NCBI RefSeq assembly: GCF_900114545.1
Contig: NZ_FOTI01000018.1
Location: 1 to 56,143, forward strand
Source of the DNA: Halanaerobium salsuginis
GTDB taxonomy: Bacteria; Bacillota; Halanaerobiia; Halanaerobiales; Halanaerobiaceae
DNA length: 56,143 bases
Direction of reading: 5' to 3'
A model generated the notes under the pieces. The model was not told where the DNA came from and did no database searches. It worked only from the letters and a program-made list of their open reading frames with translations. The translations under genes were made by a program, and so were the position numbers. Positions 1 through 56,143 of this stretch are shown here, in pieces (the first letter of the stretch is position 1; each line of letters starts with the position of its first letter).

Positions 1-94
1 TCATTGCTAAGTATTTAAGAGTAATTCAAAAAAACAAAGAGATAACATGATTCAAACGGTGCTATTTAGATTTCACAACATTTGTCAAAGAACC
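1..94 (+). mobile_element. Right end of an ISL3-family insertion sequence (left copy)
   Basis: Bases 1-18 are the last five sense codons (SLLSI) and TAA stop of a transposase gene that enters from the left. The rest is the untranslated tail and the terminal inverted repeat, which reads GGTTCTTTGACAAA on the opposite strand. Bases 1-95 are an exact reverse complement of 55820-55914, where the longer copy encodes a recognisable ISL3 transposase C-terminus; this fixes the IS boundary at about base 94. The next eight bases (95-102) differ from the eight flanking the right copy (55813-55820), as expected if the two copies inserted independently. Confidence 0.85.
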
Positions 95-147
95 AATATT
101 AAAAAATATTTTTTTTGAGGAATTTATATTAAAGGGGAGTTAAGCTA

Positions 148-1059
148 ATGAAAAAAAATAATAATTATAATATTGATCGGCAAAAATCTTTCTGGGGATT
201 AATTTTTGTTATTCCTTCTTTGCTTTTTTTTGCTATTTTTAGTTTTTATCCTATTTTAAATGCTATTTATATGAGTCTATTTAAAAAGAATTTACTGTCA
301 CTTAGAGCACCACAATTTGTTGGCCTTAAAAACTATTTATATTTATTTTCTTCGCGCCAATTTTTGCAGTCAGTTAAAAACAGTGCTATTTTTTCAATTA
401 GTACATTTTTACTACTAGTTTTATTTAGCTTATTTTTTGCAGTTTTAATTTCTAACCTCAGCAAATTTCAAAAGTTTTTTCAGATGGTTTTTTATTCACC
501 AGCTGTCTTATCTTCTGTAGTAGCAGCATTAATCTGGCTTTTTATCTTTGATCCTCGTGGTTTAGCTAATCAGGGTCTTAACTTTTTAGCCAGTACCAGA
601 GGAGTTGATTATAAATGGCTTGCTTCAACTAATATGCTCAGGCTAGCTACAATACTTGTTTATTTCTGGAAATATGTTGGCTATTTTACTATTATTTTTA
701 TTGCTGGTATTGGTAGTATACCATCATCTTTATACGAAGCTTCTAAAATAGATGGAGCAACTCCGGTTCAGGAGTTTTTCTATATTACTTTACCACTTTT
801 AAAACCAACCACACTTTTAGTTTCGATTATGGCTATGGTACGCTGTCTTAAAACTTTTAGCACCCAGTATCTCTTTACCACAGCTGGGGCACCTTCTAGA
901 CCAATTAATGTCATAACTTTAAATATTTATAATACTGCTATTCAGGATCACCGGATTGGCCTGGCAAGTGCGATGAGTATTTTGTTATTTATAGTGCTAA
1001 TCTTTTTAGCCTGGGTACAGCTTAAAATATCAAAAAGTGATGAAGTAAGTTATCAATAA
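148..1059 (+). CDS. ABC sugar transporter permease (MalF/UgpA type)
   Basis: Inner-membrane subunit of a carbohydrate ABC importer, 303 residues. A first membrane segment at about residues 16-37 is followed by five more hydrophobic segments. The cytoplasmic EAA loop that docks the ATPase is visible near residue 200 (YEASKIDGATPVQEFF, then LP). An AAAGGGGAG ribosome site precedes the ATG. It pairs with the MalG-type permease that follows. The usual solute-binding protein gene is absent: upstream lies only about 50 bases and then the end of an insertion sequence, so a binding-protein gene may be beyond the IS or lost. The ATPase is not in the window either; such importers often share one encoded elsewhere. 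Substrate unknown, presumably a sugar. Confidence 0.9.
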   Translation: MKKNNNYNIDRQKSFWGLIFVIPSLLFFAIFSFYPILNAIYMSLFKKNLLSLRAPQFVGLKNYLYLFSSRQFLQSVKNSAIFSISTFLLLVLFSLFFAVLISNLSKFQKFFQMVFYSPAVLSSVVAALIWLFIFDPRGLANQGLNFLASTRGVDYKWLASTNMLRLATILVYFWKYVGYFTIIFIAGIGSIPSSLYEASKIDGATPVQEFFYITLPLLKPTTLLVSIMAMVRCLKTFSTQYLFTTAGAPSRPINVITLNIYNTAIQDHRIGLASAMSILLFIVLIFLAWVQLKISKSDEVSYQ

Positions 1060-1076
1060 TAGATGAGGTGTTAACA

Positions 1077-1955
1077 ATGAAATCAAATAATCAAATATTG
1101 AGTATTAAAAGCAATAGTTTAGCTGAATTTTCCATCTGGAAACTTTTAATCTGGCTGATTTTAGTAATCTTTGCAGCCTTAATTATAGTACCCTTAATTT
1201 TTATGTTTACTGCTTCGATTATGCCAGCAACTGAAATTTTAAAAATGCCTTATCCCTGGTTTACTGGCAAAATTCACTGGCAAAATTATTGGAATGGAAT
1301 TAAAGGCCCATATAATAGTTTTATTTATTTAAGAAATATTCTTAATTCACTTATAGTGGCTAGTTCGGTTACTTTTACTACAGTTATTTTATCAGCAATT
1401 ACAGGTTATTCGTTGGCCAAATTTGATTTTAAAGGTAAAAATCTTGTCTTTATTTCAATTATGGCCACAATGATGGTTCCTTTTGAGGCAATTATGGTAC
1501 CGCTTTATATGGTTGCTTTAAATTTAGGGATTAATGATAGCTATGCCGGTTTAATCTTACCATTTTTAACAAATGCTTTTGGAATTTTTATGATGCGGCA
1601 ATATCTGTTAACTTTCCCTGATAATATGCTCGATTCAGCCAGAATTGATGGCGCAGGAGAACTAAAAATATTCTGGCAGATTGTGCTGCCAAATTGTAAA
1701 CCTGTTATAGCAACTCTAGCAGTTTTGACTTTCAGAACTCAGTGGGATAATTTGCTCTGGCCGTTGATGGTTATTCAAAGTGAAGAAATGAAAACTATTC
1801 CTCTTTATATAACTAGATTTTTAGCAGAAACCAATACAGATGAAGGCATTATGATGGCAATTGCTGCTACAGCAAGTATTCCAATTTTTATTTTATTTTT
1901 CTCTATGTCTAAATATTTTATTAACTCCGGTGTACATTCAGGTTCAAAAAGCTAA
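1077..1955 (+). CDS. ABC sugar transporter permease (MalG type)
   Basis: Second membrane subunit of the same importer, 292 residues with about six membrane segments. The EAA loop is seen as LDSARIDGAGELKIFW followed by LP near residue 190. I chose the ATG at 1077 because the GATGAGGTG ribosome site lies directly in front of it; a GTG nine bases upstream is part of that site. Only 17 bases separate it from the first permease, so the two are co-transcribed. The following gene is a phosphohexomutase, which suggests that the imported sugar or its phosphorolysis product enters as a hexose 1-phosphate; this is inferred from context only. Confidence 0.9.
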   Translation: MKSNNQILSIKSNSLAEFSIWKLLIWLILVIFAALIIVPLIFMFTASIMPATEILKMPYPWFTGKIHWQNYWNGIKGPYNSFIYLRNILNSLIVASSVTFTTVILSAITGYSLAKFDFKGKNLVFISIMATMMVPFEAIMVPLYMVALNLGINDSYAGLILPFLTNAFGIFMMRQYLLTFPDNMLDSARIDGAGELKIFWQIVLPNCKPVIATLAVLTFRTQWDNLLWPLMVIQSEEMKTIPLYITRFLAETNTDEGIMMAIAATASIPIFILFFSMSKYFINSGVHSGSKS

Positions 1956-2036
1956 AACTTTGTTAAAAGTAATTTTTAAAATTAAAGCAATTAATATATC
2001 TCTTAAATTTAAAATTTAATGGAGGGGAAGAATAAA

Positions 2037-3467
2037 TTGATTAAATTTGGAACTGGGGGCTGGCGGGCCATAATAGCCGAGGATTTTACTTTTTATAATG
2101 TAAAATTATTAGGCTCAGCCATAGCAGCTTATATTAAAGAAAATAATTATCAAAAAAAAGTAGTAGTTGGTCATGATTACCGTTTTCTTTCAGGAAGATT
2201 TTCGCGGGCATTAGCAGAAAGTTTGGTTGAATCAGGTCTCAAAGTATTATTTATGGAAGAGGCAGCTCCAACTCCAATGGTTATGCTGGCAGTAGCAGAA
2301 AATAATTTAAATATAGGTGCAGCTGTAACTGCTTCTCACAATTCAGCAGAATATAATGGAGTCAAAATTTTTGTTGAAGGAGGCAGAGATGCTCCCCAAG
2401 AAGTTACTGATCGGCTGGAAGAATTATGCTTAGACCTAGAACCAATTAATTATCAAAGAGGTTCCTTTTTCGAGCTGATAGAAGAATCTGCAATTAGCTA
2501 TTATAATAATAAAAATAATTATCTTGACTCTATATTTTCTCTGGTAGATCAAAAATTGATTAGGGAAAAACATTTTAAGATCCTCTTTAATCCCATGTAT
2601 GGAGTTGCTAAAGACATTATGCTAATGTGTTTAGCTTCTTTGCGCTGTTATGTTGATACAATTAATGATTATCGGGATACGATGTTTGGCTTAAATATGC
2701 CAGCTCCAGATAAAGAACTGCTGGGGGATATGAAGTTTCAAATGAGACGGGGAAATTATGATTTTGGTCTTGCTACAGATGGTGATTCTGACAGAATGGC
2801 TTTAATTGATCGGGCAGGAAACTTTATTGATCCCAATAATTTACTTAAGTTACTATATTATTATTTAAAAGAGTACCGGCAGGAAAAAGGCGGTATTGTG
2901 CGCAACTTAACGACTACCCATATCCTGGATAGGATGGCTGCTCATTATGGAGAAATTTACCGGGAAGTTCCAGTTGGTTTTAAACATATATCTCAAGCTA
3001 TGGAAACAGATGACCTTCTATTAGGTGGAGAAAGTAGTGGTGGCCTAAAAATAAGAGGTCATATTAATGGAAAAGATGGTATTTTAGCTGCTGTTTTAGC
3101 TGTTGAAATGATTGCTAAAACAGGTAAGACTATTCAAGAAATATTGGCCGAGATTGAGGCTAAGTTTGGTTATTTATATTTTTATAAAATAAATTTTAGC
3201 TATAATCAAACTGATAAAGCAAGATTAATTAAACTTCTTTTTGTAGATAAAATTCAATTTGATTTTGCAGCAGTTAAGAATTTATCTGGGAAAAAAATAA
3301 ATAAAATTTCTTATCAAGATGGTCTTAAATATTATTTTACTGATCAAACCTGGCTGTCAATTCGTTTTTCCGGGACTGAACCTTTACTCAGAATTTACCT
3401 AGAAATGAAAACTGAAAGGGAAGCAAAACTTGTGGTAGATTTTATAAAAAAACAGCTCAAAATTTAA
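2037..3467 (+). CDS. Phosphoglucomutase/phosphomannomutase family protein
   Basis: Alpha-D-phosphohexomutase, 476 residues, interconverting hexose 1- and 6-phosphates in the cytoplasm. All four family motifs are present: the phosphoserine loop TASHNSAEYNG, the metal loop DGDSDR, the sugar loop GESSGG and the phosphate-binding RFSGTEP near the C-terminus. The start is taken as TTG 2037, because GGAGGGGAA lies just before it and the family begins with this motif (IKFGTGGWRAI); an ATG at 2019 would precede the ribosome site. It follows two ABC permeases and ends at a strong terminator. Glucose versus mannose specificity cannot be told from the motifs. Confidence 0.92.
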   Translation: MIKFGTGGWRAIIAEDFTFYNVKLLGSAIAAYIKENNYQKKVVVGHDYRFLSGRFSRALAESLVESGLKVLFMEEAAPTPMVMLAVAENNLNIGAAVTASHNSAEYNGVKIFVEGGRDAPQEVTDRLEELCLDLEPINYQRGSFFELIEESAISYYNNKNNYLDSIFSLVDQKLIREKHFKILFNPMYGVAKDIMLMCLASLRCYVDTINDYRDTMFGLNMPAPDKELLGDMKFQMRRGNYDFGLATDGDSDRMALIDRAGNFIDPNNLLKLLYYYLKEYRQEKGGIVRNLTTTHILDRMAAHYGEIYREVPVGFKHISQAMETDDLLLGGESSGGLKIRGHINGKDGILAAVLAVEMIAKTGKTIQEILAEIEAKFGYLYFYKINFSYNQTDKARLIKLLFVDKIQFDFAAVKNLSGKKINKISYQDGLKYYFTDQTWLSIRFSGTEPLLRIYLEMKTEREAKLVVDFIKKQLKI

Positions 3468-3499
3468 ATTAAATAAATTTTTTGATCATTAATTTTAAA

Positions 3500-3539
3500 C
3501 TAGACTCCCATCATTGTGATGGGAGTTTAGCTTTTTTTA
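3500..3539 (+). terminator. Rho-independent terminator after the phosphohexomutase
   Basis: A stem with arms CTAGACTCCCATCA and TGATGGGAGTTTAG closes on a TTG loop (one G-T pair) and is followed by a run of seven T. It separates the first operon from the LacI promoter 40 bases downstream. Confidence 0.88.
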
Positions 3540-3582
3540 TCAGTTAAAATATTGATAATAAAAATAATTTTGCAAAAATTTA

Positions 3583-3611
3583 TTGACAAAAAATTATGAT
3601 AAGTATATAAT
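3583..3611 (+). promoter_or_regulatory. Sigma-70-type promoter of lacI-family gene/operon A
   Basis: Consensus TTGACA (3583-3588), a 17-base spacer and consensus TATAAT (3606-3611) lie 42 bases before the LacI start codon. Transcription should begin near 3618. Confidence 0.85.
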
Positions 3612-3624
3612 AAATGATATTAGA

Positions 3625-3636
3625 AAAAACGTTTTT
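3625..3636. promoter_or_regulatory. Putative LacI-family operator (autoregulation)
   Basis: Perfect 12-base palindrome AAAAACGTTTTT with the central CG typical of LacI-family operators. It sits just after the predicted transcription start and before the LacI ribosome site, where a bound repressor would block the promoter. It is the obvious candidate site for the adjacent regulator. Confidence 0.65.
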
Positions 3637-3653
3637 GTTGAGGTGGTAAAATT

Positions 3654-4721
3654 ATGAAAAAGAGAGTTACAATTAAAGATATTGCTAAAAAAGCTGACGT
3701 GTCAATTAGTACAGTTCATTTTGCCTTAAATAATAAGCCGGGTGTAAGTGAAGCAACCAGAGCCCGAATAAAAAAAATCGCAGCTGAATGTGGTTATCGT
3801 CCTAACTTGATTGCTTCTTCTTTGAAAAGACAAACTATTCGTGTAGCAGCGGCCTTTCCGATCCCAACTGAAGATAACCGATTCTATTTCACTAGAATCT
3901 GGGAAGGAGTTCGGAAATATATGCAAAAAATGAGTGATTTTAATGTAGAACTATGTGAAATAAAGTATTATGATGACCCCAAAACTCAAGCTGATAGAAT
4001 AAATAATTTGCTAGAGAAAAATAAAATCGATGGTCTTTTAACAGTTGGACATATGGTTAATTATGGTGCAATGTCAATTGAAAAATTTATTAAAAAAGAA
4101 ATACCAGTTGTATTAATTAATACTGATTTACCAGAAAGTAATCGCCTCTGTTGTATTCAGCCTGATTACAAAATTATTGGACGTACTCTGGCAGAATTAG
4201 TTACTGATCAAATTTCTGCTCAACAAAAAATATTACTTTGTGCTGGTGATAAAAAAATTCCTGCACATTATTTAATTACCCAGGGGTTTGACAGCTATAT
4301 TGCTGAGAAAGATCTGCAGACTCCTGTCCTGAAAGTTTACGATACTGAACAAAAGGAGGTGCTGTATCAGGAAATTTTGAGTAAAATTGCCAGCTCTGAT
4401 GTAGCGGCATGTTGTTCTGTTAGTGCACGTAATAGTGTTCTCTTAGGAAAAGCAATTATTGCAACTAAAAGAAAAGGACAGATAACAGCAGTAGGTAGTG
4501 ATTTATTTGAAGAAAATTTTCAATATTTACGCGAAGGTGTCTTTACACAGCTGCTTTACAAAAAACCTTACTTACAAGCTTATCTGGCAGCTAAGTATTT
4601 GCTGGAGTACATTATGCAAAATTCTGTGCCCCCCAGAGATACTATTTATGTTAATAGTGAAGTTGTTTTTCAAAGCAGTATGGCAATGTACGAAGAAGAA
4701 ACCTATAAACTGTTACTGTAA
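3654..4721 (+). CDS. LacI family transcriptional regulator
   Basis: Repressor of 355 residues. Residues about 4-60 form the classic LacI helix-turn-helix and hinge (VTIKDIAKKADVSISTVHFA, then NNKPGVS and YRPNLIASSLKR). The remainder is a periplasmic-binding-protein-like sensor domain. It is the first gene of a long same-strand operon for TRAP uptake and sugar-acid breakdown and lies 23 bases upstream of dctP, so it very likely senses a uronate or an aldonate intermediate. A consensus promoter and a CG-centred palindrome upstream indicate negative autoregulation. The ligand is not deducible. Confidence 0.92.
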   Translation: MKKRVTIKDIAKKADVSISTVHFALNNKPGVSEATRARIKKIAAECGYRPNLIASSLKRQTIRVAAAFPIPTEDNRFYFTRIWEGVRKYMQKMSDFNVELCEIKYYDDPKTQADRINNLLEKNKIDGLLTVGHMVNYGAMSIEKFIKKEIPVVLINTDLPESNRLCCIQPDYKIIGRTLAELVTDQISAQQKILLCAGDKKIPAHYLITQGFDSYIAEKDLQTPVLKVYDTEQKEVLYQEILSKIASSDVAACCSVSARNSVLLGKAIIATKRKGQITAVGSDLFEENFQYLREGVFTQLLYKKPYLQAYLAAKYLLEYIMQNSVPPRDTIYVNSEVVFQSSMAMYEEETYKLLL

Positions 4722-4744
4722 TAAAAAGGGGAGGAATTATTTAA

Positions 4745-5743
4745 ATGAAAAAAATTATTTCTTTAGTATTAATCAGTTTAATCTTTGTTGGCTTATGTTC
4801 AGTCGCTGTTTTTGCTCAGGATAAACCTGAATATACTTTTCGTTATGCAGAATTAAATCCTAAAGGCCATATTATGAGTGAAGCGGGTGAATATTTTGCC
4901 CAACAGGTTGCTGAAATGTCTAATGGAAGAATTCAAATTAAGGTTTTTCCAGCTGGACAATTGGGAGATGAAAAAACTGTTTACCAGACCCTGCAGATGG
5001 GTGGAGTAGTTGACATGGCTCGTGGTAATACAAACTCTTTAGGAGATTTTGGTGCCAAGAAACTTACTTTATTTGGTTTACCCTTTATTTTCCGTGATCG
5101 TGAACATCTCTGGAATGTATTAAATAGTGAAATTGGTAACGAATTTTTAAGTGAACCTCAAGAAATTGGTACTGGTATGGTAGGACTTTTCTATCTTGAT
5201 GAAGGCAGCCGTCACTTTTTTACTAAAGAAGATATAGTTATTAACAGTGTTGAAGATTTCAATGGTCTTAAATTACGGGTACCAACTACAGAGTTAATGA
5301 CTGAAACTGTTAGTGCACTTGGGGTGCAATCAACTCCAATTAGTTTTTCAGAACTATATTCTGCTCTACAGACTGGTGTAGTTGATGGAGCTGAACAGCC
5401 TTTCTCAGGTTATTATTCAAACAAATTTTACGAAGTAGCTCCTAATTATATTTTGACTGGTCATACTTATAGTCCTTCGATTGTTTTAATGAGTGAAGCT
5501 TCCTGGGACAAATTAGATCAAGAAGACCAGGTTTTAATTATGGCAGCAGGTAAAGCAACTGAAAAATGGAATCGGAAAAACATTGAACAGCTTGACCAGG
5601 AATTACTTGAAAAAATTAAGGCAGCTGGAGTTAATGTTGTAGAAGTACCAGATAAAACTCCCTATATTGAAGCTACTAAAGATGTTGTAATGAAATATAT
5701 TGCAGGATATGAAGATTATTATAATGCTATCCTGGCAAAATAA
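4745..5743 (+). CDS. dctP: TRAP transporter solute-binding protein (DctP family)
   Basis: Extracytoplasmic binding protein of a tripartite Na+-driven transporter, 332 residues. A signal peptide occupies residues 1 to about 24 (KK, hydrophobic core, cleavage after VFA). Family hallmarks are visible: NPKGH near the N-terminus, GLKLRVP containing the arginine that normally pairs with the ligand carboxylate, and DGAEQP. GGGGAGG precedes the ATG. The two membrane subunits follow after a stem-loop. Genes for uronate isomerisation and sugar-acid dehydration downstream suggest a uronate or aldonate substrate. Confidence 0.95.
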   Translation: MKKIISLVLISLIFVGLCSVAVFAQDKPEYTFRYAELNPKGHIMSEAGEYFAQQVAEMSNGRIQIKVFPAGQLGDEKTVYQTLQMGGVVDMARGNTNSLGDFGAKKLTLFGLPFIFRDREHLWNVLNSEIGNEFLSEPQEIGTGMVGLFYLDEGSRHFFTKEDIVINSVEDFNGLKLRVPTTELMTETVSALGVQSTPISFSELYSALQTGVVDGAEQPFSGYYSNKFYEVAPNYILTGHTYSPSIVLMSEASWDKLDQEDQVLIMAAGKATEKWNRKNIEQLDQELLEKIKAAGVNVVEVPDKTPYIEATKDVVMKYIAGYEDYYNAILAK

Positions 5744-5762
5744 TATTTAAGTAAGTAATTTT

Positions 5763-5800
5763 TAGCAGTAGGGACAGTTTAGCTTAATTCCCTACTGCTA
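5763..5800 (+). other. Intercistronic stem-loop between dctP and dctQ
   Basis: Perfect 12-base inverted repeat (TAGCAGTAGGGA / TCCCTACTGCTA) with a 14-base loop and no following T run. Its position directly after the binding-protein gene suggests an mRNA stabiliser or partial attenuator giving more binding protein than permease. Comparable hairpins follow the other two binding-protein genes in this window. Confidence 0.75.
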
Positions 5801-5829
5801 ATTAAAAATTTTAATAATGGGGGGATAAT

Positions 5830-6399
5830 ATGAAATGGGTTACGAAATTTTTTGATGGAGTCTATTTCTTTTTTATGACATCATGTAAATTAGCTTTTAT
5901 AGCTATGGTAATCATTACTAGTTATGTTGTATTTAATCGTTTTGTAATTAAAAACAGTTTAGTCTGGGGAGAGCCAGTAGTATTAATGTGTATGGTCTAC
6001 ATGTCATTAGTTAGTGCTGCACTTGCAATTCGAAATGATACTCATATCAGAATGTCAGTGATTGATTTTATTGCACCCGAAAAAGTTCTTGCCATAATGA
6101 GTGCAGTTGCCCATATTTTTATTTTTGCTTTTGGTTTATTTATGATTGTGTATGGCTGGCAGTTTTCTTTGTTGGCAGGACGAAATATTATCACTGGCGT
6201 AGGAATTAGATCAATGTGGCTTTATTTGACCTGTCCATTTGCCGGCATAGCAATTTGCTTAATGGAAATTGAGCGCTGTATAAACTTTTTTGATCGTCTG
6301 CATAGAGGAGTTAAACTACATAAGATTACAGTAGCAGATGAAGCAGAAATGCTGGTCGAAGATGCTGAAAAACAAAATGCTGGAATGGAGGAAAAGTAA
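5830..6399 (+). CDS. dctQ: TRAP transporter small permease (DctQ family)
   Basis: Small membrane subunit of 189 residues with four hydrophobic segments (about residues 18-40, 53-72, 90-112 and 130-152) and a charged C-terminal tail. The motif WGEPVVLMCMVYMSLVSAA in the second segment is typical of DctQ. A GGGGG ribosome site lies just upstream. It is three bases from dctM, so the two membrane subunits are made together. Confidence 0.93.
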   Translation: MKWVTKFFDGVYFFFMTSCKLAFIAMVIITSYVVFNRFVIKNSLVWGEPVVLMCMVYMSLVSAALAIRNDTHIRMSVIDFIAPEKVLAIMSAVAHIFIFAFGLFMIVYGWQFSLLAGRNIITGVGIRSMWLYLTCPFAGIAICLMEIERCINFFDRLHRGVKLHKITVADEAEMLVEDAEKQNAGMEEK

Positions 6400-6401
6400 T
6401 T

Positions 6402-7709
6402 ATGGATCCCAACACAATCGCAATAATAATTTTAATAGGTTCTTTTTTTATAATGCTTGTTTGTAGATTCCCTATCGCATTTGCTATTGGTATCTCCAGT
6501 CTTTTTACTACAATGTATTTAGGTTTACCATTAATGCAGATTGCACAACTGATGGTAAAAGGAGTTAACGTTTTTACTCTAATGGCAGTTCCCTTTTTTA
6601 TTATAGCAGGAGAATTAATGGGAGCAGGAGGTATTTCCAATCGACTAATTAATTTGGCTAATGCTTTAGTTGGCTGGCTGCGGGGTGGGCTTGCTATGGT
6701 TAATATTGTTGCTTCCATGTTTTTTGGAGGTATTTCTGGGTCTTCAACTGCAGATACTGCCTCACTTGGTACTATCCTTATTCCAATGATGAGAGGGCAG
6801 GGTTATGATGATGAATTTTCAACTAATGTTACTATGGCTAGTTCAGTTCAGGGGTTGTTAATTCCCCCAAGCCACAATATGGTTATGTATGCTATGGTAG
6901 CAGGAAGTGTATCAGTGGGGAGATTATTTTTAGCTGGTATAGTTCCTGGTATAATTCTTGGTATTGCTTTAATGATCTATAGTTATTATATTTCTGTAAA
7001 ACGAAATTACCCCAAAGGAGATCCTTTTAATCTTAAAAATGTTTTTACAACTTTACTTGATTCTATCTGGGGATTAATAACTGTTTTAATTGTAGTTTTT
7101 GGAGTAATTAGTGGAGTATTTACTGCAACAGAATCAGCGGCTATAGCTGTGGTCTGGGCCATTTTTGTTGGTTTTTTTATTTATAAGGAATTGACTATCA
7201 AAAAGATGTGGAAAGTTATTGAACGTTCACTTGGTACGTTGGCTATTGTTATGATTTTAATTTCTACTTCACAAGTTTTTGGGTGGCTATTAACTTATCT
7301 AGAAATGCCTAAATTAGTCGCAGGAGCTATCACTAGTTTAACAGATAATCGCTATATAATTATGTTTATTTTGAACATAACAATGCTGTTATTAGGTACA
7401 ATTATGGATATGTCAGCTATTATTCTGGTTACTACACCTATTTTGCTACCAATTGCTATGAACATTGGTCTGGATCCTGTTCATTTTGGTACAATTATGA
7501 TTCTAAATCTAGGCATTGGTTTAATAACACCTCCTGTAGGAGGAACACTCTTTGTTGGTTCAGCAGTTTCGGGAGTGCCAATTGGCAATTTAATTAAAAC
7601 ATTACTACCTTTTTTTGTTGTAATGATTATAGTTTTGATTATGATTACTTATTTCCCGGCAGTTGTAATGACAATTCCTAATTTAGTTATGCCAGTAATG
7701 GGAAGGTAA
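6402..7709 (+). CDS. dctM: TRAP transporter large permease (DctM family)
   Basis: Large transport subunit, 435 residues with about twelve membrane segments. Recognisable DctM signatures are PFFIIAGELMGAGGIS near residue 65, FFGGISGSSTADTASLG near residue 107 and LITPPVGGTLFVG near residue 375. Together with the binding protein and DctQ it forms a complete TRAP transporter that imports an organic anion with Na+, which fits a saline habitat. The next gene begins 15 bases later. Confidence 0.95.
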   Translation: MDPNTIAIIILIGSFFIMLVCRFPIAFAIGISSLFTTMYLGLPLMQIAQLMVKGVNVFTLMAVPFFIIAGELMGAGGISNRLINLANALVGWLRGGLAMVNIVASMFFGGISGSSTADTASLGTILIPMMRGQGYDDEFSTNVTMASSVQGLLIPPSHNMVMYAMVAGSVSVGRLFLAGIVPGIILGIALMIYSYYISVKRNYPKGDPFNLKNVFTTLLDSIWGLITVLIVVFGVISGVFTATESAAIAVVWAIFVGFFIYKELTIKKMWKVIERSLGTLAIVMILISTSQVFGWLLTYLEMPKLVAGAITSLTDNRYIIMFILNITMLLLGTIMDMSAIILVTTPILLPIAMNIGLDPVHFGTIMILNLGIGLITPPVGGTLFVGSAVSGVPIGNLIKTLLPFFVVMIIVLIMITYFPAVVMTIPNLVMPVMGR

Positions 7710-7723
7710 AGGAGGGTAATTTA

Positions 7724-8500
7724 GTGAATTCTAGTTTGAATACGGATACAGCTCCTTTATATTTATCTTATCCAGCCCTTGCTGAGCCAGCTGGATTTAT
7801 AGTGATTTGTCCAGGAGGTGGTTATGAATTTTTATCACCCCGGGAGAGTACCCCAGTAGCAGAAGCTTTTTGGGCAGCTGGCTGGCAGCCTTTTGTGCTG
7901 CAGTATACAACCGGCCAGCAGCTTGGCAATAAACCGCTGCTCGAACTGGCAGCTGCAGTGAGACAAATTAGAAAGCAGGCCCAGTTAGCCGGGCAGTCAG
8001 ATAAGCCTATTTTTGTCTGTGGATTTTCAGCAGGTGGTCATGTTGCTGCAAGTCTTGGTGTACATTGGAATGATTTAAAGCTTTTCTCAGCTGAGGCTGA
8101 GTTAGATTTACATAAACCAACTGGATTAATTCTCTGTTACCCAGTCATCTCAGCTGGCAAATATGCTCATCAGGCAAGTATAGCAGCTCTAGCTGGACAA
8201 GAAGATACGAGTTATTTTTCCTTAGAGAATTACATAAATACTGCTACACCGCCAACTTTTTTATGGCATACTATGACAGACGAAACAGTGCCTGTTCAGA
8301 ATACTATGCTGTTTGCATCTGGTCTGATAAAATTTAATATCCCGACTGAAGTGCATATTTATCCAGCTGGACCTCATGGTTTGTCTTTAGCCACTGAAGC
8401 TGTAGCTGAACCAGAAAAAGGTAGATTTGCTGATCCACATGTTGCTGGCTGGTTTAGAGAATGTCTAGAATGGCTAGCTAATTTTAAAATAAAGGAGTAA
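7724..8500 (+). CDS. Alpha/beta hydrolase, acetylesterase-like
   Basis: Cytoplasmic serine hydrolase of 258 residues without a signal peptide. The nucleophile elbow is GFSAGG, preceded by an oxyanion-type [10 protein letters not shown] near the N-terminus; the acid is probably in HTMTDETVP and the histidine in YPAGPHG near the C-terminus. This resembles the BD-FAE/xylan-acetylesterase branch. The start is GTG 7724, six bases after AAAGGAGGG. Within a uronate operon it may remove acetyl or methyl esters from imported sugar acids; that role is inferred from context. Confidence 0.82.
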
Positions 8501-8505
8501 TGATA

Positions 8506-9168
8506 ATGGCAGAATGGAAAAATGAAACCGAAATGTTTAGCCTGATGAAAGCAAAGCTTTATACCCCAGTAGTAGGTGATATTTTAGATGCTATGGGCTA
8601 TACTCATCAATTTATGCCGCCCTATATTCGCCCTTTAAAAGATGAAATGAAACTGGCTGGTAAAGCCTGTCCAGTTTTAGAACATGATGTTTTTGGAGTG
8701 CAGGAAAAACCATTTGGGCTTTTGACAGAAGCACTTGATCAATTAGAAAAAAATGAAATATATGTTGCAACAGGTGCTCACAACAGTGCTCTCTGGGGAG
8801 AAATCTTAACGGCAACTGCTAAAAGTAGAGGCAGTGTTGGCGCGGTAGTAGATGGCTGGCATCGTGATACTCCCCAGGTTCTGAGCCAGAACTGGCCTGT
8901 TTTTAGTCAAGGCTGTTGGGCCCAGGATTCCAGTATTAGAACTAATGTAGTTGACTTTAGATGTCCGATTGAAATTGGTCAGGTTACAATTGAAAATGGG
9001 GATATTATCTTTGGTGATATAGATGGAGTTTTAGTAATTCCCGGACAAGTTGCAGAGGAAGTGATCGAAAAGGCACTCGCTAAAGCAGCTGGTGAGAAAG
9101 TTGTTCGAAAGGCAATTGAAGCTGGAATGAGTGCTACTGCTGCTTTCGAAAAATATGGTATTTTATAA
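8506..9168 (+). CDS. RraA-like protein (4-hydroxy-2-oxoacid aldolase type)
   Basis: Member of the RraA/HMG-aldolase fold, 220 residues. It carries the signature [11 protein letters not shown], whose Arg-Asp pair binds metal and pyruvate in the aldolases, and [11 protein letters not shown] near the C-terminus. The ATG at 8506 is preferred over 8500 because AAAGGAG is eight bases before it but only two before the upstream ATG. Characterised relatives split or decarboxylate oxoacids such as 4-hydroxy-4-methyl-2-oxoglutarate or oxaloacetate. No 2-keto-3-deoxygluconate kinase or KDPG aldolase is in this operon, so it could cleave the 2-keto-3-deoxy acid made by the neighbouring dehydratases; this is an inference. 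Confidence 0.82.
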
Positions 9169-9186
9169 GAAGGGAGATACTGCAGG

Positions 9187-9519
9187 ATGAAGCAACAGGT
9201 CGCATTTCAGATTGATCAAAATGATAATGTAGCTACTGCTTTAATGGAGCTAACAGCAGCTTCTGTTAAGCTGAGAGGAGATGCTAAACAAAAGTATATT
9301 TTAGCTAGCGAAAATATTCCGCAAGGGCATAAAATTGCTTTAAAAGATATTAAGTCAGGTCAGCAGATTATTAAATATGGGATAGTTATTGGCCAGGCTA
9401 CTCAAGATATTAAGCAAGGTCAGTGGGTTCATCTGCACTGTATGGCCAGTCTATATGATGAACGTTCTAGTCAGCTTGATGTTAAAACAGGAGTACCTCA
9501 GGATATTAAATATGAATAA
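9187..9519 (+). CDS. UxaA-type dehydratase small subunit (SAF domain)
   Basis: 110-residue SAF-domain protein matching the N-terminal part of altronate/galactarate dehydratases (NVATAL near the start, then IPQGHKIALKDI, YGIVIG and HLHC motifs). In E. coli UxaA this domain is fused to the catalytic part; here it is a separate gene 15 bases before the large subunit. The two should assemble into one cytoplasmic dehydratase giving a 2-keto-3-deoxy acid. Confidence 0.9.
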   Translation: MKQQVAFQIDQNDNVATALMELTAASVKLRGDAKQKYILASENIPQGHKIALKDIKSGQQIIKYGIVIGQATQDIKQGQWVHLHCMASLYDERSSQLDVKTGVPQDIKYE

Positions 9520-9534
9520 AAGGGGGGAACAAAA

Positions 9535-10737
9535 ATGCAGTGGCAGGGATTTTTACGTAAAGATGATAAACTTGGAATTAGGAATCGTGTTCTGGTTATT
9601 TATACAGTCGAATGTTCGGCTTTCGTAGCTCGGGAAATTACTCGTCTTAGTGCCAGTCTTGATGTTGAGTGTATTGGCTTTGCTGGCTGTACTGATAATG
9701 AATATGCAGTTAGATTATTAATTTCATTAATTCGTCATCCTAATATAGGGGGAGTACTTGTAGTTGGGCTGGGTTGTGAATATATTCAACCAGAATGGCT
9801 GGCTAATATTGCAGCTGAAGCTGGTAAAGAAAATGCCTGGCTTTTTATTCAACAAGAAGGTGGTACTGCTGCAACTATTAAGCGGGGAACTGTTCTAGTA
9901 AAAGATATGCTGGCTGAGTTACAGCAGACCAGACGTGCCTCCATGCAGTTAGCTGATTTAGTAATTGGTGCTGAGTGTGGTGGTAGTGATTATACAAGTG
10001 GACTGGCAGGTAATGTTGTTGTCGGTAGATTTTTTGATAATTTAGTTGAAGCTGGTGGAACAGCTATTTTTGAAGAAATTGTTGAAGCAATTGGGTTACT
10101 TAATTTACTTAAAGAACGTGCTCTCAATCCAGAAGTTGAAGCTAAATTAGTTTATACATATCAGAAAGCACTTGCTTACTGTAAATCAGTTAGGCAGTAT
10201 TCAGTGAGTCCAGGCAATTTTGCAGGTGGGCTTAGCACAATTGAGGAAAAAAGTATGGGAGCTTTTATTAAAAGTGGTACAAAAGCAATCAAAGGTGTCT
10301 TAAAAGTAGCTGAAAAACCACCTGAAGCAGGTCTCTGGCTGCTTGATTCTACTCCTGATCCTCACTGGATGCAGTTTGGAATCACTAACCCTAATGATAG
10401 TGAAGGCTTAATCGACTTAATTTCAGCTGGCTGTCATCTGGTATTTTTAGTTACTGGAAGAGGGAGTGTAGTTGGTAGTGCAGTTGCTCCCTGTTTAAAA
10501 ATAACAGGAAATAGTGATACTTATCAAAAATTGATTGATGACATGGATTTCAATGCAGGTAAAGTTTTAACAGGAGAGTGTACTTTGGCTGAATCAGCAG
10601 CAGAACTAAGCAAAATGGTAGCTGCTGTTGCTGCAGGCAGCTTAACTAAAAGTGAAGAACTGGGCCATAAAGAATATTTTATTCCTTATAAGTATCAGGA
10701 AAAAACTCTTACTTTACCACCAAAATGTAAATTATAA
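9535..10737 (+). CDS. UxaA-type altronate/galactarate dehydratase large subunit
   Basis: Catalytic portion of a UxaA/GarD-like dehydratase, 400 residues. Visible marks include [16 protein letters not shown] at the start, VGLGCEYIQ near residue 83, an [15 protein letters not shown] loop near residue 145 and [20 protein letters not shown] near residue 305; the cysteines in these loops likely hold the metal. Together with the preceding SAF protein it would convert D-altronate or a related aldonate or aldarate to a 2-keto-3-deoxy acid. Exact substrate unassigned, because the same operon also has two enolase-superfamily dehydratases. Confidence 0.9.
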
Positions 10738-10762
10738 TAAAATTAAATCAGGAGGTTTTAAA

Positions 10763-11551
10763 ATGTCAATTAATTCTACAGATTTTAAAATAAATGATGC
10801 TTATTCCCTGCAGGGAAAAACTGCTATTGTTACTGGAGGATCAACAGGTTTAGGACTTGCTATTACTAGATGTTTGGTTAGTGCAGGAGCTAAAGTAGTT
10901 GTAGTCAGCTTTGAAACTGAAGCCCAGGCTGAATCTAGTCTGGCCGAATTTGGCAGTCAGGCTGTTTTTTATCAATTTGATATTACTAAAACAGATCAGG
11001 CTGGACAATTAGTAAATAAAATAATTGCTGAACAGGGTCAAATTAGTATTTTGATTAATAATGCTGGCAATCACTGCAAAAAATTTATCTGGGATATGTC
11101 AGTAGCAGATTATAGTCGAGTTCTAGAAGTACATTTAATAGGTGCATTTGCATTAACTAAAGCTCTAGTACCACATTTGAAAACATTCCGGGAAGGTAGT
11201 ATTGTTTTTATGGCAAGTATGACAAGCTATATTGGTCAGCCGCAAGTAAGCGGTTATTCGACAGCTAAAGCAGGTTATCTTGGTTTAGTCCATACTTTAA
11301 CTGCTGAGCTAGCCGAATTTGGAATACGAGTCAATGCAATTGCACCGGGCTGGATTGATACTCCAATGTTTCGGCAGGCAACAGATAATGATTCAGAACG
11401 GCTTGCAAAAATTATGGGAAGAATACCTGCCAAAAAAGTTGGGAATCCAATGGATGTTGGCATGTGTGCTGCTTTTCTATGCAGTGAGGCAGCAAGCTAT
11501 ATCAATGGAGCCTGTATTCCAGTTGATGGCGGCGCCCTGATTGGATTTTAG
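10763..11551 (+). CDS. SDR family oxidoreductase (sugar-acid dehydrogenase-like)
   Basis: Classical short-chain dehydrogenase, 262 residues. The dinucleotide motif TGGSTGLG, NNAG, the catalytic serine in MASMTS and the YSTAK tyrosine-lysine pair are intact, followed by RVNAIAPGWIDTPM. The start is ATG 10763, placed by AGGAGGT; an upstream in-frame extension overlaps the previous gene and is rejected. It lies between the UxaA subunits and uronate isomerase. It therefore probably reduces tagaturonate or fructuronate to altronate or mannonate, a job done by UxaB/UxuB in other bacteria. KduD-like activity is an alternative. Confidence 0.88.
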   Translation: MSINSTDFKINDAYSLQGKTAIVTGGSTGLGLAITRCLVSAGAKVVVVSFETEAQAESSLAEFGSQAVFYQFDITKTDQAGQLVNKIIAEQGQISILINNAGNHCKKFIWDMSVADYSRVLEVHLIGAFALTKALVPHLKTFREGSIVFMASMTSYIGQPQVSGYSTAKAGYLGLVHTLTAELAEFGIRVNAIAPGWIDTPMFRQATDNDSERLAKIMGRIPAKKVGNPMDVGMCAAFLCSEAASYINGACIPVDGGALIGF

Positions 11552-11560
11552 GGTGGTCAG

Positions 11561-12961
11561 ATGAATAATAAATTTTCGGAAGATCTCTACTTGACCAATC
11601 AAACTGGGCAGCAGCTTTATCACAAGATTGCTAAAAAAATGCCAATTATTGATTATCACTGTCATTTACAGCCCCGGGAAATTTGGGAGAATAAAAGATT
11701 TTCAGATTTAGGAGAGATGTGGTTGGCAGGTGATCACTATAAATGGCGTGCCATGCGTACTTTTGGGATTGCTGAAAAATATATAACTGGTTCAGCAAGC
11801 TATTACGAAAAATATCTGGCTTTCGCTAAAATAATGCCGCAGTTAATTGGCAATCCGCTTTATATTTGGTCTGCTTTAGAATTGAAAAGATTCTTTGGAA
11901 TTGAAGAACCATTATCAGCAGAAAATGCTGATCAAATATATTTTGAAACTAAAAAAATTATCAAGCAGCAAAATTTGACTCCCCGACGCTGTATGGAGCT
12001 GTCAAATGTAGAGTTGGTCAGTACTACAGAAGATCCAATTGATTCATTAGAATATCATCAAAAGCTAAAACAGGATCATTCCTGTCAGATTAAAGTATTA
12101 TCTGCTTTTCGACCTGATCAGGCAATGTTTTGTGAGTCTTCTAATTTTGCTAACTATATTATGCAGCTTGCTAAAGCCGCTGCTACAGATATTACTGATT
12201 TTAAAAGTTTACTGCTAGCTTTAGAAAAGAGATTAAAATATTTTAAAAAAATTGGAACTACTATCAGTGATAATGGGATTCCTTATTTTAATTGGGCAAA
12301 TTATCGATCAACTGAAATTGATAATATTTTTAGACGAGCTGTTGTTGGTGATAATTTGACAAAAAAAGAGATTGATCAATATCGCTCGGCTTTTTTAATT
12401 GAAATGGCTCGTATGTATAATAGAAATGATTATGTAATGCAGCTGCATATTGGGACTTATCTTAATGCAAATACAGCTAAAGTAGCTCAAATTGGTCAGT
12501 CAACTGGTTTTGACTGTACAGATGATAGTACAAATATAAAAAGTGTTGGTCAGCTGCTTGATAAATTAACTTCTCTTGGAGAACTTCCCAAAACTATTCT
12601 TTATCCATTAGATAGTAATCAAATCGAAAATTTTGCAATTCTGGCAGCAGCTTTTTGTGAAAGTGGAGTTCGAGCTAAAGTGCAGCTGGGAGCACCCTGG
12701 TGGTTTAATGATCAAGTTTATGGAATTAAGCGTCAATTGGCTGCTGCTGCCAATCTTTATCCAATTAGCCTTTCTGTCGGTATGCTGACTGATAGTCGTA
12801 GTTTTTTAAGTTATCCTAGACATGAACTTTATCGGCGAGTTTTATGTAATTATTTAGGAGAATTAATTGAACGGGGTGAATATTTTTCCAATCAGGCAGA
12901 TCTAAAAAAAGTGATTGAAAATATTTGTTATTATAATGTTAAAAATTTTTTTGATTTTTAA
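11561..12961 (+). CDS. uxaC: Uronate isomerase (glucuronate/galacturonate isomerase)
   Basis: Amidohydrolase-fold isomerase of 466 residues, the usual UxaC length. The N-terminal metal motif IDYHCHL is present, as are a WWFND loop and the C-terminal GMLTDSRSFLSYPRHE signature. It converts glucuronate to fructuronate or galacturonate to tagaturonate in the cytoplasm. Two positions look unusual compared with UxaC as I remember it: HIGTYLNAN where HIG-x-x-RN is expected, and SDNG where SDHG is expected. These may alter substrate choice. The gene follows the SDR by nine bases. Confidence 0.9.
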   Translation: MNNKFSEDLYLTNQTGQQLYHKIAKKMPIIDYHCHLQPREIWENKRFSDLGEMWLAGDHYKWRAMRTFGIAEKYITGSASYYEKYLAFAKIMPQLIGNPLYIWSALELKRFFGIEEPLSAENADQIYFETKKIIKQQNLTPRRCMELSNVELVSTTEDPIDSLEYHQKLKQDHSCQIKVLSAFRPDQAMFCESSNFANYIMQLAKAAATDITDFKSLLLALEKRLKYFKKIGTTISDNGIPYFNWANYRSTEIDNIFRRAVVGDNLTKKEIDQYRSAFLIEMARMYNRNDYVMQLHIGTYLNANTAKVAQIGQSTGFDCTDDSTNIKSVGQLLDKLTSLGELPKTILYPLDSNQIENFAILAAAFCESGVRAKVQLGAPWWFNDQVYGIKRQLAAAANLYPISLSVGMLTDSRSFLSYPRHELYRRVLCNYLGELIERGEYFSNQADLKKVIENICYYNVKNFFDF

Positions 12962-12975
12962 AAAGAGGTGCTGGC

Positions 12976-14094
12976 ATGAAAATAGTAAAATTTGAGACCT
13001 GGTGGGTTAAAAGAGATCAATGCTTTTTTGATCAGAAAAGACAAGGGGGCAGTAAAATGCCCTGGGATGTTGTTGTTATAAAAATTAGTACAGATACTGG
13101 TATAACAGGACTTTCTACTGCTTTAGCTGCTAGATCTGGTGCAGTTACAGAAGGCTATCTGCAGGATAATATCGGACCAGTTCTACTTGGAAGAGATCCT
13201 TATCAAAGAGAAGCTATCTGGCATGATCTCTGGAATTTGGATCGTCATCTTTGTTTCTTTCCAGTATTTTTACCCGGGCCAGTTGATGTTGCTTTATGGG
13301 ATATTGCTGCTCAGGCAGCAAATTTGCCTCTATATAAATATTTAGGAGCTTACCGTAATAAATTACCTGTTTATGCAAGTGGACTTTTTCATAATAAAAT
13401 AAATGATTATGTAGAAGAAGCTTTATATTATAAGGCTCAGGGTATCAAAGCTTATAAAGCTCATCCTTCTGGCCCGATAAAAAAAGATCTGGCGATTCAT
13501 CAGGCAATTAGGGAAGCTGTTGGAGATGACTATATTCTAATGAGTGATCCAGTGGCAGAATATACCTTGCCAGAAGCTATTAAAATAGCTCGTCAACTAG
13601 AACAGCTAAACTATCTCTGGCTGGAAGAACCTTTTCGTGATTTTGAGTTATACAAGTACAGTCAGTTATGTCAGACAGTTGATTTGCCAATTGCAGCAAC
13701 TGAAACTACGCGAGGATGTCACTGGGGAGTAGCTCAGTCAATTGCTCAACAGGCAGCTGATATTGTACGGGCAGATGTTTCCTGGAAAAATGGGGTAACA
13801 GGAACTTTAAAGATAGCTCATTTAGCCGAAGCTTTTGGTTTGAATTGTGAAATACATACTACAACTATGAATTATCTTGATTTAGTTAATTTACATGTTT
13901 CCTGTGCAATCAGAAATTGTTCTTATTTTGAATATTTTGTCCCAGAAAGTAATTTTCAATTTCCAATGTTAGGACAGCTGCCAATCGATCAGGATGGTAT
14001 GATTACAGTACCTGAAAAACCAGGCATTGGAGGAGAGCTTGATTGGGATTTAATCAAAAAGCAAACTATATCATATAAAAAAATAGAATTATAA
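12976..14094 (+). CDS. Enolase-superfamily sugar-acid dehydratase (MR/MLE), first copy
   Basis: 372-residue mandelate racemase/muconate lactonizing enzyme family protein. Metal ligands appear as Asp191 (MSDPV), Glu217 (WLEEP) and Glu243 (ATETTRG). The second strand carries a Lys161-x-His163 pair (YKAHP) instead of the common Lys-x-Lys. A His-Asp dyad is likely His294 (EIHTTT) with Asp267. These features fit an acid-sugar dehydratase removing water from an aldonate or aldarate. It shares little with the next gene beyond the fold, so the two probably act on different epimers. Confidence 0.87.
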   Translation: MKIVKFETWWVKRDQCFFDQKRQGGSKMPWDVVVIKISTDTGITGLSTALAARSGAVTEGYLQDNIGPVLLGRDPYQREAIWHDLWNLDRHLCFFPVFLPGPVDVALWDIAAQAANLPLYKYLGAYRNKLPVYASGLFHNKINDYVEEALYYKAQGIKAYKAHPSGPIKKDLAIHQAIREAVGDDYILMSDPVAEYTLPEAIKIARQLEQLNYLWLEEPFRDFELYKYSQLCQTVDLPIAATETTRGCHWGVAQSIAQQAADIVRADVSWKNGVTGTLKIAHLAEAFGLNCEIHTTTMNYLDLVNLHVSCAIRNCSYFEYFVPESNFQFPMLGQLPIDQDGMITVPEKPGIGGELDWDLIKKQTISYKKIEL

Positions 14095-14130
14095 ATTTGG
14101 TGATCTATTTAATTATGAAAGGATTTTAAA

Positions 14131-15213
14131 ATGACTCAAATTAAAGATATAAAAATTTATCAAGCAACTTCAAAAATATCACAAAAAATTTCAGATGCAA
14201 CTCATGATATTTCAAATATTTCATTTTATATTGTCGAATTGATTACTGAGCAAAATATAGTTGGTCAAGGATATTTACTATCTTTTCATTATTCTCCAGC
14301 AGCAATTAAAGGAGCACTAGCTGATTTAAAAGACTTTATTTTAGCAGGAAATTACCATATTTATGAAACTATAAAAATGAAGCAGGAATATGAACTTGAG
14401 ACAGAATATTTCGGCAGTAATGGTTTGCAAAAATGGGCTCAGGCAGTTTTTAATCTTGCAATGTGGGATGCCTGGGGACATCAGCTTAAACAACCTGTCT
14501 GGAAATTACTAGGTGGTAGCGCTAGTAAAATACCAGTTTATGGTAGTGGGGGCTGGCTATCATATACTGATCAGGAATTATTAGAAGAAGTTCTAGCTTA
14601 TCAAAAACGAGGATTTTCAGCAGTGAAAATAAAAGTTGGCTCGTCAGCTATCGAACGAGATGTTCAGCGAATTACTAAGGTACGAGAAGCTGTTGGTACA
14701 GAAATTAAAATTATGATTGATGCCAATCAGGGATTAGATGTTCCGGCAGCGATTAAACTAGCTCAGCTGGCTGCTAAGTTGGATATTCATTGGTTTGAAG
14801 AACCAATTCTTCGGACTGACTTTGCCGGCTATCAAACGATTCGCCAGAAATCATCAATTTCACTTGCTATGGGAGAAAGAGAATATGACTGTACAACCTT
14901 AAAAGAATTAATTAGACGTAATGCTCTAGATTTATGGCAGCCAGATATTATTAGAATTGGTGGTGTAGAAGGCTGGCGTAGCTCAGCTGCATTAGCTGCT
15001 TTAAATAATATTCCCATATTACCGCATTACTATAAAGATTATGATGTTCCTCTTCTGAATACAGTAACTAATGCGTATGGAGCTGAATCTTTTGACTGGA
15101 TTGATGATTTAATTGATAATAAAATGTTAGTTAAAGCTGGATATGCCTATCCGAGATCAGGTAGTGGTTGGGGTTTTAGTTTTAAAAAAGAACTTTTAAA
15201 AGAGGTGCAGTAG
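14131..15213 (+). CDS. Enolase-superfamily sugar-acid dehydratase (MR/MLE), second copy
   Basis: 360-residue enolase-superfamily protein with a canonical Lys166-x-Lys168 (AVKIKVG), metal ligands Asp197 (MIDANQG), Glu223 (WFEEP) and Glu249 (AMGER), and a His299-Asp272 dyad. This is close to the mandelate racemase subgroup that holds galactarate/talarate dehydratases. A GAAAGGA site precedes the ATG. The next gene starts on its last base, so the two are translationally coupled. Substrate unknown; an aldonate made by the neighbouring SDR enzymes or a directly imported sugar acid are both possible. Confidence 0.87.
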   Translation: MTQIKDIKIYQATSKISQKISDATHDISNISFYIVELITEQNIVGQGYLLSFHYSPAAIKGALADLKDFILAGNYHIYETIKMKQEYELETEYFGSNGLQKWAQAVFNLAMWDAWGHQLKQPVWKLLGGSASKIPVYGSGGWLSYTDQELLEEVLAYQKRGFSAVKIKVGSSAIERDVQRITKVREAVGTEIKIMIDANQGLDVPAAIKLAQLAAKLDIHWFEEPILRTDFAGYQTIRQKSSISLAMGEREYDCTTLKELIRRNALDLWQPDIIRIGGVEGWRSSAALAALNNIPILPHYYKDYDVPLLNTVTNAYGAESFDWIDDLIDNKMLVKAGYAYPRSGSGWGFSFKKELLKEVQ

Positions 15214-15977
15214 TGAATATAGAAATTGAAAAGACTTTAGCAGAATTATTTTCACTGGCAGGGCGAGTTGGAATTGTAACAGGAGCTTCTGGAGGCATTG
15301 GAGCTGGTATTGCAGAAGTTTTAGTTAAAGTAGGGGCTAAAGTTTATGATTTTAGTCGGAGTGGTCAAGGAAAATTTAATCATCCTAATCTAACTCATTT
15401 GGCGGTTGATATTACAGATAGGAAAAAAGTTGAACAGCTGATTCAAGAAATAGGAGAGGCAGAAGGATTAGATTTCTTAGTTAATAATGCAGGAATAACT
15501 AAACGACAGCGAGCAGAAGAAATTGAGCAGGAATTCTGGGCAAAAATTAATCAGGTTAATCTAACAGCTGTTTTTCATTTAAGTCAGGCTGCCTATCCTT
15601 ATTTAAAGAAATCTCAATATATCGGCAGAATTGTTAATATTTCTTCTATGGCAGCTCAACTAGGTTTTGCAGAAGTTGTTCCCTACTGTGCCACTAAAGC
15701 TGGTGTAGCAGGCTTAACAAGAGGGCTATCAGTTGAATGGGTAGCAGATAATATTTTAGTAAATTCGGTTGCTCCTGGCTGGATTCCTTCTCAGATGAGT
15801 ATCCAGGTTATGGACGAAGATCGCAAAGCAAAGATTTTAGACCGGATGAGTATGCACAAATTTGGTGAAGCCCGGGATATCGGAACAATGGTACTCTATT
15901 TAATTAGCAATGCCGGCAAATATATAACCGGACAAGAAATTGCAGTTGATGGTGGGGCTTTAAGTTATGGTTATTAA
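15213..15977 (+). CDS. SDR family oxidoreductase (KduD/gluconate dehydrogenase-like)
   Basis: Short-chain dehydrogenase of 254 residues with TGASGGIG, NNAG, ISSMAA and YCATK motifs. The GTG start overlaps the previous stop codon by one base and is preceded by AGAGGTG. It closes operon A and faces the XRE gene tail to tail, five bases away, with no clear terminator between. It differs clearly from the SDR at 10763, so the operon carries two dehydrogenases, perhaps one for tagaturonate/fructuronate and one for a keto-deoxy acid. Confidence 0.87.
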   Translation: MNIEIEKTLAELFSLAGRVGIVTGASGGIGAGIAEVLVKVGAKVYDFSRSGQGKFNHPNLTHLAVDITDRKKVEQLIQEIGEAEGLDFLVNNAGITKRQRAEEIEQEFWAKINQVNLTAVFHLSQAAYPYLKKSQYIGRIVNISSMAAQLGFAEVVPYCATKAGVAGLTRGLSVEWVADNILVNSVAPGWIPSQMSIQVMDEDRKAKILDRMSMHKFGEARDIGTMVLYLISNAGKYITGQEIAVDGGALSYGY

Positions 15978-15982
15978 TTAAA

Positions 15983-16453
15983 TTAAATCTCCTGTTTTAA
16001 ATTTAGTTCATCTGCAAAAGTTTTTTTAAGTTGAATTAATAGATATCCTTTTAGATCACGGTTGCCATTTTCATAGGCAAGCAGTAATTTATTGACAAGA
16101 TAATAAAAATCATTTTCTGCTTTAGTTAAATCCTGATAGTGATTATTGATTACCTGCAAAAAGGCTTGTTCAGCTTGAGCAGGTTTTTCTATTTTTTGGA
16201 CAGCTGCTGTTAGTATTTCAACAGCATTTTTATAAACTGGTCCTTTTCCATATTTAAGCCAATTTTCATTAATAGTAAATCTTTCAGCTAGAATCGTTAG
16301 TAAGTGATTTGATGGCTGATTAGTACCACTTTCTATTGCTGCAATAGTCGACTGACCAACTTCTAATAAATCTGAAAATTCTTGCTGGGTAAGATTTAAA
16401 TCTAGCCGAATAGTTTTGATTCTTTTATTTAATTCAGGTTTTTTAGCAGACAT
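15983..16453 (-). CDS. XRE family helix-turn-helix regulator
   Basis: 156-residue DNA-binding protein. The N-terminal HTH runs about residues 5-60 (LNLTQQEFSDLLEVGQSTIAAIESG) and is followed by NENWLKYGKGP, common in phage-repressor-like XRE proteins. The C-terminal half is helical and unassigned. ATG 16453 is chosen because AGAGGTGG precedes it; an in-frame GTG nine bases upstream lies inside that site. It is transcribed away from a strong promoter at 16501, an arrangement repeated at the second XRE gene (29055-29420). It may control that promoter. Confidence 0.85.
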   Translation of the reverse strand: MSAKKPELNKRIKTIRLDLNLTQQEFSDLLEVGQSTIAAIESGTNQPSNHLLTILAERFTINENWLKYGKGPVYKNAVEILTAAVQKIEKPAQAEQAFLQVINNHYQDLTKAENDFYYLVNKLLLAYENGNRDLKGYLLIQLKKTFADELNLKQEI

Positions 16454-16500
16454 AAAGACCACCTCTTATTATTTTATGATTAAAAATAACTTTTTTGCAC

Positions 16501-16529
16501 TTGACAAAATCTTATTATGATAATATAAT
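16501..16529 (+). promoter_or_regulatory. Consensus promoter driving the 16.5-kb leader
   Basis: TTGACA (16501-16506), a 17-base spacer and TATAAT (16524-16529), both perfect. It points away from the XRE gene and towards a leader, a terminator and operon B. It is the best promoter seen for operon B; nothing comparable lies between the terminator and the first transporter gene. Confidence 0.82.
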
Positions 16530-16535
16530 AGCAAT

Positions 16536-16780
16536 AAGTTAAAAAATACATTAGTTCACTAAAAACAGGCACAAAAATTCCCTGGTTTGGGTCTGAAAAA
16601 AGGAGGGAATTATGACATTAATTCAGGGCAGCAAAAACAGTGGGGACTGTTTTACTTAAATTATATCACAGCAAAATTTGCAAGTAAATTTTAAACTTAT
16701 GTTTTCAATTTAAAAAAAGACTGAATCTTTATAACTATTTTATTTATCTTTAAATTAAAGAAGTTATTATTCTGGGGCCC
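16536..16780 (+). ncRNA. Candidate regulatory leader or small RNA between promoter and terminator
   Basis: From the predicted start near 16536 to the terminator is about 280 nucleotides. The stretch contains an AATTCCCT / AGGGAATT pair (16576-16583 with 16604-16611) that would bury the ribosome site of a 15-codon ORF. It also has an 8-base perfect hairpin with a GGGG loop (16634-16653). CCCTGG at 16580-16585 can pair with CCAGGG at the foot of the terminator (16779-16784), a possible antiterminator. It matches no riboswitch class I can recall. It may be a free small RNA or an attenuation leader for operon B. Confidence 0.45.
16612..16659 (+). CDS. Possible 15-residue leader peptide
   Basis: ATG-initiated ORF encoding MTLIQGSKNSGDCFT, with an excellent AAAGGAGGG ribosome site four bases before the ATG. 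The site is within the 3' arm of a potential hairpin, so translation could be switched. Its second half overlaps a perfect hairpin. No amino acid is enriched as in classical attenuator peptides. It may instead be a chance ORF in a structured RNA. Confidence 0.35.
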   Translation: MTLIQGSKNSGDCFT

Positions 16781-16816
16781 AGGGCCGGGAAATTTAAATT
16801 TCCTGGCCCTATTTTT
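16781..16816 (+). terminator. Strong terminator before operon B
   Basis: A 15-base arm beginning AGGGCCGGG pairs with an arm ending CCTGGCCCT (two G-T pairs), with the inner part A/T-rich, and is followed by ATTTTTAT. It ends the 16.5-kb leader transcript 52 bases before the first transporter gene, so operon B expression would require read-through or antitermination if the 16501 promoter serves it. Confidence 0.8.
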
Positions 16817-16867
16817 ATGCTTATTTAGAAACGATTATTATTTTATAATAATTTAGGAGGTAATTAA

Positions 16868-18160
16868 ATGTTAAAAAAGCTTAATTTAATCACTATCTTA
16901 ATTTTAATTGTATTTTTGGGTTCAGGAAATATCTTAGCTGCAACTACTATTGAAATTTGGCATAGAGGAGATATGGCTTATAATGAAGCTTATCAGGAAA
17001 TTGGCGAACGTTTTTCTAAAAAATATCCTGAGCTAAAAGTAAATTTTGTTTTATACCCTAAATTAGAGGATAAATTGATAACTGCTGGGATGAGCGACAG
17101 CTTACCTGATGCCTGGATTCTTGATAATGTAACAACTGGCAAATGGGTTAGTAAAGGGTTTGTAAGTAAAGTTGATCGTAGTGAATTTTCTGATCAAATT
17201 ATGAATGTTGCCTGGCAAACTGCTCTTGCAAATGATGGTAACTATTATGCAATTCCCTGGTCAGTACAGGGGATGGCAATGTATTATCGTAAAGATTGGT
17301 TTAAAAACTTAGATTTGCAATTTCCTAAAACATGGGACCAGCTTGAAGAAGCAGCAGAACAGCTTACTTATAATGATCCTGATCAGGATGGTAAAAATAA
17401 CACCTATGGAATTGCATTATATGGAGCAAGTACCCGGGGCTATGGATATTGGACTTTACAAAATTTTCTCTGGCAGGCAGGTGGGAGTCTAGTCAAAAAA
17501 ACAGCTTCTGGCAAATATAAAGCTAATCTTGACACTGAAGCTACCAAAAAAGCTTTAAAATTTTTACATGATTTAGTTTATCAAGATAAAGTGGTTCCAC
17601 CTGGAGTGAGTGCAGCTCAATCAACTGAAGTATATTCTTCTTTTCAGAATGGCTTAGTGGGAATGGTTTTTCATGCTAATTATAAAAATAGTGCTTATGT
17701 TACTTCTTTAGGGAGAGCAAATGTCGGTTCTGCAATAATGCCTGCTGGACCTGCTGGTAGTTTCTCTTTAGGGGAAGGTGAAAATATTTATATTAATAGT
17801 GACAGCAAAAAATATGAGGCAGTTATTAAATTAGCTAAGTTTATGACATCTACTGATATTCAAAAATTTGGGATGCAGATTACGCCTTCTAATCCCGTTA
17901 GACTTTCTGTTAGAAAAGATATTGATATCACAAAAGTAACAAATAATTTACTGGATAAGCCATTTCAAGCAGCCTTCTTAAATAATAAAGTTAAGTATCC
18001 AGAAGGAATTCCCGATTATTATCCAGTTAAAATAATTGCAGCAGAATTAATGCAGGAAGTATTTTTATCTCAGAGTAAACCTGACTATGAAAAGCTTATT
18101 AGTAAATATAACGAACAGATTAACCAGGAATTGTCTAAACAGGGTATACTGGCCCAATAA
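16868..18160 (+). CDS. ABC sugar transporter solute-binding protein
   Basis: Extracellular family 1 binding protein of 430 residues. A signal peptide occupies residues 1 to about 25 (cleavage near ILA-ATT). The mature start TTIEIWHRGDMAYNEAYQEIGERF and the PWSVQGMAMYYRKDWF and FPKTWDQLEEAA motifs are typical of sugar-binding lipoprotein-like proteins, but no lipobox cysteine is seen. An AGGAGG site precedes the ATG. It is the first gene of operon B and is followed by a hairpin and two permeases. The GH78 enzyme downstream suggests an oligosaccharide ligand. Confidence 0.92.
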   Translation: MLKKLNLITILILIVFLGSGNILAATTIEIWHRGDMAYNEAYQEIGERFSKKYPELKVNFVLYPKLEDKLITAGMSDSLPDAWILDNVTTGKWVSKGFVSKVDRSEFSDQIMNVAWQTALANDGNYYAIPWSVQGMAMYYRKDWFKNLDLQFPKTWDQLEEAAEQLTYNDPDQDGKNNTYGIALYGASTRGYGYWTLQNFLWQAGGSLVKKTASGKYKANLDTEATKKALKFLHDLVYQDKVVPPGVSAAQSTEVYSSFQNGLVGMVFHANYKNSAYVTSLGRANVGSAIMPAGPAGSFSLGEGENIYINSDSKKYEAVIKLAKFMTSTDIQKFGMQITPSNPVRLSVRKDIDITKVTNNLLDKPFQAAFLNNKVKYPEGIPDYYPVKIIAAELMQEVFLSQSKPDYEKLISKYNEQINQELSKQGILAQ

Positions 18161-18190
18161 TTAACTATGTTTTTTAATTATTTACTTATA

Positions 18191-18220
18191 TCTAAAGTAG
18201 GAGCGAGCTCCTACTTTAGA
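18191..18220 (+). other. Intercistronic stem-loop after the operon B binding-protein gene
   Basis: Perfect inverted repeat TCTAAAGTAGGAG / CTCCTACTTTAGA (13 pairs, 4-base loop) with no long T run. Placement matches the hairpins after the other two binding-protein genes and suggests a differential mRNA stability element. Confidence 0.75.
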
Positions 18221-18246
18221 TAAAAATTTATAATAAGGTGATATTA

Positions 18247-19116
18247 ATGGAAAAAATCAAAAATACTTTTCTCGAACACAAAACACCGCTAATGTTTGTT
18301 TTACCAGCAGTTATTTTTTTTACTTTATTTAAGATATTTCCCATTTTAAATTTATTTTGGTTAAGTATACATCAAGTTGATAAAGATATCGGTGACTTTA
18401 TTGGCTTTAAAAATTATCTTAAATTAATCCATGATCAAGTTTTCTGGTTATCTTTAAAAAATACAACTATTATTGTTATTTTGGTAGTATTTTTTGGAAC
18501 TATTTTTGGTTATCTAGCAGCATTATTATTGACTGAGGATTTTAAAGGTCAAAAACTTTTCAGGATTTTAATTTTTATCCCGGTAGTAACAACTGTATCT
18601 ATAATTGCAGTAGTCTGGAAAATGATGTATTACCCTGCTAATTCAGGGATGCTTAATTCTCTTTTAGCTTATTTTAATATTCCTGCTCAGCAATGGTTAG
18701 CTGATCCTAAATTGGCTTTATATGCTTTAACAGTTCCTTTAATCTGGCGAATAATAGGTTATAATATGATGATTTTTATTGCAGCTTTAAAAGGAGTTGA
18801 TAAAAATCAGCTAGAGGCAGCTCAGGTTGAAGGAGCAAATTGGTGGCAGAAGCTTATTTATATAATTATACCAGCCACTAAATATGCAATTAATATGGTC
18901 TTAATATTGGCAGTTTTAAGAACATATAAAGTTTTTGTGCCAGCTTATGTAATGACATCAGGTGATCCACAGCATAAAACAGAAACTATTGCAACCTGGA
19001 TTTATAAACAATCTTTTCGTTACTGGGATATGAGTTATGGTGCTGCTCTAGCAGTTGTATTATTTTTAATTATAATGGTTTTAACAATTTTCCAGAAAAA
19101 ATTCCAGAGTGAATAA
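18247..19116 (+). CDS. ABC sugar transporter permease (MalF/UgpA type)
   Basis: 289-residue inner-membrane permease with six hydrophobic segments. The EAA-type loop reads LEAAQVEGANWWQKLIYIIIP near residue 195. The ATG at 18247 is chosen because AAGGTG lies just before it; an in-frame GTG nine bases upstream is part of the site. It forms the importer with the following MalG-type permease and the preceding binding protein. The ATPase subunit is not encoded nearby. Confidence 0.92.
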   Translation: MEKIKNTFLEHKTPLMFVLPAVIFFTLFKIFPILNLFWLSIHQVDKDIGDFIGFKNYLKLIHDQVFWLSLKNTTIIVILVVFFGTIFGYLAALLLTEDFKGQKLFRILIFIPVVTTVSIIAVVWKMMYYPANSGMLNSLLAYFNIPAQQWLADPKLALYALTVPLIWRIIGYNMMIFIAALKGVDKNQLEAAQVEGANWWQKLIYIIIPATKYAINMVLILAVLRTYKVFVPAYVMTSGDPQHKTETIATWIYKQSFRYWDMSYGAALAVVLFLIIMVLTIFQKKFQSE

Positions 19117-19137
19117 ATATAATAGGAGGCTAAGAAA

Positions 19138-19980
19138 TTGCTATCTTTAGAATCAAAAAAAGAGACGATAACAATAAAAGTTCTGAAATATTTTTGTTTA
19201 ATTATAATTTCTATTTTTATGATTTTACCATTTTTATGGATGATTAGTGCTTCTTTTAAATCACCAGGAGAAATAAATTTACTTCATTATTCTTTAATTC
19301 CTAAAAATTTTACTTTTAGTAATTATTTATATGCATTTTTTAAACTTAATATCTGGAAATACTTTTTTAATAGTGTAGTAGTTGCATTTTTTGGTGTAAT
19401 ACTACAGACAATAGTTTGTTCTCTAGCAGCATATGCTCTGGCTAGATTTGAGTTTCCAGGTTCAGTATTTTTAATTACTATTTTTATTGGAACAATGATG
19501 CTGCCTGACGCAGCATTAATGGTACCTCTGTTTAGAATACTAAGAACTTTTGGCTTAATCAATAATTATGCAGGAATGATTTTACCGATAGTTCCCTGGG
19601 GATTTAGTGTTTTTATGTTAAGTGAATTTTTCAAAGAAATTCCAGCAGAATTGGAAGAATCTGCTCGTATAGACGGAGCTTCTGCTTTGACTATTTTTAC
19701 TAAAATTATTTTGCCATTATCTAAACCAGTTTTTGGGGCTGTTTTTATTTTTTCTTTCATTATGGTCTGGGATCAATTTATAATTCCGTTATTAGTGGCA
19801 AATTCACAATCAATAATGACATTACCTTTATGGTTAGCTAATTTATCGAGCGAAACTTCTAGTAATAGAACTATAGTTGCAGCAGCTACTACTTTAGCAA
19901 CTATACCATCAATAATAATCTTTCTTTTATTTCAAAGAAATTTTATTCAGGGACTTACTTCAGGTGCTGTTAAAGGATAA
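19138..19980 (+). CDS. ABC sugar transporter permease (MalG type)
   Basis: 280-residue permease with six membrane segments and the EAA loop LEESARIDGASALTIFTKII near residue 180. The TTG start at 19138 is supported by GGAGG ten bases before it and by the length. It completes the membrane part of the operon B importer and is followed after about 50 bases by the glycosidase gene. Confidence 0.92.
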   Translation: MLSLESKKETITIKVLKYFCLIIISIFMILPFLWMISASFKSPGEINLLHYSLIPKNFTFSNYLYAFFKLNIWKYFFNSVVVAFFGVILQTIVCSLAAYALARFEFPGSVFLITIFIGTMMLPDAALMVPLFRILRTFGLINNYAGMILPIVPWGFSVFMLSEFFKEIPAELEESARIDGASALTIFTKIILPLSKPVFGAVFIFSFIMVWDQFIIPLLVANSQSIMTLPLWLANLSSETSSNRTIVAAATTLATIPSIIIFLLFQRNFIQGLTSGAVKG

Positions 19981-20028
19981 ATTATTAAATATATAACTTA
20001 TAATTAATTTGAAGAAAGGAAGATGATT

Positions 20029-22206
20029 TTGGCGAAGAAATGGCAGGCCCACTGGATAGTTGATCCCGTATTTTATGGCTTAAGTCCAAGAAATATTTTC
20101 AGGCAGGAATTAGCTAATGACAACAACCATCAGCACCGGCAAGAATTAAAAAACAGACATACATTAATTAGAAAAACATTTTATATAAATGAAGAAATTA
20201 AGTCAGCTCACCTAGATATTTCAGCTGATGATTATTATAAATTGAAAATAAATGGTCATGCAATTGGACAGGGTCCTGCACCTGGTTATTTTTTTCATTA
20301 TTATTATAATAAATATCAAGTTGAACAATATCTAAAAAAAGGCAAAAATGTAGTAACAGTTCACTTATATTATCAGGGTTTAATTAATCGTGTTTGGAAT
20401 AGCGGTGATTATCGGCAGGGAATGATTGCAGAACTTTTTATTAATAATAAGCTGAAAATTAAAACTGACCAAAGCTGGTTATATAAGAATATTTTAGCCT
20501 ATAAATCTGGCGGTATCACAGGTTATCAAACTCAGTTTCTGGAGAATATAGATTTAAACTACTATCCTACAGGCTGGAATAAAATCAATTATAATGATCA
20601 GATCTGGCAGCAGTCTGCTATTAAATATAGTGATGACCATAAACTTTTTTTGCAGCCAACTCCCAAGCTTAGTTTTTATCTTAAAAATCCTCAAAAAATA
20701 AAAGAATTAGGTTCAGGTCATTACCTAGTTGATTTTGGTCAAATAATTGTCGGTTATTTTAAGTTTTCAGCTGTTGGTAAAAAAGGAGAAATAATTGAAA
20801 TTAGACATGGAGAAGAACTGCTTGCCGGCAAGCAAGTTCGTTATCAATTGCGTTCTAATTGTAAGTATCAGGAATTTATAACTTTATCAGGTAAGCTTGA
20901 TCGACCAGAGTTTTATGATTATAAAGTTTTTCGTTATGTGGAAGTGATTGCTCACGATAAGCTTTCTAAATCATTAAAACCAGAATCTTTTAAAGCGTTA
21001 ATCAGACATTATAAATTTATTGATCAAAACACAACATTTAATTCTTCTGATCAAAGATTAAACAGCATCTGGAGTATCTGTAAAGCGGCTGTTAAGTATG
21101 GAGTTCAATCTGCTTATTTAGATTGTCCCGGGCGAGAAAAAGGCCAGTATTTGGGAGATGCTGTTATAACCAGTTTATCGCATTATTATTTAACCGGAGA
21201 TCTGCGTTTATATAAAAAAGCAATTAAAGATTTTGCCTTATCAAGCTATATTTCAGCCGGGTTAATGGCAGTTGCACCGGGCAGTTTGATGCAGGAAATA
21301 GCTGATTATTCTTTACAGTGGCCGCTGCTTTTATTACACTATTACGAATTTAGTGGTGACAAATATTTTTTAAAAGAGATGTATCCTGTTGCAGAAAAGC
21401 TGCTTAATTATTTCAAAAAATTTCAACGTTCAGATGGTCTTTTAACAGATGTTAACGAAAAATGGAATCTGGTCGACTGGCCTGTGATAATGAGAGATAA
21501 TTATGCAGTAAATTTGAAACAGCTTTCAGAAAACCCAGAATATGGCTGTCATAATGTAATTAATGCATTTTTTCTTGGTATGGTAAAAACAATTAATAAA
21601 ATTAGGGATATTTTAGATATAAGCTATGATAATAATTTTAGTAAATTAGAAAAATCTTTTCTGGCAGCTTTTTATGATAAAAAGCAAAAACTTTTTACTG
21701 ACACAGAAAAGAAAAATCATTCAGCAATTCATTCAAACATATTGCCTTTGTTTTTTGGCTTTGCACCTTTAGAGGCAGAAGCGGCTATTGTTAATTTAGT
21801 TAAAACTAAAGGCTTAAAATGTGGAGTTTATATGGCATATTATTTATTAAAAGCACTGGCTAGAGTTGGTGAATATAAGCTAGTTTATCAGTTAATTATC
21901 AATAAATCCAAAAATTCCTGGTTTAATATGTTAACTGAAGGAGCAACAACTTGTTGGGAAGTCTGGTCAAAAACTCAAAAAGAAAATGCTAGTCTTTTAC
22001 ATCCCTGGGCCAGCACCCCTATTATAGTTATTATAGAAGACTTACTGGAAATTGACCTGAGAGTTAGTAATCAAGCTAAAGCGCTAACAGACAATCCGAA
22101 ATTGTTTAATTATATAGAACAAGTTGAATTTTCTTTGCAAAATAAATTTGTCAATATAGAGATAAATAAGTTGTTAAACAAAAATAAAATAACTAAACAT
22201 TTTTAA
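20029..22206 (+). CDS. GH78 family alpha-L-rhamnosidase-like protein
   Basis: Glycoside hydrolase of about 725 residues without a signal peptide, hence cytoplasmic. The N-terminal WQAHWIVDP and beta-domain are typical of GH78. The catalytic (alpha/alpha)6 domain shows DCPGREKGQYLGDA, the family's acidic signature, and GATTCWEVW followed by LHPWASTP near the C-terminus. The start is probably TTG 20029, eight bases after GAAAGGA; ATG 20023 is too close to that site. Lying between an oligosaccharide importer and uronate catabolic genes, it probably removes alpha-linked rhamnose (or a related residue) from an imported rhamnosyl-uronate. Other GH78-like specificities remain possible. Confidence 0.85.
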   Translation: MAKKWQAHWIVDPVFYGLSPRNIFRQELANDNNHQHRQELKNRHTLIRKTFYINEEIKSAHLDISADDYYKLKINGHAIGQGPAPGYFFHYYYNKYQVEQYLKKGKNVVTVHLYYQGLINRVWNSGDYRQGMIAELFINNKLKIKTDQSWLYKNILAYKSGGITGYQTQFLENIDLNYYPTGWNKINYNDQIWQQSAIKYSDDHKLFLQPTPKLSFYLKNPQKIKELGSGHYLVDFGQIIVGYFKFSAVGKKGEIIEIRHGEELLAGKQVRYQLRSNCKYQEFITLSGKLDRPEFYDYKVFRYVEVIAHDKLSKSLKPESFKALIRHYKFIDQNTTFNSSDQRLNSIWSICKAAVKYGVQSAYLDCPGREKGQYLGDAVITSLSHYYLTGDLRLYKKAIKDFALSSYISAGLMAVAPGSLMQEIADYSLQWPLLLLHYYEFSGDKYFLKEMYPVAEKLLNYFKKFQRSDGLLTDVNEKWNLVDWPVIMRDNYAVNLKQLSENPEYGCHNVINAFFLGMVKTINKIRDILDISYDNNFSKLEKSFLAAFYDKKQKLFTDTEKKNHSAIHSNILPLFFGFAPLEAEAAIVNLVKTKGLKCGVYMAYYLLKALARVGEYKLVYQLIINKSKNSWFNMLTEGATTCWEVWSKTQKENASLLHPWASTPIIVIIEDLLEIDLRVSNQAKALTDNPKLFNYIEQVEFSLQNKFVNIEINKLLNKNKITKHF

Positions 22207-22234
22207 GCCAAAAATATAATTAGGAGGAAGTAAA

Positions 22235-23212
22235 ATGACTATTGAAATTACTGTTGGTCAATTGAATAAATTTGATCGAGAAACTATGATTTTTGCTAAA
22301 CAGCTGGGCATAAGTAGTGTTCACTTTAATACTCCCCAACTGCCAGGAGAAAAGTACTGGTCTTTAGAAGCTATTCAGGATCTTAAAGCAGAGTGTGCAG
22401 CATATAATTTGAAAATAGCTGCTATTGAAAATATACCTTTGAAATTTTATGACAAAATTATGCTTGGCTTGCCAGGTAAAGAAGAACAGATAAAGTATTT
22501 GCAAAAGACAGTATTTAATTTAGGTCAGGCGGGTATTCCGATTTTAGGTTATCATTTTGAACCAACTTTTGTCTGGCGAACTTCCTATGCAGAAATTCGG
22601 GGTCAGGCTAGAGTTACTGCTTTTAAGCAGGCAGAGGCAGTCAATGGTAAAAACATCGTAAAAGGAGGAGTAAAGGATGCTGAGCCAATTAGTGAAGCAG
22701 AAATGTGGGGAAATTATAGTTATTTAATGGAAAATCTTGTTCCTGCTGCAGAAGAAGCAGGCATAAAATTAGCCCTGCATCCTTCCGATCCTCCACTTGC
22801 TTCTCTGGGAGGAGTGCCTAGATTATTTAGAAACTTAGCAAGTTTCAAAAGAGCAATGGAAATAGCAGATAGTGATTGCTGGGGGCTTGATCTCTGTCTG
22901 GGAACATTTTCTGAAATGCCCGGTGGAGCTAAAAATGTTATGGCAGCAATTGAATATTTTGTTCCCTTGCAAAAAGTTTTTTATATTCATTTTCGAGATG
23001 TTTCAGGTACAGTACCAAATTTTAAAGAAGCTTTTATTGGGGCGGGTAATTATGATCCTGCTGTTGTAATAAGACGTTTACAGGAGCTTAAATTTAATGG
23101 TTTTTTACTGGCAGACCATGTTCCAATAATGATCAATGACTCTAAACTTAGTCATCGTGCTAGAGCCCATGCAATTGGTTATATGCAGGGACTCTTACAG
23201 AGTATTAAGTAA
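22235..23212 (+). CDS. uxuA: Mannonate dehydratase-like protein (UxuA family)
   Basis: 325-residue TIM-barrel protein of the UxuA family: ALHPSDPPLASLGGVPRLFRN, CWGLDLCLGTFSEM, FYIHFRDVSG and the ADHVP loop supply the His, Cys and Asp residues that bind the metal in UxuA. It is shorter than E. coli UxuA (394) and similar in size to Gram-positive forms. It would dehydrate D-mannonate to 2-keto-3-deoxygluconate. It sits between the glycosidase and a zinc dehydrogenase. AGGAGG precedes the ATG. Confidence 0.88.
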   Translation: MTIEITVGQLNKFDRETMIFAKQLGISSVHFNTPQLPGEKYWSLEAIQDLKAECAAYNLKIAAIENIPLKFYDKIMLGLPGKEEQIKYLQKTVFNLGQAGIPILGYHFEPTFVWRTSYAEIRGQARVTAFKQAEAVNGKNIVKGGVKDAEPISEAEMWGNYSYLMENLVPAAEEAGIKLALHPSDPPLASLGGVPRLFRNLASFKRAMEIADSDCWGLDLCLGTFSEMPGGAKNVMAAIEYFVPLQKVFYIHFRDVSGTVPNFKEAFIGAGNYDPAVVIRRLQELKFNGFLLADHVPIMINDSKLSHRARAHAIGYMQGLLQSIK

Positions 23213-23279
23213 GACAAATCTACATTTAATTTAATAAATAAATATAATTTTTGTAGTAAATTATATAAGGAGGTAGTTT

Positions 23280-24290
23280 ATGCGTGCACTTGCTTTAACT
23301 AAAAATGGAAATCCTTTTGAGATTATCAATATTGATGAACCACAGATAACTAAGGCTAATCAGGTAAAAATAAAAATATATGGAACTGGAATTTGTGGTG
23401 GAGATCTTAGTGATTATTTAAATCCACCCACTTTAAATAGTAGTCAGCTAATTTTAGGACATGAATATTCGGGAGAAATTGTAGAACTTGGAGCTAAAGC
23501 AACTAATTTTAAAGTAGGAGATAAAGTTATTGCAGAAAGTTCAGCAGGTTGTGAAGAATGTTTTTATTGTAGAAACGGCTATACTAATCTCTGTCCTGAT
23601 AGGAAAGGAATTAGTGGCAGTTTTACCGATTATATAGTAGTACCTGAACGTTATGTTTATCGCTTACCTGCTGAAACAAGTCTTGATTTAGCAATCTTAT
23701 CTGAACCATTGGCCTGTGTACTAAATGGAATTGAAAAAACTCAGCTTAGAGCAGGCGATCTCACAGTTGTAGTTGGCCCGGGTCCACTTGGTATTTTAAC
23801 TGCTTTTTTGGCAGACCTGAAAGGAGCAGCAGTCATTTTAGTAGGAAGAAGCTCGAGTCAAAAAAGACTCGAAATTGCTCACAATAAATTAAATTTAGAA
23901 GTGATAAATTCAGATCTTGTTGATCCTGGCAAATATATTAAAAAAATTAATAGTTATGGAGCTGATGTAGTTTTTGGTTGTGCAGGTAGTGAAAAAATAA
24001 TTGATTTTGCTTTGAAAATATTAAAAAAAGGAGGATCTTACACCGAGCTGGGGCTTTTCCATGGTTCAAAGATTACAATTGATTTTGAAAAAATTGTCAA
24101 AAAAGAATTAAAAGTTACTGGTGCTGTTAGTCATCGTCCTGATTCGTGGAATCGTTTATTAAAGTTATATAAAAGGAATGATCTAAATGAGTTAAGCAAG
24201 ATTATTAGCAGTAAATATGAACTTAAAAACTGGAAAACAGCTTTTGAAAATTTAAAGGAAAGAAAAGATTTAAAAGCTGTTTTATATTAA
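23280..24290 (+). CDS. Zinc-dependent medium-chain dehydrogenase
   Basis: 336-residue MDR-family polyol/sugar dehydrogenase. The catalytic-zinc motif is GICGGDLSD with GHEYSG, and a four-cysteine structural zinc loop is seen (GCEECFYCRNGYTNLC). The nucleotide site is VVVGPGPLGIL. Between UxuA and a uronate isomerase it occupies the place normally taken by mannonate oxidoreductase (UxuB), so it may reduce fructuronate to mannonate; this replacement is inferred from position. AGGAGGT precedes ATG 23280. Confidence 0.87.
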   Translation: MRALALTKNGNPFEIINIDEPQITKANQVKIKIYGTGICGGDLSDYLNPPTLNSSQLILGHEYSGEIVELGAKATNFKVGDKVIAESSAGCEECFYCRNGYTNLCPDRKGISGSFTDYIVVPERYVYRLPAETSLDLAILSEPLACVLNGIEKTQLRAGDLTVVVGPGPLGILTAFLADLKGAAVILVGRSSSQKRLEIAHNKLNLEVINSDLVDPGKYIKKINSYGADVVFGCAGSEKIIDFALKILKKGGSYTELGLFHGSKITIDFEKIVKKELKVTGAVSHRPDSWNRLLKLYKRNDLNELSKIISSKYELKNWKTAFENLKERKDLKAVLY

Positions 24291-24315
24291 ATTATGAAGG
24301 AGGAATTAGTTAAAA

Positions 24316-25680
24316 ATGAAATTTCTTGGTCAAAATTACTTATTAGAGAATTCTACTGCTAAAGAATTATATCAATCAATTGCATCACTACCAATTGTTG
24401 ATGCTCATAACCATAGTGATTTAAAGGAGATACTGGCTAACGAAAATTGGCATGATATCTGGCAATTAGAAGCAGCAAGTGATCATTATGTCTGGGAGTT
24501 AATGCGCAAAAGAGGTATTCCTGAGTCAAAAATAACTGGTAGTGCATCTAATAAAGAAAAGTGGTTTGCTTTAGCAGAAATATTTCCAGAACTAGCAGGT
24601 AATCCAACCTATGAGTGGATACATCTTGACTTGAAAAGACAGCTTGGTATTGAAGAAAATATTTCTGCTGAAACAGCTAATTATATTTGGCAGGTAAGTA
24701 AACAAAAATTAGCTAAAACTGAATTTAAACCACAAAAAATATTAAAAAAAATGCAGGTAGAAGTTATGTGTACAACTGATGATGTTTTTTCTTTGCTTAA
24801 GGATCATCAGAGACTCCACAAAGAAATTAATAGTCCGCAAATTTTACCGACCTGGCGAACTGATAAAATTATGAATATTGAACAGCCTGAATGGCTGGAG
24901 TCTGTTGAAAAATTGGCCAGGAATTATCAGCAGGATGTAGCTGATTTAACTGGGTTTTTAAAAGCACTCCAGAAATCACATGACCATTTTAATAAATTAG
25001 GCTGTGTGTCTGGGGATCATGGCATTGCAGCTCCTGTTTCTTATCCGGTAACTTTTAGTCAGGCAGAAACAGTCTATAAGTCTGCTTTGCTGGGTAAAAA
25101 GCTTGCTCAGTCTGAAATAAATGATTTTAAATCATTTATTTTAATTGAATTTGGCAAAATGAATCAGCTAACTAATTGGGTTACCCAATTGCATATTGGA
25201 ACTTTAAGAAACTATCGAGATAGTTTAACTACAAAGTATAATTTAACTGAAGGGATGGATATCTCTAATTATCAAGTTGAGATTGCCAGTAATTTAAGAT
25301 ATTTTTTCAATTATTTTGATAATAAATTACCAATAGTTATTTATACAATGGAACCAGCGCATTGGTTTACAGCTTCTACAATTTCTCGAGCCTTTCCAAA
25401 TGTGTATTTGGGAGCGGCCTGGTGGTATGCCGACAGTCCTTATGGTATGGAAAAACAGTTAGAGCAGGTTTCGACTGTAGATTTATTTTATAATTTAGCT
25501 GGTATGGTTACTGATTCTAGAAAAATATTATCTTACTCTTCCCGGACAGAAATGTTTCGGCGTAGTTTAGCTAATGTAGTTGCTAATCAGGTTGAAAAGG
25601 GTAAAATACCAAATGATGTTGCTATTGATCTAGTTAGCTGGCTAAGCTATTTTGGTCCGAAAAAGTTATTTTTTAGTTAA
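24316..25680 (+). CDS. Divergent uronate isomerase family protein
   Basis: 454-residue relative of UxaC. The N-terminal metal motif is VDAHNHSD (HNH instead of HCH). HIGTLRN, GDHG and GMVTDSRKILSYS are retained, but the surrounding sequence is far from the uxaC at 11561, and there is an extra residue in the C-terminal SY-x-R-x-E signature. It closes operon B. It probably isomerises the uronate freed by the GH78 enzyme, or a modified uronate, to a ketouronate. The two isomerases likely have different substrates. Confidence 0.85.
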   Translation: MKFLGQNYLLENSTAKELYQSIASLPIVDAHNHSDLKEILANENWHDIWQLEAASDHYVWELMRKRGIPESKITGSASNKEKWFALAEIFPELAGNPTYEWIHLDLKRQLGIEENISAETANYIWQVSKQKLAKTEFKPQKILKKMQVEVMCTTDDVFSLLKDHQRLHKEINSPQILPTWRTDKIMNIEQPEWLESVEKLARNYQQDVADLTGFLKALQKSHDHFNKLGCVSGDHGIAAPVSYPVTFSQAETVYKSALLGKKLAQSEINDFKSFILIEFGKMNQLTNWVTQLHIGTLRNYRDSLTTKYNLTEGMDISNYQVEIASNLRYFFNYFDNKLPIVIYTMEPAHWFTASTISRAFPNVYLGAAWWYADSPYGMEKQLEQVSTVDLFYNLAGMVTDSRKILSYSSRTEMFRRSLANVVANQVEKGKIPNDVAIDLVSWLSYFGPKKLFFS

Positions 25681-25703
25681 ACTAAAACTAAATATGTATT
25701 CAG

Positions 25704-25757
25704 AAACCTGTTCCATTAGCTAGATCTTTTCTGTTTTCTAGCCAGGAACAGGTTTTT
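25704..25757 (+). terminator. Terminator of operon B
   Basis: Outer stem AAACCTGTTCC / GGAACAGGTTT, an inner GCTAG / CTAGC stem, and a T5 run. It ends operon B after the second uronate isomerase. Confidence 0.82.
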
Positions 25758-25866
25758 GTAGCCTAAATTAGCTACTGTGTTAGCCAACACAGAAAAGAAA
25801 TTATTTAAATATTATAATAATGATAACTGTATATTTATCTAAAAATAACAAGAAGGGAGTAGAGGA

Positions 25867-26553
25867 ATGATTAGATTAATAGGAGTTTTAATCATTATTA
25901 TTGGCTTTATTTTTAAATTAGATATAATTGCTGTAGTTTTAACTGCAGGAATTATAACTGGTTTGGTTGGGGGATTAAGTTTAAATGAAATTTTAAAAAC
26001 TTTAGGAGAAGCATTTATTACTAATCGGTATATGTCATTATTTTTAGTGACTCTACCAGTAATAGGGATTTTAGAGCGTTATGGCTTAAAAGAAAGAGCA
26101 GCAGCATTAATTAAAAATATTAAAGCTGCTACACCAGGTAAAGTTTTGACTACTTATACTTTAATTAGAGAGCTAGCAGCAGCTTTTTCACTGCGGCTGG
26201 GTGGTCATGTACAGTTTATTAGACCGCTTGTTTTTCCGATGGCAGAAGGAGCTGCAAAAGTTTCTTATCGCGATCTAGATGAACATAGTATTGAACAATT
26301 AAAGGGTTATGCAGCTTCTGCTGAGAATTTTGCCAATTTTTTTGGCCAAAATGTTTTTATTGCAGCCGGAGGTGTTTTATTAATCGTTGGGACTTTAAGT
26401 GAGTTAGGAGTAGAAGTTACTCCCCTACAAGTTTCAAAAGCATCACTGCCAATTGCAATTATTGCCTTTGTCCTGGCAGCAGTTTATTATAACATTCTGG
26501 ATAGAAGGCTTGCCCACCGATTGGGTAAAATTTCTCAAGGAGGTAAGCAGTAA
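25867..26553 (+). CDS. DUF969 family membrane protein
   Basis: 228-residue integral membrane protein recognised as DUF969 from its length, hydrophobic pattern and the central LGGHVQFIRPLVFPMAEGAA stretch. It sits three bases before the DUF979 gene and in the same unit as pyroglutamyl peptidase, an association I recall from several Firmicutes. The pair has been suggested to form a transporter; with Pcp the substrate could be pyroglutamate or pyroglutamyl peptides. Function unproven. A hairpin (CTGTGTT / AACACAG, 25775-25792) lies in the upstream region. Confidence 0.85.
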   Translation: MIRLIGVLIIIIGFIFKLDIIAVVLTAGIITGLVGGLSLNEILKTLGEAFITNRYMSLFLVTLPVIGILERYGLKERAAALIKNIKAATPGKVLTTYTLIRELAAAFSLRLGGHVQFIRPLVFPMAEGAAKVSYRDLDEHSIEQLKGYAASAENFANFFGQNVFIAAGGVLLIVGTLSELGVEVTPLQVSKASLPIAIIAFVLAAVYYNILDRRLAHRLGKISQGGKQ

Positions 26554-26555
26554 CT

Positions 26556-27470
26556 ATGAAAACAATCTTATTAGAAATCTTATACATAATGGCTGGCCTA
26601 GTTGCACTTTTTACAGCTTATCTGGCACTTCAGGATAAAAAACACCCAACCAGGCTTGGATCTACTATTTTCTGGGCTCTACTTGCTTTTGCTTTTATTT
26701 TCGGTAAGTATGTGCCAGCCCAGTTAGTAGCAGTAATTTTAATTGTGATGGGAGTATTAACTGCTTTAAACAAAGTTCAATTTGGCAGTCAGAAAAATTC
26801 TAGTCCAGAATTCAGACAGGAAAAATCAAATAATTTTAAAAACAAACTTTTTATTCCTGCTTTGAGTATTGCAGTTTTTGCTTTTGGAATTGCTCAATTT
26901 ACTAGTCTTGGAGGTTTAGTTGGACTGGGGATTGGAGCTTTTGTTGCTACTATAATCGCTCTTGTAATGACAGGGGCTGAAGCTAGCTATGTTGCTTACG
27001 ATGGCAGTCGTTTATTGCAGCAGGTTGGTTCTGCCAGTATTCTGCCGCAGCTTTTAGCAGCTCTGGGCTCTCTTTTTGCTGCAGCTGGAGTTGGCGATGT
27101 AATTGCCAGCAGTATTTCTGGAGTTATACCACAGGGTAATATTTTGTTGGGAGTTATTGCTTATTGTCTTGGCATGGCTTTATTTACAATAATTATGGGA
27201 AATGCTTTTGCTGCTTTTGCAGTTATTACAGCAGGAATTGGCATGCCTTTTGTTTATAGTCAAGGGGCAGATCCAGCGGTTGCTGGTGCATTAGCTTTAA
27301 CAGCTGGCTACTGTGGAACTTTAATGACACCTATGGCAGCTAATTTTAATATTGTACCAGCTGCAATTCTTGAAACTAATAATCAGAATCGAGTTATTAT
27401 TTCTCAATTTGCTTTTGCACTGGTTATGTTATTTATCCATATAATTTTAATGTATTGGCTGGCTTTTTAA
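26556..27470 (+). CDS. DUF979 family membrane protein
   Basis: 304-residue membrane protein of the DUF979 family with about nine hydrophobic segments; GNAFAAFAVITAGIG and YCGTLMTPMAANFNIVPAA are characteristic. It always seems to travel with DUF969, and here the two are three bases apart. It probably forms the second half of the same uptake system. The Pcp gene follows after 30 bases. Confidence 0.85.
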   Translation: MKTILLEILYIMAGLVALFTAYLALQDKKHPTRLGSTIFWALLAFAFIFGKYVPAQLVAVILIVMGVLTALNKVQFGSQKNSSPEFRQEKSNNFKNKLFIPALSIAVFAFGIAQFTSLGGLVGLGIGAFVATIIALVMTGAEASYVAYDGSRLLQQVGSASILPQLLAALGSLFAAAGVGDVIASSISGVIPQGNILLGVIAYCLGMALFTIIMGNAFAAFAVITAGIGMPFVYSQGADPAVAGALALTAGYCGTLMTPMAANFNIVPAAILETNNQNRVIISQFAFALVMLFIHIILMYWLAF

Positions 27471-27500
27471 TAACTAAAATAAAAATTTGAGGTGAATTTA

Positions 27501-28115
27501 ATGAAAGTTTTAGTAACAGGTTTTGATCCTTTTGACCAGGAAAAAATCAATCCTGCCTATGAAGCAGTTAAAAAATTGCCGAATGAAATTGCGGGGGCAA
27601 GACTAGTTAAACGCGAAATTCCAACAGTTTTTAATAAATCATTTATTTTGTTAAAGGAAATAGTTGCAGCTGAACAACCAGATATTACAATTTGTGTAGG
27701 ACAGGCTGGTGGTAGATACAAAATTTCTGTAGAAAGGGTTGCAATTAATATTGATGATGCTCGTATTCCAGACAATGAAGATCAGCAGCCAGTAGATAAG
27801 CAAATTGTTGTTAATGGACCAGCTGCTTATTTTGCTAATTTACCAATTAAGAAAATGACAGCAGCAATGCAGGATCAAAAGATTCCGGCTCAGATTTCCA
27901 ATACAGCTGGTACTTTTGTCTGTAACCATATTATGTATAACCTGCTTCATTTAATAGCAGAACAATATCCTGCTATGCAGGGAGGATTTATTCATGTTCC
28001 GTTTATTCCACAACAGGTACTTGATAAAAAAGATCAGGCAAGTATGTCTCTAATAGATATTAGTCGGGGACTCAAATTTGCAATTAAAGCTGCAGTAAAT
28101 AATTTTGCGGTTTAA
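27501..28115 (+). CDS. pcp: Pyroglutamyl-peptidase I
   Basis: Cytoplasmic cysteine peptidase of 204 residues that removes N-terminal pyroglutamate. The catalytic triad is visible as Glu in SVERVAIN, Cys in GTFVCNHIMY and His in GFIHVPF. The GFDPF motif at the N-terminus is intact. ATG 27501 is preferred over a GTG nine bases upstream because TGAGGTG is its ribosome site. Third gene of the DUF969-DUF979-pcp unit. Confidence 0.95.
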   Translation: MKVLVTGFDPFDQEKINPAYEAVKKLPNEIAGARLVKREIPTVFNKSFILLKEIVAAEQPDITICVGQAGGRYKISVERVAINIDDARIPDNEDQQPVDKQIVVNGPAAYFANLPIKKMTAAMQDQKIPAQISNTAGTFVCNHIMYNLLHLIAEQYPAMQGGFIHVPFIPQQVLDKKDQASMSLIDISRGLKFAIKAAVNNFAV

Positions 28116-28152
28116 GGAGATTGATTGTTAGCTGAATAAACTACAATTAATA

Positions 28153-28182
28153 TTGACAGAAAGTCTATTTTTAATTTATAAT
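28153..28182 (+). promoter_or_regulatory. Promoter of the Crp/Fnr-family gene
   Basis: Perfect TTGACA (28153-28158) and TATAAT (28177-28182) separated by 18 bases. Transcription should start near 28190, leaving an AT-rich leader of about 85 bases before the regulator's start codon. Confidence 0.7.
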
Positions 28183-28273
28183 TAGCTGCAAATAGTTAAT
28201 AATTTTAGCTTATATAATTTAGACCATGAGTTTATAGTATAAATATAATTATCTAAAGAGAGGACTTGATAAA

Positions 28274-28954
28274 ATGTATCAGGATTTATTTGATCAGCAG
28301 CAGCAAGAATTAATGCGGTCTTTTTTTGAGAATTTATCAAAAAAAGGTAAAGTTAAAAAAATTGCTCGAGCAGAACAAGTAAATCTTGTGAATAAAGAAA
28401 ATTTTGCTATTGTGGTTTCTGGTCAATTAAAACAGTCACTTTATAGTAAAGCAGGTTCTAAAAAATCACTATATTTGCTGCGGCGGGGAGAAATTTTTGG
28501 TGAAATGCATTATTTTAGCTGTGGGCAGAGTAATTTAATAACTGAGGCCAGAGAAGATTCAATTATATCAATAGTTGCCAGTCAGCTGCTGGAAAAAGAA
28601 CTGGCAGTGGATTCTGGTCTTTATCGTTATTTTATTCATAGTATAACCAGGAAATTTAGAATTGTTATGCTGCAGATGGCAGATCTTGTTTTTAATGATT
28701 CAGCGGGTAAATTAGCTGGAATTTTAATTCGACTTGCTGCTCAGGAAGGGAAAAAAACTGCAGCAGGAATAATGATTGATTCGAATTTAACTCATCAAGA
28801 GTTGGCTTATTTAATTGGTTGTTCTCGAGCCACAGTGACAAGAGGATTAAATAACTTTAAACAAGCTGGTTTAATTACCTTAAGTTCTGATAAAAAAATT
28901 ATTATTTTAAGTTCTGCTGCTTTGGCAAAATATGCAGATTCAAGTTTAGTTTGA
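28274..28954 (+). CDS. Crp/Fnr family transcriptional regulator
   Basis: 226-residue regulator. An N-terminal cyclic-nucleotide-binding-like beta-roll (residues about 15-115, with RRGEIFGEM) is followed by a long helix and a C-terminal winged helix (residues about 170-215; LTHQELAYLIGCSRATVTRGLNNF). No N-terminal cysteine cluster is seen, so an iron-sulfur Fnr-type sensor is unlikely. It is a single-gene unit with its own promoter and a terminator shared with the opposite XRE gene. Targets unknown. Confidence 0.9.
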   Translation: MYQDLFDQQQQELMRSFFENLSKKGKVKKIARAEQVNLVNKENFAIVVSGQLKQSLYSKAGSKKSLYLLRRGEIFGEMHYFSCGQSNLITEAREDSIISIVASQLLEKELAVDSGLYRYFIHSITRKFRIVMLQMADLVFNDSAGKLAGILIRLAAQEGKKTAAGIMIDSNLTHQELAYLIGCSRATVTRGLNNFKQAGLITLSSDKKIIILSSAALAKYADSSLV

Positions 28955-29021
28955 TTGTCTTGATAAGATTATACTTAAAGGTGTTTTTTATTTGATAGTT
29001 AGAAAAGAAAATATTTGCAGC

Positions 29022-29056
29022 AAAAAACTGAGCAGTTAATTTCTGCTCAGTTTTTT
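29022..29056. terminator. Bidirectional terminator between Crp/Fnr and XRE genes
   Basis: AAAAAACTGAGCA pairs perfectly with TGCTCAGTTTTTT across a 9-base loop. The A and T runs make it functional in both directions; it overlaps the stop codon of the convergent XRE gene. Confidence 0.88.
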
Positions 29057-29420
29057 AATTATTTGGGAAATTTTCTTTTCTAATTAGTTTAATCATTTTA
29101 TAACAAAAATCAATACTTTGTTTATCTAGCTTTTTTAGTTCATTTAGTATTTTAGACAATTCAGGATTAAAATCATCTTCCATTGTTAATGTATTTTCTC
29201 TAATTAATTCAGAATTATCAGAAGTTGTTATACCCAGGAGAGCATCCAGACTGCATTCTAATACAGCAGTAAGTTCTTTTAAAACGTTAAAAGATGGTTC
29301 CTGACCTTTGCTTTCATAACCAGCTATTGTGGATCTTTTTAGTCCAACTTTTTCAGCTAATTCTTTTTGAGTTAAGCCTTTACTCTGACGGGCTTTTTTT
29401 AAATTTTTAGCAAAAGTCAT
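29055..29420 (-). CDS. XRE family helix-turn-helix regulator
   Basis: 121-residue regulator with an HTH at about residues 6-60 (KGLTQKELAEKVGLKRSTIAGYESKG) and a short acidic and helical C-terminus. AGGAGG precedes the ATG. It is divergent from a consensus promoter whose spacer contains GTTCTA-N5-TAAC, with a second, inverted copy of that motif just downstream; these are likely its operators. The layout mirrors the XRE gene at 15983-16453. Confidence 0.9.
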   Translation of the reverse strand: MTFAKNLKKARQSKGLTQKELAEKVGLKRSTIAGYESKGQEPSFNVLKELTAVLECSLDALLGITTSDNSELIRENTLTMEDDFNPELSKILNELKKLDKQSIDFCYKMIKLIRKENFPNN

Positions 29421-29469
29421 TTTAAATTCCTCCTAATTAATTTAAGTAGCAAAAAAAAGTAAAAAAAAC

Positions 29470-29498
29470 TTGACAAAGTTCTAAAATGTAACTATAAT
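29470..29498 (+). promoter_or_regulatory. Consensus promoter of the 29.5-kb small-ORF unit
   Basis: TTGACA (29470-29475), a 17-base spacer and TATAAT (29493-29498). It directs transcription away from the XRE gene into two small ORFs and a terminator. The spacer is fully occupied by a candidate operator. Confidence 0.82.
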
Positions 29499-29531
29499 AT
29501 AATCAAGGTACAAAAAGTTATGTAATAGAAC
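29478..29531. promoter_or_regulatory. Paired inverted candidate operators (GTTCTA-N5-TAAC)
   Basis: GTTCTAAAATGTAAC at 29478-29492 fills the -35/-10 spacer. The reverse complement of 29517-29531 reads GTTCTATTACATAAC, matching at 11 of 15 positions with both ends identical. The centres are 39 bases apart, flanking the predicted transcription start. This is where a repressor from the divergent XRE gene would act. Confidence 0.55.
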
Positions 29532-29576
29532 AAAATTAAACTCATTTTAATTTATTTAATTTTAAAAGGGGGTAAT

Positions 29577-29603
29577 ATGTTCAATTTTATAGATAAAAAC
29601 TAA
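29577..29603 (+). CDS. Possible 8-residue leader peptide
   Basis: Tiny ORF encoding MFNFIDKN with a good AAAAGGGGG ribosome site, the first ORF after the 29470 promoter. Its position parallels the 15-codon ORF at 16612. It could be a leader peptide controlling the following ORF or simply chance. Confidence 0.25.
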   Translation: MFNFIDKN

Positions 29604-29747
29604 TAAATTACTTCTTTCAATGACTAAATTCTATCCAAATAATTATATCATATTAAATTCCGAGTGTAAATTTAGTTAGTTTTAACTTAAAAAAACAGAA
29701 ATTTTTCTTAATTGCGAAATTAATTATTTCAAAGGGAGGAATTCCTG

Positions 29748-29888
29748 GTGAGTGAAAAGAAAGATTTGTATCAGCAAGAGTTAAGTCAGTATAGGCCAGG
29801 AGATAAGATTTATAAACTATTAGATCATTCAAAAGCAGTAGTTAAAGGACAAAGAGAAAATTATTTAATTAAAGTTAAGAAAATTTAA
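29748..29888 (+). CDS. Small hypothetical protein (46 aa)
   Basis: ORF with a GTG start eight bases after AAGGGAGG. The product is 46 residues, charged and lysine-rich, with a RPGDKIYKLLDHSKAVVKG core and no membrane segment. It lies between a consensus promoter at 29470 and a terminator at 29906, so it appears to be a real, separately transcribed small gene. I do not recognise a family. As the only sizeable product of a unit facing an XRE regulator it may be that regulator's partner; no toxin signature is seen. Confidence 0.6.
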   Translation: MSEKKDLYQQELSQYRPGDKIYKLLDHSKAVVKGQRENYLIKVKKI

Positions 29889-29905
29889 TATTAATAATAT
29901 TTTAG

Positions 29906-29930
29906 CCAGGGCAAATCCCTGGTTTTTTAT
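29906..29930 (+). terminator. Terminator after the 46-aa ORF
   Basis: CCAGGG / CCCTGG stem with a 5-base loop, followed by TTTTTT. It lies 17 bases after the small ORF and about 100 bases before the alanine-type symporter gene. Confidence 0.82.
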
Positions 29931-30029
29931 TATCTCAAAAATGAGCTTTAATTATTAATTATCTGACTTTTACTTTACAAATACCCTCTGCTTATGAGAT
30001 AATTTTTAACTGTGGGGGTAGATAAAAAT

Positions 30030-31391
30030 ATGAATATTTTAGTTAAGATAAGTCAGGCAATTAGTAATTTTGTCTGGGGTCCATTTATGTTAATCCTATT
30101 AGTTGGTACAGGTGTCTATCTTACTGTAGGATTAAAAGGGATTACTATTCGTAAAATTCCAGATGCATTTAAGATGTTGTTAAAAGGAAGAGATAAAGAA
30201 AAGCTGGAAGGTGCTGGTGATATTACACCTTTTCAGGCTTTAATGACATCATTGGCCGCCACAGTTGGAACTGGCAATATTGCTGGTGTAGCGACAGCTA
30301 TTGTGATGGGTGGCCCGGGAGCAATTTTCTGGATGTGGGTAACAGCAATCTTTGGTATGGCAACTAAATTTAGTGAAGCAGTTTTAGCTGTTAAGTACCG
30401 CGAACAGAAGGATACTGGCGATTTTGCTGGTGGTCCGATGTACTACATAAAAAATGGTATGGGAGAAAAGTGGAATTGGTTAGGATGGGCTTTTGCTCTT
30501 TTTACAGCATTAGCTGCTTTTGGAATTGGGAACACAGTTCAGTCTAATTCTGTTGCTCGAGCTGCAGAACAGTCACTTGGTTTACCATATTGGGCAACTG
30601 GTTTAATCTTAATGTTTTTTACCTATATTGTGGTCATTGGAGGAATCAAAAGAATTGCAGAAGTAACAGAGAAATTGGTTCCTTTTATGGCGGTAGTTTA
30701 TATTTTAGGTGCTCTTTTTATTATTATTTTAAATATCGGTGAATTAGCCGGAGCTTTTGCACTTATTTTTAAAAGTGCTTTTAATGGGCATGCAGCAGTA
30801 GGAGGCTTTTCGGGAGCAATGATGGCCCAGGCGATTCGTTTTGGTGTTTCCCGCGGAGTTTTTTCTAATGAAGCTGGTCTGGGAAGTGCCGCAATTGCTC
30901 ATGCTGCAACTACAACTAAGCAGCCAGTTAAACAGGGAACTATTGGAATGCTGGGTGGTTTTATTGACACAATTATTATCTGTACTCTAACTGCTTTAGT
31001 AATTATTATGAGTGGTGTCTGGACTAATGGTCAGACAGGAGCTGAACTTACTACAATGGCTTTTACTAAATCTTTACCTGGTCCAGGTGGATTAATAGTA
31101 GCTTTTGGCTTAATCTTTTTTGCTTTTTCTACAATTCTTACCTGGAGTTATTATGGAGAAAAGGCAGTTGAATATATTTTTGGTTCTCGTTTAATTAAAG
31201 CTTATCGCTATTTATGGGTAATCATGATTTTTATTGGGGCAGTTGGTAATTTAAAAGTTGTCTGGGCGATGGCAGATGCAATGAATGGTTTAATGACTAT
31301 CCCTAACTTAATTGCTTTACTGGTCTTAAGCCCTGTTATTTTCCGAGAAAGTAAGGCTTATTTTAGTGCTTATCCGGAGAAAAATAAATAG
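30030..31391 (+). CDS. Amino acid:cation symporter, AGCS (alanine/sodium) family
   Basis: Na+-coupled amino acid symporter of about 453 residues with roughly eleven membrane segments. The AGCS signature is present: LAATVGTGNIAGVATAIVMG near residue 75 and FGVSRGVFSNEAGLGSA near residue 275. The ATG at 30030 begins the conserved region; a GTG at 30012 in front is less likely because GGGGG lies between. Most relatives carry alanine or glycine. It is a single gene between two terminators. A weak promoter-like TTTACA-18-GATAAT lies at 29974-30003. Confidence 0.92.
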   Translation: MNILVKISQAISNFVWGPFMLILLVGTGVYLTVGLKGITIRKIPDAFKMLLKGRDKEKLEGAGDITPFQALMTSLAATVGTGNIAGVATAIVMGGPGAIFWMWVTAIFGMATKFSEAVLAVKYREQKDTGDFAGGPMYYIKNGMGEKWNWLGWAFALFTALAAFGIGNTVQSNSVARAAEQSLGLPYWATGLILMFFTYIVVIGGIKRIAEVTEKLVPFMAVVYILGALFIIILNIGELAGAFALIFKSAFNGHAAVGGFSGAMMAQAIRFGVSRGVFSNEAGLGSAAIAHAATTTKQPVKQGTIGMLGGFIDTIIICTLTALVIIMSGVWTNGQTGAELTTMAFTKSLPGPGGLIVAFGLIFFAFSTILTWSYYGEKAVEYIFGSRLIKAYRYLWVIMIFIGAVGNLKVVWAMADAMNGLMTIPNLIALLVLSPVIFRESKAYFSAYPEKNK

Positions 31392-31431
31392 TTTTGGAGC
31401 ATATTATTTTATATTTAGCTTAACTTTAAAT

Positions 31432-31463
31432 AAATCCTGCTTTTAAAAGCAGGATTTATTTTT
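31432..31463 (+). terminator. Terminator after the AGCS symporter gene
   Basis: AAATCCTGCT / AGCAGGATTT stem with a TTTAAA-type loop, followed by ATTATTTTT. Confidence 0.82.
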
Positions 31464-31532
31464 CCGTTAAAAATTTTTATATTTTCTAGAATATGACTAT
31501 TAACTTAATTATAGAAAGGAAAGAGAATTAAA

Positions 31533-32810
31533 ATGATAAAAAAGCAGAATTTATGGCAGTTATATCGATCTAAACCATTAGTCTTCAGGATTGGGATTGC
31601 ATTTATTTTAGGTTCAATAGCTGGTTTAATATTTGGAGAAAAAATTAATTTTATTGCACCACTGGGCAGCTTATTTATTAAATTATTAAAGATGATTATC
31701 ATTCCTATAGTTTTTTTGACTTTAGTTGGAGCTATGAGAAGATTAACTCCCTCCAAATTAGGATTAGTGGGAATTCAGACAGTGGCTCTTTATTTAATTA
31801 CAACAGCAATAGCAATTATAATTGGTTTAATAACTGCTAATTTAATTTCACCTGGGATTGGTCTTGAATTACCGCTTTCAGCAGAAATAATGAGTAAAGA
31901 TGCTCCATCTTTGACCAATGTATTATTGGGCATAGTTCCTCAAAATCCTGTTCAGGCTCTGGCTGAAGGGAATGTATTACAGACTATTTTTGTAGCAATA
32001 GTTTTTGGCCTGGCGTTAGCTGTTCTTCAAGAAACAGCTGCTGGAGATATTAAAGCTGGGATTAGTTCCATTTTTAATATTGTTGAAGCAGGAACAGAAG
32101 CTATGTTCAAGATTGTCTGGGGAGTTATGGAATTTGGAGTACTGGGAGTTTTTGCATTGATGGCTTCTGTTTTTGCTGAAACTGGTTTGCAAGCTTTACT
32201 TCCTTTTGCTAAGTTAATATTTAGTCTTTTACTGGCTGTTATTATTCAAATAAGTATAACTTATTTGTTAGTAATAGTAGTTGGCTTTTTAAAACAACGC
32301 CCGCTTGCTTTTGTAAGTGGGGTTAAAGATGCTATGTTAACTGCTTTAAGTATTCGTTCAAGCAGTGGAACTTTACCTGTCTCAATGGCTAATGCCGAAG
32401 ATAATTTGCAGATAGATGAAGAAATTTATAGCTTTACCCTACCTTTAGGTGCAACTATAAATATGGATGGAACAGCTATGTATCAAGGGGTAGCAGCAGT
32501 ATTTGCAGCCAATTTAATCGGTCAGACATTAACTTTAAGTCAGCAGCTAACAATTATTATAACAGCTGTACTGGCAAGTATAGGTACTGCTGGTGTGCCG
32601 GGCAGTGGTTTGATAATGTTAACTATGGTATTAACACAGCTTGGTTTACCACTTTCTGTAGTAGGCTTTGTAGCTGGAATTGATCCTATTCTAGATAGAT
32701 TAAGAACAATTAATAATGTAACAGGAGATCTAGCAGTTACTGCTTTAGTTGCTAAATGGAATGATACTATCGACTTTACTAAGGGAAGCTGGTCGACCAG
32801 GAAAAAATAA
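31533..32810 (+). CDS. Dicarboxylate/amino acid:cation symporter (DAACS family)
   Basis: 425-residue glutamate-transporter-fold protein with eight membrane helices and two re-entrant loops. Family marks are SSSGTLP (first hairpin loop), INMDGTAMY (seventh helix, Na+ and substrate binding) and GVPGSG in the second hairpin loop. Near the C-terminus DPILDRLRTINNVTGD holds the aspartate and arginine that contact substrate in GltPh-like proteins. It imports an acidic or neutral amino acid or a C4-dicarboxylate with cations. Single-gene unit with its own terminator. Confidence 0.93.
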   Translation: MIKKQNLWQLYRSKPLVFRIGIAFILGSIAGLIFGEKINFIAPLGSLFIKLLKMIIIPIVFLTLVGAMRRLTPSKLGLVGIQTVALYLITTAIAIIIGLITANLISPGIGLELPLSAEIMSKDAPSLTNVLLGIVPQNPVQALAEGNVLQTIFVAIVFGLALAVLQETAAGDIKAGISSIFNIVEAGTEAMFKIVWGVMEFGVLGVFALMASVFAETGLQALLPFAKLIFSLLLAVIIQISITYLLVIVVGFLKQRPLAFVSGVKDAMLTALSIRSSSGTLPVSMANAEDNLQIDEEIYSFTLPLGATINMDGTAMYQGVAAVFAANLIGQTLTLSQQLTIIITAVLASIGTAGVPGSGLIMLTMVLTQLGLPLSVVGFVAGIDPILDRLRTINNVTGDLAVTALVAKWNDTIDFTKGSWSTRKK

Positions 32811-32813
32811 GAA

Positions 32814-32846
32814 AAACTCGGGCCATTTGGCCCGAGTCTTTTTATT
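32814..32846. terminator. Bidirectional terminator between DAACS and NmrA-like genes
   Basis: ACTCGGGCC / GGCCCGAGT stem with an ATTT loop; a run of A before and T after allows use from both sides. The flanking genes converge here. Confidence 0.88.
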
Positions 32847-32863
32847 TAGATTAAACTTAACTT

Positions 32864-33736
32864 TTAATTATTTGATTTTATTTCAGATACTAACTTTTGT
32901 AGAGCATCTTTAAATGGCGTTACAGGGTGACCAAGTAATTTTTCAAAGTCATTACTTTTCACATCAAGTGCACCTTTGCGAATTGATTGTTGGATACCTG
33001 CAAACATAGCTGCCAGTGACTTTGACATACCACTTTCTGTTAGAATTTCCTCATACTCAGTATCACTAACTTGTTTAACTTCAATTTCTTTATCCAGAAC
33101 TTCCTCCAGATCTGCCACTAGCTCAGCTTGAGTTCTTGGTTGTCCTGAGAGCTCATAAATTTTATTTTCATGACCTTCCCCTGCTAATACTACAGCTGCC
33201 GCTTCTGCATAATCTTTTTGTAATGCCCAACCAACTTTACCATCTTCAGCAGATGTTATCCAGGGCTCTGCATTCATTGCAGATTCAATACTACCTATTT
33301 CATTACGTAAATACCAATTATTGCGCAAAAAAGCATAAGGAATTCCACTTTCTTTAATTGCTTGCTCCGTAGATCTATGCACAGGCGCTAGATCTAAACT
33401 ACTATTATCTGCATCAGCAATACTTGTGTAAGCAATAAAGCTGACTTCAGCTTTTTTAGCGGCTTGAACAGCATTTTTATGCTGTCTGATTCTAGTTTCA
33501 TTATCATCTGTAGTAGATATTATTAATAGCTTATCTATGTTCTGAAAAGTATTAACAAGCTCTTCTGGTTGATCAAAATCACCCTGTCTGACTTCAACAC
33601 CTTGTTTACTTAACTTATCGGCTTTAGCTGGATTACGAACACTTGCTGCCAGCTGTTCAGCTGGTAACTTAGCCAATAAAAAATCCATTACCTTAGATCC
33701 TAATTTACCAGTTGCACCAGTTACCATAATCTTCAT
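32864..33736 (-). CDS. NmrA-like NAD(P)-dependent oxidoreductase (atypical SDR)
   Basis: 290-residue Rossmann protein beginning MKIMVTGATGKLGSKV, with the glycine-rich motif of the NmrA/QorB (SDR_a5) group and no canonical YxxxK pair. RNNWYLRN and the C-terminal helical cap fit quinone- or azo-reductase-like members. ATG 33736 is chosen because AGGAGGAATT lies just before it; the in-frame extension upstream has no ribosome site. It stands alone. The substrate is probably a quinone or other electrophile; a regulatory NmrA-like sensor is the alternative. Confidence 0.85.
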   Translation of the reverse strand: MKIMVTGATGKLGSKVMDFLLAKLPAEQLAASVRNPAKADKLSKQGVEVRQGDFDQPEELVNTFQNIDKLLIISTTDDNETRIRQHKNAVQAAKKAEVSFIAYTSIADADNSSLDLAPVHRSTEQAIKESGIPYAFLRNNWYLRNEIGSIESAMNAEPWITSAEDGKVGWALQKDYAEAAAVVLAGEGHENKIYELSGQPRTQAELVADLEEVLDKEIEVKQVSDTEYEEILTESGMSKSLAAMFAGIQQSIRKGALDVKSNDFEKLLGHPVTPFKDALQKLVSEIKSNN

Positions 33737-33884
33737 TAAGAATTCCTCCTTTATAATATTAAAACTATTAATCACCCATCTAAATTAATTTAGATATTTT
33801 ATTAATTTATAGTCACTAATATCCTCTATCTAATATCATAACAAAAAATTTAAAAGAGCAATGTAAGATTTTCACATCACATAA

Positions 33885-33935
33885 AAAAAGTTTCCTTACT
33901 AGAAAGTTAATACTCTCTAAATAAAGAAACTTTTT
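33885..33935 (-). terminator. Terminator of the TM1266-like gene
   Basis: AAAAAGTTTC / GAAACTTTTT stem (10 pairs, long loop); on the - strand it is followed by more T. It lies about 85 bases after the end of the 34020-34274 gene. Confidence 0.65.
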
Positions 33936-34019
33936 AAGCAGATATTTATAAGGTTAAATTATGTTTGAACTAGAATAACTTGTTAGTAAAAAGCTGTTAT
34001 TTTTAATTTGACAAATAAT

Positions 34020-34274
34020 TTAATTGAAATTTAATTCCATACTTTTTACATTGACTCCACTTATTGCCTGTAAGGCTGTTTTCAATTTAGCTACTTCTGA
34101 TTGAGAGGCATTAAGATCTAGAATAATCATTCCTTCATCAGCACAAGTACTGCTTTCGTGCATTCCTAATCTAGTAGTGATTAGACAACCATAATCAGTT
34201 AAAATTTGCTGAACTTCAGGGGCTGCATCTGTCCGTTTGTCAATTAAAATGGCCATAATTGTTGAATGTTTCAT
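34020..34274 (-). CDS. Iron-only hydrogenase system regulator-like protein (TM1266 type)
   Basis: 84-residue small alpha/beta protein resembling the TM1266 putative regulator of [FeFe]-hydrogenase systems (IMAILIDKRTDAAPEVQQIL, GMHESSTCADEGMIIL and SGVNVKSMEL). The fold is ACT/NikR-like. An AGGAGTGG ribosome site precedes the ATG. In other anaerobes it neighbours hydrogenase or maturase genes (hydEFG), but no such gene is within this window. It has its own terminator, so it is a single-gene unit. Confidence 0.8.
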   Translation of the reverse strand: MKHSTIMAILIDKRTDAAPEVQQILTDYGCLITTRLGMHESSTCADEGMIILDLNASQSEVAKLKTALQAISGVNVKSMELNFN

Positions 34275-34376
34275 TTAACCACTCCTTAGTTAATTAGTTA
34301 TTTTATATATTATTTATTGCTAATAAAAATCCTTTTTTAAAATATGAGATAATTAGGAGATTAATCGTTAAATTAA

Positions 34377-35318
34377 TTAAGAAACCTGACAGCTGCTGCA
34401 GTTAAGAGAAACAGTTGGCTGATAATCTTTTATTTTGAAGAGATAATTAGCGAATGAAAATATTTTGTTTTGTTTCTGATTAAATATAATTTGATTGTTT
34501 TCAAATTGGATTTCTATTGGAAAAGTTAATTTAATATCCAGATTAAAAATATGAGGTTGTTGAGTTGGTTTGATTAATTCAGATTTTAAAGTTTCTTTAG
34601 AAATGATTTTAAATTGATTGTGTTCAGTTTTAAGTCCGGCTAATTTCCCGGCTGAATTAAATTTTAAAGAGTTAGAATCGCCATTAATTCCAGCTGCTTG
34701 AGAATCAAAAACAGTAATTTTACCAAGTGGAGTTGTAATAACAGTAGGTTGAGCTGGCTCACAAGACTTCAATTTGCCATTTTCAAATAATTCAAATCCA
34801 ATTCTACCTGTAAGTGGACCAACAGGAGTAGTTAAGTCAATTCTTTCTTGAGGCCAGAGAGTTATACTTTTAATCTTTCCATTTTTATAAAAACGAAGAT
34901 TAATTATTTTATTATTTAAATCTACAAAACTTAATTTTAGTTTTAATTTAGTTGCTAATTTATATTCATCTTCTTCTGTCCAATACCCATTTATTTTACT
35001 ATCCAGGGGAAAGATACATTTAATTTCACCGCTTTGATAAAATAAAATTCTTTCAGCTGGATAGATATTATCTTTGATTTTGAGTAGTGTCTGTTTAGCC
35101 AGTGAAATAGCTTTTAGATTTCCATTTTGATAAAAACTAAGTGCGCTTTTATCTTTACGTCGAGCTTGATCAGCACCAAAATATGGAGTTACTTTTAAAT
35201 TATTTATTTTAATTTGATTAGCCACTTTTAATTTGCAATTTTTAATTTTACCATTACTATAGTATTCAGTAACATTACATTCCTGGAGAATCCCGTATTT
35301 GCTAGCTATTTTTCCCAT
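34377..35318 (-). CDS. Uncharacterised protein with six MORN-like short repeats
   Basis: 313-residue protein with no signal peptide or membrane segment. A unit of the form [FY]-[YE]-x-[NS]-G-[KNE]-[IL]-K recurs at about residues 19-26, 62-69, 93-100, 143-150, 177-184 and 219-226 (the last degenerate), spaced 31-50 residues apart. This resembles MORN-variant (YwqK-type) repeats, but with long beta-rich spacers. The extreme C-terminus carries Cys307-x-x-Cys310. AGAGGGGG precedes the ATG. Neighbours give no clue. It may be a beta-structured scaffold or binding protein; function unknown. Confidence 0.7.
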   Translation of the reverse strand: MGKIASKYGILQECNVTEYYSNGKIKNCKLKVANQIKINNLKVTPYFGADQARRKDKSALSFYQNGNLKAISLAKQTLLKIKDNIYPAERILFYQSGEIKCIFPLDSKINGYWTEEDEYKLATKLKLKLSFVDLNNKIINLRFYKNGKIKSITLWPQERIDLTTPVGPLTGRIGFELFENGKLKSCEPAQPTVITTPLGKITVFDSQAAGINGDSNSLKFNSAGKLAGLKTEHNQFKIISKETLKSELIKPTQQPHIFNLDIKLTFPIEIQFENNQIIFNQKQNKIFSFANYLFKIKDYQPTVSLNCSSCQVS

Positions 35319-35784
35319 AATAACCCCCTCTTGATTTGCTACAGTTTAATTATTAGTTGCTTTATGTTTTATTAAATCAAAGCTTTATTAGTAATTAATT
35401 TATTAAATTAATTATAACAAATAAAGTACTGTAGAAGTTATTATTATTTATGATAGAACATGGATACAATTATTTTAATAAACTTAAACAAAAATTAAAA
35501 AAATATTTTTATTTAAGCAGCTAAATCTGACATAAAATAAACTTCAATTTTGAATAAACTAAATATTTAAAGATAAAGATAGAGCAAATTACAATTGATT
35601 TTCTGAATAATTGAAATTGTTGAATGTTGATACTTTTTGTCTATAAGATTGAAAATCCCTGATTTATCAAGTATAATTAAACTAAGTAAGTTATCTATTA
35701 CTCTAAAAATTATTAAATTTAAAATTAATTGATAATAAAGTTAATGATTTAAGACAGCTGAGTCTGAAATTATAATAAAGCAGG
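35319..35784. other. 466-base AT-rich intergenic region
   Basis: Lies between two divergently oriented genes. It contains an AT-only dyad near 35394-35414, no ORF with a ribosome site, and one good rightward promoter (35649-35677). A 28-codon ORF at 35450 has no ribosome site. The rest shows nothing I can assign. Confidence 0.6.
35649..35677 (+). promoter_or_regulatory. Promoter of the polysaccharide gene pair
   Basis: TTGAAA (35649-35654), a 17-base spacer and TATAAT (35672-35677). Transcription would start near 35684, giving a leader of about 110 bases before the sugar transferase gene. Confidence 0.65.
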
Positions 35785-35793
35785 GTGAATTTT

Positions 35794-37161
35794 ATGAAAA
35801 CAAAAGAATTAATTATGAACTCCATTAGAATTATTGGAGATGTTTTTTTAGTTAATTTAGCTTTTTTTATTGCCTTTAATTTTCGTTTTGAAGGAGCAGT
35901 ACCCAAATTAAACTATCTATCTTATTTAAAGCTTGCTCCATATATCTCTATCTTTTCAATTTTACTTTTTCAGATGTACAGTCTTTATAGTAACCAACTA
36001 AAAAAGAAAATTAGCGAAATTTTTTATGCTTTTATTCCAGCTACCTTTATTATAATTTTATTTACAGGAACTTTAGCTTATTTGACTCATTCACTGGCTT
36101 TTCCGAGACTAGTTTATTTAATTTCTCTGCCAGTTCTTTTTTTATTGCTAATTAGCTGGCGCTATTTAACTATTTTATTAGAAAGTTCTATTAGTAGTCA
36201 GGAAGATATTATAATTATTGGCCGGGGAGAAAATACAGCTAAATTAATTAAAAATATTATTTATTCAATGCATACTTGTTATAATATTAAAGATGTAATT
36301 ATTGATGATGCTACCTATTTAAGTGAGCTTACTAATATTGACTTTAACATAATAACTGATTTTTCATCTTTAGAGATGAAATTGAGCGACTTAGATGCAG
36401 AAATAATCTTTATTGCTTCTAACTTAGCTGAACAGGAGAAAAAAGCTGCCTTTTATGTAGCGTTAGAAAAGGATTGGGAGGTTTCTCTAGTTCCAGAGTT
36501 TTATGAAATTATGCTTTCTGGAGCTAGACTAGAACAAGTTGGAGAAATGCCTGTTTTTGAAATTATTCCACCGAATAAAAGTTTTGGCTTTATTTTAAAA
36601 AGGCTCACTGATATTTGTTTATCCCTAATTGGGCTTATTTTAAGCTTACCCTTAACTATTCCAGCAGCCCTGGCTATTAAATTTGAAAGTAAAGGCTCCT
36701 TATTTTTTGTCCAGCAGAGAGTTAGCAGGGGCGAAAAAATATTTCCCGTTTATAAGTTTAGAACAATGGTAGTTGATGCAGAGAAAAATACTGGTCCAGT
36801 TCTAGCCTGTAAAAATGACAGTCGAGTTACTAGAGTTGGACGATTTTTGCGTAAGACAAGAATTGATGAAATACCACAGCTTTTTAATGTACTTAAAGGT
36901 GATATGAGTATTGTAGGGCCACGGCCAGAGAGACCACATTTTGTTGATCAATTTGAGCAGGAACTGCCGCATTATAAGTTTCGTCATTATATTAAAACTG
37001 GAATTACTGGAATGGCTCAAGTTAGAGGATTTTATGGCACAGATCCTGAGGATAAATTACGTATGGATTTGCTTTATGCTAATAGACGATCTTTTATTTT
37101 TGATCTTAAAATATTATTAGAAACATTGAAAGTTATTTTTATGGGACACAAAGCTAATTAA
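35794..37161 (+). CDS. Polyprenyl-phosphate sugar-1-phosphate transferase (WbaP/PglC type)
   Basis: 455-residue membrane enzyme that loads the first sugar phosphate onto undecaprenyl phosphate for polysaccharide synthesis. About four N-terminal membrane segments precede a soluble Rossmann-like region. Then comes the bacterial sugar transferase domain from about residue 265: KRLTDICLS, a membrane hairpin, [35 protein letters not shown] and GPRPERP. ATG 35794 is chosen over GTG 35785, which is part of the AGGGTG ribosome site. A GalE-like epimerase follows after 18 bases, but no glycosyltransferase, flippase or polymerase is nearby. Confidence 0.92.
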
Positions 37162-37179
37162 TAGGAGTGATAAATTTAA

Positions 37180-38097
37180 ATGGAGATTTTAGTTACTGGT
37201 GGGGCAGGTTTTATTGGTTCAAATATTGTTGATGCTTTAATTAAAGCTGGCCATCAGGTAATTATAGTTGATAATTTAAGTTCAGGTAAGAAAAAAAATA
37301 TAAACAAGCTAGCAAAATTTTATCAGATTGATCTCTGTCAGAATGATTTAGCCAGAGTTTTTCAAGAAAATAAAATTACGCACGTGATTCATCATGCAGC
37401 TCAAATTGATGTGCAAGCATCGATTGAAAACCCTCTTTTTGATGCCAGAAATAATATTTTAGGTACACTTAATTTATTAGAAAATTGTCGGGAATTTGCA
37501 GTTGAAAAAGTTATTTATGCTTCTTCAGCTGCTGTTTATGGCGAACCAGATTATCTACCAGTCGATGAAAAACATCCACTTAAAATCATGTCAGGTTATG
37601 GAATAAGCAAACATACTCCAGAACATTATTTAAAGGTATACCAGGAACTTTATGGGATAAATTATACAATATTTCGTTATGCTAATGTTTATGGACCTCG
37701 TCAGGACCCAGCTGGTGAAGGAGGGGTAGTCTCAATTTTTGTTGACCAGATGTTGGCTGGTAAAAGACCAGTTATTTTTGGAGATGGCAGTCAAAGCAGA
37801 GATTTTATTCATGTTTACGATATTGTAAAAGCTAATTTGCTGGCTCTTAGTAAAGGCAATAATCTTTTAATTAATCTGAGTACTGAATCAAGATCCAGTA
37901 TCAAAGAGCTGGTAAAATATTTAAATAAAATTCTGGCTTTTAATTTAAAACCGATTTATAAACCTGCTCGCTCTGGAGATATTTTACATTCTGTATTGGC
38001 AAATTCACAGGCCAGGCAAATCTTAGGCTGGCAGCCAGAATATGATCTTTTATCTGGTCTGGAGCAGACAATTAATTATTATAAAAAATTAAACTAA
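37180..38097 (+). CDS. NAD-dependent sugar nucleotide epimerase (GalE-like)
   Basis: 305-residue extended SDR. The nucleotide motif GGAGFIGSN is at the N-terminus; YASSAAVYG and the catalytic YGISKH tyrosine-lysine follow, then YANVYGPRQDP. This is the UDP-glucose 4-epimerase/dehydratase group; the short length fits UDP-glucose/UDP-GlcNAc 4-epimerases of Gram-positive type. It likely supplies the nucleotide sugar for the transferase upstream. Its last nine bases overlap the convergent AraC gene. Confidence 0.9.
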   Translation: MEILVTGGAGFIGSNIVDALIKAGHQVIIVDNLSSGKKKNINKLAKFYQIDLCQNDLARVFQENKITHVIHHAAQIDVQASIENPLFDARNNILGTLNLLENCREFAVEKVIYASSAAVYGEPDYLPVDEKHPLKIMSGYGISKHTPEHYLKVYQELYGINYTIFRYANVYGPRQDPAGEGGVVSIFVDQMLAGKRPVIFGDGSQSRDFIHVYDIVKANLLALSKGNNLLINLSTESRSSIKELVKYLNKILAFNLKPIYKPARSGDILHSVLANSQARQILGWQPEYDLLSGLEQTINYYKKLN

Positions 38098-38964
38098 AAA
38101 TGATTTAAACTCTCGTTTTTGATCAATTTTCTTTTGATATTTTTGAGGAGAAATTCCAATTTCTTTTTTAAAAGCTCGATAAAAACTTGAATAATTACCA
38201 AAATTTAAAATACTAGCTACCTCACCACAGCTTTTTTCTGTCAATAATAATTCTTTTGCTTTCATTATTTTTTTATAATGAATATACTGCAGAACAGAAA
38301 ATCCGGTATTTTCTTTAAAAATATGAGCCAGATATGATTTATTTAAATAAAATTCGGCCGCAAGACTATTTAAAGATAATTCAGCTTCTAAATTTTGATT
38401 AATAAACTTAATTATTTTAAGAATTCGGCTATTATAGGTGCTCATTTCCTGAATGTTTTTTTGCTGGTTTTGCTTAAATAGCTGATTAATTAATACCAAC
38501 AATTGAATAAAATAAGTTTCAATCATTATTTCTGCTTCAGCAGGTTTAGTATTTATATATTCAGCTATCTTTTTTAAATAGCTGAATATTTTTTTGTTTT
38601 GATCAATAATTTTATTATTATCTGCTGTTGATCTATTTTCAAAACAGCATAAAAGATCAAAATCAAGATAATTATATTTTTTTATTTCCCAGGGATAAAA
38701 ATGGATTACAATTCTTTCATATGGAATAGCAGAATTGAGAACTGGTTTATGGAGTTCCCGATTATTAATTAAAAGCAGATTGTTTTTAGCTAGCTGATAA
38801 GCTCGTCCTTCAATATAATAAGTAACATCTCCATTTAGAAAATAATATATTTCATAAAAATCATGCAGATGGGGTTTGAAATTTTCTTCAGTTCCAATAG
38901 TTTTAGAATTAGTATAAGTAATTTCTAAAAGTCTATTTTTAAAAAAATAACTATCATTTGCCAA
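38089..38964 (-). CDS. AraC family transcriptional regulator
   Basis: 291-residue regulator. An N-terminal cupin sensor (HLHDFYEIYYFLNGDVTYYIEG) is followed by two helix-turn-helix units at about residues 185-280 (LSLNSLAAEFYLNKSYLAHIFKENTG and CGEVASILNFGNYSSFYRAFKKEIG). The start is TTG 38964, eight bases after AAGGAGGA. It is divergent from operon C, 145 bases away, and so probably activates the isomerase, dehydrogenase and ABC transporter genes in response to a sugar. It overlaps the end of the convergent epimerase gene. Confidence 0.9.
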   Translation of the reverse strand: MANDSYFFKNRLLEITYTNSKTIGTEENFKPHLHDFYEIYYFLNGDVTYYIEGRAYQLAKNNLLLINNRELHKPVLNSAIPYERIVIHFYPWEIKKYNYLDFDLLCCFENRSTADNNKIIDQNKKIFSYLKKIAEYINTKPAEAEIMIETYFIQLLVLINQLFKQNQQKNIQEMSTYNSRILKIIKFINQNLEAELSLNSLAAEFYLNKSYLAHIFKENTGFSVLQYIHYKKIMKAKELLLTEKSCGEVASILNFGNYSSFYRAFKKEIGISPQKYQKKIDQKREFKSFLV

Positions 38965-39109
38965 TTAAGACTTCCTCCTTAAAGTTAATTAATTTAATTA
39001 TACCTAAAGATTTGCAATATTTAAAGCAGGAATAGCAAAGATATAGTTTGATAATTGAGATATAATTAACATATAAGCTGAAATATTCAGAAAATGAGGG
39101 GGAGAAAAA

Positions 39110-40021
39110 TTGTATTACACAGGTTTTGCAGATGAAGCAGCTGCTTCTATTGATCAACAAATTGCTGTAACTAAAGAGTTAGGCTGGCACTATATTGAGG
39201 CCCGAGAAATTGATGGAGTTAATTTAACTGACTTAAGTGAGGCCAAATTTGCAGAGATAGCAGAAAAATTAGCTAAAGCAGGAGTTGAAATTAATTGTTT
39301 TGGTAGTGCAGTTGCCAATTGGGGTAAAGATCCTCGCTTCGAAGATTCATTTAAAAGAAGTTTAGCTGAGTTAGCAAGAGCAATTCCCCGGATGAAACAG
39401 CTTGGGACTAAAATGATTAGAGGTATGAGTTATGGGATTCCCCGTGATCTAGGACCACAGAATCCGGAATTAGAAGCAAAAATTATTGCAAGTTTAAAAA
39501 AAATGGTTAAATTATGTGCAGAAGCTGATTTGATCTATGTTCATGAGAATTGTATGAATTATTTTTCCCAATCTTATCAGCACATGGAACAGTTAACTAG
39601 GTCTATTAATTCTGATAATTTTAAGATCGTTTTTGATACAGGTAATCCATTGATGGCTGATAATAGAATGGGAGCAGAACCATATTCAAAACAGACAAGT
39701 TGGGGAGCTTATCAGCAGTTAAAAGATCATATTTATTATGTGCATATTAAAGATGGGAATTTTGTTAAAGAAACAGCTGGCATTTTTCCGGAAATGAATT
39801 ACACTTATCCTGGTGAAGGCAATGCTGAAGTGAAAAAGATTTTAGTTGATTTATTAAAAAATGGCTATGATGGTGGACTTTCTATTGAACCTCATATGGG
39901 GGCTGTTTATCATGAAACAGAAAATCTAACCGAAGCAGAAGCAAAATATAATACTTATCTTGAGTATGGAAAAAGATTTATGAGTTTGATGACAGAAATT
40001 AAAGCTGAAGCTGTTTCATAA
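39110..40021 (+). CDS. Sugar phosphate isomerase/epimerase (xylose isomerase-like TIM barrel)
   Basis: 303-residue TIM-barrel protein of the AP-endonuclease-2/IolE-like family. Probable metal ligands are the Glu of HENCMN, the Asp of FDTGNP, the His of VHIKDG and the Glu of SIEPH. A TTG start is supported by GAGGGGGA just upstream. It is the first gene of operon C, opposite the AraC regulator, and is followed by two Gfo/Idh/MocA dehydrogenases. That combination often acts on inositols or unusual ketoses. Exact reaction unknown. Confidence 0.87.
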   Translation: MYYTGFADEAAASIDQQIAVTKELGWHYIEAREIDGVNLTDLSEAKFAEIAEKLAKAGVEINCFGSAVANWGKDPRFEDSFKRSLAELARAIPRMKQLGTKMIRGMSYGIPRDLGPQNPELEAKIIASLKKMVKLCAEADLIYVHENCMNYFSQSYQHMEQLTRSINSDNFKIVFDTGNPLMADNRMGAEPYSKQTSWGAYQQLKDHIYYVHIKDGNFVKETAGIFPEMNYTYPGEGNAEVKKILVDLLKNGYDGGLSIEPHMGAVYHETENLTEAEAKYNTYLEYGKRFMSLMTEIKAEAVS

Positions 40022-40039
40022 TTGGAGGGGGATTAAGTA

Positions 40040-41197
40040 ATGGCAGAATTGAAAGTTGGTATAATTGGTATTGGCAATATGGGAACTGCTCATGCTAAAA
40101 ATTTAGCAGCTGGCCAGGTTAAAGGGGCTGAATTAGTAGCTGTATGTGATATTAATCAGCAGCGTCTGGACTGGGCAGCTGAAAATTTAGCTCAGCAAGT
40201 TAAACTTTATTCTGAGGCAGCAGAATTATTAAATTATGCAGAGTTAGAGGCAGTAATTATTGCAACTCCTCACTATGACCACCCTCCCCTAGCTATAGCT
40301 GCTTTTAAAAAGGGCCTGCATGTTTTAACTGAAAAGCCAGCTGGAGTTTATACTAAGGCTGTACGAGAAATGAATAAGGCTGCTCTGGCTGCTGGAAAAA
40401 CTTTTGCTATTATGTATAATCAGCGAACCAGACCTATTTACCAAAAAGTTAAGGATTTAGTTAGTAGCGGTGAACTTGGCGACTTAAAAAGAATTAACTG
40501 GATTATTGATTGGTATCGACCGCAAAGTTATTATGATAATGGAGGCTGGCGTGCTACCTGGCAGGGAGAAGGTGGAGGAGTTCTGCTTAATCAAGATCCC
40601 CACCAACTTGATCTCTGGCAGTGGATATGTGGTATGCCAATTAGAATTAGAGCTTTTGCTGCGGAAGGTAAATATCATCAAATTGAAGTAGAAGATGATG
40701 TTACAGCTTATTTTGAATATGAAAATGGAGCGACTGGTGTTTTAGTTACTTCAACTGGTATTGCTCCAGAAACAAATCGGCTCGAAATAACTGGCACTAA
40801 AGGAAAGATAATTGTTGAAGCAGAAAAATTAATTTTTAAACGGCTCCGAATTTCGGAACCTGAATTCAATAATACTTTTAAAGGTGGATTTGGTAAGCCA
40901 GAATGCTGGCAGATTGAAATACCGACCACAGATACTGGGGCTGAACACCTCAAAATATTAAATAATTGGGTAGCTGCTATTCAGCAGGGAACAAAATTAA
41001 TTGCTCCTGGAGAAGAAGGTATTAAAGGTTTAACTATCTCTAATGCGATTCATCTTTCTGCCTGGAATGATGACTGGGTAGAAATTCCTTACTCAGAAGA
41101 TTTATTTTACCAAAAATTGCAGACTAAAATAGCCAACTCTAGTTTTGAGAAAAAAACTACAGAGAGTAGAACTTTTTCTGTGGAAGGAACTTTTTAG
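40040..41197 (+). CDS. Gfo/Idh/MocA family oxidoreductase, first copy
   Basis: 385-residue sugar or cyclitol dehydrogenase. The N-terminal Rossmann motif is GIIGIGNMGTAHAKN. The hallmark EKPAGVYT supplies the catalytic lysine, and the C-terminal alpha/beta domain has GGGVLLNQDPHQLDLWQW. GGAGGGG precedes the ATG. It probably oxidises or reduces a ring hydroxyl using NAD(P); with the next gene it could catalyse an oxidation-reduction pair that inverts a sugar carbon. Confidence 0.9.
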   Translation: MAELKVGIIGIGNMGTAHAKNLAAGQVKGAELVAVCDINQQRLDWAAENLAQQVKLYSEAAELLNYAELEAVIIATPHYDHPPLAIAAFKKGLHVLTEKPAGVYTKAVREMNKAALAAGKTFAIMYNQRTRPIYQKVKDLVSSGELGDLKRINWIIDWYRPQSYYDNGGWRATWQGEGGGVLLNQDPHQLDLWQWICGMPIRIRAFAAEGKYHQIEVEDDVTAYFEYENGATGVLVTSTGIAPETNRLEITGTKGKIIVEAEKLIFKRLRISEPEFNNTFKGGFGKPECWQIEIPTTDTGAEHLKILNNWVAAIQQGTKLIAPGEEGIKGLTISNAIHLSAWNDDWVEIPYSEDLFYQKLQTKIANSSFEKKTTESRTFSVEGTF

Positions 41198-41255
41198 CTG
41201 CTTTTTTGATCTGAAAGATAAATTTATGATTACTAGAGAAAGGGTTAGATAAGCC

Positions 41256-42275
41256 ATGCAGAAATTAAAAACAGCAATTATTGGCTGTGGAAATATTTTT
41301 CCAGTCCATGCTGATGTATTAAAAAACTTAGCAGATGTAGAATTAACATATGTAGTCGACAATCAAAAATCAAGAGCTAAAGCTGCTGCCAGTAAATATA
41401 ATTGCAGTTATTTAACAGATTATCGCAAGCTATTTAATCTCCAGCTTGATGTAGTTCATGTTTGTACTCCACATTATTTGCATTTACCAATGACAGCTGA
41501 TCTTTTAGAACATAATTTAAATGTTTTGTTAGAAAAGCCATTAACTCTTAACTATCAGACTGGTTGCCAACTTGCCCAACTGGCTGCTGGAAGCAGCAGT
41601 AAATTAGGAGTAGTTTTTCAGAATAGATTTAATCCCAATAACCAAAAAGCTAAACAGCTGCTTAGTCGGGGTGAACTAGGCAAAATTAAGGGTATTAAAG
41701 GCTTTGTAACCTGGCATCGCGATAAAAATTATTATCTTCAGGACAGCTGGCGAGGTAGTTATCAAACTGAAGGGGGAGGTGTCTTAATTAATCAGGCTAT
41801 TCATACTCTAGATTTAATGCATTGGTTTGTGGGTGATGTTGCAGAACTTAAAGCTTCAATTGATACCAGGCTGCTGCAAAATATAATTGAAGTTGAAGAT
41901 ACAGCTGAGGCAACTCTATATTTTGCGAATGGAGCAGTTGGTATTTTTTATGCAACAAATACATTTACTTCGAATAGCCCTGTTGAAATTGTGATTGATT
42001 GTGAAAAAGCTAGCTTACAGCTGGTTGGAAAGCGCTTGCTAAAAATAGAATCTGGCATAGTTGAAGAACTGCAGATACAGGCTGAAAAGGAACCTGCTAA
42101 TTATAAATCTTATTGGGGAAATAGTCATCAAAAAATTATTAGTGGTTTTTACAAGGATATTAAGCTTGGAACAGAGAAGTATATAATTAATGCAGAATCT
42201 GCGGTAAAATCACTGCAGATAATAGATGCTATTTATCAATCTGCTCATCAGAATAGGCGGATTGTTTTAAAATAA
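41256..42275 (+). CDS. Gfo/Idh/MocA family oxidoreductase, second copy
   Basis: 339-residue paralogue with AIIGCGNIFPVHAD, the catalytic EKPLTL motif and GGGVLINQAIHTLDLMHW. About 46 residues shorter than the preceding copy, mainly at the C-terminus. It lies 58 bases downstream in the same unit, after a GAAAGG-type ribosome site. Two dehydrogenases next to a TIM-barrel isomerase suggest a short pathway for one imported sugar. Confidence 0.9.
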   Translation: MQKLKTAIIGCGNIFPVHADVLKNLADVELTYVVDNQKSRAKAAASKYNCSYLTDYRKLFNLQLDVVHVCTPHYLHLPMTADLLEHNLNVLLEKPLTLNYQTGCQLAQLAAGSSSKLGVVFQNRFNPNNQKAKQLLSRGELGKIKGIKGFVTWHRDKNYYLQDSWRGSYQTEGGGVLINQAIHTLDLMHWFVGDVAELKASIDTRLLQNIIEVEDTAEATLYFANGAVGIFYATNTFTSNSPVEIVIDCEKASLQLVGKRLLKIESGIVEELQIQAEKEPANYKSYWGNSHQKIISGFYKDIKLGTEKYIINAESAVKSLQIIDAIYQSAHQNRRIVLK

Positions 42276-42451
42276 ATTTAAATAGGGGGTGAAAGAGAGG
42301 AAGTCGAGTTTTTTAGTGAAATAGGTCAGTAGCTGTTAAATTTTTAGAAAATAAAAAAAGATATTTATAATCAGAATAAATTCAAAATTTAATCAAGTAA
42401 CAATTAATCAAACAAAAATAAATAAAAGCAAAAGCAGGAGGGATTTAAGTA

Positions 42452-43726
42452 ATGAAAAAGAGTATTCTAGTTATTTTAATGATTTTTATTTTGACAGCAA
42501 GTTTTTCTTCAGCAGTTTTAGCAGAAAAAATAACTTTGCGGATGGCCTGGTGGGGTTCACAGAATAGGCATATTAGAACTTTACAGGTAATCAAAATGTA
42601 TGAGAAGCTTCATCCTGAAATTGATATTGAGCCTCAATATACTGGTTGGACTGGCTATTGGGAAAAAATGGCTGCTCAGGCTGCCGGGAATAGATTACCT
42701 GATATAATGCAGCATGATCGCAAATATATTGTTCAATACGCAAATAATAATCAACTTTTAAATTTGAATCCTTATGTTGATTCAGGGCTGCTTGATCTAA
42801 GCAATGTAGATATGCCACTGGGGGTAATTGATGATAATCTTTATGGAATTACTCTTGGGGTAAATGCAGTTGGAATCGCTGCTGATCCCAGCCTTTTTGA
42901 GGCTGCAGGTGTAGAAATGCCAGCTGCTAATTGGGATTGGGATCAATATATTGCAGCTGGTAAACAAATTAAAGATAAATTAGGAATTTATGCAGATCGA
43001 ACTATGCCTCATTCCTGGGCCGGAATTTTTGACTTAAGAATTTGGTTAAGACAGCATGGCAAATCACTTTATAATGAAGCTGGTACAGCTTTAGGATATG
43101 AAGATGATCAATTATTTGCCGATCTTTATACAAGAATGAAAGAATTAGTTGATAGTGGTTTTTATGCACCACCCTCTTTGATGAAAGAAGTGGGAACTAA
43201 TGTAGAAGAAGAGCTTGTTACTAATCAACAGGCTGCGATGGCTGGTGTATGGAGCAATCAGATTGTAGCTATATCTTCTGCAGCTGGCAAAAAACTTGAA
43301 TTACTAACTGTACCAGAAGTTAAGAATCAAGTTAAGGAAGGTATGTTTATTAAACAGGGCCAGTATTTAACAGTAACTAAAAATAGTGAACATCCTGCAG
43401 AAGCGGTTAAATTTCTTAATTATTTTTTAAATAATATTGAAGCTAATAAAGTTTTAATGGCTGAAAGAGGTGTACCGGCAGCTAAACCAGTGCGGGATGC
43501 TTTAATGCCTCTTCTTGATGATATTAACAAAGAACAGTTTGAATATATTGAAACAGCAGCAGCTAATTCAAGTGATATTTTCCCTCCGCCTCCTAGTGGA
43601 CATATGGAAATTGTTGACTTAAAACAGCGCTTGATGATGTCTGTTATGTATGGCACTATGGAGCCCCTGGCAGCTGCGCAGGAGTTTAGAAAACAGGCAA
43701 CTATTATTTTGAATAAAAACAACTAA
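42452..43726 (+). CDS. ABC sugar transporter solute-binding protein
   Basis: 424-residue family 1 binding protein. Signal peptide residues 1 to about 24 (cleavage near VLA-EKI); no lipobox. The mature protein begins ITLRMAWWGSQNRH and has QYTGWTGYWEKMAAQAAGNRLPDIM, typical of oligosaccharide binders. AGGAGGG precedes the ATG. It follows the dehydrogenases after 176 bases that contain only a weak -10-like TATAAT at 42366. The permeases follow after a hairpin. The ligand is presumably the sugar processed by the three upstream enzymes. Confidence 0.92.
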   Translation: MKKSILVILMIFILTASFSSAVLAEKITLRMAWWGSQNRHIRTLQVIKMYEKLHPEIDIEPQYTGWTGYWEKMAAQAAGNRLPDIMQHDRKYIVQYANNNQLLNLNPYVDSGLLDLSNVDMPLGVIDDNLYGITLGVNAVGIAADPSLFEAAGVEMPAANWDWDQYIAAGKQIKDKLGIYADRTMPHSWAGIFDLRIWLRQHGKSLYNEAGTALGYEDDQLFADLYTRMKELVDSGFYAPPSLMKEVGTNVEEELVTNQQAAMAGVWSNQIVAISSAAGKKLELLTVPEVKNQVKEGMFIKQGQYLTVTKNSEHPAEAVKFLNYFLNNIEANKVLMAERGVPAAKPVRDALMPLLDDINKEQFEYIETAAANSSDIFPPPPSGHMEIVDLKQRLMMSVMYGTMEPLAAAQEFRKQATIILNKNN

Positions 43727-43733
43727 ATCTAAT

Positions 43734-43765
43734 AACTGGAGCTGCAGTTAATTACAGTTCCAGTT
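43734..43765 (+). other. Intercistronic stem-loop after the operon C binding-protein gene
   Basis: AACTGGAGCTG pairs with CAGTTCCAGTT (11 pairs, one G-T) across a 10-base loop and is followed by TTTT. Same placement as the hairpins at 5763 and 18191, between binding protein and permease. Confidence 0.7.
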
Positions 43766-43786
43766 TTCAAAAAAGGAGGAATTAAT

Positions 43787-44689
43787 TTGAGAAATTATGT
43801 TAATGAAAGAACAACTCTAGCTGGCTATATTTTTATTAGCCCCTGGTTGTTTGGGTTTCTGGCCTTTATGTTGGTACCAGTTATTATGTCTTTATATTAC
43901 TCTTTTACTAGCTATAATCTGGTTAGTAGTTCAGTTTTTGTAGGCTTAGAAAATTATAAAGAAATTATTATGGATGATCCGCGTTTTTTGAATTCATTAA
44001 AAGTTACTTTTATTTATACTTTTACGGCTTTACCATTAAGATTAGGTTTTGCACTTTTACTGGCAGTATTGTTTAATCAGGGGCGCCGCTTTGTAGGATT
44101 ATATAGAACACTTTTTTATGTACCTTCTTTAATAGGTGGGAGTGTAGCGATTTCCGTAGTCTGGAGACAGCTCTTTGGTTATAGTGGAGCAATGAATGAT
44201 ATTCTTGTTGGTCTTGGTATCTTAAAAGCTCCAATTGGTTTTATCGGGAATCCTAAAACATCACTCTGGACCCTTGTTTTATTAGCAGCCTGGCAGTTTG
44301 GATCACCAATGTTAATTTTTTTAGCTGGTTTAAAGCAAATTCCGATTAGGCTTTATGAGTCAGCAGCAATTGATGGAGCAAACTGGTGGCAGAAATTTTT
44401 CCGGATAACAATTCCCATGCTAACACCTGTTATCTTTTTTAATGTGGTAATGCAGACAATTCGCCTTTTTATGATGTTTACTCAGGCTTATATTATTACT
44501 GAAGGTGGGCCAATTGATTCAACAATGGTTTATGTACTTTATCTATTCAAACAAGCTTTTCAGTATAGTTCAATGGGCTATGCCAGTTCGTTAGCCTGGA
44601 TTTTACTTATTATTTTGAGTGTAATTACTTTACTTATTTTTAAAAGTTCTAAATACTGGGTATTTTATGAGGCGGAAGGAGAGAATTGA
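43787..44689 (+). CDS. ABC sugar transporter permease (MalF/UgpA type)
   Basis: 300-residue permease with six membrane segments; the ATPase-docking loop reads YESAAIDGANWWQKFFRITIP near residue 200. TTG start supported by AAAGGAGGA seven bases upstream. It ends two bases before the next start codon, so the two permeases are translationally coupled. Confidence 0.93.
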   Translation: MRNYVNERTTLAGYIFISPWLFGFLAFMLVPVIMSLYYSFTSYNLVSSSVFVGLENYKEIIMDDPRFLNSLKVTFIYTFTALPLRLGFALLLAVLFNQGRRFVGLYRTLFYVPSLIGGSVAISVVWRQLFGYSGAMNDILVGLGILKAPIGFIGNPKTSLWTLVLLAAWQFGSPMLIFLAGLKQIPIRLYESAAIDGANWWQKFFRITIPMLTPVIFFNVVMQTIRLFMMFTQAYIITEGGPIDSTMVYVLYLFKQAFQYSSMGYASSLAWILLIILSVITLLIFKSSKYWVFYEAEGEN

Positions 44690-44691
44690 TA

Positions 44692-45534
44692 ATGAAAATG
44701 TCAGACAATAAGCATTTAAAAAGTGTTATTTATCATATCTGTATTTTAACTCTTGGCTTAATGATGTTTTATCCTGTACTCTGGATGATAGCAAGTTCTT
44801 TTAAAGGGCATGCTAATGCACTAAGTCCTAGCTTAATTCCAGATCAATTTTTAATACAAAATTATTTTCAGGGCTGGCAGGGATTTGGAGATTTAACTTT
44901 TGCTACTTTTTTTAAAAACTCATTTATTATTGCTACTACTGCAACTATTGGTCAGGTAATTTTATCTGCAATGACTGCCTATGGTTTTGGCAGGATCCAA
45001 TTTAAGGGCCGCAATTTTTGGTTTTCAGTTATGATTATCACACTATTATTTCCCCAACAGGTGGTAATGATACCACAGTACTTAATGTTTAATCAGTTGG
45101 GATGGATTGATACTTTTAAACCATTAATTTTACCTAAATTTACGCCATTACCATTCTTTGTCTTTTTAATGGTCCAATTTGTGCGAGGACTGCCTAGAGA
45201 ACTTGATGAAGCAGCCCGGATTGATGGCTGTGGAGTTTACATGATTTTCTTTAAGATTATTTTGCCGAATATAAAACCAGCTTTAATAACCGCTGCTATT
45301 TTTTCATTTTACTGGACCTGGCAGGACTTTTTTACTCCTCTGCTCTATATTCAGTCAACAGAGCTTTATCCTGTTTCACTGGCTCTTTCTTTATTTGCTG
45401 ATCCCCAGGCAGTTACCAATTGGGGGGCAATGTTTGCTATGGCAACACTTTCCTTACTGCCAATCTTTTTGATTTTTATTTTCTTCCAGCGTTATCTAGT
45501 TGAAGGAATTGCTACTTCGGGTTTAAAAGGATAA
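44692..45534 (+). CDS. ABC sugar transporter permease (MalG type)
   Basis: 280-residue permease, six membrane segments, EAA loop LDEAARIDGCGVYMIFFKIILP near residue 180. ATG 44692 is preferred because AAGGAGA is about nine bases upstream; a TTG at 44686 lies too close to that site. Last gene of operon C, followed by a terminator. As with the other two importers, no ATPase gene is present, pointing to a shared MsmX-like ATPase elsewhere. Confidence 0.93.
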   Translation: MKMSDNKHLKSVIYHICILTLGLMMFYPVLWMIASSFKGHANALSPSLIPDQFLIQNYFQGWQGFGDLTFATFFKNSFIIATTATIGQVILSAMTAYGFGRIQFKGRNFWFSVMIITLLFPQQVVMIPQYLMFNQLGWIDTFKPLILPKFTPLPFFVFLMVQFVRGLPRELDEAARIDGCGVYMIFFKIILPNIKPALITAAIFSFYWTWQDFFTPLLYIQSTELYPVSLALSLFADPQAVTNWGAMFAMATLSLLPIFLIFIFFQRYLVEGIATSGLKG

Positions 45535-45569
45535 ATTAATGAGAAATTTAAATTAAATAATGGCAGGAG

Positions 45570-45597
45570 CCCTTCTGATTTTCAGGAGGGTTTTTTA
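45570..45597 (+). terminator. Terminator of operon C
   Basis: CCCTTCTGA / TCAGGAGGG stem (one G-T pair), a TTT loop and a run of six T. Confidence 0.87.
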
Positions 45598-45676
45598 AGC
45601 TATATCAAATAGTAGTCTAAGCTGGTTGTCCTTTCTCTGACTATATAATATAATTAAGTCAGCAGGAGCTGAAAAA

Positions 45677-48600
45677 ATGAGAAAAAAATATTTTTTAGAA
45701 AAAGAAGTTAATAAAACTGTTTTAAATAACGCACTTAAATATTATCAACAGGGTAATATTTTGCAGTATAGAGTTAAACAATTAGCAGCTGATCTTTATT
45801 TAGTTAAAGCTACAGTTTCCGAAGTTGCTAAGTATCAAGTTCAGCTCAACTTTAAGCTAGCCAGTTCTGAATTTGAAATTAAACAGCATAATTGTAATTG
45901 TAAGGAACAGGAACTAGAATTTTGCCAGCATCAAGTTGCTGTTATTTATAAATTTTTAACTGAAGATTATAAATCTCAGAAATTGAGAGATAATATAGTT
46001 TTAACTGGTCAGAATAATGCACTGCCTGCTGATCAGATTGTTCGTCAAAAAATAAAACAGAAAAGTTTTGCCAGGCTGTTGAGGTTAAAAGAAAATCTGC
46101 AGCCAGAACAAAAACAAAAATTATCTTATAAAGTAAAAGGACTTAGTAGCCCGGGGCTGAAAAATTTTAGTTTACAATTTGACTCTGAGCAAATTAGTTC
46201 TCATGAAATAGAAGAAGTTGTTGATAGTCTTAATAGTGATCAACCTGGCTACTATGAGCAAAGTTTGCTGGCTAATCTTTTTGCAGGGCGTGAACTAGAA
46301 TTATTGAAAAAATTAGCCAGTTTAGTTAAACGTAAAGGCAGAAGTCAGAACTCTCTTTTACTGACTAAAAATGAAAATAGTCTTGATTTTTTGCTTGAAT
46401 TAGCAGCCGGGTTAAAAGTTTTGCTGCATGAAAATAAAAAACAGCTGCAGATTGGTAAACAGATTAAGGCTGACTTTCAATTGACTGGAGATTTAAATAA
46501 AGTTAAGTTTGAATTAGCAGATAATGACTTAGAAATTTATTGGGGAGAAAATAAAGATTGCTGCTGGACTTTGATCGATAATTGTCTCCATAAAGTTAAA
46601 GTTCCAATTTTACAGGAAATACCAGCTCAGTTCTGGATTCCCCCTTCCAATCAGGGAGAATTTTTGTTTGAAGTTTTACCTGCTCTGCAGGAAAATAATC
46701 AGCTTACCATAGCTTCTAATTTAACAGATTATAATTTGATTACAGAAGAACCGGCAGTTAAATTATCACTTGATTATCAGGCAGATGAGATTAGCTGTCA
46801 ATTAGCGGTTGCTTTTGCTGAACAAAAATATTTTAATACTGAATTACTCAGTCTGGATACAGATCATAATTTATATCAGCAGGATCTAGAAGATCCTAAA
46901 ACTTGGTATAGTAGAGATAATCAAGCTTTAGCAACTATACTTAATTTTTTAGATGAATATAATTTTAAAGTTAGACCTGGTGAATTTGTAATTAAAGCAA
47001 GTGATGATATCCAGGAATTTATTACAGATGGCTACCCACATATTCCGGAAGAATGGGAAGTTGAAGTTAGTAATAGTTTTGATAAACTTGAAATTAAAAC
47101 AGTTAAGTTAGAACCAATTATTGAATTTGATGATAGTGATGGTATTAATTGGTTTGATTTTAACATTAGTTATAATTTAGGAGGGATAAGCTACAGCCGT
47201 CAGAAAATTATGGACTTAATTTCTTATAATCGGAAAGGAGAAGCTTATCTTAAATTTGCTAATCAGTATTATATTTTAGAGAATAGTCGTCAAGAAGAAA
47301 AATTAAGCCAGGTTTTAGAAAATAGTCAAGCCCAGGCAGATAGCTATCGTGCTCCTTACTATAGTCTGCTTTATTATCGAAAGCTAATTGGAGAATTGGG
47401 AATAGAATTTCGTGAGCAGAAAGTGTTTAACCAGTTAGCTGAAGATATTACTTCTCAAAAAGTGGTTGAACGATCAGAAGTACCGTCAGCAGTTAAAAAT
47501 ATACTGCGTGATTATCAGGTAAGTGGTTTTAACTGGCTCAATTTTTTAGTTAAATACAATTTTGGAGGAATTTTAGCTGATGAAATGGGACTTGGTAAAA
47601 CTTTGCAGGTATTAACCTTAATTAAAAATCTAACTCTACAAAATCCGGCTCTTGTACTCTGCCCACGGACTTTAATCTATAACTGGCAGGAGGAAGCAGA
47701 AAAGTTTTTCCCAGATTTAAAAACATTAGTTTATTATGGGCAGCCAGAGGAAAGGCAAGTTCAACAGCAGCAATTTAAAGATTTTGATTTAATTATTTCT
47801 TCTTATGCAACTATCAGTCGAGATGTTAAGCAATTAAATCAGGCAAAAATTTCTTTTGCTCTCTTAATTTTAGATGAAGCCCAACATATAAAAAATCATC
47901 GGACTAAACGCGCTGCTGCAGTAAAAAAAATCTCTGCTCAACATCGTCTTGCTTTAACTGGAACTCCTTTAGAAAATTCTCTGGCTGAACTGTGGTCTAT
48001 ATTTGATTTTTTAATGCCTGGTTATTTAGGCAATTTTAATTATTTTAGAAAAAAATACTTACTGCCAATTAAAAATAATCAAGCTGATAAAATCCTTTTA
48101 GAACTAAAAGAAAGAATTGCTCCTTTTATTTTAAGGCGCAGCAAGAAAGATGTGCTGCAGGAACTACCAGAAAAAGTTATTAATTTACATCCAGTTAGTA
48201 TGACTCAATTACAGGAAGATAGTTACAAAACTGTGCTGGAGGAAGTTAAAGGAGAACTATATCAGCAGGTTTCCCAGCAGGGATTTAATAATTCGCGGTT
48301 AAATGTTTTAGCAGCTTTGACAAAATTGCGGCAGATCTGTGATCATCCTTATTTAGTCTTAGGAGAAAAGGGTAAAAATCATAAATCAGGTAAGTTAGAA
48401 GCCCTCAAAGAATTAATTATGGATGCTGTTCAATCAGGTCATAAACTAATAGTTTTTAGCCAGTTTGTAAAGATGCTTAAATTAATTAGACAAGAACTGA
48501 AGAAAGTTAAAATCAAGTATCAATATCTAGATGGAGCTACTAGAAATAGAATGGCAAGAGTAAAGAGTTTTAATCAGGATCCTGAGATTTCAGTTTTCTT

Positions 48601-48895
48601 AATTAGTTTAAAGGCAGGTGGAGAGGGCCTCAATTTAACTGCTGCTGATATTGTAATTCATGTTGATCCCTGGTGGAATCCTATGGTAGAAAATCAGGCT
48701 ACTGATCGTGCTCACAGATTAGGACAGCAGAATAAGGTTATGGTATATAAATTAATTGCCCGGGGAACAGTAGAAGAAAAAATGGTTAAATTGAAAAATA
48801 AAAAACAGCTATTATTTGATAATATAATTGAAAATAATATTAATCCTATTGATGCAGTAAGCTGGGAAGATATTCAACAACTATTTAGCTATTAA
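45677..48895 (+). CDS. SWIM zinc finger SNF2-family DNA helicase/translocase
   Basis: 1072-residue ATP-dependent DNA translocase. A SWIM-type zinc finger is at about residues 73-85 (CNCKEQELEFCQH). A long beta-rich middle region leads to the SNF2 core from about residue 610: DEMGLGKT (Walker A, near 633), LDEAQHIKN (motif II, near 730), ALTGTPLEN (III), then the C-terminal RecA lobe with FSQF, LKAGGEGLNLT and ATDRAHRLGQ. Many Firmicutes carry such a stand-alone gene. No methylase, nuclease or phospholipase-D partner lies beside it, so a defence-island role (as in DISARM) is not supported here. It is flanked by a terminator upstream and a hairpin at its own end. Confidence 0.93.
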   Translation: MRKKYFLEKEVNKTVLNNALKYYQQGNILQYRVKQLAADLYLVKATVSEVAKYQVQLNFKLASSEFEIKQHNCNCKEQELEFCQHQVAVIYKFLTEDYKSQKLRDNIVLTGQNNALPADQIVRQKIKQKSFARLLRLKENLQPEQKQKLSYKVKGLSSPGLKNFSLQFDSEQISSHEIEEVVDSLNSDQPGYYEQSLLANLFAGRELELLKKLASLVKRKGRSQNSLLLTKNENSLDFLLELAAGLKVLLHENKKQLQIGKQIKADFQLTGDLNKVKFELADNDLEIYWGENKDCCWTLIDNCLHKVKVPILQEIPAQFWIPPSNQGEFLFEVLPALQENNQLTIASNLTDYNLITEEPAVKLSLDYQADEISCQLAVAFAEQKYFNTELLSLDTDHNLYQQDLEDPKTWYSRDNQALATILNFLDEYNFKVRPGEFVIKASDDIQEFITDGYPHIPEEWEVEVSNSFDKLEIKTVKLEPIIEFDDSDGINWFDFNISYNLGGISYSRQKIMDLISYNRKGEAYLKFANQYYILENSRQEEKLSQVLENSQAQADSYRAPYYSLLYYRKLIGELGIEFREQKVFNQLAEDITSQKVVERSEVPSAVKNILRDYQVSGFNWLNFLVKYNFGGILADEMGLGKTLQVLTLIKNLTLQNPALVLCPRTLIYNWQEEAEKFFPDLKTLVYYGQPEERQVQQQQFKDFDLIISSYATISRDVKQLNQAKISFALLILDEAQHIKNHRTKRAAAVKKISAQHRLALTGTPLENSLAELWSIFDFLMPGYLGNFNYFRKKYLLPIKNNQADKILLELKERIAPFILRRSKKDVLQELPEKVINLHPVSMTQLQEDSYKTVLEEVKGELYQQVSQQGFNNSRLNVLAALTKLRQICDHPYLVLGEKGKNHKSGKLEALKELIMDAVQSGHKLIVFSQFVKMLKLIRQELKKVKIKYQYLDGATRNRMARVKSFNQDPEISVFLISLKAGGEGLNLTAADIVIHVDPWWNPMVENQATDRAHRLGQQNKVMVYKLIARGTVEEKMVKLKNKKQLLFDNIIENNINPIDAVSWEDIQQLFSY

Positions 48896-48920
48896 ATAGT
48901 GTGTCTATTATTTAATAGCT
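48887..48920 (+). terminator. Possible terminator overlapping the SNF2 stop codon
   Basis: AGCTATTAAATAG can pair with CTATTATTTAATAGCT (one bulge), followed by TTTTAATAA. AT-rich and weaker than the other terminators. Confidence 0.45.
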
Positions 48921-48993
48921 TTTAATAACTATCTAGAAAATAGTTTAACTATTAAGCTTGAGATTTAAGGCTATTATTCAGGGAGATGAGGTA

Positions 48994-49905
48994 ATGACCA
49001 GAAAAATAATTATTGACACCGATCCAGGAATTGATGATGCAGCTGCACTGGCAGTTGCTCTCAATGATCCCCAGCTAGATGTTTTAATGCTAAGTACTGT
49101 AGCCGGGAATGTTAATCTTAGTTATACTACTGAAAATGCTAAAAAAATACTTGATTTTTTTGCTAAAGATATTCCAATTGCACAGGGTAATAGAGCCCCG
49201 CTCTTAGTTGAATACGAAGATGCCAGTGAAATTCATGGAGAAACCGGTTTAAATGGCTATCAATTTCCTGTTAGTAAACGTGTGGTTTTAAGAGAACATG
49301 CTGTAATAGCTATGAAAAATAAAATTTTACAGTCAGCAGAAAAAGTAACCTTAGTTGCGATTGGTCCGCTAACTAATTTAGCACTACTGTTAAATATGTA
49401 CCCTGAAGTTAAAACCAAAATAGCGGAATTGATAATTATGGGAGGCTCTACAGCAGGAGGTAATACTAATTCAGCTGCTGAATTCAATTTTAAAGTTGAC
49501 CCACATGCTGCCCAAATTGTTCTGCAGTCTGGTGTTCCGCTAACTATCTTTGGACTTAATGTTACCAGCCGGGCCAGACTTAAACTGCAGGATATCAATC
49601 AAATCAAAACATTTGGCAGAACGGGAGCTATGCTTTATGACCTGTTTTCTCATTATCGGGGGGGAGATTTTGCTGCAGGACTGATGATACATGATCTATG
49701 TACAATTGTTTATTTACTGCAACCTGAATTATTTACTTTACAATATACTCATGTAGAGGTTGCTACTACTGGTCCAGCAGCCGGAACATTAATTGCTGAT
49801 CTGCAGAATCGTTACTGTAAATCAGCTAATGCAAATCTCGCTGTAGATATTGCAGCAGCAGAATTTGCAGATTGGGTTAAAGCTAAATTTAGTGAATTAA
49901 CTTAG
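48994..49905 (+). CDS. Inosine/uridine-preferring nucleoside hydrolase
   Basis: 303-residue ribonucleoside hydrolase. The calcium-binding N-terminal motif IIIDTDPGIDDAAAL is intact, as are MGGSTAGGNTNSAAEFNFKVDP and the C-terminal MIHDLC segment. It splits a nucleoside into base and ribose in the cytoplasm. ATG 48994 is chosen because the conserved region begins there and GAGATGAGG precedes it; the 12-residue in-frame extension upstream is not supported. Confidence 0.93.
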   Translation: MTRKIIIDTDPGIDDAAALAVALNDPQLDVLMLSTVAGNVNLSYTTENAKKILDFFAKDIPIAQGNRAPLLVEYEDASEIHGETGLNGYQFPVSKRVVLREHAVIAMKNKILQSAEKVTLVAIGPLTNLALLLNMYPEVKTKIAELIIMGGSTAGGNTNSAAEFNFKVDPHAAQIVLQSGVPLTIFGLNVTSRARLKLQDINQIKTFGRTGAMLYDLFSHYRGGDFAAGLMIHDLCTIVYLLQPELFTLQYTHVEVATTGPAAGTLIADLQNRYCKSANANLAVDIAAAEFADWVKAKFSELT

Positions 49906-50014
49906 AAAATCATTTTTAATAATCTTTAGTTAATTACTTTAATTTAAAAGCAGGAAATTTTAAGCTTAACTTTAATAATATATATTAGAGTCTTTTAATA
50001 AGGAGTGATTATAA

Positions 50015-50842
50015 ATGATTCCAACAAGAAAATTGAAAACAGGTAGTGAAATTCCAGCAATTGGTTTTGGCACCTGGGATATTAGTCAGAAAAATGTAGC
50101 TGAAAAGGTAAAACTAGCATTAGAAGCAGGATATAATCATATTGATACTGCTGAAGGCTATAAAAATGAAGCTGGAATTGGAGATGTTCTAACCGGTCAG
50201 AGCAGAGATGATTTGTTTATAACTTCTAAAGTCTTACCTTCTAATCTTAATTATGAAAGTGTACTTAAAGCTTGTCAGCGTTCTTTAGAAAAACTAGGTA
50301 CTAATTATTTAGATCTCTATTTAATTCACTGGCCTAATCCAGCAATTTCTCTGCGGGAAACTTTATCTGCTATGAAAACTCTAGTTGATCAGGGTCTAGT
50401 CAAGAATGTTGGAGTTAGTAATTTTTCTGTTTATCAGCTCAATGTTGCTTTAAAGATTTCTCCAGTTCCAATAGCTGTTAATCAGGTAGAATTTCACCCC
50501 TGGTTATATCAGCAAGAATTATTAGAGCTCTGCAATCAAAATGATGTTGTAATTGGAGCTTCTGCTCCGCTGGCCCGGACAGAAGTTCTGCAGGATGAAA
50601 CTATTATTGAACTGGCAGCTAAGTATGACAAATCACCAGCTCAAATTGTTCTAAATTGGGAAGTTATTAAAGGCATAGTTCCTCTGCCCAAGTCAAAAAG
50701 CGCTGCTCATATTAAGGAAAACTTAGCTATTTTTGACTGGGAGCTATCGGGGGATGATGTAGCTAAGATTGACCAGATTACTAAAGAAAAAAGAGTTTAC
50801 ATGATTTCTCTTGATGATGAAACTTATGGAATTCGTTCTTAA
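50015..50842 (+). CDS. Aldo/keto reductase
   Basis: 275-residue NADPH-dependent carbonyl reductase of the AKR5-like group (2,5-diketogluconate reductase/YtbE type). The catalytic tetrad appears as Asp in HIDTAEGY, Tyr in the same motif, Lys in FITSKV and His in LIHWPNP; cofactor residues are in PLPKSKSAAHIKEN. AAGGAGTG precedes the ATG. Single-gene unit with a terminator. Natural substrate unknown, perhaps a keto-sugar or aldehyde. Confidence 0.92.
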   Translation: MIPTRKLKTGSEIPAIGFGTWDISQKNVAEKVKLALEAGYNHIDTAEGYKNEAGIGDVLTGQSRDDLFITSKVLPSNLNYESVLKACQRSLEKLGTNYLDLYLIHWPNPAISLRETLSAMKTLVDQGLVKNVGVSNFSVYQLNVALKISPVPIAVNQVEFHPWLYQQELLELCNQNDVVIGASAPLARTEVLQDETIIELAAKYDKSPAQIVLNWEVIKGIVPLPKSKSAAHIKENLAIFDWELSGDDVAKIDQITKEKRVYMISLDDETYGIRS

Positions 50843-50863
50843 ATAAATTTAATTATAAAGTAG

Positions 50864-50893
50864 AAAAAACCAGGCTTTAAAGCCTGGTTTTTT
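50864..50893. terminator. Bidirectional terminator
   Basis: AAAAAACCAGGCT / AGCCTGGTTTTTT perfect stem with a TTAA loop, working for the aldo/keto reductase and the convergent DUF4282 gene, whose final codons it overlaps. Confidence 0.9.
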
Positions 50894-51125
50894 GCTTTTC
50901 TTCTATACTAACTAAACTTTCATGAATTCTAAAAATAATTATTATACCTTCACAGGTAATTCGCCAGAGTAAATTACCAAAAACGAGTGCACTTAATCCT
51001 TCCAGAGGTTGGTTTCTAGTCATCATTACAACTCCACTAACTGTCAAGCTGAGAAAGCCTAAAAAATAAATTACTTTAATTAAGACTGGACTAACCATGC
51101 TTTTGAAATTAAAATAATCTCCCAC
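50877..51125 (-). CDS. DUF4282 domain-containing membrane protein
   Basis: 82-residue protein with two membrane segments. The start GDYFNFKSMVSPVLIKVIYF and the GNLLWRITCEGIIIIFRIHE segment are characteristic of DUF4282. GTG 51125 is chosen because AAAGGAG lies eight bases before it and it directly precedes the conserved region; an in-frame GTG at 51134 lies within that ribosome site. Function unknown; no context clue. Confidence 0.83.
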   Translation of the reverse strand: MGDYFNFKSMVSPVLIKVIYFLGFLSLTVSGVVMMTRNQPLEGLSALVFGNLLWRITCEGIIIIFRIHESLVSIEEKQKTRL

Positions 51126-51207
51126 TAGAATCACTCCTTTTAAATAATTATTGACTTTGATTTACAAAAGTTTACTTAAGCCAGGTTGCTTGTAAAAAAA
51201 GTTAGTT

Positions 51208-51429
51208 TTACTGTTTGCTTTTATTTTGCAGTCGATCTAGTAAACTGCTAACTCTTTTTTCAGCAGAATTTTTTTCAGCAGCAGCCTGCTCAAATTTAAG
51301 TTTAAGAATACTGCCTTCAATAACTTTTTCTGGTAATTCTTGAACTGGAATAGTAAAACTTTCTTTTTCTGCTGGTCTAATTAATAATTTAGCAATCCCT
51401 TTTTCTATTTTATCTACAGTAACTAGCAT
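51208..51429 (-). CDS. DUF3006 domain-containing protein
   Basis: 73-residue small protein: an N-terminal beta-barrel-like half (VTVDKIEKGIAKLLI, PVQELPEKVIEGSILKL) and a charged helical tail. This is the DUF3006 pattern. It is 27 bases downstream of a ComEC-like metallo-beta-lactamase gene, the usual partner of DUF3006 genes in Firmicutes, so the two are probably co-transcribed and functionally linked. AAAGGAGG precedes the ATG. Biochemical role unknown. Confidence 0.83.
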   Translation of the reverse strand: MLVTVDKIEKGIAKLLIRPAEKESFTIPVQELPEKVIEGSILKLKFEQAAAEKNSAEKRVSSLLDRLQNKSKQ

Positions 51430-51456
51430 AAAAACCTCCTTTATTTATTAAATTTT

Positions 51457-52605
51457 TTATTTGATAGTTATTCTATTTTTCCAGTGAGCGAACTTAACTT
51501 CACTAATTCCTTTAACATTTTTAATAGCAGAAATAGCTTGAAAAGGTCCATGTTTTTTGCGATAGGCAATTATTTTTTTAGCTGTTGCTGGTCCAACTCC
51601 CCAGAGTGATGTTAATTCAGCAGCTGAAGCATGATTGATATTAATTTTTTTGTTTTTATAGTTAGATGCACTATTAGCTTTAGTCTGCTGCTGATTAGCA
51701 TTAATTTTTTCCTGATGGCCAGTTAAAAGCTGCTTTTCACTTGCTGTTTTCAGTACTTTAACTGCTAAAGCTGTTCCATTTGAGTTAACAACTATATCTC
51801 CATTAAGATCATTGCGGTAAATTTTGCTGCCTATTTGATGGTAACGATTAATTATTTTTTGTTCAGGATGACCATAATTATTATCTTTACCAACCTGAAA
51901 TACTGCTATCTCAGGCTGGACAGCTTTAACAAAGGCAGCTGTGCTTGAACTATCACTGCCGTGGTGGGGTACTTTAATTAAATTAGCCTTTAAATCAAAA
52001 TTATTCTGGAGCAGTTTGTTTTCAATTTCTTTTTCCATATCACCAGTAAATAAAAACTTTTGTTTTTTATAACTTAGCATAAAAACTAGTGAAGCATTAT
52101 TAAGTGAATAATCATTAACATTTTTATCTGGATTTAAAAATAATAAACTGAGCTGTCCAATTTTAATTTTATCACCAGTTCTGGGGAGCTTAAAATTAAT
52201 CTGCTTGGCTTCAATTGTCTGCAGATAATTTTCGTAAGTCTGAGAAGTATGAATGCGACCGCTATCTAGAACATTATCTACCGGAAAATTATTTAAAACA
52301 GCAGCTAAGTTACCAATATGATCTGAATGAGGATGAGTACTAATTATATAATCCAATTTTTTAACATCTTTATTATTTAGATAGTTGATTATATGTTCTG
52401 CTGTTTGATCATCACTATCTCCACCATCAACCAAAATATTACTACCATCTGGTCCCTGGATCAGGATACAATCTCCCTGCCCGACATCAATAAAATTAAG
52501 CTTTAAATTATGAGCAGCTGAATTAAGGCTAAAAATTAAAATAAGAATTATACATAAAAAAACATAAAAATATTTATTCTTAAAAAATTTAGGCAATATT
52601 TTCAT
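51457..52605 (-). CDS. ComEC-like metallo-beta-lactamase fused to ComEA-type helix-hairpin-helix
   Basis: 382-residue exported or membrane-anchored hydrolase. An N-terminal hydrophobic segment (about 13-32) leads into a beta-lactamase-fold domain like the C-terminal part of ComEC: NFIDVGQGD, THPHSDHIGNL (metal ligands), LFTGDME and KVPHHGSD. After a Gln/Asn-rich linker (about 290-320) comes a double helix-hairpin-helix resembling ComEA (NINHASAAELTSLWGVGPATAKKIIAYR). This architecture suggests a DNA-binding extracellular nuclease or phosphodiesterase, possibly for DNA uptake or scavenging. DUF3006 follows it. Confidence 0.9.
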   Translation of the reverse strand: MKILPKFFKNKYFYVFLCIILILIFSLNSAAHNLKLNFIDVGQGDCILIQGPDGSNILVDGGDSDDQTAEHIINYLNNKDVKKLDYIISTHPHSDHIGNLAAVLNNFPVDNVLDSGRIHTSQTYENYLQTIEAKQINFKLPRTGDKIKIGQLSLLFLNPDKNVNDYSLNNASLVFMLSYKKQKFLFTGDMEKEIENKLLQNNFDLKANLIKVPHHGSDSSSTAAFVKAVQPEIAVFQVGKDNNYGHPEQKIINRYHQIGSKIYRNDLNGDIVVNSNGTALAVKVLKTASEKQLLTGHQEKINANQQQTKANSASNYKNKKININHASAAELTSLWGVGPATAKKIIAYRKKHGPFQAISAIKNVKGISEVKFAHWKNRITIK

Positions 52606-52863
52606 TTCCTTTCTTAAAATTTATTTAAAATTTTAGTAAAATTATTTAAATAAGATACTCTATCTTTACAATATTTATTTCTGGGAAAAAAAGCAGAATC
52701 CTTTTAATTAAAGTAAGATAAATTTATTCTCTAGTTAAAATTAAGTAGTAATTATCTTGCTAAGTGCTCTAATGTTAATTTTTTGTTAATAAATAACTTT
52801 TAAACTTTTATTCTATCTGATATAATTAAAAAAAATTTACTTAAGGCTTAGGAGGAATATTTA

Positions 52864-54759
52864 TTGTCAATTTCAAAAAACAGACTGAGATTAACTAGAT
52901 TAGCTAATTTAGTTTTTTTAGCTTTTCTGATTAAATATAATTATTTAATGTTGGAAATTTTTTATGCCCCATCGATTCCAGCTCTACTTTTAAGAAATTT
53001 ATTGTTTATTGTAATTTATCTTAAATTTATTGAACCTCTGCTTATTTACAGAAAGATAAGACAGAGGTTATTCTTTCTTTTAGCAGTGTTTACTTTATTT
53101 TTTCTGAGTAATTACTGGTATAATAGTTATTTTGGTAATTTTATTGGGATTAATGATATTTTTTCAGGTGAAGGAACCAGTCAATTTTCTATGTTTAAGG
53201 TGCTTTTGCTGCAGATTATTAGATTCAGAGATGTGTTTTTTATTTTTGATTTAGTCTGTCTGGCAGCTTTTGGTTTTCTTGATTTAACTCAGAAAAGCTT
53301 TGCACCTATTTCTGATTTTATTTCTTTACAAAATAAACTTAATCTATCTAATCTGAAAGTTTATTTGCTTTTAGTATTTTTGCTTTTAACTCAGTTTACA
53401 GTGGGAGCAGTTCAGTTACGATCAGCTAGTCCAGTTAACTTATATAAATCAGGTACCCCATACCTAGCTTCAGTTTATGGAATTTCATCAGTTTATACTA
53501 TTGAAGCTTATAGCTATTTTCATCGTGAAGCAGATAAACCTGCTCCTGAATTAAATGATATACCATATTATAGCAGTCAACAGCAGCTTAGTGGCAAAAA
53601 AACTTTGCCAGCTAAAACTAATGTAATTTTAATTCAAATTGAATCTTTAGATGCAAAAATTATTGATTATAAGCAGCAAAATAAATTAGTAACTCCTTTT
53701 TTAAATAGTTTAAAAAAAGAGAGCATGTACTTTGATAATTTTTATGCTCAAAAAGTGAATGGTAGTTTTGATGCTGATCTGTCTGTGCTTACTTCCTTAT
53801 ATCCAGTAAATCGTAGTTATGTTTTTCGAGATTTAGACTTAAGTAAGTTTAAATCACTCCCTCTTCTGCTTAAAAAGCAGGGTTATCAAACACTTGCTTT
53901 TCATAATAATAATCGTGACTATTTTAATCGGGCTGCAGCCTATCCAGATCTTGGATTTGATCGCTTTTACAGTAAGCGTGATTTTAAAGAAGATATTTAC
54001 CCAATTCCTGAGGAAGAGGGGCTGGGAATTAATGATTATGACTATTTTAATCAAGCAGCTGAAACAATTAAACAGGCGGCTAAGCAGGAGAAGCCATTTC
54101 TGGCTTATTTAATTTCGTTAACCAGTCACACTCCTTTTGATTTTTATCCTGAAAGTGCTGCAGAAGATTTTCCTGAAGTTAATAATATGTTGGTCAAAAA
54201 TTATTTTAAATCAATTAACTTTACTGATCAAGCTTTAAAAAATTTTTTTGCTAAATTAAATCAGGCGGGGATACTGAATAATACATTAATTGTTATCTAT
54301 GCTGATCATGAATCAGAGATTAAAACACTGGAATATAATTCAAGCCGAGAATTTACTTTGTGGAAGAAGGTTAAAATACCATACCATATTCCATTATTTA
54401 TCAAGTATCCAGGATTAGAAGCTGGTATATCAGAACGGGAGGGTACTACAACAGATATTACTCCCACTATTCTTGATTTGCTCGGTTTTAAAGAATTACC
54501 TGAACAATTTGTGGGCAGTTCGCTTTTATTAGCTGATGATGAACCAATTTTATTTTTACATGAAACACCAGAGCTTTTATATAAAGATCAGCTATTTATT
54601 AAGGAACTTGCTAAGTTAACGAAAGTAGGCTTTGTTAAGGATCGGGAACAAGATGTTAATATTTCCGAGCATAAACTAGCTGAACTGCAGGAAATTATAG
54701 ATTATATGCGTGATATCTTTATGATTAACGAAGGAGAAATATTTAAGGAGGTGGAATAA
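52864..54759 (+). CDS. LTA synthase/MdoB-like phosphoglycerol transferase (alkaline phosphatase superfamily)
   Basis: 631-residue membrane enzyme with about five N-terminal membrane segments (to about residue 180) and an extracytoplasmic sulfatase-fold domain. Metal and catalytic motifs: IQIESLDAKI, then VNGSFDADLSVLTSLYP with Ser301 where LtaS has its catalytic Thr, SLTSHTPF, and YADHESE near residue 480. It should transfer glycerol phosphate from phosphatidylglycerol to a lipid or glycan, or hydrolyse it. TTG start supported by AGGAGGAATA. A TATAAT at 52821 is a weak promoter candidate. A glycerophosphodiesterase gene overlaps its stop codon by one base. Confidence 0.87.
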   Translation: MSISKNRLRLTRLANLVFLAFLIKYNYLMLEIFYAPSIPALLLRNLLFIVIYLKFIEPLLIYRKIRQRLFFLLAVFTLFFLSNYWYNSYFGNFIGINDIFSGEGTSQFSMFKVLLLQIIRFRDVFFIFDLVCLAAFGFLDLTQKSFAPISDFISLQNKLNLSNLKVYLLLVFLLLTQFTVGAVQLRSASPVNLYKSGTPYLASVYGISSVYTIEAYSYFHREADKPAPELNDIPYYSSQQQLSGKKTLPAKTNVILIQIESLDAKIIDYKQQNKLVTPFLNSLKKESMYFDNFYAQKVNGSFDADLSVLTSLYPVNRSYVFRDLDLSKFKSLPLLLKKQGYQTLAFHNNNRDYFNRAAAYPDLGFDRFYSKRDFKEDIYPIPEEEGLGINDYDYFNQAAETIKQAAKQEKPFLAYLISLTSHTPFDFYPESAAEDFPEVNNMLVKNYFKSINFTDQALKNFFAKLNQAGILNNTLIVIYADHESEIKTLEYNSSREFTLWKKVKIPYHIPLFIKYPGLEAGISEREGTTTDITPTILDLLGFKELPEQFVGSSLLLADDEPILFLHETPELLYKDQLFIKELAKLTKVGFVKDREQDVNISEHKLAELQEIIDYMRDIFMINEGEIFKEVE

Positions 54760-54761
54760 TT
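54745..54761 (+). promoter_or_regulatory. Ribosome site and apparent ATT start codon of the glycerophosphodiesterase
   Basis: AAGGAGG (54745-54751) is followed after seven bases by ATT (54759-54761), which shares one base with the preceding TAA. In that frame there is a stop at 54744 and no ATG, GTG or TTG until 54891, inside the catalytic domain. The spacing is ideal for initiation at ATT. Confidence 0.7.
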
Positions 54762-55742
54762 AAGCTTTTATTAATAGCTGTAATTCTTGTCTTAATTGTT
54801 GCTTTTATTTATTTTGAGCTTTATTATTTACTGAGGCCTTCTAAACTTGGTAAAAAAATAATTGCTGATTTTAAATTTGACTATCCAATTTTGGTTGCAC
54901 ACCGAGGTGCCTCTTATCAAGCGCCTGAATCAAGTAGAGCTGCTATTGAGCTAGCTATTGCAAGTGGGATTGATTATATAGAACTTGATGTGCAGAGAAC
55001 TGTTGATAATAAACTAATTATTTTTCATGATGACAATTTAAAACGCTTAACTAATGCAGAACAAGTCTTTCCAGAACGAAAAAACTATCAGCTGCATAAT
55101 TTTACTTTGGCTGAATTAAAAAAGCTTGATTATGGTTCCTGGTTTAACGAAAAATATCCTGAACGAGCTAGTAAAAATTATCGTAATTTAGAAATTATGA
55201 CTCTAGCAGAAGTAGTATCATTAATTAAAAATGCTCCGGCGAAAGTTGGTCTGGCTCTGGAACTCAAAAATCCTTATTTATATAAAAATATTGAAGCAGA
55301 GCTGGTTGAAGTATTAGAACAGAATCAATTGCAAGAAGAAAAAGATAAAAAAGCCCGAGTTATTTTTCTTTCTTTTTCACCACTTAGTCTGGAAAGGCTT
55401 TCTGAACTCAGACCACAATCACCGAGGTTATTGTTAACTAAAAGTAACTTTGCGAGTAGAAAACGCTGGCATGGTTGGCTTGATATCACCGCAGAAGTTG
55501 CCGATGGTATAGCACCTAAGGGACATGTTAGTTTTCCCTGGTATATTGGTGCTGCCCATAAAAGAGGTTTATTTGTACTGCCATATGTAATTAATCGTTC
55601 CTGGCAGTGGCAATTTCTTTCCTGGTTTAGTGCTGATGGTTATATTACCGATAGACCCGGCTTACTGAGTAAAATTTATCATAGAGCCCAGGAGTTAGAA
55701 GAAAAAGCTGCTGAATTAAAAGAAGATGTATTTCAGGATTAA
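54759..55742 (+). CDS. Membrane-anchored glycerophosphodiester phosphodiesterase (apparent ATT start)
   Basis: 327 residues if read from the ATT at 54759. Residues 2 to about 24 form one membrane segment (KLLLIAVILVLIVAFIYFEL). The GDPD TIM barrel follows: ILVAHRGASYQAPESS, DYIELDVQRT, IIFHDD and, later, LELKNP and ITDRPG motifs holding the catalytic histidines and metal-binding acids. A TTG at 54891 would delete the anchor, begin at the first barrel strand and lack a ribosome site, so ATT is preferred. It hydrolyses glycerophosphodiesters. Coupling to the LTA-synthase-like gene suggests recycling or trimming of phosphoglycerol polymers at the same membrane. No terminator is seen before the IS. 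Confidence 0.85.
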   Translation: MKLLLIAVILVLIVAFIYFELYYLLRPSKLGKKIIADFKFDYPILVAHRGASYQAPESSRAAIELAIASGIDYIELDVQRTVDNKLIIFHDDNLKRLTNAEQVFPERKNYQLHNFTLAELKKLDYGSWFNEKYPERASKNYRNLEIMTLAEVVSLIKNAPAKVGLALELKNPYLYKNIEAELVEVLEQNQLQEEKDKKARVIFLSFSPLSLERLSELRPQSPRLLLTKSNFASRKRWHGWLDITAEVADGIAPKGHVSFPWYIGAAHKRGLFVLPYVINRSWQWQFLSWFSADGYITDRPGLLSKIYHRAQELEEKAAELKEDVFQD

Positions 55743-55820
55743 TTTCTTAATTTAATAGCATTTTACTTCTGCTCTATGTTATAATCTAAGAGATATCAAT
55801 TAAATGAAGTTTAATTTTAT

Positions 55821-56143
55821 GGTTCTTTGACAAATGTTGTGAAATCTAAATAGCACCGTTTGAATCATGTTATCTCTTTGTTTTTTTGAATTACTCTTAA
55901 ATACTTAGCAATGATAAAAATACTCGGCGTTTTAAGTTTTCAACTTTGGGAACACCGTAGCCAATTCTTTTGATTAATTTGATTTTGTTGTTTAATCCTT
56001 CAGCAAATCCGTTGGTTATTCTAGTTTTAAAATAGTTAATAATGTGTTGTTCCCAGCGTTTTACTGTTCCTTTAGCTCTATAGAAAAGATTTAATTTAGA
56101 CTGACTAACATTTTCATACCAGTTATTTAAAGCTTGAATAGAC
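55821..56143 (-). mobile_element. ISL3-family insertion sequence, right end (right copy, partial)
   Basis: The terminal inverted repeat GGTTCTTTGACAAATG starts at 55821. The 94 bases inside are identical, inverted, to the left window edge. The element continues past the window end and contains the transposase C-terminus on the - strand. The flanking octamer 55813-55820 is AATTTTAT. Confidence 0.88.
55897..56143 (-). CDS. ISL3 family transposase, C-terminal fragment (runs off window)
   Basis: The last 81 residues of a DDE transposase of the ISL3 (IS204/IS1001/IS1096/IS1165) family. The signature TNGFAEGLNNKIKLIKRIGYG contains the final catalytic Glu of the DDE triad (in AEGLNN), followed by a VENLKRRVFLS tail. 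It reads right to left and enters from beyond the window, so whether the gene is intact is unknown. The same final residues SLLSI end the left copy. Confidence 0.9.
   Translation of the reverse strand, partial: SIQALNNWYENVSQSKLNLFYRAKGTVKRWEQHIINYFKTRITNGFAEGLNNKIKLIKRIGYGVPKVENLKRRVFLSLLSI

Follow-up and report, generated by a model that had tools for sequence, protein, structure and literature searches.

Results

The window (the whole stretch of 56,143 nt that was analysed) carries a glycerophosphodiester phosphodiesterase (GDPD) gene that very likely starts at an ATT codon sharing one base with the stop codon of an upstream ltaS-like gene (Table 1). Sequence and comparison with relatives lead us, with high confidence, to propose that GDPD is made by formyl-methionine initiation at AUU 54759 through an extended Shine-Dalgarno sequence, probably with coupling to the upstream stop, and that the hydrolase would thereby be held low relative to the polymerase. 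A start at this ATT had been put forward in the first-pass annotation and is borne out by four lines of evidence: genus-wide conservation, positional homology with the ATG of orthologs, constraint on the extension and selection for the Shine-Dalgarno sequence.

Table 1. Features at the ltaS-like/GDPD junction, in window coordinates
Feature	Position	Strand	Basis
ltaS-like gene (sulfatase-fold phosphoglycerol transferase)	52864..54759	+	ORF from TTG 52864; PF00884 E=2e-47
Extended Shine-Dalgarno AAGGAGGTG	54745..54753	+	Sequence; AAGGAGG = 54745-54751
ltaS-like stop codon TAA	54757..54759	+	One base common to ATT (TAATT)
Probable start codon ATT (AUU)	54759..54761	+	7 nt from GGAGG; conservation; ATG in distant orthologs
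GDPD gene	54759..55742	+	327 codons + stop; PF03009 E=1e-40
Membrane anchor, linker helix, start of strand 1 (predicted)	54759..54890	+	AlphaFold2 helix 2-25, strand 44-48; pN/pS

Read directly, the GDPD frame is bounded by TAA 54744-54746 before it and by TAA 55740-55742 at its end. Its 5' end holds no usable ATG, GTG or TTG, the first of these in frame being TTG 54891, at residue 45. The protein matches the PF03009 profile with 140.8 bits (cut-off 23.6), the catalytic residues H48, R49, E75, D77 and H90 are invariant in 21 sequences, and the solved structures closest to its AlphaFold2 model (mean pLDDT 87) are a Bacillus GDPD and B. subtilis GlpQ. The model predicts a helix at residues 2-25, a short helix at 29-36 and a strand at 44-48, in agreement with the earlier description of the extension as a membrane anchor followed by the first strand. 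Since TTG 54891 is residue 45, within that strand, a start there would remove the anchor, the linker and part of strand 1. The catalytic domain and fold are common to this GDPD, B. subtilis GlpQ (PDB 5T91) and the PF03009 enzymes; in contrast to these, it has an N-terminal membrane anchor and follows an ltaS-like gene. The upstream gene scores 202.7 bits against the NCBIfam equivalog model for LtaS, below the cut-off of 970; we regard it as LtaS-like and withhold assignment as LtaS.

The final codons of the ltaS-like gene, AAG GAG GTG GAA TAA, hold the Shine-Dalgarno sequence of the downstream gene. Direct reading confirmed the coordinates given previously, namely the TAA at 54744, AAGGAGG 7 nt before ATT 54759 and the overlap with the stop codon. 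AAGGAGGTG is complementary over 9 nt to the usual 16S 3' tail, taken in its general form, and GGAGG stands at the proper spacing of 7 nt from the ATT. The stretch GGAGGTGG is invariant across 12/12 genus genomes, and the ltaS-like gene ends GAG GTG GAA/GAG in every one of them. As GAG makes up 20% of Glu codons in the genus and GTG 7.8% of Val codons, the retention of the rare GAG GTG is consistent with selection for the Shine-Dalgarno sequence; a conserved C-terminus of the upstream protein may account for part of this conservation. RNA structure at the start site was not favored, the folding energy being no better than that of shuffled sequences (z -0.5).

The GDPD gene is present in all 12 genus genomes compared. 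GGAGGTGGA occurs in each and is followed by ATT in 11 and by ATC in one (G002); because these genomes are related, the 12 cases are not independent of one another, and the sites of G003 and G010 hardly differ. The recurrence of GGAGGTGGA with ATT in other genomes of the genus indicates that the arrangement is not due to chance. Stop and start overlap as TAATT, TGATT or TAATC in 11/12 genomes (by 1 nt in the window) and are directly adjacent in G007, where a single inserted base brings both genes into one frame, with TAA immediately 5' of the ATT. Four genomes (G005, G003, G010 and G009) have no ATG, GTG or TTG between the preceding stop and the catalytic His, and in G000 the TTG at residue 45 is the only one. 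The first-pass annotation had proposed looking at the codon in relatives, and beyond the genus this comparison gave what is the strongest single argument for the ATT start, the positional homology with the ATG of distant orthologs. ATT is codon -47 relative to the catalytic His in 11 genus members, and ATG AAA/AAG occupies that very codon in five orthologs (G020, G026, G024, G021 and G027), which belong to two other families of the order. The remaining orthologs that start with ATG or GTG mostly begin a few codons or less from it, and G013, from another genus of the same family, has ATT there. It weighs against the ATT start that isoleucine in the genus is most commonly encoded by ATT (62%). 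The 47-codon extension shows a pN/pS of 0.25 versus 0.27 for the rest of the GDPD protein, and this equal constraint indicates translation of these codons together with the rest of GDPD.

Other readings of the locus were weighed against initiation at ATT 54759. Translation could start one codon earlier, at the likewise near-cognate ATA 54756, an in-frame codon that the first-pass annotation did not mention and that occurs in 10/12 genus genomes; at this codon G006 has GTG, which could serve as the start there. However, ATA lies only 4 nt from GGAGG, versus 7 nt for ATT, and G007 carries TAA in its place, which excludes an AUA start in that genome. Moreover, the ATA codon is set by the Glu and stop codons of the ltaS-like gene, which is not so for the TT of ATT, and the ATG of distant orthologs aligns to the ATT codon. 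A start at ATA is thus unlikely. Still less probable is a fused product of the two genes, with ribosomes passing from the ltaS-like frame into GDPD by frameshifting or by reading through the stop. Overlapping genes and a GDPD frame lacking a canonical start would fit such a fusion, and Shine-Dalgarno-like sequences are capable of stimulating frameshifting, but the relative frame is not conserved as it would be in programmed frameshifting (the same frame with TAA between in G007, where frameshifting is thereby excluded; a shift required in the others). In addition, no slippery heptamer was seen on inspection by eye, and more distant relatives have separate genes started by ATG.

Initiation within the gene, at TTG 54891, would yield a soluble enzyme without the anchor; it would use the first conventional start codon and leave the catalytic HR motif intact. 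Yet this TTG falls within strand 1, has no Shine-Dalgarno sequence, is missing in most relatives and is preceded by a stretch under protein-level constraint, all of which makes such a start very improbable. Least credible is a sequencing error hiding a true ATG, or a pseudogene. Observations in a single assembly can err, but the codon is ATT in 11/12 separate genus assemblies, of which two consist of a single contig, and the GDPD gene is intact and constrained; no result spoke for an error or a pseudogene. The ATA start, the fusion and the sequencing error were therefore rejected, on the TAA in G007, on the frame that is not kept and on the agreement of relatives, respectively. Since almost all relatives in the genus keep the arrangement and other genes there look alike, we take the ATT start to be real rather than erroneous, and probably to serve regulation.

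The statement of the first-pass annotation that ATT starts are very rare holds less well in this genus, where other genes bear the same signature. One of them is a DUF3084-like gene, with ATT AAC/AAT at its start in 11/12 genus genomes and ATC in G002; in sister genera the aligned start codon is GTG (G013) or ATG (G012). The infC gene, the classical case of a near-cognate start, has ATC behind CAGGAGGTGC (CAGGAGGTGCATAAAT ATC) in those members of the genus where parsing was possible. We surveyed stretches of four genus genomes (1.26 Mb, about 1,090 ORFs) for orphan Shine-Dalgarno sequences, recording codons that lie in frame at a spacing of 6-9 nt from a Shine-Dalgarno unused by any ATG, GTG or TTG. 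Isoleucine codons were found in 17/34 cases, versus a background of 10.8% (p = 1.5e-8), in 13/28 once repeated families were collapsed (p about 2e-6) and in 8/10 under a stricter setting; in stretches of five other genomes of the class the count was 6/26. In the 12 genus genomes, the pattern GGAGGTGN{5,6}ATTAA occurred 72 times versus 26 for the reversed control. From the surveyed stretches, we infer near-cognate starts in about 1% of genus genes. It is possible, though we hold this only tentatively, that some tens of genes start with AUU, AUC or AUA, each behind an extended Shine-Dalgarno sequence, limited by discrimination and perhaps co-regulated through IF3, with GDPD and the DUF3084-like gene as the genus-wide core.

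Candidates confined to one genome were also seen, with family names assigned by eye except where searched (loci L151-L161, L131-L150 and L162-L170): a 2-hydroxyacyl-CoA-dehydratase-like gene (ATA), a DppC-like permease (ATT), a sugar ABC permease (ATT), a subtilase-like protein (ATC) and argB (ATA). The DppC-like permease and an SLC13 transporter were rejected as conserved cases, the ATT being confined to one genome in each and thus sporadic; at the candidate ATT codon, an SLC13 ortholog of 89% identity carries GTG. A search of genome contigs for related loci yielded genomes of Bacillaceae and of other groups, but no hit that could be recognised as belonging to this order.

Discussion

The following sequence of events might underlie the synthesis of GDPD. 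Ribosomes ending the ltaS-like gene would halt at the UAA that overlaps AUU, and the 9-nt Shine-Dalgarno sequence within the 3' end of that gene would keep the 30S subunit positioned. The initiator tRNA would then pair with AUU despite the third-position mismatch, so that formyl-methionine is the expected first residue of GDPD. AUU is an inefficient start and one that IF3 discriminates against; the level of GDPD would therefore be low and tied to that of its partner polymerase. The likely benefit, in our hypothesis, is that a glycerophosphodiester hydrolase stays scarce beside a phosphoglycerol polymerase. Actual initiation at this codon, the coupling, the low yield, the sensitivity to IF3 and the benefit of the ratio are all elements that we infer from the sequence. 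The tight control and translational coupling suggested earlier are plausible, given precedent and the one-base overlap. In E. coli, an excess of IF3 decreases re-initiation and a Shine-Dalgarno sequence increases it (PMC2268962).

Several known systems resemble the GDPD gene in part. The infC gene starts with AUU in E. coli and with AUC in Streptomyces, and E. coli pcnB starts with AUU. GDPD shares with them an AUU or AUC start and, with infC, an in-operon position; however, infC encodes IF3 itself and so closes an autoregulatory loop, which GDPD cannot do, and a link to IF3 is hypothetical here. In Staphylococcus, cvfC1 (AUU) and ccpN (AUA) have conserved starts with extended Shine-Dalgarno sequences and yield about 10% of the AUG level, in poor medium (PMC13009471). 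The genus-wide conservation of a near-cognate start with an extended Shine-Dalgarno sequence is common to cvfC1, ccpN and GDPD, whereas the Staphylococcus genes are known from ribosome profiling and reporters, cvfC1 being first in its operon, and the GDPD AUU overlaps an upstream stop and is known from sequence. In Streptomyces, the GTC start of sigR is repressed by IF3, and the ratio of the operon partners matters (PMC5472188). Likewise, GDPD has a non-canonical start in a two-gene unit where it may set a ratio, although ratio control is only proposed for GDPD; sigR uses GTC, is first of its pair and has a demonstrated repression by IF3, in contrast to GDPD, which uses AUU and is the second gene.

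We found no reports of such starts in Halanaerobium in the open-access literature. Near-cognate starts as a kind are known; as far as that literature shows, the present case is new, and so are its conservation throughout the genus and what looks like a broader use there. To our knowledge, experimentally characterised AUU-type starts are few. Gene finders restricted to ATG, GTG and TTG would overlook the anchor of GDPD or cut the protein down to a soluble piece. The genus-wide GDPD and DUF3084-like cases offer a natural set for studying the purpose of near-cognate starts, whether low expression, operon ratio control or IF3 sensing. If the excess of isoleucine codons at starts were true genome-wide, start choice in this genus would look looser or more regulated than in the textbook picture.

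Some further observations concern the same kind of site. At the DUF3084-like membrane protein loci (L231-L244; G000:C32:56615 and orthologs), GGAGGTGGAGATT precedes the start in most, and G002 carries ATC for ATT in both conserved genes (L012 and L242), which suggests a correlated change. In five genomes, the sequence GGAGGTGGA(G/A)ACAATTAA recurs at a distance of about 35-38 kb from the DUF3084-like gene; its sites (G006:C9:7900, G001:C1:70351, G010:C1:136573, G004:C6:108762, G009:C20:122307 and others) possibly mark a third conserved ATT-started gene. A SorC-like regulator (L117, G007:C1 at about 756,124) has AAGGAGGTG and lacks a canonical start within range; a GTC lies 9 nt from GGAGG, the same codon as in Streptomyces sigR. 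Finally, the contig end holds an open-ended ORF on the minus strand (window 55897-56142) that resembles a transposase fragment.
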